DNA of 32,865 bases from Cytophagales bacterium (GTDB taxonomy: Bacteria; Bacteroidota; Bacteroidia; Cytophagales; Spirosomataceae), in the NCBI GenBank assembly GCA_013298865.1, contig JAAFJL010000044.1, positions 1-32,865 on the forward strand, read 5' to 3'. The notes beneath the pieces were generated by a model that ran no database searches, had not been told where the DNA came from, and saw only the letters and a list, made by a program, of their open reading frames with translations. Position numbers and translations under genes: made by a program. Below are positions 1 to 32,865 of this stretch, piece after piece. Position 1 is the first letter of the stretch. Every line of letters starts with the position of its first letter.

Positions 1-1
1 C

Positions 2-85
2 AATAATCTTGACTTTCGTGATAATATCTTTTGGATTGGATGTGGGTTACACAATCTTAGAATAAGACACAGAATCAAAACATAA
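2..85 (+). CDS. 3' end of a probable transposase (partial, cut by window edge)
   Basis: The first frame is open from the window edge and encodes about 27 residues before a TAA at 83-85. The tail contains FWIGCGLHNLRI. An H-N-L/F-R motif close to the C-terminus is typical of IS5/DDE_Tnp_4-like transposases, so this may be the end of an insertion sequence lying to the left. Only the tail is visible; the catalytic DDE residues are outside the window. It could also be another protein ending by chance in such residues. Confidence 0.4.
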   Translation, partial: NNLDFRDNIFWIGCGLHNLRIRHRIKT

Positions 86-123
86 AATCTCACAAGTTCC
101 AACAATTATCCTAATAAAGTTTA

Positions 124-1116
124 TTGAAAAAATCCTTCATCACCATGTTTTCAAACAAAAAAATCCGTCTTGTTTTCTTTTCTTTTTTGGTTTTCAATGG
201 AAAAAGTATCGCCCAGACAACTTCATTGACACAATTATTCTATCCAAATATCACTATCAAAGCCGATATTATGCCCGAAAGCGATTTTGGAAATGGTCAA
301 AAACTGGGCATCAATAGAACCACAGCACTCGGAATGATTCCATTAAGTACTGATATAAATGTAGGAATTGGCTTTGGAAAAAAGGCTGATATTCAGGCAA
401 GACACTCTTTGATTATTGCGAATGTAGCCCAAATCAATACAACAATTGATGGCAGAGAACAACCCGAAGGTGGCTACAAAACATTGGGGTTTACATACGT
501 TCAATTGAAAGCAAGTTTAAGGGAAAAGTTTTGGGTTTATGCAATCGGAGGAGGAATTACGCAATCAAATGAAACATTTTTCAATGCCCAACCTTACTTT
601 TATGGCGGTGCGGCAAGGTTAAGAATTTTAGGACTTAAAACTCAAATTCTTTACGGAACAGCCATTATTTATAGTCAAAAATTTAGGGTAATTCCAGTAT
701 TTGGTTTTACAAAATCACTTGGAGATGACTGGAAAGTTTCTGGGATATTGCCATTTAGAGCAAGTTTGACTTATAAATCTAACAAATGGCTTCATTTTGA
801 TTTTAATAGTATCTATGACGGTTATAGTGCTGGTTATCAGGAGTTTATTGCCACTGAAAAGCAAATCAAGCGACAAAATTTTCAGCAAGTAAGATTTAGT
901 TTATCTGCCAATGCACATTTATTGAACGTCTTTAATATTGGAATTGAAGGTGGAGTTGGTACTTTCAGACAAATGAAAACTTTTAATTCTGCTAATGAAA
1001 ATACAAAAACCACTGACCTACCAATTGCTCCATATTTGGGCGTAAGTCTGAGATATATCACAACAAAATCTAATGTTTCTTCAAAGTTTTTGAGGGGTAC
1101 AGGAATTGGGTTGTGA
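124..1116 (+). CDS. Secreted, probably outer-membrane beta-barrel-like protein of unknown function
   Basis: I do not recognise a named family. The N-terminus has basic residues, a hydrophobic stretch and a likely signal-peptidase site after SIAQ. The remainder is rich in alternating aromatic/aliphatic and Gly/Asn residues, as in outer-membrane barrel proteins of Bacteroidota (for example short runs such as YAIGGG, YFYGGAARL and GVSLRYIT). The first possible start is TTG at 124; an in-frame ATG at 145 keeps the complete signal peptide and is an equally good start. The gene is convergent with the thioredoxin-fold gene, with a 50-bp gap and no obvious terminator. The product may be a porin-like or assembly-related barrel; the role is unknown. 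Confidence 0.7.
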   Translation: MKKSFITMFSNKKIRLVFFSFLVFNGKSIAQTTSLTQLFYPNITIKADIMPESDFGNGQKLGINRTTALGMIPLSTDINVGIGFGKKADIQARHSLIIANVAQINTTIDGREQPEGGYKTLGFTYVQLKASLREKFWVYAIGGGITQSNETFFNAQPYFYGGAARLRILGLKTQILYGTAIIYSQKFRVIPVFGFTKSLGDDWKVSGILPFRASLTYKSNKWLHFDFNSIYDGYSAGYQEFIATEKQIKRQNFQQVRFSLSANAHLLNVFNIGIEGGVGTFRQMKTFNSANENTKTTDLPIAPYLGVSLRYITTKSNVSSKFLRGTGIGL

Positions 1117-1166
1117 GTTTTAGAGTTTACTTTGGCTAATATCAATAATCGTAATCGGTTTGGTGT

Positions 1167-2432
1167 TTATTTTCCCAAACGGGCATTGATTTTTACTAAC
1201 AATGCCTTAATATCAGTGGTGTCGCCTTTGATTTGGTCAGATAAAAATATTGTTTTTTCAGCATAAGTTTTAGCCAAATTCATATCATCACCAATTTTGA
1301 AAAGTAGATTAGCAACCGTATCGTTATTGTAGGGTTCTGAACTTTTTTCGACAGATAGAATCCCCCATTTAAGAGCTTGTTTCAATAACTCTTTGTCATC
1401 AGATTTTTCAAAAAACCCCCAAGCATATTGATTTAATTCAACTGCCGAAATGTCTTTGTCTAAACTCATAAGCTGGTTGACTAAACTTATATATTCAGCA
1501 TTGAATGTCTTTTCATTCTGAAAACCATAAATTTTGTATTTCAAAATAATGAGTTTTGTCTCTTCTTCACTGAATTCTTTTTTGAGATTTGTTTCTAATT
1601 TGGCGTTATCAATTTTCTGAGTTTTTGCATCTAATGATTTATTAAAACAATCATTTCGTTTGACATCAAAGATAAATCGTTTCGCATTCATGTTATAGTT
1701 CATCTTTAAATAAGACTCAAAATCTTTTTCATGATTTTTAACGTAATCGAACTCTTTTGAATCCTTTTTCCAAGCAACGTAAATGACAAATTGCTGATTT
1801 TCTTCCAAACTCCAATTGGATTGTGTAGCAAGATATTCTTTACAAACCTTGGCTGTTAAAATATTGTCATCAAATGATTGAATCAAGAAATTGACAAATA
1901 GTTTTAAAAATGCTGGAGATTTCTCACCTTTTTCATATCTCTTTTTCAAGTTGCTTGATTGAGTTTCAGGATTTAATCCTGCATTTATTTGTTCAATCAA
2001 TTGAGTATCTTCTATATTTCCGCCGCCCACTATTCTGTGAACCAACTCACCTTTTGGATTAAAAATTAACATCGTTGGATAAGCTCTAACAAAATAATCT
2101 TTTTCAAATTTTTCCGATAAACCATAATTATTCTTTACAGACTCTTCGTCTTTGGGTGTTCTATCCATTTGCAGTTTGAAGGCAACGAGATTTTTTGTAA
2201 AAAACTCTCCTGTCTTTTCAGAGGCAAATGCCCCTTTATCGAGCATTTTACATGGACCACACCAAGTGGTAAAACAATCAACAAAAATGTGTTTATTTTC
2301 TTTCTGAGCTTTTGTTACAATTTGTTCCCAAGAAGAATTCTTTTCAAATTGAATTCCTTTTTCATTACTTGTTTGTGCAAAAGCGAATATTGAAATAAAT
2401 AGGAATGAGGTAATAAGAATGGCGTTTTTCAT
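1167..2432 (-). CDS. Secreted thioredoxin-fold protein
   Basis: 421 residues with a signal peptide ending at FAQ (about residue 20). A thioredoxin domain follows, with the redox motif WCGPC (Cys58, Cys61) in the context VDCFTTWCGPCKML and a cis-Pro region AYPTMLIFNPKGE. Such domains reduce or isomerise disulfides in the periplasm. The C-terminal 250 residues are mostly helical, Lys/Glu-rich and unfamiliar; they could be a TPR-like binding domain and contain a further Cys (NDCFNKS). The gene is longer than a classical thioredoxin and resembles the long thioredoxin-family proteins common in Bacteroidota. Monocistronic by position; its substrate is not visible. Confidence 0.85.
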   Translation of the reverse strand: MKNAILITSFLFISIFAFAQTSNEKGIQFEKNSSWEQIVTKAQKENKHIFVDCFTTWCGPCKMLDKGAFASEKTGEFFTKNLVAFKLQMDRTPKDEESVKNNYGLSEKFEKDYFVRAYPTMLIFNPKGELVHRIVGGGNIEDTQLIEQINAGLNPETQSSNLKKRYEKGEKSPAFLKLFVNFLIQSFDDNILTAKVCKEYLATQSNWSLEENQQFVIYVAWKKDSKEFDYVKNHEKDFESYLKMNYNMNAKRFIFDVKRNDCFNKSLDAKTQKIDNAKLETNLKKEFSEEETKLIILKYKIYGFQNEKTFNAEYISLVNQLMSLDKDISAVELNQYAWGFFEKSDDKELLKQALKWGILSVEKSSEPYNNDTVANLLFKIGDDMNLAKTYAEKTIFLSDQIKGDTTDIKALLVKINARLGK

Positions 2433-2556
2433 GTTGCTTTTGTTTGAAGGTAAATGGAAGTACTTATTTGTATAACTAACGGAAATACAAAATCTTTGGT
2501 ATTATGATTCATAGTGTTTAACTGTATTTAACAAGTGGAAGAGATTTAAGGTGTAA

Positions 2557-3300
2557 CTATCTCATCCTTAAAACATTATCACAAATAATAGCGGTTGCAA
2601 TTCCTGCATTCAGCGACTCTGCTTGTCCAAATCTTGGAATTGTAATTCGCTTGGAAACTAACTTTTCAACTGCTTCCGAAATTCCATTGGCTTCGTTTCC
2701 AATGACAATTAATCCTGCTTTTTCAAAATTTGTATGATGAACATTTTCTCCATCGAGCAAAGCACCATAGACGGGTAAAGTGCTTTTTTGTAAGAAATTA
2801 ATTAGCTCTGTATAAAAAATATTCACCCTCGTGAATGACCCCATTGTGGCAGAAATTACTTTAGGATTATAAAAATCTACGGTGTCTTTTGAACAAATAA
2901 TCTTGTCTATCCCGTACCAATCAGCGATTCTGATAATTGTTCCAAGGTTGCCAGGGTCACGAATATCATCTAAAACCAAGGCATATTCATTGTTTCCAAC
3001 CAATATTTCCTGATTAGCTTTCGTTCTGACAACGGCGATGGCAGCATTGTTCGTCGAAAAACTTCCTGCTTGTTCCAAATCGGTATCTTTTACAATTTCA
3101 GCCTTAATTGGTTGTTTGTCTAAGATAGCTTGACTTTCTTTGTAAAAATCATCGGTTACATAAAGAAATTCAATCTCAAAATCAGATTGTAAAACTTCAA
3201 GCACACTTTTTGCCCCTTCTACAACAAAAGCCTGATTTTCAATCCTAAACTTTTTTTGTTGAAGAGATTTAATATATTTAATTTGATTTTTGGAAAGCAT
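2557..3300 (-). CDS. TrmH/SpoU-family RNA 2'-O-methyltransferase
   Basis: 247 residues. The N-terminus (MLSKNQIKYIKSLQQKKFR) is the short substrate-binding domain typical of TrmH/RlmB-like proteins. The SPOUT domain follows with its three motifs: DIRDPGNLGTIIRIA, VIGNEANGIS and IPRFGQAESLNAGIATAI, which form the knotted SAM-binding site. The family transfers methyl to ribose 2'-O in rRNA or tRNA; the exact target cannot be read from sequence. The start codon lies only bases from the divergent tamL start, so the promoter of this gene must sit inside the 5' part of tamL. Confidence 0.9.
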   Translation of the reverse strand: MLSKNQIKYIKSLQQKKFRIENQAFVVEGAKSVLEVLQSDFEIEFLYVTDDFYKESQAILDKQPIKAEIVKDTDLEQAGSFSTNNAAIAVVRTKANQEILVGNNEYALVLDDIRDPGNLGTIIRIADWYGIDKIICSKDTVDFYNPKVISATMGSFTRVNIFYTELINFLQKSTLPVYGALLDGENVHHTNFEKAGLIVIGNEANGISEAVEKLVSKRITIPRFGQAESLNAGIATAIICDNVLRMR

Positions 3301-5839
3301 ATTTATAACTCATTATTTTTTGAAATACTTTTTATACATAATTCTTTTATTTTTACTACTGTCGTCAGTAGCTTGCTCGCCCAAGTTATCAGGGAATGCC
3401 CCTTTGTTGTATTCACAGTCAGTAAGCGGCAATAAATTAATTAGTTCTGAGCGTCTGGAGGCACTTTTGCCACAAAAACCAAATCGGAAAATTCTGAAAC
3501 TGCCCTTTACACCTTGGGTAAGTTTATACCAAAGCCAACTACATAAAATCCCAAAATGGGAAAAACAAATCGTTGAAATTGATAGTGTTTTCTTGGCAAA
3601 AACTAAATCTTTAGATACTATTTCACAAGCGTACAAAAAACTTTTTGCAAAAAAAGAAAAGAAGATTCAACGACTCAATCAAAAATTAACCGATGGTAAT
3701 TTTAGAATGAAACTTGGTGAACTACCCGTCTATTTTTATGAAAGAGATGCACAAAATAACGTTGAAAAAATACGTCTTTTCCTACGGAACAGAGGGTTCT
3801 TCAATGCAAAGGTAAGTTATAAAATACGCCCACAATTGAGTTTAAGCTCTATTTCAAAAAAGTTTTTTAGCAAGAAAAAGGAAAAATATAGCAACGACAC
3901 ATCTATTGTTGGTGCAAAGAATGTGATTGTAACATATATAGTCAATGAAGGAAATGGTTACGTAATTTCAAAAAATGATTCAGTGGTTGTGGCTGATAGA
4001 ACAATTCGAGAAATTCTAAAGACGCATCAAGACAAAAGTCTTCTGAAAATTAATGAATATTTTGACGTTGACAACCAAAATGCTGAGAAGGTTAGAATTG
4101 AAAAGCTATTGAAAGACAATGGATATTTCCTTTTCACGAAAGAAGCCATCAGGATGCTTGTAGATGACCGTGATACTACAAAACGCCACGCTGTAAAAAT
4201 TATCACCAATATACCTTCTAAAGATTACGGAATAAAAAATCCGCTATACAGTAAAATATTCCCACTCAATACCGTCAGAATGGTCATTGATGGGTCTTCG
4301 CCAATGATTGAATCTCCTGTGGTTGATACTGTAAAAACCAATGGAGTAGAGTATATTTTTGTTAATAAAAAATATTCCACCAAATTATTAGATACAAAAA
4401 TTTCAATTCGTCCAGACGGTGTTTACAGTTCTCAGAAAGTCACAGACACCCAAAAACGGCTTTATAATTTAGACCAATTCAAGTTCACAAACGTCAATTT
4501 TGATACCACAAGAGGGTCTCTTAACACAACAATTTATACTGTCCCATTGGACAAATATAACCTTGGAGTTGAATTTGGGGCAAGTGTTTTCCAACTTGTC
4601 CCTGGTCCATTTGCGAATTTTTCATTGAAAGTTAGAAATATTTTGGGCGGATTAGAATCCTTAGAAACCAATATTCGTGCAGGTTATGAGGCACAATTGG
4701 GCTTTTTACAGACCAATACAGTTAGACAAAATGTGGATTTAAGTTTTTCTACATCTCTGATTTTTCCGCAAATGTTAATCCCAAGAAAATGGGCTTCTAT
4801 TTTTGAGAATTATACACCAAAATCTCTAATCGGACTGGGTATTAGCTACGTAGATAGGCAGGAGTTTAAACTGCTTAATTTCCGTTCTTCATTAACTTAT
4901 TCGTGGAAACTATCTAATTATCAGTCATTTAATGTGTCGCTTTTAGATTTAAACCTAATTCAAACCCCAGATAAAACAAGCGAGTTTAATAGTTATCTTG
5001 ATGACCAAAGAAAGATTGGAAATAACATTTTTATCAACTTTAATCCTTCTTTTGTATCAAGTGTAAGTGGCTGGTATATTTATGATGACAATATCCTAAG
5101 ACAAAATAAAACCTCTAAATATTTTAGAATTTTATTAGAATCAGGTGGAACAACACTGAATTTTATTCCAAATAACAGGATTGGCTTCTTGGACAAAATA
5201 TTTGTTGGTAATATTGATTCGCTTCAATTTTATCGGTTCTTGAAATTCAATGTTGATTATAGAATTTATAGGTCAATCTCTAAAAATTCGATGTTTGCCT
5301 TGCGTCTTAACACAGGAATTGCATACGCTTATGACAAAAGCGGGGTTTTGCCTTATGAAAAAAACTTCTTTGTTGGTGGACCAAATAGTATTCGTGCATG
5401 GCGACCAAGACGTTTGGGGGCAGGGTCTTTTGCTGGAAATACAGATTATAGATTTGAACAACCTGGTAGTATTTTGTTAGAAGCAAGTGCCGAATACCGT
5501 TTTAAATTATTCCATTTTTTAGGAGATTTTAACGGGGCATTATTTGTTGATGCAGGCAATGTCTGGACACTCAAAAACCAAAGTGGTGCAGATTTAGGTT
5601 CTACTGATTTTGCATTAGATAAATTTCTTGGAGAAATCGCTATTGGTACAGGAATGGGCTTACGCCTTGATTTTAAGTACTTTGTCATTCGTTTAGATGC
5701 TGGTGTAAAAGTAATTGACCCCTCAAATCCCAAAGGAAAACGCTACGTTTTAAATAAATTCAATTTATATCGGGATGGCACCGCTCCACAAGCTCCTTTT
5801 TTACCCGTACTCAATATCGGAATCGGGTATCCGTTTTGA
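3290..5839 (+). CDS. tamL: TamL-type outer-membrane lipoprotein of the Omp85 (BamA/TamA) family
   Basis: 849 residues from a TTG at 3290; a second TTG at 3320 (MKYFLYII...) leaves the signal peptide intact and avoids overlap with the divergent methyltransferase. The lipobox SSVAC places the lipidated Cys at residue 29, a feature of Bacteroidota TamL rather than classical TamA. POTRA-like repeats occupy roughly residues 140-420 (for example RLFLRNRGFFNAKVSYKI). The C-terminal half is an Omp85 barrel containing GGPNSIRAWRPRRLGAGS, the counterpart of the conserved VRGF/Y loop, and it ends in an aromatic residue (GIGYPF). The family works with inner-membrane TamB in envelope biogenesis; no tamB is adjacent here. 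Confidence 0.88.
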   Translation: MESIFITHYFLKYFLYIILLFLLLSSVACSPKLSGNAPLLYSQSVSGNKLISSERLEALLPQKPNRKILKLPFTPWVSLYQSQLHKIPKWEKQIVEIDSVFLAKTKSLDTISQAYKKLFAKKEKKIQRLNQKLTDGNFRMKLGELPVYFYERDAQNNVEKIRLFLRNRGFFNAKVSYKIRPQLSLSSISKKFFSKKKEKYSNDTSIVGAKNVIVTYIVNEGNGYVISKNDSVVVADRTIREILKTHQDKSLLKINEYFDVDNQNAEKVRIEKLLKDNGYFLFTKEAIRMLVDDRDTTKRHAVKIITNIPSKDYGIKNPLYSKIFPLNTVRMVIDGSSPMIESPVVDTVKTNGVEYIFVNKKYSTKLLDTKISIRPDGVYSSQKVTDTQKRLYNLDQFKFTNVNFDTTRGSLNTTIYTVPLDKYNLGVEFGASVFQLVPGPFANFSLKVRNILGGLESLETNIRAGYEAQLGFLQTNTVRQNVDLSFSTSLIFPQMLIPRKWASIFENYTPKSLIGLGISYVDRQEFKLLNFRSSLTYSWKLSNYQSFNVSLLDLNLIQTPDKTSEFNSYLDDQRKIGNNIFINFNPSFVSSVSGWYIYDDNILRQNKTSKYFRILLESGGTTLNFIPNNRIGFLDKIFVGNIDSLQFYRFLKFNVDYRIYRSISKNSMFALRLNTGIAYAYDKSGVLPYEKNFFVGGPNSIRAWRPRRLGAGSFAGNTDYRFEQPGSILLEASAEYRFKLFHFLGDFNGALFVDAGNVWTLKNQSGADLGSTDFALDKFLGEIAIGTGMGLRLDFKYFVIRLDAGVKVIDPSNPKGKRYVLNKFNLYRDGTAPQAPFLPVLNIGIGYPF

Positions 5840-5841
5840 TA

Positions 5842-5960
5842 CAGTGAACAGTTAGCAGTAATCAGTGGACAGTTTTTTTCAGTGTGCAGTTAGCAGTTAT
5901 AGGCTATTTGATTATCGATAACTGTTGACTGATAACTGAAAACCTGATAACTGTTCACTG
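5842..5960. repeat. Palindromic intergenic repeat (CAGTTAGCAGT type)
   Basis: Begins three bases after the tamL stop. The left part CAGTGAACAGTTAGCAG matches the reverse complement of 5944-5960 at 16 of 17 positions. Between the arms are further degenerate copies of CAGTTAGCAGT/ATAACTG in both orientations. The transcript could fold into a long imperfect hairpin and act as terminator or mRNA stabiliser for tamL. Similar repeats are familiar in Bacteroidota intergenic regions; the mobility mechanism is not visible. Confidence 0.7.
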
Positions 5961-6002
5961 AAATCCCCTGCCATTCTGTCAGTAAATCCCATTTTTTTAA
6001 TG

Positions 6003-6010
6003 TAACTTTG
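6003..6010 (+). promoter_or_regulatory. Candidate -7 element of a Bacteroidota promoter for miaB
   Basis: TAACTTTG matches the Bacteroidota -7 consensus TAnnTTTG and sits 68 bp before the miaB ATG. No convincing -33 TTTG is present at the usual distance, so the call is tentative. Confidence 0.35.
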
Positions 6011-6077
6011 TAGAAGATTTTGTTGCACGGTTCATAGAATCGTGGAGTAGAATTATAAATTAAAATAGTAATCAATT

Positions 6078-7375
6078 ATGCATAGTTTAGAGATTTTAAC
6101 AGAAGAGGATAAAGAAGTTTTGGATGTTGCCCGTATCTCAGTTGACCAACAGGATAAGGCTTCCAAAAGAAAATTATACATAGAAAGTTACGGTTGTCAG
6201 ATGAATTTTTCTGATAGCGAAATAGTTACATCCATCCTGCAAGATGGAGGATTTGCCACTACTTCTCTGGCAGATGAAGCGGATGTTATCTTGTTGAATA
6301 CCTGTGCAATACGTGAAAATGCCGAGCAAAAAGTACGTAATCGGTTAAAGCAATTTGTACATCTAAAAAAACGTCGTCCGCAAACTGTTGTTGGGGTTTT
6401 GGGATGTATGGCAGAACGCCTAAAAACCAAATTTTTAGAAGAAGAAAAAATCGTTGACCTTGTAGTTGGACCAGACGCATATCGAGATTTACCCAATTTA
6501 GTTTCAGAAGCAGACGAAGGAAATAGAGCTATCAATGTTTTACTTTCTCGGGATGAAACTTACGCTGACATTTCACCTATTCGTCTGAATTCCAATGGAG
6601 TAACAGCTTTTGTGAGTATCATGCGAGGCTGCGACAATATGTGTTCGTTCTGCGTAGTCCCTTTCACTCGTGGACGTGAACGTTCTCGTGATGTTGATTC
6701 AATTTTAAGAGAATGTCAAGAATTATTAGATAATGGTTATCAACATCACACCCAAAAGACATCACAGACGAAGTTTTACACACCATCAAAAAGTATGAAA
6801 ATATTTGTAATTATATCCATTTACCAGCACAAAGTGGCAATTCGAGAATTTTGAAATTAATGAATCGCACCTACGACCGTGAGTGGTATATGAACCGTAT
6901 TGATGCCATTCGTTCAATTATCGGAATTGATTGTGGGATTTCACAAGATTTGATTGCAGGTTTTTGTTCAGAAACCGAGGAAGAACACCAAGATACACTT
7001 TCATTGATGAAATACGTACAATATGACTATGGTTATATGTTTACTTATTCTGAAAGACCTGGAACACCCGCAGCTAAAAAATTAGCAGATGATGTTCCTG
7101 AAGAAGTGAAGAAAAGACGTTTGCAAGAAATTATAGCCTTACAAAGAGAACTTTCGTTAGAACGAAATAAATTATCAATCGGGAAAATTGAAAAAGTTTT
7201 AGTAGAAGGTTTCTCAAAACGTTCTGACGACTTTTTACAGGGAAGAAATGACCAAAATAAAGTCGTAGTTTTTCCAAAAGAAAATTCTGATGGTGTGGCG
7301 TTTCGCAAAGGGGATTACGTAAATGTTTTAATCAAAGATTGTTCAACAGGAACATTATTGGGAGAAGCAGTGTAG
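6078..7375 (+). pseudogene. miaB: tRNA-2-methylthio-N6-dimethylallyladenosine synthase MiaB, broken by an out-of-frame internal deletion
   Basis: The N-terminal part (6078 to about 6740) carries the MTTase domain ([35 protein letters not shown]) and the radical-SAM motif C185-C189-C192 in [23 protein letters not shown]. After DNGY (codon 221) the frame goes astray and stops at 6852-6854. From 6746 another frame continues the family exactly ([11 protein letters not shown], then [27 protein letters not shown]) to a complete TRAM domain ending at 7375. The segment normally lying between, containing LLGQNV and the strand before TSHP (about 45-60 residues in relatives), is absent. The lost length must be 1 modulo 3. 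The two parts plus that segment would give the usual ~480 residues. MiaB adds methylthio to i6A37 of tRNAs; activity is not expected from this sequence. A sequence or assembly error is an alternative. Confidence 0.88.
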
Positions 7376-7422
7376 CTTTTAACACAACTTCAGTTAAACC
7401 GTTCACCATTAACCGTCAAAAA

Positions 7423-8763
7423 ATGACCAATTCAGAAATACAACCTGTAAAAGCTCGTTTCGGAATTATTGGCAACTCACCTGCACTCAATCACGCCATT
7501 GAGGTAGCAGTGCAAGTTGCCCCGACCGACATGACTGTGCTTATTACGGGAGAAAGTGGGTCTGGTAAAGAGTCATTTTCTAAAATAATACATAATCTTT
7601 CTGCACGAAAACACGGGCAATTCATTGCTGTAAACTGCGGTGCAATACCAGAAGGAACAATTGATTCAGAGTTATTTGGGCATGAAAAAGGCTCTTTCAC
7701 AGGAGCGATTGAGGCAAGAAAAGGCTATTTTGAAGTAACAGACGGGGGAACGATTTTCTTAGATGAAATTGCAGAATTACCACTCGGCACACAAGCACGT
7801 TTGTTGAGAGTTTTAGAAAATGGAGAATTTATTAGAGTAGGTTCTTCAAAAGTTCAAAAAACAAATGTTCGGGTTGTTGCTGCAACAAATGTAAATTTAA
7901 TTCAAGCAGTTGAAAGAAATCGTTTTCGAGAAGATTTATATTATCGTTTAAATACCGTCCCGATTTTTGTACCACCACTGCGTGAAAGAGGTTTAGATAT
8001 TGAGTTATTATTTAGAAAGTTCACTACGGATTTTGCTGAAAAATACCGCATAAAACCAATTTCTTTAACCAGTGACGCACAAGATTTATTGCTAAAACAA
8101 CGTTTTCCAGGTAACATTAGACAACTCAAAAATCTGGCAGAACAAATTTCTATTCTTGAAGTTGACGAACGTATTATTGATGCCCAAAGACTTGGAGGTT
8201 ATCTTCAATTGAATAATGGCAGAAATAATAGTAGCCTGATTCGGAAAGATTTTGATGAACAAAATTCTGACAATTTTAGTGAAAGGGAATTGCTCTACAA
8301 AATCCTTTTTGATATGCGAAAGGATGTTACAGAACTCAAAAAAATGTTTTTGAAAGTTCTCCAAAATGATGGTAATATTTCGGACGATATTCTGAAAGGA
8401 AACGAGACAATGTTCCAAAATATGGAATCAGAATTATCAAAAGGTAACGGATATAATTCCGAAATTCAGCATAATTTAAGTTTGCCTTCAACCGATTATA
8501 ATGGAGGCTACCACAACAATAATTCTGATAATGAACTGAAAATCATTACCTTAGAGAGTAATATTGAGACAAAAGAAAATGTAATTGATGTTACGCATAC
8601 TGCCGAAGAAGTTTCTCTTTCACTCGAAAAGCAAGAGAAAGATATGATTATTAAAGCCCTAAAAAAGAATCGGAATAAGCGAAAATATGCAGCACAAGAT
8701 TTAGGAATTTCAGAAAGAACACTTTACCGAAAAATTAAACAGTATGACATTGAAGAAGATTAA
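7423..8763 (+). CDS. Sigma-54-interacting AAA+ transcriptional regulator (no receiver domain)
   Basis: 446 residues from ATG 7423, 47 bp after miaB; an upstream in-frame start at 7339 would overlap miaB and adds unfamiliar sequence. The central AAA+ domain has Walker A GESGSGKE (43-50), the sigma-54 contact loop GSFTGA (90-95, a Ser variant of GAFTGA), Walker B TIFLDEI (110-116) and the arginine-finger region RFREDLYYRLN (167-177). Residues ~250-400 are an Asn/Glu-rich linker. The last ~40 residues form a Fis-type helix-turn-helix (AAQDLGISERTLYRKIKQY). There is no N-terminal sensory or receiver domain, so activity may be set by abundance or by a partner. Its last 20 bp overlap lptE, implying co-transcription with envelope genes. 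A sigma-54-like promoter precedes groES 2.2 kb downstream. Confidence 0.9.
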   Translation: MTNSEIQPVKARFGIIGNSPALNHAIEVAVQVAPTDMTVLITGESGSGKESFSKIIHNLSARKHGQFIAVNCGAIPEGTIDSELFGHEKGSFTGAIEARKGYFEVTDGGTIFLDEIAELPLGTQARLLRVLENGEFIRVGSSKVQKTNVRVVAATNVNLIQAVERNRFREDLYYRLNTVPIFVPPLRERGLDIELLFRKFTTDFAEKYRIKPISLTSDAQDLLLKQRFPGNIRQLKNLAEQISILEVDERIIDAQRLGGYLQLNNGRNNSSLIRKDFDEQNSDNFSERELLYKILFDMRKDVTELKKMFLKVLQNDGNISDDILKGNETMFQNMESELSKGNGYNSEIQHNLSLPSTDYNGGYHNNNSDNELKIITLESNIETKENVIDVTHTAEEVSLSLEKQEKDMIIKALKKNRNKRKYAAQDLGISERTLYRKIKQYDIEED

Positions 8764-9253
8764 TTTATTGTGGGGAATGTTTTTCATGGTTTGTCTTACT
8801 TTAACAAGCTGTTATACTTTTCGTGGTAATAGCCTTGACCCGAATTTGAAGACGATTCTTATTCAGAACTTTACTTTACAAACGGCTGGTTCTCCCCCAA
8901 ATTTGACCTTAGTTTTTAACGAAAAGCTAAAGGAATATTACCAAAGAAATACGTCATTGAAGATTGCTCAGTTAAATCCAGATTTGATGATGGAAGGTGC
9001 AATTACAGCGTATGAATTAGCTCCCCAAGCACCAACTTCTTCGGATAAAGCGGGAGTTAACCGTCTGTTAATCAAGGTGCAAGTAAAATTTACAAATAAT
9101 AAAAACGAAGAAAAAAACTTTGACGAAGAATTCTCTTTTTATAAAGATTTTGACCAAACTCAAACTTTAGCATCGGTTGAAAAAGAACTTTTTCCGAAAA
9201 TTTTAGACCAAATCGTCCTTGATATTTTTAACAAGACAACAGGGGAGTGGTAG
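8744..9253 (+). CDS. lptE: LptE family LPS-assembly lipoprotein
   Basis: 169 residues with a lipoprotein signal peptide (lipobox LTSC, Cys23) followed by YTFRGNSLDPNLKTILIQNF, the characteristic N-terminus of Bacteroidota LptE. The later run GAITAYELAPQAP and the C-terminal strand/helix pattern also fit. LptE plugs the LptD barrel and helps deliver lipopolysaccharide to the cell surface. The ATG overlaps the end of the sigma-54 regulator gene by 20 bp, so translation is probably coupled. No lptD is present in the window. Confidence 0.85.
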   Translation: MTLKKINLLWGMFFMVCLTLTSCYTFRGNSLDPNLKTILIQNFTLQTAGSPPNLTLVFNEKLKEYYQRNTSLKIAQLNPDLMMEGAITAYELAPQAPTSSDKAGVNRLLIKVQVKFTNNKNEEKNFDEEFSFYKDFDQTQTLASVEKELFPKILDQIVLDIFNKTTGEW

Positions 9254-9263
9254 GAGTTTTTTT

Positions 9264-9420
9264 TGTTCGATTTTAGTTGATTGATTTTCGGTTTTTGGTG
9301 TTAGATTTCAGAAATACGAACTACAATTAACGAAAATTAAGAACCGAACAACAAAAATCGAACAACGAAAATCGAGAACCTAACAACGAAACCCGAGCAA
9401 CGAAAACCGAGCAACGAAAA
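9264..9420. repeat. Degenerate tandem/inverted intergenic repeat (CGARCAACGAAAA units)
   Basis: From 9344 to 9420 there are about five head-to-tail copies of a 14-16 nt unit close to CCGAGCAACGAAAA (clear copies at 9358, 9391 and 9407). The upstream part 9264-9310 (GTTCGATTTTAG, TTTTCGGTTTTTGGTGTTAG) is roughly its reverse complement, so the RNA can form a long imperfect hairpin. The array ends three bases before the next ATG, so it forms the 5' leader of that gene. Confidence 0.65.
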
Positions 9421-9423
9421 AAC

Positions 9424-10140
9424 ATGAACAAAGAATCATTTTCATATCTAACTGCAAATCCTTCTGATATTTCTTTGAAGGATTTAATGGCTTTAGAAAA
9501 CCTTACCGAAGAGTTTTCGTATTGTCAGTTAGCTTATACGCTTGTTGCGAAAGCCTACCATACACAATACGCAGAAGAGTTGGCAAATGAAAAAATTCGT
9601 CAAGCTGCTGCCCATGCACTCAGTAGAAATGCTTTGCGAAAATTGATTCACAATCAGTTTGACAATCATGTTTCAATTACAAATGTGCCAAAATTTGAAT
9701 CGGAATATTTAACAAAATTGATTCGAGAAGAATCAAAAGATGTACCCCAAATTCAGGTATCTGACCAACACCCATTAGAATTTATTGATGATTCAAATAA
9801 GATTCTTGAAATGAATGATTCTAATTTATCTAACTCAGAATCAGATACTTATACTCAGAGTTCGACAAGTCAATGGGACATAATTAATACTTTTATCGAA
9901 AAAGACCCAGGCTTGATTCGTTCAACTAAGCAAAAAATTATGGAAACAGGCAAACAAGAAGATTTGTCGGGTTCAAGCGTAAGGTTGAGTAAAGGAATTG
10001 TGACAGAAAGTTTTGCCAAAATTCTGGTCATGCAAGGGCGAAACGACAAAGCAATAGAAGTTTATGAACAATTGAAGTTGAAATTTCCAGAAAAAAAGCC
10101 GTACTTTGCAGAAAAAATACAAGAATTGGCACAGTTTTAG
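9424..10140 (+). CDS. Conserved hypothetical protein with TPR-like C-terminus
   Basis: 238 residues, no signal peptide, so probably cytoplasmic. The C-terminal ~40 residues (ESFAKILVMQGRNDKAIEVYEQLKLKFPEKK) read as one tetratricopeptide-like helical hairpin with the A/G and P positions of TPRs. The N-terminus is helical (LKDLMALENLTEEFSYCQLAYTLVAKAY). The middle (about 120-165) is Ser/Asp/Asn-rich and probably disordered. It lies between lptE and secG, probably in the same operon, and may be an adaptor in envelope or export biology; this is inferred from context only. Confidence 0.75.
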   Translation: MNKESFSYLTANPSDISLKDLMALENLTEEFSYCQLAYTLVAKAYHTQYAEELANEKIRQAAAHALSRNALRKLIHNQFDNHVSITNVPKFESEYLTKLIREESKDVPQIQVSDQHPLEFIDDSNKILEMNDSNLSNSESDTYTQSSTSQWDIINTFIEKDPGLIRSTKQKIMETGKQEDLSGSSVRLSKGIVTESFAKILVMQGRNDKAIEVYEQLKLKFPEKKPYFAEKIQELAQF

Positions 10141-10196
10141 GCGTTTTTGTATAAACAACATTAAATTAATTAGAAAATCATAAAATCAATTTAGAT

Positions 10197-10553
10197 ATGT
10201 TCAGTGCAACAATTACAATCATCCTTATTCTTTGTGTACTTCTTGTGATAGTGGTATTAATTCAAAACCCAAAAGGTGGTGGAATCTCTGGAGAATTTGG
10301 TTCATCTGGAGCAACCAAAATGTTTGGTGTTCAAAAAACTGGTGATATTTTAGAGCAACTTTCATGGGGTTTTGCAATCGGTATTATCGTGCTTATTATG
10401 GCATCAGGTTTCTTTATTGGAACTGGAAGTAGTGGTGCTGAGTCAGTTAATGTTGACAAAGCTGCTACAAAACCAAGCACACAGCAAGCTGCTCCTGTTC
10501 AAGCACCAGGAGGAGGAACACCAACTACCGCAACACCAGCTCCAGCAAAGTAA
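10197..10553 (+). CDS. secG: Preprotein translocase subunit SecG
   Basis: 118 residues. Two transmembrane helices (ITIILILCVLLVIVVLI and FAIGIIVLIMASGFFIG) flank the conserved SecG loop QNPKGGGISGEFGSSGATKMFG. The C-terminal ~35 residues are an Ala/Pro/Thr-rich tail, common in Bacteroidota SecG. SecG stabilises SecYE during SecA-driven export. The gene ends an apparent operon and is followed 20 bp later by a hairpin terminator. Confidence 0.93.
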   Translation: MFSATITIILILCVLLVIVVLIQNPKGGGISGEFGSSGATKMFGVQKTGDILEQLSWGFAIGIIVLIMASGFFIGTGSSGAESVNVDKAATKPSTQQAAPVQAPGGGTPTTATPAPAK

Positions 10554-10574
10554 TTTTTAGGAAAAGATATTTGA

Positions 10575-10605
10575 AAAGGGATTCCGAAAGGTTTCCCTTT
10601 TTTCG
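10575..10605 (+). terminator. Intrinsic terminator after secG
   Basis: Arms AAAGGGATTCC (10575-10585) and GGTTTCCCTTT (10590-10600) pair with one mismatch around a GAAA loop, followed by a T-rich run. It lies 22 bp after the secG stop. Confidence 0.7.
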
Positions 10606-10615
10606 TTTTAGACAT

Positions 10616-10804
10616 TGGAGCTGTTTAAACTTTCTCTTTTGCCTGAAACTAAGTCTTTTTAAATCAGGCATCTCAAAATTTTCTCAATGTAGCTCTGCTA
10701 TATTTGCTCCACAATGGGTCAAAATTTTATGATACCTGATTCAAAAAGTCGAGTGCGACTCCAAACATAGTTTCAAATCAAGACAGAAAGTTTAAACAGC
10801 TCCA
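10616..10804. mobile_element. 189-bp MITE-like element with 20-bp perfect terminal inverted repeats
   Basis: TGGAGCTGTTTAAACTTTCT (10616-10635) is repeated as an exact reverse complement at 10785-10804. Further inside, 10640-10690 and 10712-10780 also pair imperfectly (matching CTTTTTNAATCAGG and AAAATTTT blocks), so the element is one long interrupted palindrome. It has no ORF and no clear target-site duplication. It sits between the secG terminator and the groES regulatory region. Confidence 0.7.
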
Positions 10805-10885
10805 CTCAAAAAGTTATTGTCCTGCCAAAGTTTTCTCTTCATTTTTTAATACGGGCAAAAAGCACGACCTTTGCAGTCCCAAAAA

Positions 10886-10904
10886 TCTGACAAATTGGGT
10901 CAGA
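10886..10904. promoter_or_regulatory. Inverted repeat upstream of groES (possible regulator site)
   Basis: TCTGAC-N7-GTCAGA is a perfect 6-bp inverted repeat about 135 bp before the groES start and ~75 bp upstream of the sigma-54-like promoter. That is a plausible distance for an enhancer-binding protein or a heat-shock repressor. The sequence between 10805 and 10977 contains no gene that I can see. Confidence 0.4.
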
Positions 10905-10977
10905 CAAAATCGGTAAAAATTTCTTGTTTTACTGCTAAAAATGCAGATTTAGGAAAAAATGTCAGTCTTATGTCTAA

Positions 10978-10993
10978 TGGCATAGAAACTGTT
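10978..10993 (+). promoter_or_regulatory. Sigma-54-like -24/-12 promoter for groESL
   Basis: TGGCAT-N6-CTGTTC aligns with the -24/-12 consensus TGGCAC-N5-TTGCW: the GG and the downstream G are spaced correctly, although the consensus C at -12 is T. It ends 44 bp before the groES ATG. A housekeeping-type element (ACCTTTGCAGTCCC near 10867-10880) is an alternative promoter. Confidence 0.4.
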
Positions 10994-11037
10994 CAAACTA
11001 AAGAAAAAATTTAACCTTATCAATTCAATAAAGAATC

Positions 11038-11316
11038 ATGTCAAAAGTTAGTATCAAACCATTAGCAGACAGAGTTTTGGTAGAACCTGCTGCCGCAGAA
11101 GAAAAAACTGCATTTGGAATTATCATTCCTGACACCGCCAAAGAAAAGCCACAAAAAGGAACTGTTGTTGCGGTTGGTGCTGGTAAAAAAGATGAGCCAA
11201 TGACTGTAAAAGTAGGCGATACGGTATTGTACGGTAAGTATTCAGGAACTGAAATCGCAGTTGAAGGCAAAGATTATTTAATCATGCGTGAAGCCGATAT
11301 TTTTGCAGTTCTTTAA
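11038..11316 (+). CDS. groES: Co-chaperonin GroES
   Basis: 92 residues, the usual length. It starts [46 protein letters not shown], containing the mobile-loop hydrophobic triplet (GIIIPD) that docks on GroEL, and ends in the conserved strand [15 protein letters not shown]. The heptameric lid closes the GroEL chamber in the cytoplasm. It is followed 69 bp later by groEL in the same orientation, with no terminator between them. Upstream elements suggest separate regulation from secG. Confidence 0.96.
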
Positions 11317-11385
11317 TCTTTTTCAGTTTTCAGAAATCAAAAACTGGTTGTTTAACATTACTCAATTCAAAAAATAATAACAAAA

Positions 11386-13014
11386 ATGGCAAAAGAATTA
11401 TTCTTCGACTCAGAAGCACGTGAGAAAATGAAGAGAGGGGTTGATACCCTTGCAAATGCTGTAAAAGTAACTTTAGGACCTAAAGGTCGTAATGTAATTA
11501 TTGATAAAAAATTTGGTTCTCCTACCATTACTAAAGATGGTGTTTCTGTTGCAAAAGAAATTGAATTAGAAGATGCAGTAGAGAACATGGGAGCTCAATT
11601 AGTAAAAGAAGTAGCTTCAAAAACTGCTGACCAAGCTGGAGACGGTACAACTACTGCAACAGTTTTGGCACAGGCTATTTATACAATTGGTTCTAAAAAC
11701 GTTGCTGCTGGTGCAAATCCGATGGATTTGAAACGTGGTATCGAAAAAGCTGTTGTGAAAGTGGTAGAAAACCTTCGCCAACAAGCTAAGCCAATCGAAA
11801 CTTCTCACGAAATCGCTCAGGTAGCAACAGTTTCTGCAAATAATGATTCAGAAATTGGTCAGATGATTGCCAATGCAATGGAAAAAGTTGGTCGTGAAGG
11901 TGTAATTACTGTCGAAGAAGCTCGTGGTACTGAAACAGAAGTAAAAACTGTAGAAGGTATGCAGTTTGACCGTGGATATTTGTCTCCATATTTCGTGACA
12001 AATCCTGAGAAAATGGAAGTTGAATTAGACCGTCCATTTATCTTGATTTCAGAGAAGAAGGTTTCTTCAATGAAAGAATTATTACCAGTTTTGGAAGGTG
12101 TTGCACAAACAGGTCGTCCGTTGTTGATTATCTCTGAGGATGTTGACGGAGAGGCATTGGCAACATTGGTTGTAAACAAAATTCGTGGTGCATTGAAAGT
12201 TGCAGCTGTAAAAGCTCCAGGTTTTGGTGACCGCCGTAAGGCAATGTTGGAAGACATCGCTATTTTAACTGGTGGAACTGTAATTGCAGAAGAGCGTGGT
12301 TTCAAATTAGAAAACGCTACAATTGAATATTTAGGACAAGCAGAAAAAATTGTAATCGACAAAGACAATACAACTATCGTAAACGGAGTTGGTTCAAGCG
12401 AAGATATTTTGGCTCGTGTTAATCAAATCAAAAGTCAAATGGAAGTAACAACTTCTGATTATGACCGTGAGAAATTACAAGAGCGTTTGGCTAAATTATC
12501 TGGTGGAGTTGCGATTTTATACATCGGTGCTGCCACAGAAATTGAAATGAAAGAAAAGAAAGATCGTGTTGACGATGCTCTTCATGCTACACGTGCCGCC
12601 GTAGAAGAAGGCGTTGTTGCTGGTGGTGGAGTTGCGTTTATTCGTGCAATCAAAGCATTAGACGGCTTGAAAGGCGAGAACGAAGACCAAACAACTGGTA
12701 TCAATATCATTCGTCAAGCAATTGAAGCTCCATTGAGAACAATTGTTTCAAATGCTGGTGGCGAAAGCTCAGTAGTTGTAAATGCAGTAAAAGCAGGCGA
12801 AGGTGACTTCGGTTACAATGCTCGTGAAGATAAATACGAAAATATGTTAGCTGCGGGTATTATTGATCCAACTAAGGTAACTCGTTTGGCATTAGAAAAC
12901 GCTGCATCAATCGCAGGTTTATTATTGACAACCGAATGCGTTATTGCTGACAAACCAGCTCAGGCAGAAGCTCCACACTCACACGGTGGCGGCGGAATGG
13001 GCGGAATGATGTAA
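11386..13014 (+). CDS. groEL: Chaperonin GroEL (Hsp60)
   Basis: 542 residues, full length. Conserved blocks include the ATP-binding [19 protein letters not shown], the catalytic region [37 protein letters not shown], the equatorial [16 protein letters not shown], and the C-terminal GGGGMGGMM tail inside the chamber. With GroES it folds cytoplasmic proteins in an ATP-driven cycle. Codon choice is strongly regular, as expected for a highly expressed gene. Confidence 0.97.
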
Positions 13015-13033
13015 TATTTCGTAAAAAAAGAAT

Positions 13034-13077
13034 AAACAAAAACCCCTCCAAGTTAATTCTCAGAGGGGTTTTTGTTT
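13034..13077. terminator. Strong bidirectional terminator after groEL
   Basis: Two perfectly complementary 15-nt arms (13034-13048 and 13063-13077, core ACCCCTC/GAGGGGT) around a 14-nt loop, with A and T runs on the outer sides. It lies 20 bp after groEL and could also stop the convergent metalloprotease transcript. Confidence 0.9.
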
Positions 13078-13107
13078 GTAAATCTATTTTAAAAATATTT
13101 AATCAAG

Positions 13108-13290
13108 AATACAGAATAAGGAATTCAGAATAGAGAAGGAAGATTTTGGAATCACTTCTAAATGCTACATTCTTTGGTCTAAATTCTGACTTATTTTTGG
13201 CTGTGTTGCCAAATCGTATATTGCGTTTTTTCATTCCAGAAGACTTACATTCTTCATTTTTCCTTTTCTCCTGTCTCCCGTATTCTGTTA
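13108..13290. repeat. Imperfect inverted repeat between groEL and the metalloprotease
   Basis: ACAGAATAAGGAATTCAG near 13110-13128 is partly mirrored by TCTCCCGTATTCTGTTATTCC near 13273-13293, with further weak pairing inside (AGAGAAGGAA against TTCCTTTTCTCC). It resembles the degenerate palindromes found elsewhere in the window and just reaches the stop codon of the metalloprotease gene. No believable gene lies in this 270-bp gap. Confidence 0.4.
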
Positions 13291-15717
13291 TTCCTCATCA
13301 TCACAACCAATTGGGGCTCCAGGCGGTAATTCTTTGTGGATTGTAATTTTTGCTGCTGACGGAGTTTTCATTCTGTCAATGGCATAATCCAAATGAGCCA
13401 GATAATCAGAATCTTTGGCTGTTTTTTTAGCTTCTTCCATAAAAGATTTTAGTTCTTTTAAAACTTTGCCAACAACTGCTCTTACTTGGTAATTACTTGA
13501 TTCATTGATACTTAGTGCTAATAAATGAGTTAAAACAACTTGTTCTGTTTGTAACTGAACCTGTCGAGAAAGTCCTTGGTTTCGAGATGATTTCCAGGTT
13601 TGTTGAACAATTTTATTTACTATTTCTTCAAAACCTAACCCACCATTTCTTGCTTCGTACTCTATCATTCGTGATGCTCTTTCTGGGTGAATCAAAAATT
13701 GCAAAGGAAAATCAGCAGCTGCTTCGGCAGACGAAAGTGGGTCGAAAGCCAAGCCTGTTCTTTTTCTAAATAACTCTCTTGAAGAAGAATACCCAGAAGG
13801 TCTTGGTGGAATAAGTTTTATGATATTTTCTGGCAACGTCAAAACTTCAGGAGATAGGCATTTCAAAACTTCATCCAATGCCTTCATTTGTGTTTCTTTA
13901 CTGACTGCTAAAGTTGGAATTTGCCCGTCTCCACGAACCGCAAATCGGTAATCTAAAGAACCAATTATTTTTGCGGCAGCTTCAACTTGGTAACGATGAA
14001 GGTTGTAAATTGGTACTAAAGCATCTTCTAAAAATGCCATTGGAACGCCCTCCTTGATTGATTTTTCCCCAAAATTCTTTAAAGCTAATTCTCTCACATT
14101 CAATACATTACGAAGATTTTCAGTTGGATTTTGTCCATTATCCCAAAGATGAGCAATCGGGCTTGAACTACCAGAAGGGCGAGCGTCTTGGTCTGTCAGG
14201 TAAAGCAAACCTTGTTTTTGAGCTTTAGATAATATCTTGTTTAATTCCGATTTTTCATCCGTTCCCTTCGGGAAATCTTGGTAGCCAAAAGCAATTGAAA
14301 CTTTATCCCAATCTCCAATACCCACGGCATAAGCATCAGATAAATCAATTTCTCCTTTACTATTTAATTTCAAACTTGGATGAGGATAATCCATCACAGA
14401 AGCCCTATTGTTGATACTGGCAGTATAATTATGTTGCAAACCAAGCGTATGACCAACTTCATGGGCAGCCAATTGTTTTAGCCTTTCTAAAGCCATTTTT
14501 AGCATCGGGTCATTGGATGGGTCTAATTTTTTCCCATTTTCAAAAGGAGAAAGTAAACCTTGGGCAATCAAATAATCTTGCCTGACCCGTAACGAACCCA
14601 AAGACACGTGACCTTTAATGATTTCACCAGTTCTTGGGTCAGTAACAGAATTCCCGTACGACCACCCTCGTGTAGAACGATGCACCCAATTGATAACATT
14701 ATAACGGCAATCCATTGGGTCGGCATCATCTGGAAGGATTTTAACTTGGAACGCATTTTTATAGCCAGCCGCCTCAAAAGCCTGATTCCACCAAGATGCC
14801 CCTTCTAACAAAGCTGAACGAATGGGTTCTGGAGTTCCATTGTCCAAATAGTAAATGATTGGCTTCACAGCCTCAGAAACTTTGAGATTTGGGTCTTTCT
14901 TCTTTAAACGATGACGGACAGTAAAATACTTTTCAATCGGCTCATAAACTGGCGTTGAATAATCAAAATAGCTGATTGGATAATAACTTGAGCGAGCATC
15001 GAAATCTCTCTTTTGGTACTCATTATCAGGGAGTTGTACAAAACTTTGGTGAAGCCTTAGCGTAAGTGCTTCTGTACTTGGTGTAACCGATTGAACAAAG
15101 TTTCCTGCATCATTTCCGCCAGTAAAAGTCTGAGTGATTTCAAATTCTGAGTTGAAGGGAAAGTTTTTTGTTCTGGGTAAATACATTGCAGAACGAGATT
15201 TTTCTAAAGAATAACTGCCTTGTTTCATGCTCTTAATTCGTTCAGTAACATTCATGGCATCACGCATTAAAAAATCAGTGGCATCAACCAAAAATCTTCC
15301 GTTTTCCTCTGCTTCGGTAGTAAATCCCCAAAGGTTTGATGCTGCAAAAGATTGTTCAACGGCTTTTCTTTCGTTGGAGTCTGTCGATAAAGCCCTGAAT
15401 TTTTGATTAGGCTGAACCAATAAAATTTTTCTCCCAACTTTTGAAAAATAAACCAATTTTTCATCACCTAAAAGCCCACGGTCAAGCCCAATATCATTTG
15501 AACCCAAACCTCCTGGTAACGAAACAAGATAAAGCATTTCTTGGTCGAATTTTGTGATTTCGAGGTAAATTTTACCCTGATTTTCGTCCCACCAGTAATT
15601 CAAAAAACCTTCATATTTTTTCATTTGGGAAGTTTTTTCAGAAATAGAAGGAAGTTTTTGGGCAAAAGAAAAGTTTGCAATGAAACTTAATAAAATTAAA
15701 AAGAAGAGTTTTTTCAT
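13288..15717 (-). CDS. Secreted zinc-dependent metalloprotease (metzincin, DUF5117/DUF4953 type)
   Basis: 809 residues with a signal peptide MKKLFFLILLSFIANFSFAQ. The catalytic metzincin motif is HEVGHTLGLQH: His419, Glu420, His423 and His429. It is followed by a Met-turn SVMDYPHP. The region before it (roughly 50-250) resembles DUF5117 and the part around and after it DUF4953, the two-domain layout known in large secreted Bacteroidota metalloproteases. Substrate and biological role are not established for the family. It is transcribed toward groEL and ends near the groEL terminator, and is divergent from the EamA transporter gene. Confidence 0.88.
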   Translation of the reverse strand: MKKLFFLILLSFIANFSFAQKLPSISEKTSQMKKYEGFLNYWWDENQGKIYLEITKFDQEMLYLVSLPGGLGSNDIGLDRGLLGDEKLVYFSKVGRKILLVQPNQKFRALSTDSNERKAVEQSFAASNLWGFTTEAEENGRFLVDATDFLMRDAMNVTERIKSMKQGSYSLEKSRSAMYLPRTKNFPFNSEFEITQTFTGGNDAGNFVQSVTPSTEALTLRLHQSFVQLPDNEYQKRDFDARSSYYPISYFDYSTPVYEPIEKYFTVRHRLKKKDPNLKVSEAVKPIIYYLDNGTPEPIRSALLEGASWWNQAFEAAGYKNAFQVKILPDDADPMDCRYNVINWVHRSTRGWSYGNSVTDPRTGEIIKGHVSLGSLRVRQDYLIAQGLLSPFENGKKLDPSNDPMLKMALERLKQLAAHEVGHTLGLQHNYTASINNRASVMDYPHPSLKLNSKGEIDLSDAYAVGIGDWDKVSIAFGYQDFPKGTDEKSELNKILSKAQKQGLLYLTDQDARPSGSSSPIAHLWDNGQNPTENLRNVLNVRELALKNFGEKSIKEGVPMAFLEDALVPIYNLHRYQVEAAAKIIGSLDYRFAVRGDGQIPTLAVSKETQMKALDEVLKCLSPEVLTLPENIIKLIPPRPSGYSSSRELFRKRTGLAFDPLSSAEAAADFPLQFLIHPERASRMIEYEARNGGLGFEEIVNKIVQQTWKSSRNQGLSRQVQLQTEQVVLTHLLALSINESSNYQVRAVVGKVLKELKSFMEEAKKTAKDSDYLAHLDYAIDRMKTPSAAKITIHKELPPGAPIGCDDEE

Positions 15718-15815
15718 GAATTGATGAGTTTTGAAATGGATGACGATTTATCAAACCGCCGATTAGTGAGTTTAATATTTAAAACCATTTTTGCAAAATT
15801 TTAAGGTTTTTCAGA

Positions 15816-15832
15816 ACGATTTGACAAATCGT
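15816..15832. promoter_or_regulatory. Short inverted repeat in the divergent promoter region
   Basis: ACGATTT-GAC-AAATCGT, a perfect 7-bp inverted repeat with 3-bp spacer, lies between the divergent metalloprotease and transporter genes, 57 bp before the transporter ATG. It could be an operator; there is no further support. Confidence 0.3.
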
Positions 15833-15889
15833 GGTACAAGTTTAGGGTTTTCCTTCCAAAATTTACAAAATTTCCCCAACTTCGTGTAT

Positions 15890-16813
15890 ATGAATGAGAA
15901 AAAACAAAATTTAAAAATTTGGGCGGGACTTTGGACACTCTATTTGGTTTGGGGTTCAACGTTTTTGGGAGTAAGAATTGTTGTAGAAAGCGTACCTTCG
16001 ATGATTGTTTCGGGTTTTAGAAATATCATAGCAGGAACTATTATGATAGCTTTAACTTTCGCTACTAAAAAATATCAAAAACCTACAAAAGATTATTTAA
16101 GAGTAACAACGATTTCGGGTTTTTTAATGCTTACGATGGGCAACGGATTTCTGGCAGTGGCAGCACAATGGATACCGTCAAGTTTTTCGGCTTTGTTCGG
16201 GGCAATGGGACCCGTGATGTTAGTAGTTTTGCTATGGATAATGAATCATGAAAAACCCCAAAAAATTGTAATTTTAGGTGCATTCTTGGGAATTATTGGG
16301 GTTGCAATTTTAATGAGTCAGAAAAAATTAGCTTTACATGGTTCTGAACAAAATTATTTTTGGGGAGTATTCTTCCTTTTTTTAGGTATTTTAGGTTGGA
16401 ACTTGGGCGTAGTTTGGTTAAAAAAACAAGAGATAAATCATTTTTCTTCTATGCAAACTTCTGGTTTTCAGATGTTTATAGGTGGGGCATTTGCAACTAT
16501 CATTTCTTTTTTCTTAGGAGATTTCAAGAACTTTCATCCATCTAACATTCCGACGGCAACGTATTTTTGGTCAGCCTATTTAATAATTATAGGTTCAATT
16601 GTAGCGTTTTTAGTATTTTCTTGGCTCTCAAAAGTAACCGAACCAACGCTTATCGCCACATATACCTACGTAAATCCGATGGTTGCAATGCTCTTAGGCT
16701 GGTTATTTGCTGGCGAAAGGTTAAGTACAATGATGCTTGTGGCTGGAATATTTATCATTTCAGCAGTAATTTTAATCTCAACTTCAAAAAAAACTTCACA
16801 AAATGAATCGTAA
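15890..16813 (+). CDS. EamA-family (DMT superfamily) transporter
   Basis: 307 residues from ATG 15890. The frame is open back to 15791, but the extra residues are low-complexity. The N-terminus WAGLWTLYLVWGSTFLGVRI is the hallmark of EamA repeats. About ten hydrophobic helices follow as two EamA halves, the second near WNLGVVWLKKQE and ending at ATYTYVNPMVAMLLGWLFAGERL. Family members export amino acids or other metabolites, or act on nucleotide-sugars; the substrate is unknown. The stop overlaps the next gene by 11 bp. Confidence 0.88.
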   Translation: MNEKKQNLKIWAGLWTLYLVWGSTFLGVRIVVESVPSMIVSGFRNIIAGTIMIALTFATKKYQKPTKDYLRVTTISGFLMLTMGNGFLAVAAQWIPSSFSALFGAMGPVMLVVLLWIMNHEKPQKIVILGAFLGIIGVAILMSQKKLALHGSEQNYFWGVFFLFLGILGWNLGVVWLKKQEINHFSSMQTSGFQMFIGGAFATIISFFLGDFKNFHPSNIPTATYFWSAYLIIIGSIVAFLVFSWLSKVTEPTLIATYTYVNPMVAMLLGWLFAGERLSTMMLVAGIFIISAVILISTSKKTSQNES

Positions 16814-17717
16814 AATTTTAGCTTTCCAGACTGCTTTATTGTTGATATTATTTTGTTCAAATTTAATGATGGCACAGATGAAAGAAATGCCTTTGTATCC
16901 GAATGGAATTCCAAATTCTAAACCAATAAAAAATACGGAGAAATCCGAAATGAGTGGGGGAATACAAATTATCAGTAATATCACTGTTCCTACTTTAACA
17001 GCCTATCCAGCACCGAAAGATAAAGCGAATGGAAAAGCCGTTTTGATTTGTCCAGGCGGAGGCTATTGGATTGTAGCAGCGAGTCATGAAGGGGCAGATG
17101 TTGCCAAAGAGTTCAATAAAATGGGCGTAACTGCATTTGTTTTGAAATACAGAATTCCAAATTCAGAAGCACAAATTGATAAATCTATTGCTCCATTAGA
17201 GGATGTTCAACACGCTTTACGGACAATCAGAAAAGATGCGATTAAATACGGAATCAATCCAAATAAATTGGGGGTTATGGGTTTTTCAGCAGGAGGACAT
17301 TTAGCAGCAACTGCTTCTACACATTTTTTAAAACCAGTCGGTGAATTAGCAGATGATACCAATGTTCGTCCAGATTTTTCAATTTTAGTCTATCCAGTTA
17401 TTTCTTTCAAAAGTTTCGGACACAAAGGTTCAGCAGACCAATTAATTGGCAAAAACCCTACTGATGCTATGATAGAGCTATATTCTAATGAAACACAAGT
17501 AACAAAAGAGACTCCGCCTGCAATACTCATTCACGCTGGAGATGACGAAGCAGTGCCCGTGAAAAATTCCTTAGCTTATTATGAGGCTTGTCAGAAAAAT
17601 GGAGTTTTAGCTGAATTACACATCTATCCAAAAGGAGGACATGGTTTTGGCATGAACAACAAAACAACCAATGACAAATGGATGGACAGAGTAAAGAATT
17701 GGATAGAAAAACAGTAG
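16803..17717 (+). CDS. Secreted alpha/beta hydrolase (esterase-like)
   Basis: 304 residues. A signal peptide ends near MMAQ (about residue 25). The alpha/beta-hydrolase fold shows the oxyanion motif PGGGY, the nucleophile elbow GFSAGG (Ser162), the acid in HAGDDEAVP (Asp248 likely) and the catalytic GGHGFG (His280). This pattern matches BD-FAE/acetylxylan-esterase-like enzymes that deacylate sugars or short esters in the periplasm. The start overlaps the transporter gene, so the two are probably co-transcribed. The stop codon lies inside a palindromic repeat. Confidence 0.85.
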   Translation: MNRKILAFQTALLLILFCSNLMMAQMKEMPLYPNGIPNSKPIKNTEKSEMSGGIQIISNITVPTLTAYPAPKDKANGKAVLICPGGGYWIVAASHEGADVAKEFNKMGVTAFVLKYRIPNSEAQIDKSIAPLEDVQHALRTIRKDAIKYGINPNKLGVMGFSAGGHLAATASTHFLKPVGELADDTNVRPDFSILVYPVISFKSFGHKGSADQLIGKNPTDAMIELYSNETQVTKETPPAILIHAGDDEAVPVKNSLAYYEACQKNGVLAELHIYPKGGHGFGMNNKTTNDKWMDRVKNWIEKQ

Positions 17718-17889
17718 AGACGTTCCATGAAACGTCTTCACGGGCAAATTTTCGATGAAACGTCTTCACCAGTAATTTTCAGACAAATCAATTTATAAAA
17801 TAATAAAGACGTTCCACGGGTTGACGTTTTTACGGAAGACGTTTAATAAGAGGAATTTCGTCGGAAGACGTTTCATGAAACGTCTCTAC
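17714..17889. mobile_element. Palindromic MITE-like repeat (AGACGTTTCATGAAACGTCT family)
   Basis: The ends are inverted copies of about 25 bp: GTAGAGACGTTCCATGAAACG at 17714 and the reverse complement ending at 17889, with one mismatch. Each end is itself a near-perfect palindrome, AGACGTTTCATGAAACGTCT. Degenerate internal copies of the GACGTTT/AAACGTC half-sites fill the middle (near 17750, 17805, 17825 and 17838). The left end supplies the TAG stop of the hydrolase gene; the right end lies 13 bp before the next gene. Confidence 0.7.
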
Positions 17890-17902
17890 TAAAAAAAATA
17901 TC

Positions 17903-19081
17903 GTGCTAAACAAACAAACAGCGTTTATCAATCACTTACAAGAAAGTTTTGCAGAAAAGACTTTTTTGAAATTGACCTTGAGTAATTATCACGGTAAAGA
18001 ACCTGATTGGAAAAATATTTATGTCAGACAGATTTTGATTAAAAATAACCTCCATCTTTCTTTCACTTTTCGTAGAAAAACAAATGATTTTGTAAAGAAT
18101 TTTTCTGTTGAAGAAGGCTTACAAAAAATCTTTCAATTTATCGAAAATGATTTCAAAGTTATAACGCTTTTTACAACAAATAATGACATTGTTTTAGAGC
18201 AAAATAAACAGAATGCGACACTGAAAATTTTGAAACCTACGACAAAATCTGAGGTTTCGTTGGAACATAATAAAGAAAAACAAAGACTAATTAAGCCCGA
18301 TTCAAAAGGCGGATATTTACATGATTTAAAAATTACTGATGCTGAAGGAAATGTCTTCAAAAATGCACAAGATAAATACAAACAAATCAATCATTATGTC
18401 GAAATTTTGAGTTCATTAATCAAGGAAATCCCCAATGAAAAACTCAAAAAAGTTGCCGATATGGGTTCTGGGAAGGGATATTTAACTTTTGCACTGTACG
18501 ATTATCTGAAAAATACACTCGGAATAAATACAGAAGTGGTAGGAGTGGAGTACCGAGAAGATTTGGTAAAACTTTGTAATCAGATTGCACAGAATGCTCA
18601 TTTTGAAGGACTGAAGTTTACACAGGGAACAATAGAAAACTACGAAAACAGCAATATTAATCTATTGATTGCCCTTCATGCCTGTGATACAGCGACTGAC
18701 GATGCCATTGCAAAAGGAATAAATGCGAATGCAGATTTAATTGTGGTTGCCCCGTGTTGTCACAAACAAATTAGGCGAGAAATGGAGAAAAATAAAGCCC
18801 AAAACGAAGTAGATTTTTTAGTAAAATATGGTGTATTTTTAGAAAGACAAGCTGAGATGGTAACTGATGGGATTAGGGCTTTAATTTTGGAATATTTTGG
18901 CTATAAAACCAAAGTTTTTGAATTTATTTCTGATGCCCATACGCCCAAAAATGTGATGATTGTAGGAATAAAAAATGAACATAAAACGATAAAAAATCCT
19001 GAAATTTTAGCCAAGATTGAAGCCTCAAAGCAATACTTTGGCATTGGGTATCACCATTTAGAACGAATCATGTTATTGTAG
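17903..19081 (+). CDS. SAM-dependent methyltransferase (Methyltransf_32/METTL25-like)
   Basis: 392 residues from GTG 17903. The C-terminal half is a class I methyltransferase: motif I VADMGSGKGYL (from 184), acidic motif II VGVEYRED, the signature ALHACDTATDDAI, and APCCHKQ (283-289), typical of the Methyltransf_32 domain. The N-terminal ~150 residues are a family-specific domain with KPDSKGGYLHDLKITDAEGN. The two adjacent Cys and the His in PCCHK may take part in catalysis or metal binding. The substrate is unknown, possibly RNA or ribosome related. The palindromic element directly before the start means either read-through from the hydrolase gene or a promoter inside the repeat. Confidence 0.82.
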   Translation: MLNKQTAFINHLQESFAEKTFLKLTLSNYHGKEPDWKNIYVRQILIKNNLHLSFTFRRKTNDFVKNFSVEEGLQKIFQFIENDFKVITLFTTNNDIVLEQNKQNATLKILKPTTKSEVSLEHNKEKQRLIKPDSKGGYLHDLKITDAEGNVFKNAQDKYKQINHYVEILSSLIKEIPNEKLKKVADMGSGKGYLTFALYDYLKNTLGINTEVVGVEYREDLVKLCNQIAQNAHFEGLKFTQGTIENYENSNINLLIALHACDTATDDAIAKGINANADLIVVAPCCHKQIRREMEKNKAQNEVDFLVKYGVFLERQAEMVTDGIRALILEYFGYKTKVFEFISDAHTPKNVMIVGIKNEHKTIKNPEILAKIEASKQYFGIGYHHLERIMLL

Positions 19082-19085
19082 TTTT

Positions 19086-19147
19086 TGTAGCACAGGAATC
19101 TTTTCCCGTGAATCAGACGAAGATGAACGGGAATGGATTCTTGTAGT
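19086..19147. repeat. Hairpin-forming intergenic repeat
   Basis: GGAATCTTTTCCCGTGAA and the downstream TGAACGGGAATGGATTC pair imperfectly, with outer TGTAG copies at 19087 and 19142. It begins directly after the methyltransferase stop and could end its transcript. It looks like another degenerate palindromic repeat family. Confidence 0.55.
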
Positions 19148-19201
19148 TCGAGTGATACAACATTTCCAAGTTAACGAATTTCCAAATTTTCAAATTAATT
19201 T

Positions 19202-20491
19202 ATGAAATATCAACCAATTAATAATCAGTTATTTATACAAAACCGTAAGAATTTTACGGATGCCTTAAAGCCTAAATCATTGGCAATTTTCAATTCAAAT
19301 GACATCATGCCTACCAATGCTGATGGTACAATGGGTTTTAGACAAAATGCTGATTTATTTTATCTTTCGGGGATTGATCAAGAGGAGAGCATTTTAGTAC
19401 TTTTTCCAGATTGTCCAGACCCAAAGCATAGAGAAATCCTTTTTATCAGAGAAACCTCAGAGCATATTGCCATTTGGGAAGGCTATAAATATACCATTGA
19501 ACACGCCAGAGAAGTTTCTGGAATTAAGACCATCTATTGGACAAAAAATTTTGATTCAATCTTGAAAGTCATTGGTTTTGAGGCAGATAATCTCTACTTG
19601 AATACCAACGAACATTTCAGGAGTTCTTCGGAAGTGCAAACTCGTGATGCGAAATTTATCCTACAAATGCAGCAACTTTTCCCATTGCATAAATATGAAC
19701 GTTCTGCTTTGATTATGCACAAAATCAGGACGGTGAAAAATGCTATTGAGGTTGATTTGCTTAGAGAAGCCGTGCGAATAACAGAATTAGGTTTCAGAAG
19801 GGTTCTTGGTTTTGTGAAACCTGATGTTCAAGAATATGAAATTGAAGCAGAATTTATTCATGAATTTACTCGAAATCGGTCTAAAGGTTTTGCTTATACG
19901 CCCATCATTGCGTCTGGAGAAAATGCAATTGTTTTGCATTATATTGAAAACAGTCGCCCATGCAAAAGTGGTGATGTAATTTTGTTGGATGTTGCAGCAG
20001 AATATGCTAATTACAATGCAGATTTGACACGCTCAATTCCTGTAAGTGGGCGTTTTACGAAAAGACAGAAGGATGTTTATAATGCTGTTTTGCGAGCAAT
20101 GAGATTTGGAAATAGCATTATGAATCCTGGGATTTTGTGGGAAGATTACCAAAAAGAGTGCGAGAAATTCATTGAATCTGAGTTAATAGGATTAGGGCTT
20201 TTGGATAAAACGGATATAAAAAATCAGAATCCAGACCAACCGCTTTTGAAAAAATACTTCATGCACGGAATGTCGCACCACTTAGGGATAGATGTACACG
20301 ATGTTTGGAACAAATATCGTCCTTTTGAGGCTGGTAATGTTTTTACGATTGAACCAGGGATTTATATTAAAGAGGAGGGTTTAGGAATTCGTTTAGAAAA
20401 CAATGTGCTAATCACCGAAAATGGAAATATTGATTTGATGGCAAATATTCCAATTGAGGTTGAGGAAATTGAAGATTTAATGCAAAAATAA
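19202..20491 (+). CDS. pepP: Xaa-Pro aminopeptidase (aminopeptidase P, M24B)
   Basis: 429 residues. The N-terminal AMP_N domain (about 1-150) contains NADLFYLSGIDQEESILVL. The pita-bread catalytic domain has all five dinuclear-metal ligands: Asp263 (ILLDVAAE), Asp274 (NADLTRSIP), His359 (GMSHHLGIDVHD), Glu384 (TIEPGIYI) and Glu399 (RLENNVLIT). The enzyme removes N-terminal residues preceding proline. It has no signal peptide, so it is cytoplasmic. Its TAA shares one base with the ATG of the following gene, indicating translational coupling. Confidence 0.92.
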   Translation: MKYQPINNQLFIQNRKNFTDALKPKSLAIFNSNDIMPTNADGTMGFRQNADLFYLSGIDQEESILVLFPDCPDPKHREILFIRETSEHIAIWEGYKYTIEHAREVSGIKTIYWTKNFDSILKVIGFEADNLYLNTNEHFRSSSEVQTRDAKFILQMQQLFPLHKYERSALIMHKIRTVKNAIEVDLLREAVRITELGFRRVLGFVKPDVQEYEIEAEFIHEFTRNRSKGFAYTPIIASGENAIVLHYIENSRPCKSGDVILLDVAAEYANYNADLTRSIPVSGRFTKRQKDVYNAVLRAMRFGNSIMNPGILWEDYQKECEKFIESELIGLGLLDKTDIKNQNPDQPLLKKYFMHGMSHHLGIDVHDVWNKYRPFEAGNVFTIEPGIYIKEEGLGIRLENNVLITENGNIDLMANIPIEVEEIEDLMQK

Positions 20492-21738
20492 TGATAGAAA
20501 ACCCAATAAGCCCAAGCCCACTAATCACGAATGATGCCGTAGTTTTTGGAATATTATTAGCTATTCTGACACTGACATTTTATACATCATCCTTGAAATC
20601 GAAGTTTTGGGAACGATTTTATACATTTTTTCCAACGATTTTGGTATGCTATTTTGTTCCAGGCTTGCTCAATTCGTATGGAGTTATTTCTGCTGAAACT
20701 TCTCAATTAGATGAATTTGCATCAAAGTATTTATTGCCAGCCTGTTTGGTATATTTTACGATAAATATTGATTTTGTTGCCTTGAAAAAATTAGGAGGAA
20801 AAGCAGTTTTGGTTTTCCTTGCAGGGTCTTTGGGCGTGATGGTAGGCGGACCATTATCGCTTTGGATAGTAAAACAAATTAGTCCAGAAGCTGTTTCTGG
20901 TGAAATGTGGCGGGGTTTGGCAACCATTGCAGGTAGTTGGATAGGTGGAAGTGCAAACCAAACGGCATTGAAAGAAGTTTTTGCTCCGAGTGGAGAAATA
21001 TTCTCCAAAGCCATTGCCGTTGATGTAATTAGTGCTGAATTATGGTTGGCAATTTTGTTATATGGCGTCGGTAAAACTGCCAGTATTGACAAGTGGTTAA
21101 AAGCAGATGAAACGATTTTTTTAGAAGTAAAAGAGCGAATTGAAAATCAGAAAACTGAGTCCAAAGTACCCACCATGTACGATTATCTTCTGATGTTGTT
21201 AATTGGTTTTGGTACTTGTGGAATTGCAGTACAAATGGCAGATTGGATAGTGCCTTTTATCAAAGAAAATTATCCAGAACTCAAAAAATATAGCCTAACT
21301 TCAACTTCATTTTGGGTCATTTCCTTATCCACTGCCATCGGTTTACTGTTATCACAGACCAAAGCCAAGCGAATAGAAACAACTGGGTCAACAACTTTAG
21401 GTAGTTTATTACTATTTATTTTAATAGCGACAATCGGGATGCAGATGAACATTTCTTCTGTTTTTGATGCTCCGATATTATTTTTAGTAGGATTGATTTG
21501 GATTTCAACTCATGCAATTTTTACTATCGTAGCAGCTCGATTATTGAAAGCTCCTTACTTTTTTGCTGCTGTTGGTTCGCAAGCAAACGTGGGCGGAGCG
21601 GCATCAGCATCCGTGATTGCAGCAGCTTTTCATCCTGCATTGGCATCAGTGGGAGTACTTTTAGCAATTTTAGGCTATGCAATTGGTACTTATTTAGGTT
21701 ATCTTACAGGTTTGATGATGCAATGGGTAGCTGTTTAA
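20491..21738 (+). CDS. DUF819 family integral membrane protein
   Basis: 415 residues, mostly hydrophobic, about ten or more membrane helices. Recognisable blocks are FFPTILVCYFVPGLLNSYGVI, the Gly-rich GSWIGGSANQTALKEVF and its C-terminal counterpart VGSQANVGGAASASVIAAAF. The two SANQ/SQAN-type repeats suggest internal symmetry as in secondary transporters. The family is a putative transporter of unknown substrate. It is coupled to the aminopeptidase gene (1-bp overlap), which may hint at peptide or amino-acid metabolism. Confidence 0.85.
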   Translation: MIENPISPSPLITNDAVVFGILLAILTLTFYTSSLKSKFWERFYTFFPTILVCYFVPGLLNSYGVISAETSQLDEFASKYLLPACLVYFTINIDFVALKKLGGKAVLVFLAGSLGVMVGGPLSLWIVKQISPEAVSGEMWRGLATIAGSWIGGSANQTALKEVFAPSGEIFSKAIAVDVISAELWLAILLYGVGKTASIDKWLKADETIFLEVKERIENQKTESKVPTMYDYLLMLLIGFGTCGIAVQMADWIVPFIKENYPELKKYSLTSTSFWVISLSTAIGLLLSQTKAKRIETTGSTTLGSLLLFILIATIGMQMNISSVFDAPILFLVGLIWISTHAIFTIVAARLLKAPYFFAAVGSQANVGGAASASVIAAAFHPALASVGVLLAILGYAIGTYLGYLTGLMMQWVAV

Positions 21739-21875
21739 TTTCGATTTTCGATGATTGAAGTTCGTTTTTTGTGGAGAAAATATTATGGGTTTAAATCAAA
21801 ACTGCTTGTATCTATTTGATTTTCAGAAATTTGTAATTTAAGCTAAGTCTTGCGTTATTATTTTAGAACTTATTT

Positions 21876-23840
21876 ATGATGAAATTTAATATATCATTTT
21901 TGCCTTTTATCTTTTTATCTTCCGTGATTTTTGCTCAACCGCCCTCCAAAATCACTCCTGACTATTATCCACAAGGATATTTTTTATTTCCGATTAATCC
22001 TGGGCAACAAAATTTTTTAGCAGGTGGAATGGGAGAGATGCGTCCAGATCATTTTCATGCAGGTTTAGACATCAAAACACAAGGGAAAGAAAATTTACCC
22101 GTTTTGGCATCTGCCGAAGGTTATATTTCTAAAGTAGCTGTAATGACGCACGGATATGGGAATGTGATTTTTATAAAACATCCTAATGGTTTCACTACGG
22201 TTTATGGTCACCTAAAAGAATTTTCCGAGCCATTGGCGAGCTATGTGAGGCAAAAAAGATTAGAAACTCACACATTCGAGATAAAACTTGATTTAGAATC
22301 CAACCAATTTCCTGTAGTTCGTGGACAAACAATTGCGATGTCAGGCAATACTGGTGGTTCAGTTGGACCACATTTGCATTTCGAAATCAGAGATAAATAT
22401 GAAAATTTGATGAATCCATTATTGTTCGGTTTTACAGAAATTGTAGATAACTTATCTCCAATTTTTAAGCAAATTACCATTGTACCACTTTCAATCAATA
22501 CTCGAATTGACGGCGAGTTTGCCAGGAAAACATTTTATGCAAAACAACAACCAGATGGTAAGTTTTTAATACCTCAAACGATTTCAATTATTGGTGAAAT
22601 TGGACTTGAAATGGACGCTGTCGATAAAATGAATTATACTCATAATACCTCTGGAATTAGCTGTACGGAGGTTTTTGTGAATGATGAAGAAGTTTTTTAT
22701 AATAGTTTGAACACTTTCCCGAACAACCTTCAACATGATTTTAATGTTTTTGAAGACTATGCCAATGAGCAACAAAAAAATCAAAGAATTCAAAAATTAT
22801 TTGTTGAAGATGGCAATAGATTACCCATTTATCGCTCTAAATCTGCTGGTAAAATCTTAATCGAAGAAGGTAAAATTTATGCACTAAAAATTAAAGTTTA
22901 TGACCATAAAGAAAATGCTAATGAGTTGGTTTTTAGTATTTTGGGACAAAAACCATCAAATAGCACTATTGCATCAACAAGTACTCAACCTACCGAAATA
23001 CAAAGTTTTTTAGAGAATAATGTTTTGGGTATAAAAGTGAAGAACCTAAAAAGTGTAAACTCTCTTTTAGAAATTACCTTGTCTGATGGGAAAAAACAAT
23101 TATTGCCGATTGCCTATTCTAAAGGAAATGAATCATTTTACTTGTGGGATTTACGAAAAGGATTGCCAATTTTAGCAACAATTGATGGGGCTGTTCTTGA
23201 TTTTGCATTTCGGAAAACCATTTTTCCCAACCAAGAAAGTACTTTTGAGAGTAAAAATCTGAAAGTGGATTTCTCAAGGGAATCCTTGTACGATACGCTA
23301 TTTTTTGAAACAAGTACCAATAAAAACGTCATCAATATTGGTAGTAGTTCAGTTCCTTTGAAGGGAAAAATTAATGTAAAATTCTCTTTGAGTGATTCAA
23401 TTCCGCCAAAAGAAAAAACAAGTTTTTATAGCGTTAAAAATTCAGAAAAAAATTTCCTAAAAAGTACTTGGACAGGGAAAAATATAAATTTTAGTACTGA
23501 AAAATTTGGAATATTTGAAATGCTTACAGACTCAATTCCGCCAGTTATTAGACTTTTGGAAGCAAATAAAAATTATGTCCTACTAAATATAAAAGATGAA
23601 TTGTCTGGAATAGACCAATTTAGGGGCTACTTAAATGAAAAACCAGTACTTTTGGAGTATGATTACAAAAGCTCAAAAATTTGGCTTTTAAAACCAGATT
23701 TGAATCAGCCTTTGTTGGGTAAACTAAAAATGGAAGTGTTTGATAATCAGGGGAATAAAGAAATTTTTGAAAAGGAATTAACCGAAAATTTTCCTGTAAT
23801 TCACACTTTTAAAACTAAAAAAATGCCTAAACGAAAGTGA
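21876..23840 (+). CDS. Secreted M23-family metallopeptidase
   Basis: 654 residues with a signal peptide ending at VIFAQ. The M23/LytM domain is N-terminal (about 45-190): DHFHAGLDI supplies the zinc His and Asp, YGHLKEF follows, and GPHLHFEIRD carries the HxH motif. Active-site residues are therefore complete. The ~450 C-terminal residues are beta-rich, Ig-like in appearance and not recognised. M23 enzymes cut peptide cross-links in peptidoglycan or act as activators of other hydrolases. The 137-bp upstream gap shows no repeat. Confidence 0.88.
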   Translation: MMKFNISFLPFIFLSSVIFAQPPSKITPDYYPQGYFLFPINPGQQNFLAGGMGEMRPDHFHAGLDIKTQGKENLPVLASAEGYISKVAVMTHGYGNVIFIKHPNGFTTVYGHLKEFSEPLASYVRQKRLETHTFEIKLDLESNQFPVVRGQTIAMSGNTGGSVGPHLHFEIRDKYENLMNPLLFGFTEIVDNLSPIFKQITIVPLSINTRIDGEFARKTFYAKQQPDGKFLIPQTISIIGEIGLEMDAVDKMNYTHNTSGISCTEVFVNDEEVFYNSLNTFPNNLQHDFNVFEDYANEQQKNQRIQKLFVEDGNRLPIYRSKSAGKILIEEGKIYALKIKVYDHKENANELVFSILGQKPSNSTIASTSTQPTEIQSFLENNVLGIKVKNLKSVNSLLEITLSDGKKQLLPIAYSKGNESFYLWDLRKGLPILATIDGAVLDFAFRKTIFPNQESTFESKNLKVDFSRESLYDTLFFETSTNKNVINIGSSSVPLKGKINVKFSLSDSIPPKEKTSFYSVKNSEKNFLKSTWTGKNINFSTEKFGIFEMLTDSIPPVIRLLEANKNYVLLNIKDELSGIDQFRGYLNEKPVLLEYDYKSSKIWLLKPDLNQPLLGKLKMEVFDNQGNKEIFEKELTENFPVIHTFKTKKMPKRK

Positions 23841-23927
23841 AATTTGAAATAAATTTAATCATTAGAAAACCCATTCAGTTCGATAACATAATTGAGTGGT
23901 TATCCTTTAAAATAATTCTTAAAAACT

Positions 23928-24377
23928 ATGGCACTCAATATTGGCGACAAAGCCCCTTCTTTTGAACAGAAAGACCAAAATGGGAATATCCTAAAACTAT
24001 CAGATTTCTCAGGAAAAAAAGTAGTACTTTATTTTTACCCAAAAGACGACACCCCAGGTTGTACAGCCCAAGCGTGTAATTTGAATGAAAATTTGCCTTC
24101 TCTAAACGCAAAAGGCTTTGAGATTATAGGTGTAAGCGTTGATGGCGAAAAAGCACATCAAAAATTCATTAAGAAATATGATTTGAAGTTTACTTTGCTT
24201 TCAGATGAAGACCATCAAATGGTCGAGGCTTATGGAGTTTGGGTAGAAAAATCAATGTATGGTAAAACGTATATGGGAACAGCCAGAACCACATTTTTGA
24301 TAAATGAAGAAGGAATTATTACTGACATCATCTCAAAAGTTGATACCAAAAACCATACAGTACAAATTTTGGCTTAA
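23928..24377 (+). CDS. bcp: Thioredoxin-dependent peroxiredoxin (Bcp/PrxQ type)
   Basis: 149 residues, the usual length. The peroxidatic Cys45 is in DDTPGCTAQAC, and the resolving Cys50 is five residues later, the atypical 2-Cys arrangement of Bcp. Other conserved parts are GDKAPSFEQKDQNG, VVLYFYPKD and GTARTTFLINEEGII. It reduces hydrogen peroxide and organic hydroperoxides in the cytoplasm using thioredoxin. A small gene follows after 22 bp, probably in the same transcript. Confidence 0.93.
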   Translation: MALNIGDKAPSFEQKDQNGNILKLSDFSGKKVVLYFYPKDDTPGCTAQACNLNENLPSLNAKGFEIIGVSVDGEKAHQKFIKKYDLKFTLLSDEDHQMVEAYGVWVEKSMYGKTYMGTARTTFLINEEGIITDIISKVDTKNHTVQILA

Positions 24378-24399
24378 ATTTGTGTAAAAAAATAGAGAT

Positions 24400-24582
24400 A
24401 TGGAAAATGTAAATGAAACAAGAAATGTAGATGAAATTATCCATCGCTTAATTGCTGACAAATTAGACATGGAACGTCAGGCACGAGAGGATTTTAAAAA
24501 ACCTCATGTTCAAGAAGCGTTTAAACGTTTAAGAGAAAGAAATAAACAAAATGGAAATAAATTTCAGCCCTTAGAATTTTGA
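24400..24582 (+). CDS. Small helical protein of unknown function
   Basis: 60 residues, highly charged (Arg, Glu, Lys, Asp), no signal peptide or membrane segment. It is predicted by eye to be nearly all helix (DEIIHRLIADKLDMERQAREDFKK...EAFKRLRERN). It overlaps the beginning of the DUF6169-like frame and lies 22 bp after bcp. The gene could be the small partner of the downstream protein, for example an antitoxin-like or regulatory subunit; nothing in the sequence proves this. Possibly it and the next frame were once linked by a frameshift. Confidence 0.55.
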   Translation: MENVNETRNVDEIIHRLIADKLDMERQAREDFKKPHVQEAFKRLRERNKQNGNKFQPLEF

Positions 24583-25060
24583 AAAAATAGATTCAGACGA
24601 GCAAAGCTATTTATTTGAGACAGATTTTGATCTTGCGTACGAGATTATTTTTAAACCAACTCCGTACCTTTTCTCACCAGATAAGCCATATTCAAAAAAT
24701 ACTTATGAGTTTTCAATAATTGTTATTGAAAACCCTAAACACTCATCTCCTCCATTTGATAACAGAATTGGAAGTACGATTGCCAAAATATTTGATGAAT
24801 TTTATAAAATTAATGGAAATACCGTAAGCCTTTATATTTGTGCTTCTCATGACAACAGACAAAAGGTACGATATAGAAAATTTAATAGTTGGTTTACAAC
24901 TTTCAATTCAAGCAAATACTTTAAAATAGATGCAACTTTAAAAGATTTGAAAAATAATGAATTTCCAATATCCATAATTCTTTCTACAGAAAATCCTTAC
25001 AGAAAATTAATAAGTAATGATTTTTATGATGTAATTGACAACTTTCAAAATAACAAATAA
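24575..25060 (+). CDS. DUF6169-like protein, open frame without a canonical start codon
   Basis: A continuous frame runs from 24575 to a TAA at 25058-25060 (161 codons) and contains no ATG and no early TTG or GTG. The translation is protein-like: SYLFETDFDLAYEIIF, PPFDNRIGSTIAKIFDEF, VSLYICASHDNRQKV, RKFNSWF and ENPYRKLI, which resemble the DUF6169 family of Bacteroidota. At 24579-24587 the sequence reads TTG followed by six A. One more A would give TTG-AAA-AAA-ATA-GAT and place a start that overlaps the upstream TGA (TTGA), a usual coupling geometry. The likely cause is a one-base loss in the A-tract, a sequencing error, or slippage. Confidence 0.65.
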   Translation, partial: NFEKIDSDEQSYLFETDFDLAYEIIFKPTPYLFSPDKPYSKNTYEFSIIVIENPKHSSPPFDNRIGSTIAKIFDEFYKINGNTVSLYICASHDNRQKVRYRKFNSWFTTFNSSKYFKIDATLKDLKNNEFPISIILSTENPYRKLISNDFYDVIDNFQNNK

Positions 25061-25087
25061 CCGATTCTTAATAATCAATTATATATA

Positions 25088-25948
25088 ATGCAAATTACTG
25101 AATTACAGAACGTTGCGTCCCAAGTGAGACGTGATATTGTCAGACAAGTACACGCTTGTCAGTCTGGTCACCCTGGAGGATCTTTGGGATGTACCGATTT
25201 ATTAGTAGGTTTATATTTCGACCAAATGACCCAAAAAACTAATGCGGATGGTACAAAACCATTTGATATGAACGGTATCGGAGAAGATCTTTTCTTCCTT
25301 TCAAACGGGCATATTTCTCCTGTGTTATATTCGGTATTGGCACGTTCTGGATACTTTCCTGTTGCTGAATTGGCAACTTTTCGTAAACTTAATTCTCGTT
25401 TGCAAGGACACCCGACAACCCACGAACATTTAGACGGTATCAGAATTGCTTCTGGTTCATTAGGACAAGGTCTTTCTGTGGCAATTGGTGCTGCAATGGC
25501 TAAAAAACTAAATGGAGACAATGGAATTGTTTATTGTTTAATGGGAGATGGAGAGCAACAAGAAGGACAAGTTTGGGAAGCAGCAATGTTTGCTCCACAT
25601 AACAAAATAGATAATCTAATTGCAATAGTTGATTATAATGGTCAACAAATTGATGGACCAACAGATAAAGTATTGTCTAACAGAGATTTAGCTGCAAAAT
25701 ACGAGGTATTCGGTTGGAAAGTTTTGAACTTAGCCAAAGGTAATGACATGGAATCTGTAATTGAAACTTTGAAAGAAGCACGTTCATTGACAGGGCAGGG
25801 AATTCCAGTTATGATAATGATGGTGACTGAAATGGGAGCAGGAGTTGATTACATGATGGGGACTCACAAATGGCACGGTACTGCACCAAACGACGAACAA
25901 TTAGCGGCAGCATTAGCACAATTACCAGAGACTTTGGGAGATTATTAA
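25088..25948 (+). CDS. Transketolase, N-terminal (thiamine-diphosphate binding) subunit
   Basis: 286 residues corresponding to the first third to half of transketolase. Motifs: GHPGGSLGCTDLLVGLYFD, FFLSNGHISPVLYSVLARSG, LQGHPTTHEHLDGIRIASGSLGQGLSVAIGAAMAKK, and the ThDP/Mg motif GDGEQQEGQVWEAAMFAPHNKIDNLIAIVDYNGQQIDG. It ends naturally at the domain boundary, with a stop and a 16-bp gap to the second subunit; this is a genuine split form, not a broken gene. The pair transfers two-carbon units in the non-oxidative pentose-phosphate pathway. Confidence 0.92.
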   Translation: MQITELQNVASQVRRDIVRQVHACQSGHPGGSLGCTDLLVGLYFDQMTQKTNADGTKPFDMNGIGEDLFFLSNGHISPVLYSVLARSGYFPVAELATFRKLNSRLQGHPTTHEHLDGIRIASGSLGQGLSVAIGAAMAKKLNGDNGIVYCLMGDGEQQEGQVWEAAMFAPHNKIDNLIAIVDYNGQQIDGPTDKVLSNRDLAAKYEVFGWKVLNLAKGNDMESVIETLKEARSLTGQGIPVMIMMVTEMGAGVDYMMGTHKWHGTAPNDEQLAAALAQLPETLGDY

Positions 25949-25964
25949 TTTTTAGAAAATCAAG

Positions 25965-26924
25965 ATGAAAAAATATACTTTTACAGAAAAAAAAGATACT
26001 CGTTCGGGCTTTGGTGCTGGAATGCAGATTTTAGGACAAACTAGTCCTAATGTTGTTGCTTTATGTGCCGATTTGGTTGGCTCTTTGAAATTGGACGCAT
26101 TTATCAAAGAAAACCCTGAGCGTTTTATTCAATGTGGTATCGCTGAGGCAAATATGATTGGTATTTCTGCTGGGTTAACTATTGGTGGAAAAATTCCTTT
26201 TGCTACTACATTTGCTAATTTTGGCTCTGGTCGTGTTTATGACCAAATCCGTCAATCTGTTGCGTATTCAAACAAAAATGTAAAAATCTGTGTATCTCAT
26301 GCTGGTTTAACTTTGGGGGAAGACGGAGCAACCCACCAGATTTTGGAAGATTTGGGCATGATGAAAATGTTGCCAGGCATGACAGTTATCAACCCTTGTG
26401 ACTATAACCAAACTAAAGCTGCGACGATTGCAATTGCAGACTACGAAGGTCCTGTTTACCTTCGTTTTGGTCGTCCTGTGATTCCAGTTTTTACTGACGC
26501 AGACCAAAAATTTGAAATTGGAAAAGCATGGACTGTCAACGAAGGAACTGATGTAAGTATCTTCGCAACAGGACATTTGGTTTGGGAAGCAATCCAAGCA
26601 GGAGAGATTTTGGCTGAAAAAGGAATCAGTGCAGAAATAATAAATATTCACACGATTAAACCTTTTGATACTGAGGCTGTCTTAACATCAATAAAGAAAA
26701 CTGGTTGTGCAGTTTCTGCCGAAGAACACCAAATTAATGGTGGTTTGGGTGATTCAATCGCTCAGGTTTTGGTACAACAATACTATGTTCCCATGGAATA
26801 CGTAGGAGTGAACGATTCTTTCGGAGAGTCTGGAACACCTACACAATTAATGGAAAAATACGGACTAACAGCAGCAGACATTGTGGAAAAAGCATTGAAA
26901 GCAATTAGACGGAAGAATTCATAA
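25965..26924 (+). CDS. Transketolase, C-terminal (pyrimidine-binding and C-terminal domain) subunit
   Basis: 319 residues. It begins with the pyrimidine-binding domain (KDTRSGFGAGMQILGQ, ALCADLVGSLKLD, FIQCGIAEANMIGISAGL with the ThDP-activating Glu). SHAGLTLGEDGATHQILEDLGMM follows, and then the C-terminal domain (DVSIFATGHLVWEAI, INIHTIKPFD, SAEEHQINGGLGDSIA). With the upstream gene it makes a full enzyme of ~605 residues, somewhat shorter than single-chain transketolases. Both stop together at a strong terminator. Confidence 0.92.
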   Translation: MKKYTFTEKKDTRSGFGAGMQILGQTSPNVVALCADLVGSLKLDAFIKENPERFIQCGIAEANMIGISAGLTIGGKIPFATTFANFGSGRVYDQIRQSVAYSNKNVKICVSHAGLTLGEDGATHQILEDLGMMKMLPGMTVINPCDYNQTKAATIAIADYEGPVYLRFGRPVIPVFTDADQKFEIGKAWTVNEGTDVSIFATGHLVWEAIQAGEILAEKGISAEIINIHTIKPFDTEAVLTSIKKTGCAVSAEEHQINGGLGDSIAQVLVQQYYVPMEYVGVNDSFGESGTPTQLMEKYGLTAADIVEKALKAIRRKNS

Positions 26925-26945
26925 TCTTTTGATAGTAAGTGACTT

Positions 26946-26981
26946 ACTCCTCAAGAATCTGAATTCTTGAGGAGTTTTTTT
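26946..26981 (+). terminator. Intrinsic terminator after the transketolase genes
   Basis: Perfect 13-bp arms ACTCCTCAAGAAT (26946-26958) and ATTCTTGAGGAGT (26963-26975) with a 4-nt loop and a T-run. It lies 21 bp after the stop and separates transketolase from the sigma module. Confidence 0.92.
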
Positions 26982-27009
26982 ATGGAATTCATCTGGTTAA
27001 AAATTTAGT

Positions 27010-27570
27010 ATGCCCGAAATTAAATTATCTGATGCTGAAATATTAACAAAGTTTTCTGTTGATGAAACTAAAAATTTTGCATTTAATCAACTGGTAAATA
27101 TTTATCAGCAGAAAGTGTATTGGCATATTCGTAAAATGGTGATTGACCATGATGATGCAGATGATTTAACGCAAGAAACGTTTATAAAAGCATGGAAAAA
27201 CTTAGATAATTTCAAAGGTGAATCTCAACTTTTCACTTGGCTTTATAGAATTGCTACCAACGAATGCTTAAATCATTTAGCAAAAAAGAAGCGACGTTTT
27301 TTCTTACCAATCAACGATATAACCGAAGAATTATCCAATAAAATTGATGATTCAGTTTTGATTTCAGGAGAAGAAATACAATTAAAATTACAAAAAGCAG
27401 TACTCACCCTTCCAGACAAACAACGGTTAGTTTTTAACATGAAATATTACGATGAAATGAAGTATGAAGAAATCGCTGAAATTACAGGTACATCAGTCGG
27501 GGCATTGAAAGCATCATATCATTTAGCCGTAAAAAAGGTTGAAGAATTTCTTAAAAAGGATACATTTTAA
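27010..27570 (+). CDS. ECF-type RNA polymerase sigma factor (module 1)
   Basis: 186 residues with only regions sigma2 and sigma4. Sigma2 contains DADDLTQETFIKAWKNLDNFKG and FTWLYRIATNECLNHL. Sigma4 contains LPDKQRLVFNMKYYDEMKYEEIAEITGTSVGALKAS. Such factors direct polymerase to envelope-stress or uptake genes when released from an anti-sigma partner. The likely partner is the single-TM protein encoded 98 bp downstream. Promoter not recognised; unlike module 2, no CGCAAG/ACATCTAA motif precedes it. Confidence 0.92.
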   Translation: MPEIKLSDAEILTKFSVDETKNFAFNQLVNIYQQKVYWHIRKMVIDHDDADDLTQETFIKAWKNLDNFKGESQLFTWLYRIATNECLNHLAKKKRRFFLPINDITEELSNKIDDSVLISGEEIQLKLQKAVLTLPDKQRLVFNMKYYDEMKYEEIAEITGTSVGALKASYHLAVKKVEEFLKKDTF

Positions 27571-27668
27571 TTAAACCTTTTTCTGAAAATTAAATCAAAG
27601 AACTGTTCTTGATACAATCCACAAAAGCTAACATAAATCGTTTTAACGAATTATGCAGTAATATTAAA

Positions 27669-28106
27669 ATGAAAAAAGAAGAGATAAATTTAGAAAAATT
27701 ACCCAAAGAAAATGTTTTCAAAATACCAGATAACTATTTTGAAAATCTATCCGAGAAAATAGCAAGCCGTGTTTCTGAGGACAGCAAAGTTATTTCTCTC
27801 AGAAAATGGTCACCAAAATATACTTTGCTTGCTATTGCGGCATCCTCGGCAATTGCAGTTATGGGTTTCTTTTGGGTAAATTCACAGCAAGATAAAAATG
27901 AAAATGTTGCATTGTCAGGCGTGAGTCAGCAAGAGATTGTCAACTATTTGATTCAAGAAAATATGTCTCAAAGCGAAGTTACTGAGCATTTTGAAAACAC
28001 TAATTTATTGAAGATAAAAGACACTGATTTATTGGATAATCTAAAAGTTAGCGATAAAGAAATTTTACAAAGTGTTGATTTAGAGAGCGTTGAAGAGGAA
28101 ATTTAG
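27669..28106 (+). CDS. Single-TM protein, putative anti-sigma factor (module 1)
   Basis: 145 residues from ATG 27669; an in-frame TTG at 27609 would add 20 unfamiliar residues. The cytoplasmic N-terminus has KENVFKIPDNYFENLSEKIASRV, a segment often seen in proteins encoded next to Bacteroidota ECF sigma genes. One transmembrane helix follows (LLAIAASSAIAVMGFFWV), then an acidic extracytoplasmic tail. This layout suits an anti-sigma factor, but no zinc-binding ZAS motif (HxxxCxxC) is present, so the role is inferred. Confidence 0.7.
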   Translation: MKKEEINLEKLPKENVFKIPDNYFENLSEKIASRVSEDSKVISLRKWSPKYTLLAIAASSAIAVMGFFWVNSQQDKNENVALSGVSQQEIVNYLIQENMSQSEVTEHFENTNLLKIKDTDLLDNLKVSDKEILQSVDLESVEEEI

Positions 28107-28149
28107 CGTTATTGTTACCAAATTTATTATTACATTTAATTTTAAAAAA

Positions 28150-28605
28150 ATGAAAAAAACAACCATTTTAATTATCATTTTAACCATTGCTTTTACTGCA
28201 AGTTTAAAAGCACAAGATGATTTTCCGAGAGCTAAAGAAAAAATCAGAGCCGCAAAAGTTGGCTTAATAACGAGTCGTTTGAATTTAACCGAAGACCAAG
28301 CCAAAACTTTCTGGGTTGTTTATGAAGAATTTGATAAAAAACGAGCAGAAATTAGAAAGAATATTCGTGAAATGACAGCCGAAAGTAGAAATATTACTAC
28401 TACTGATGACAAAATTTTGGCAGATATTAAAGAAGTTTTGAGTTTAAAACAAAAAGAAGTTGACTTAGAAAAAGAATATTTGTCTAAATTTTTAAAGACT
28501 ATCAACGTTCGTCAACTTTCTGAATTATTTAAAACTGAGCAATTATTTAATCAAATGCTGGTGAAAAAATTGAATAAAAAAGGTGATAAATTTGACAAAG
28601 AGTAA
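28150..28605 (+). CDS. Spy/CpxP-like periplasmic protein (module 1)
   Basis: 151 residues from ATG 28150. The longer frame from 28090 overlaps the preceding gene and lacks a signal sequence at its start. A signal peptide ends at LKAQ (about residue 22). The mature protein is helical and charged, with the LTxxQ-type motif LNLTEDQAKTFWVVYEEFDKKRAEIR and a later QKEVDLEKEYLSKFLKTI. Spy/CpxP-like proteins act as ATP-independent chaperones or metal/stress sensors in the periplasm. The gene ends module 1 and is followed by a terminator. Confidence 0.75.
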   Translation: MKKTTILIIILTIAFTASLKAQDDFPRAKEKIRAAKVGLITSRLNLTEDQAKTFWVVYEEFDKKRAEIRKNIREMTAESRNITTTDDKILADIKEVLSLKQKEVDLEKEYLSKFLKTINVRQLSELFKTEQLFNQMLVKKLNKKGDKFDKE

Positions 28606-28629
28606 TTTGTTTTCAGGATGGATTTTAAG

Positions 28630-28660
28630 AAACCTCTCTAAAATTTAGGGAGGTTTTTTT
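28630..28660 (+). terminator. Intrinsic terminator after module 1
   Basis: Arms AAACCTCTCTA (28630-28640) and TAGGGAGGTTT (28646-28656) pair with one wobble, followed by seven T. It stands 24 bp after the Spy-like gene. Confidence 0.8.
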
Positions 28661-28666
28661 ATTTTT

Positions 28667-28833
28667 GGAATTATATACTATTTGGCGGGTTATAAAAAAA
28701 CCTCTCCCCCAGCCCCTCTCCTGCTGAGAGGGGAGCATTTATGGACGAATTTCTCCCTTCTCAGCAGGAGAGGGGTCGGGGGAGAGGTTTTTCTAAGTCA
28801 AACACATCTGTCCGCCAAATAGTATATAATTCC
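28667..28833. mobile_element. 167-bp MITE-like element with 22-bp perfect inverted ends and a nested palindrome
   Basis: The 22 bp at 28667-28688 (core TATATACTATTTGGCGG) recur as an exact reverse complement at 28812-28833. Inside, 28696-28726 and 28761-28792 form a second long hairpin built from CCTCTCCCCC-AG-CCCCTCTCCTGCTGA and its complement, with two mismatches. The inner G+C-rich part differs strongly in base composition from the A+T-rich ends, as if one repeat had inserted in another. No ORF is present. Confidence 0.75.
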
Positions 28834-28862
28834 GTTTATTTTTCAAAAAAATCACAATTCCT

Positions 28863-28891
28863 CGCAAGTTTTATTTTTATTTTACATCTAA
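28863..28891 (+). promoter_or_regulatory. Candidate ECF-sigma promoter (CGCAAGTTTT-N11-ACATCTAA) of module 2
   Basis: This 29-nt segment is identical at 25 of 29 positions, without gaps, to 30341-30369 upstream of the first YHYH gene. It ends 29 bp before the sigma factor ATG. CGCAAG is a plausible -35 and ACATCTAA a plausible -10. Autoregulation of the sigma gene is inferred. Confidence 0.55.
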
Positions 28892-28920
28892 GTAATTGAA
28901 TTCGAGATGTTTCCCAATAA

Positions 28921-29496
28921 ATGACCGAACAAGAACTACTATTTAGATTACAGTCTGGTGATGAATCAGCCTTTAAGACTTTAGTTGAAACCCACCAAAA
29001 GCGGGTTTTCAATACTGTCTTGGCGATTGTGCAGGATTTTGAGGAGGCAGAAGATGTATCGCAGGAAGTTTTTATGGAGGTTTATCAGTCGGTAAAAAAG
29101 TTTAGAGGAGATTCAAAAATTTCGACTTGGTTGTATAGAATTGCTACTACAAAGGCTTTAGAGGAAATTCGTAAAAAGAAAGCTGCTAAACGATTCTCTT
29201 TTTTTACGAGTTTATTTGGAGATAGTAATGAGGTTCTTCACGAATCCGCTGATTTTGTACATCCAGGAGTGGTTCTGGAACAACAAGAAAATGCAAAAGT
29301 ATTATTTAAGGCTATCAATCAATTGCCTGAAAATCAAAAAGTTGCTTATACTTTGAGTAATATTGAGGGGTTGAGTTATCAGGAAATTACGGAGGTGATG
29401 GAAGTTTCATTGTCATCGGTAGAATCACTTTTATTTAGAGCAAAAACAAATTTAAAAAAGTCATTAGGAGATTACTATAAAAATCACTTTGTATGA
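28921..29496 (+). CDS. ECF-type RNA polymerase sigma factor (module 2)
   Basis: 191 residues. Sigma2: VQDFEEAEDVSQEVFMEVYQSVKKFRGDSKISTWLYRIATTKALEEI. Sigma4: INQLPENQKVAYTLSNIEGLSYQEITEVMEVSLSSVESLLFRAKTNLKK. It is a paralogue of the module 1 factor but clearly diverged, so the two probably read different promoters. It is preceded by a motif shared with the YHYH operon and overlaps the next gene by 4 bp (ATGA), indicating coupling with its probable anti-sigma factor. Confidence 0.93.
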   Translation: MTEQELLFRLQSGDESAFKTLVETHQKRVFNTVLAIVQDFEEAEDVSQEVFMEVYQSVKKFRGDSKISTWLYRIATTKALEEIRKKKAAKRFSFFTSLFGDSNEVLHESADFVHPGVVLEQQENAKVLFKAINQLPENQKVAYTLSNIEGLSYQEITEVMEVSLSSVESLLFRAKTNLKKSLGDYYKNHFV

Positions 29497-29789
29497 AAAA
29501 TTCTCACGACATAGAACAAAAAGTTGAGGAAACTTTGAATGCACTGGACGGAATGGAACAAGCCGAACCCAAACCGTTTTATTATACCCGTTTGAAGGCA
29601 AGAATGGAGAGAGAATTGTTGCAACCAAAAACTGTTTTAGGTTGGACTTTTAAACCAATTTATGCCTACGCTTCCTTAGCTTTGGTTTTAACAATAAATA
29701 TTTTTACGATTGTTACCCTCAATAATAAAAGTAATCAGCCTCCCAAGGATGTGCAAACATACAGTTTGTACGACCCTAATGGTTTGTAA
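29493..29789 (+). CDS. Small single-TM protein, putative anti-sigma factor (module 2)
   Basis: 98 residues. A cytoplasmic N-terminus (EQKVEETLNALDGMEQAEPKPFYYTRLKARMERE) is followed by one membrane helix (IYAYASLALVLTINIFTIVTL) and a short Asn/Pro-rich tail. The 4-bp overlap with the sigma gene and the cytoplasmic helix before the membrane segment are typical for membrane-bound anti-sigma factors. No zinc motif is present. It is shorter than its module 1 counterpart, which has a longer extracytoplasmic tail. Confidence 0.7.
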   Translation: MKNSHDIEQKVEETLNALDGMEQAEPKPFYYTRLKARMERELLQPKTVLGWTFKPIYAYASLALVLTINIFTIVTLNNKSNQPPKDVQTYSLYDPNGL

Positions 29790-29800
29790 ATGATAAAGTT

Positions 29801-30277
29801 ATGAACGAACAAAATAAATTCAGAAATCTTTGGTTTGCTATTATGAGCCTCTTTTTGCTTAATATAGGCACATTAAGCTGGATGTTTTTCAAAAATCAAG
29901 GGCATGAACCGCCAATTGGTCCTGTTATTATTGAAGAAGCACTAAGGTTTGATAACAAACAATTATCAGATTTTAAACCTTTGATGAAAAAGCACTTTGA
30001 AACTGTTATTCCTTTGAGAAAAGCTATCCAACAAGATAAAGATTCTCTTTTTGATTGGTTGAAGTCGGGTGGCAATGATTCTATATCTTTTAACAATCAT
30101 TTAGCCTCAATGTCTGCCAAAGTGATTGAAAATGAGAAAAATACTTTCTTGCATTTTAAAGAAATTAGAGATTTATGCACACCTGAACAGAAAAAGTATT
30201 TTGACGAAGTACTGATTGAGAAATTCAAACACCATAACGATAAAAAAAGTCCACCACCTCCAAGGGATTCAAAATAA
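29801..30277 (+). CDS. Membrane-anchored Spy/CnrX-like stress protein (module 2)
   Basis: 158 residues. An uncleaved N-terminal helix (LWFAIMSLFLLNIGTLSWMFF) anchors a helical periplasmic domain with the LTxxQ-type ending LCTPEQKKYFDEVLIEKFKHH and charged helices before it. This resembles the periplasmic heavy-metal sensor/Spy group. The His-rich tail (KHHND) and Met residues might bind metal, but that is a guess. Lying 11 bp after the anti-sigma candidate, it probably senses the envelope signal that controls the sigma factor. Confidence 0.72.
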   Translation: MNEQNKFRNLWFAIMSLFLLNIGTLSWMFFKNQGHEPPIGPVIIEEALRFDNKQLSDFKPLMKKHFETVIPLRKAIQQDKDSLFDWLKSGGNDSISFNNHLASMSAKVIENEKNTFLHFKEIRDLCTPEQKKYFDEVLIEKFKHHNDKKSPPPPRDSK

Positions 30278-30282
30278 AGAGT

Positions 30283-30322
30283 AAAAAAAAGGCGATTTCA
30301 CGAAATGAAATCGCCTTTTTTT
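30283..30322. terminator. Strong terminator after module 2
   Basis: A-run plus GGCGATTTCA (to 30300), loop CGAAA, then TGAAATCGCC and a T-run to 30322. The stem is perfect and symmetrical, so it may work in both directions. It separates module 2 from the YHYH operon, which must then have its own promoter. Confidence 0.92.
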
Positions 30323-30340
30323 ATTTTTTTTCAAACTGAC

Positions 30341-30369
30341 CGCAAGTTTTCTTTTTGCTTAACATCTAA
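30341..30369 (+). promoter_or_regulatory. Candidate ECF-sigma promoter of the YHYH operon
   Basis: CGCAAGTTTT and ACATCTAA stand at exactly the same spacing (11 nt) as in 28863-28891 upstream of the module 2 sigma gene. The segment lies just after the module 2 terminator and ~130 bp before the YHYH start, leaving a long 5' leader. Confidence 0.55.
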
Positions 30370-30413
30370 TACTTTGAAAACAAACTCAAACATTAAATGA
30401 AAAAACTCTACTG

Positions 30414-30427
30414 ATACAATATTGTAT
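30414..30427. promoter_or_regulatory. 14-bp perfect palindrome in the YHYH leader
   Basis: ATACAATATTGTAT is its own reverse complement. It lies between the candidate promoter and the leader hairpin and could be an operator for a dimeric regulator. Low complexity makes a chance origin possible. Confidence 0.3.
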
Positions 30428-30437
30428 TTTAGACTTA

Positions 30438-30481
30438 GTCACTGGAATTCAATAATGGATGAACTTTTAAATTCCAGTGAC
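30438..30481 (+). promoter_or_regulatory. Leader hairpin upstream of the first YHYH gene
   Basis: GTCACTGGAATT (30438-30449) and AATTCCAGTGAC (30470-30481) are perfectly complementary with a 20-nt loop, ending 17 bp before the ATG. The stem lies inside the expected 5' UTR and may affect translation or stability. It has no T-run, so it is not a normal terminator. Confidence 0.55.
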
Positions 30482-30498
30482 TTAAACAAATAGAAAAC

Positions 30499-31362
30499 AT
30501 GAAGAAGCTAATTTTTGCAACTGTAATTATTTTAGGAATTGGAGCAATTGCTTGTAAAGAAGAAACACTTAGACCTAATCCTTCTGGAGGAAATACTGTA
30601 CCGAGTGGCACAGTTGGTACTGGAACAAATACTGGTACAACATCAGGGAGTTCTGGTTCAACAACAACTACTACTACTGCAACAGATTATAGTTCGATAG
30701 TTCAAAAAGCCTTTTCTGGCTATGGAGCTGCAAGTGTAAGTTCTGTAACGGTTGATGGTGATTATGTTGTGATAAAATGTACAGGTGTGCCAGACCATAA
30801 AAGCCCCTATTTTAAAAATTCGACTTGGGAAAGTTCTATGTATGTTGCCGACACAAGAAGCACTTTTAAGCAAGCCCCAGGTAGTTATGTTGCCGCATTT
30901 AACTATACTTTCAGAATCCCGAAAGCTCCAAAAGAATCATCTTCCAAAAAATCATTGGGTACGGCAACCATAGGAATAGCCCTGAATGGCGTGCCACTCT
31001 TCAATCAATATGCTGCTGGGAATACTGCTATCTCGGTTGGAACGGGAGAATATGTTTCATTTGATTTGTACGGTGGACACCCTGCCCCTTCACTTGATTA
31101 TCACTATCATATTGAACCCAATTTTATTACTACTGCCAAAGGTTCTGATGCTTTAATTGGGTATTTATTGGATGGTTTTCCAGTATATGGTTCAAAAGAA
31201 AATGGCAAGACGGTAACTTCTTCAAGTTTGGATGCCTATCATGGTCATACGGCTGTAACGAAGGAATATCCAAACGGAATTTATCATTATCATACTACTG
31301 CCGATGCACCGTTTATCAACGGAAACGGATTTTTCGGAACGGCTGGGACTTGGACAAAATAA
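30499..31362 (+). CDS. YHYH-domain lipoprotein, copy 1
   Basis: 287 residues. A lipoprotein signal peptide ends at AIAC (Cys19). A Gly/Ser/Thr-rich linker with a run of Thr spans about residues 26-62. The YHYH domain follows, with GGHPAPSLDYHYHIEPN, LIGYLLDGFPVYGSKENG, DAYHGHTAVTKEYPNGIYHYHTT and a terminal GFFGTAGTW. The clustered His-x-His pairs look suited to bind metal, but no function is established for the family. It is closely similar to the next gene (roughly three quarters identical over the domain), differing mainly by the longer linker. It lies behind a candidate ECF promoter. Confidence 0.88.
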   Translation: MKKLIFATVIILGIGAIACKEETLRPNPSGGNTVPSGTVGTGTNTGTTSGSSGSTTTTTTATDYSSIVQKAFSGYGAASVSSVTVDGDYVVIKCTGVPDHKSPYFKNSTWESSMYVADTRSTFKQAPGSYVAAFNYTFRIPKAPKESSSKKSLGTATIGIALNGVPLFNQYAAGNTAISVGTGEYVSFDLYGGHPAPSLDYHYHIEPNFITTAKGSDALIGYLLDGFPVYGSKENGKTVTSSSLDAYHGHTAVTKEYPNGIYHYHTTADAPFINGNGFFGTAGTWTK

Positions 31363-31375
31363 TTTTTTTATAAAA

Positions 31376-31451
31376 AAGTGGTTTTATCAAACATTGGAAA
31401 CTGTTTCGAAATAAAACCCTGCGTATAATCCCTTGTGGGTTATACGCTTTT
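31376..31451 (+). repeat. 76-nt two-stem intergenic element, copy 1
   Basis: It is identical to 32284-32359 except at two positions. Stem 1 is GGTTTTAT/ATAAAACC with a ~23-nt loop. Stem 2 is GCGTATAATCCC-TTGT-GGGTTATACGC, with one bulged base, followed by TTTT. The second stem plus T-run looks like a weak terminator or attenuator between genes of the same operon. The position after a paralogous gene in both cases shows that it was duplicated together with the gene. Confidence 0.75.
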
Positions 31452-31473
31452 CAAATTTAAAATTAAAAACAAC

Positions 31474-32265
31474 ATGAAAAATTATACAATAATTTTATTC
31501 GCTTTCGTATTTACGATTACTTTTTCTTGTGAAAAAGACCAGACAAATCCTTCGACTACAGGTACAGGAGTAACAACTACTGCAACAGATTATAGTGCGG
31601 TAGTTCAAAAAGCATTTACGACTTATGGAGCAAAAAATGTAAGTTCTGTTACGGTGGACGGAGATTATATTTTAATCAAAACGAATGGTGTTCCTGAACA
31701 CAAAAGCCCTTACTTCAAAGGTTCAACTTGGGAATCTACTTTGTATGTAGCTGATACCAGAAGCGAGTTCAAACAAGCTCCAGGAAGTTATATCTCAGCG
31801 ATAAGCTATACTTTCAAAATACCCAAAGCACCCGTTGAGTCATCTTCCAAAAAATCATTAGGTACTGCCACTATTGGCGTAGCCTTAAACGGAGTGCCAA
31901 TTTTTAATCAATATGCTGCTGGTAATACGGTTATTACAGTCGGGGCAGGAGAATATGTTTCTTTCGATTTATATGGTGGACACCCATCACCTAATCTTGA
32001 TTATCACTATCATGTAGAACCAAATTATATTACTGCCAATAAAGGCTCAGATGCCTTAGTGGGCTATTTGTTAGATGGATTCCCAGTTTATGGACCGAAA
32101 GAAAATGGTAAAACTTTGGTGAGTACAGATTTGGATGCTTATCATGGACATACAGCTAAAACTGCTGAATATCCAAGCGGAATTTATCACTATCATACAA
32201 CGGCTGATGCCCCTTTTATTAATGGAAATGGATTCTATGGAACGGCTGGTACTTGGACTAAATAG
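31474..32265 (+). CDS. YHYH-domain lipoprotein, copy 2
   Basis: 263 residues from ATG 31474. A GTG 13 codons upstream lies inside the preceding hairpin and would spoil the lipoprotein signal (TFSC, Cys19), so it was not chosen. The linker is short (about residues 20-35). The YHYH domain matches copy 1 closely: GGHPSPNLDYHYHVEPN, LVGYLLDGFPVYGPKENG, DAYHGHTAKTAEYPSGIYHYHTT and GFYGTAGTW. All His pairs are conserved in both copies, implying that they matter. A recent tandem duplication is likely. Confidence 0.88.
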   Translation: MKNYTIILFAFVFTITFSCEKDQTNPSTTGTGVTTTATDYSAVVQKAFTTYGAKNVSSVTVDGDYILIKTNGVPEHKSPYFKGSTWESTLYVADTRSEFKQAPGSYISAISYTFKIPKAPVESSSKKSLGTATIGVALNGVPIFNQYAAGNTVITVGAGEYVSFDLYGGHPSPNLDYHYHVEPNYITANKGSDALVGYLLDGFPVYGPKENGKTLVSTDLDAYHGHTAKTAEYPSGIYHYHTTADAPFINGNGFYGTAGTWTK

Positions 32266-32283
32266 TTATAATTCAATAAAAGA

Positions 32284-32359
32284 AAGTGGTTTTATTAAAC
32301 ATTGGGAACTGTTTCGAAATAAAACCCTGCGTATAATCCCTTGTGGGTTATACGCTTTT
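32284..32359 (+). repeat. 76-nt two-stem intergenic element, copy 2
   Basis: Second copy of the element at 31376-31451, with two substitutions, both in the stem 1 loop, so the stems are unchanged. It stands between YHYH copy 2 and the surface-protein gene, 22 bp before that ATG. Confidence 0.75.
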
Positions 32360-32381
32360 AATATTTAAAACACACAAGATT

Positions 32382-32865
32382 ATGAATTTTAAACCACTAT
32401 TTACTTTGGTAGCCATTTCATTTTTTGCTACTCAATCTTTTGCCCAATTTGGCTTTAATTCTACTGGGGCAACACCCGATAACTCGGCGATGGTGGATAT
32501 TTCAAGTGATTCAAAAGGTGTACTTGTGCCAAGAATGACCACTACGCAAAGGACAGCTATTGCAAGCCCTGCCACTGGTTTATTGGTTTTTGATAGCGAT
32601 TTAAAGGCTTTTTATTATTATGATGGCACTGTTTGGACAGCTATAAATAGTGGAACTCTTGCAGAATCTGACCCCAAAATAGGTACATTAACAACTTCTT
32701 ACTTACCACGTTGGAATGGCTCAACCTTAGCAAATTCAGCCATTTATGACAACACTGGTACAAGAATAAGCATAGGTACTACCACCATTTCACCTGAATC
32801 TAAATTGGCATTGGGGGCTATTTCATCAACCGAAGGTGGACAATTGCAACTTAATGGTAGTTCCT
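32382..32865 (+). CDS. Secreted surface/tail-fibre-like protein (5' part, cut by window edge)
   Basis: An open frame from ATG 32382 to the window end (161 codons, no stop). The signal peptide is MNFKPLFTLVAISFFATQSFAQ. The mature start (GATPDNSAMVDISSDSKGVLVPRMTTTQ, then RTAIASPATGLLVFDSDLKAFYYYDGTVW) is the repeat-like head common to large Bacteroidota surface proteins, which often end in tail-fibre or sorting domains. The C-terminus is outside the window. It follows the YHYH genes in the same direction and may belong to their operon. Confidence 0.75.
   Translation, partial: MNFKPLFTLVAISFFATQSFAQFGFNSTGATPDNSAMVDISSDSKGVLVPRMTTTQRTAIASPATGLLVFDSDLKAFYYYDGTVWTAINSGTLAESDPKIGTLTTSYLPRWNGSTLANSAIYDNTGTRISIGTTTISPESKLALGAISSTEGGQLQLNGSS

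Follow-up and report, generated by a model that had tools for sequence, protein, structure and literature searches.

The DNA analyzed here (hereafter the window) is a stretch of 32,865 nucleotides that forms the entire contig C242 of assembly G000, which comprises 5,693,385 bases in 302 contigs and is 94% complete. Two copies of a 29-nt motif mark the locus of interest (Table 1). Behind the first copy lies an operon-like set of three genes, referred to as module 2, encoding an extracytoplasmic function (ECF) sigma factor, a 98-aa protein, and a 158-aa sensor; behind the second lie YHYH1 and its tandem duplicate, YHYH2. The gene for another ECF sigma factor, that of module 1, is located directly upstream of module 2, at positions 27010-27570.

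Table 1. Features of the locus, in order along the window
Feature	Positions	Strand	Description
Terminator-like hairpin	28627..28659	+	Ends module 1
Palindrome	28693..28795	.	48-nt arms, 88% complementary; lies in the interval between module 1 and motif copy 1
Motif copy 1	28863..28891	+	Predicted ECF promoter of the three module-2 genes; starts 58 nt ahead of the sigma start codon; kept before homologous sigma genes
ECF sigma factor	28921..29496	+	191 aa; Sigma70_r2, Sigma70_r4_2
Putative anti-sigma factor	29493..29789	+	98 aa; role inferred from position; one membrane helix by eye
CnrX-type envelope sensor	29801..30277	+	158 aa; N-terminal helix followed by helices of the CnrX kind
Strong terminator-like hairpin	30284..30322	+	17-18 pairs; after the sensor gene and before motif copy 2
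Motif copy 2	30341..30369	+	Predicted ECF promoter for YHYH; begins 158 nt before the YHYH1 start codon; same place in relatives
YHYH1	30499..31362	+	Predicted lipoprotein, 287 aa; Pfam YHYH
YHYH2	31474..32265	+	Tandem duplicate of YHYH1, 263 aa; lacks a separate motif; terminator-like hairpin before it
Terminator-like hairpin	32329..32355	+	Closes the YHYH2 duplication unit

The module-2 sigma factor matched only Sigma70_r2, Sigma70_r4-type, and Sigma70_ECF models, the composition of a two-domain ECF factor with regions 2 and 4 and no region 3, and among solved structures it comes closest to the entries named sigma-H (which we take to be AlgU), sigma-E, and SigW. The putative anti-sigma factor matched no Pfam or NCBIfam family, and a profile built from 17 sequences matched none of the solved chains at E ≤ 1. 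The best sequence matches of the sensor were the metal sensors NccX (9.8e-9) and CnrX (5.7e-8), with Spy matching more weakly (2.1e-5 and weaker). Its predicted structure (mean pLDDT 85) retrieved CnrX structures among the top matches of a fold search (highest TM-score by target 0.80; Foldseek E at best 0.013), although the first-ranked chain was a Salmonella VirG-like protein (Foldseek E 0.0059); CpxP and ZraP resembled the fold more weakly. All of the 17 sensor sequences compared have His118, and nearly all have His65 and Cys126. We take the metal ligands of CnrX to be His42, His46, Glu63, His119, and Met123. In the alignment, His118 is the sole conserved residue of the sensor that falls on one of these positions, namely His119 (in CnrX numbering derived from the title of the M123A structure entry). 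The remaining ligands are mostly not kept: the Met123 position is occupied by Ile in the window, and the 2 N-terminal His positions are not His.

YHYH1 and YHYH2 scored 88.9 and 86.2 bits against Pfam PF14240, for which the gathering cut-off is 25. In an alignment of 22 sequences, Cys19 and several His residues of YHYH1 are invariant, and both window proteins contain several of the invariant His and Asp residues. The predicted fold of YHYH1 is of low confidence (mean pLDDT 70), its comparison with the PDB gave no credible match (best Foldseek E 0.46), and a profile search returned only 3 weak, chance-like matches. Downstream of YHYH, a MORN-type gene was found in 17 of 23 loci and a gene for SCO1/SenC, a family of copper-handling proteins, in 16 of 23 (flanks of approximately 1.5 kb, some ended by contig edges); the latter count takes in 4 of the 5 genomes without a homologue of the module-2 sigma factor. 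In the sections of a jumbo-phage analysis that deal with this domain, YHYH is assigned a zinc site of 3 His and an Asp and is predicted to be a metal-dependent hydrolase of phage tails (PMC7824862). The invariant His and Asp residues of the window proteins are in line with that predicted site. The prediction agrees with metal binding, though not necessarily with copper handling. The window proteins differ from their phage counterparts: they are bacterial and predicted to be lipoproteins, a regulator is predicted for them, and MORN_2 - SCO1/SenC is their steady neighborhood. The excerpts on YHYH that our literature searches returned describe a predicted zinc-dependent hydrolase of phage tails and a domain of phage baseplates presumed to recognize the host, or mention the domain in a list only. 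Searches for YHYH together with copper, for ECF sigma factors together with copper, Bacteroidetes, and multicopper oxidases, and for the sigma/sensor/YHYH system as such retrieved nothing related.

The motif, CGCAAGTTTT-N11-ACATCTAA, is present in the 2 places where the preliminary description had located it; the copies align without gaps, with the same spacing, and are identical at 25 of 29 positions and different at 4. The description had further placed each copy behind a palindrome or terminator, and this was confirmed: copy 1 follows both the terminator-like hairpin that ends module 1 and the palindrome, and copy 2 follows the strong terminator-like hairpin situated just past the sensor gene. 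As the latter hairpin splits the sensor and YHYH units, a fresh promoter after it makes sense. A hairpin in the leader of YHYH1 (30419-30500) was considered as an RNA element and dropped, since it is an insert that the nearest relatives, L126 and L127, do not have.

With up to 3 mismatches allowed, the window contains 2 matches to the motif against 0.04 expected, and none of 100 shuffled sequences reached 2. Across the assembly (5.69 Mb), the only matches with zero mismatches are the 2 copies in the window. The refined pattern, CGCARGTTT-N13-CATCTAA, occurs with up to 2 mismatches in 10 places of the assembly, 7 of which lie within reading frames and 3 upstream of a gene start, the latter being both window copies and a site on another contig (C31:1907-1935), which departs from the pattern by 1 mismatch and precedes a MORN-SCO gene pair. 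The reversed pattern gave 8 matches at the same tolerance, so weak matches count for nothing. Scatter irrespective of gene starts, which the preliminary description had proposed to look for by a whole-genome scan, was not seen for near-exact copies, a result in favor of the reading advanced there. Chance as the origin of the motif is ruled out by the count in the window, by that in the 222 genomes of the family (46 exact matches versus 2 of the reversed pattern; see below), and by the 77 sites versus 0 on the two strands of the best 80 of 529 named loci (see below). A housekeeping promoter was rejected as well: sigma-70-type matches in the region numbered 21, versus 21.8 in shuffled sequences. 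We take TAnnTTTG to be the promoter type of Bacteroidota; it has no match between either motif copy and its start codon. The sequence TACTTTG, one base short of it, occurs downstream of copy 2, and the paired form TTTG-N17-23-TAnnTTTG has a single match in the window, elsewhere than the motifs and on the opposite strand.

In the 222 genomes of the family, the refined pattern had 46 exact matches, distributed over 26 genomes, whereas its reversal had 2 matches in 2 genomes. For all but one of the 46, a same-strand gene begins a short distance downstream, and these first genes encode the sigma factor (24), YHYH (9), a di-haem cytochrome peroxidase (CCP_MauG; 5), a PepSY-like protein (4), a multicopper oxidase (1), a 138-aa secreted protein located after a sensor (1), and a VTC-domain protein (1); Pfam names were obtained for nine of these proteins. 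The sigma count includes a truncated frame in genome G191 and also L110, which was assigned by hand because the automatic reading missed it (owing to a spurious frame on the opposite strand and to the limit on distance). The multicopper oxidase gene belongs to G198 (L119), and a similar protein occurs in the sigma gene run of L092.

A homologue of the module-2 sigma factor (E ≤ 1e-40) was found in 24 of the 26 motif-bearing genomes versus 54 of the 196 others (Fisher's test, 1.5e-10, ignoring relatedness), or 78 of 222 overall; because the best 14 candidates were scored in many genomes, absences are not absolute. Of the two exceptions, G191 has the motif before the truncated sigma frame (L116), and the match in G034, a genome without the sigma gene, is the one with no near gene on its strand. 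The reading advanced in the preliminary description, that the module-2 sigma factor would recognize the motif, thus gains from a motif that tracks the gene of this factor. A result against this reading is that the exact pattern is missing from 54 of the 78 genomes with a sigma homologue and, even at scores of at least 205 bits, from 18 of 42.

The association extends beyond the family. Relatives of the sigma factor were collected from named records, and the best 80 of 529 loci, which come from Cytophagales genera, Saprospiraceae, Chitinophagaceae, Roseivirga, Flavobacteriaceae, Ignavibacteria, and one Candidatus Edwardsbacteria, were analyzed. When no pattern was supplied, the commonest spaced pair upstream of 79 sigma homologues from these best 80 of 529 was GTTTT-N14-TCTAA, a part of the motif, present in 19 of 79 regions, the largest count in 20 shuffles being 7. 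The best score reached at least 13/16 in 32 of 79 sigma-upstream regions and in 0 of 79 in each of three controls. Sites scoring at least 14/16 in the same best 80 of 529 loci numbered 77 on the sigma strand and 0 on the other, compared with a mean of 0.27 and a maximum of 4 for 200 column-shuffled patterns, and each of the 77 either is followed on its strand by a mechanically called reading frame that starts within 320 nt or occupies the sigma-upstream position.

Between -300 and +1000 of the sigma start, 48 sites scoring at least 14 were found in 45 of these best 80 of 529 loci, and they fall into 2 groups: 25 precede the sigma gene by 43-108 nt, and 23 lie at +540 to +593, that is, at the junction of the sigma and anti-sigma genes. 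A few loci, such as L148 and L152, have both. At loci with the junction site alone, transcription from the predicted promoter would cover the anti-sigma and sensor genes and leave out the sigma gene. In the other 35 of the best 80 of 529 loci, this interval contains no site of at least 14, so that the more distant sigma factors either read a changed motif or belong to another group.

The preliminary description had also cast the YHYH lipoproteins as targets of the sigma factor and their genes as an operon. In favor, motif copy 2 precedes YHYH1, and a second copy occupies the same place before YHYH in relatives, for example, L126, L127, L131, L134, L173, and L192. Moreover, the motif precedes YHYH genes that are not beside a sigma gene in 3 genomes, namely G033 (94 kb away, 15/16), G014 (on another contig, 15/16), and G169 (on another contig, exact), although the encoded proteins are divergent, with 31-37% identity to YHYH1. 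In some relatives, the second copy precedes a PepSY-like gene, as in Emticicia sp. BO119 (L132), where YHYH comes after that gene and the motif also precedes the sigma gene; Arcicella aurantiaca DSM 22214 (L128) is a related locus with the predicted sigma promoter. In L088, L092, L093, L094, L114, and L118, YHYH directly follows the sensor gene and has no motif of its own. The YHYH genes of 5 genomes lacking the sigma factor also lack the motif (best 9 or 10/16). Against the claim, YHYH2 and the third YHYH gene of the genome are without a motif: a terminator-like hairpin, part of the tandem duplication unit, separates YHYH1 from YHYH2, which makes the operon less tight than described, and the third gene, on contig C31, has no copy upstream (best 12/16), the near-match there lying downstream of YHYH and before the MORN-SCO pair. 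Genomes that have both sigma and YHYH genes may likewise have no close match, as in G010 (10 for both copies), G028 (9 for the second copy), G050 (11), and G021 (10-12/16). Finally, departures from the consensus tend to be common to both sites of a locus, at 18 of 50 positions versus a mean of 4.7 and a maximum of 12 under permutation (22 loci; 5000 permutations; relatedness not fully controlled).

The comparative genomics strongly supports the reading of the motif as the recognition sequence of the module-2 sigma factor. We consider it highly probable, on sequence evidence, that the 29-nt copies form the -35/-10 promoter of this factor and drive both the sigma/anti-sigma/sensor genes and YHYH. 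Motif copy 1 would drive the 3 regulatory genes and copy 2 the gene for the YHYH lipoprotein, a histidine-rich protein predicted to sit at the surface. The 98-aa protein would hold the sigma factor at the membrane until the CnrX-type sensor binds an envelope signal and the factor is released, whereupon RNA polymerase with the released factor would start at both motifs, the levels of the regulators would rise, and the envelope would fill with YHYH, SCO1/SenC, and related copper- or redox-stress proteins. From the recurrence of SCO1/SenC after YHYH we infer that the envelope would be under copper or redox control, and the combination of the CnrX-type sensor, SCO1/SenC, and the multicopper oxidase makes copper the leading candidate for the signal, with redox or envelope stress as the main alternative. 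Copper is accordingly the signal we favor, though with slightly less than even confidence.

The alternative keeps the same wiring and replaces the metal with an envelope or oxidative stress, such as misfolded proteins, peroxide, or respiratory failure, detected by a sensor akin to Spy, CpxP, or ZraP. The sequence match of the sensor to Spy and its weaker fold resemblance to CpxP and ZraP, the proximity of the sigma factor to entries of the sigma-E and SigW type, and the di-haem peroxidases behind 5 of the 46 motif matches all speak for such a signal, but the best sequence matches of the sensor are metal sensors, its conserved residues include His118, which never varies, and the nearly invariant His65 and Cys126, and both the SCO1/SenC genes after YHYH and the motif-bearing multicopper oxidase point to copper. 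We regard a non-metal signal as a serious contender, somewhat less probable than copper.

It is improbable that the motif is read by another factor, above all the module-1 ECF sigma factor or a DNA-binding regulator, with the module-2 sigma gene merely a target. Module 1 does immediately precede this locus in the window, as it does in several relatives, and its sigma gene is present in all 26 motif-bearing genomes; however, this gene is nearly universal (180 of 222 genomes), whereas the motif is confined to 26, in 24 of which it occurs together with the module-2 sigma factor, and on that distribution the module-1 factor was rejected as the reader. Many motif loci have no module 1 in the preceding kilobase, and 2 short blocks at a fixed spacing, 43-108 nt before the sigma start at 25 sites, resemble a promoter rather than an operator. 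That the copies represent a dispersed repeat or a recent duplication devoid of regulatory function is very unlikely, even in a region rich in repeats (the tandem YHYH duplication and the palindromes), given that exact copies number only 2 genome-wide, that spacer and flanks diverge while both blocks are fixed in distant groups, and that the copies are placed before genes on the same strand.

Compared with known systems, the window sigma factor resembles RpoE (sigma-E) in sequence and in its predicted autoregulation. The -35 element (of the GNAANTT kind) and the -10 element TCTAA, approximately 15 nt apart, presumably resemble the Escherichia coli sigma-E promoter as well, but the core, CGCAAGTTT / CATCTAA, is distinct, and the sensor is CnrX-like. 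The organization of the locus recalls the CnrYXH/CnrCBA system of Cupriavidus metallidurans, for which the pertinent sections of 2 studies describe the CnrH promoters cnrYp, serving the regulators, and cnrCp, serving the effectors (PMC9045368, PMC4803752). Both systems have a three-gene regulatory module with a CnrX-type sensor, and the predicted sigma promoter before the regulators, with another before effectors just downstream, is reminiscent of cnrYp and cnrCp. The differences lie in the gene order, which in the window is sigma, anti-sigma, sensor; in the sigma factor, none of whose 14 solved matches (E ≤ 1e-15) is named CnrH, an indirect test; in the sensor, where only the His119 position is clearly kept among the CnrX ligands; and in the effectors, since no RND efflux pump is found among the first genes behind the 46 motif matches. 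Given the differing sigma group, ligands, and effectors, we do not file the window system as a member of CnrYXH, although it is likewise organized. As for the putative anti-sigma factor, the relevant portion of a survey of ECF sigma factors states that anti-sigma classes are very divergent and that only 6% of the ECF sigma factors of Bacteroidetes are associated with class I anti-sigma domains, which is consistent with another type of anti-sigma factor in the window (PMC7406223). The putative anti-sigma/CnrX-type sensor pair, the wider set of motif-bearing genes, and the promoter position at the sigma/anti-sigma junction were absent from the preliminary description.

The analysis provides a sequence-level promoter for one group of ECF sigma factors, suited to scans of genomes from Cytophagales through Ignavibacteria, and bacterial YHYH proteins gain a predicted regulator and partner genes. 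A CnrX-type sensor is here paired with other likely effectors, and with other likely metal ligands, than in Cupriavidus. More tentatively, the locus may represent an ancient copper-sensing sigma system of Bacteroidota and neighboring phyla, in which a CnrX-type sensor is combined with an RpoE-type sigma factor and the core effectors would be YHYH proteins acting in the envelope as histidine-rich copper carriers, together with SCO1/SenC and a multicopper oxidase.

The two lipoprotein genes downstream of motif 2, YHYH1 and YHYH2, form a tandem duplication with a unit of about 905 nt, each unit containing its own terminator-like hairpin. The YHYH1 leader also carries a 47-nt palindromic insert; a comparison found that the leaders of the closest relatives (L126 and L127) do not have this insert and are alike elsewhere. 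Further upstream, module 1 immediately precedes module 2, and its ECF sigma factor is present in 180 of the 222 family genomes. The large palindrome between module 1 and motif 1 is comparable in size to small mobile or REP-like elements.

Coordinates of features in the window and on other contigs
Feature	Location	Description
Module 1	window 27010-28605	ECF sigma, putative anti-sigma and LTXXQ protein
Large palindrome	window 28693-28795	48-nt arms, 88% complementary
Palindromic insert in YHYH1 leader	window 30419-30500	47 nt
YHYH1/YHYH2 duplication	window 30670-32386	
Locus L124	G000, C31:1-3310	
Exact motif before VTC-domain gene	L113 (G169:C340), 1033-1913	

The window may continue on another contig of the same assembly, C31, the first gene of which resembles the gene cut off at the window's end. 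This contig (locus L124) encodes a third YHYH protein together with a MORN gene and an SCO1/SenC gene, and bears a motif matching the refined pattern at 15 of 16 positions.

Exact motifs also precede genes of other kinds in genomes where the sigma gene lies on a different contig. These include di-haem cytochrome c peroxidase genes at L087, L091, L102, L115 and L117, an identity checked against Pfam for L087, and a VTC-domain gene at L113, which is a possible, unexpected target. At a further set of loci, including L145, L150, L151, L165, L168, L170, L173, L200 and L204, the motif is located not ahead of the sigma gene but at the sigma/anti-sigma gene junction, at positions +540 to +593 relative to where the sigma gene begins. 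As predicted from this arrangement, a motif at the junction rather than ahead of the sigma gene would provide negative feedback only.
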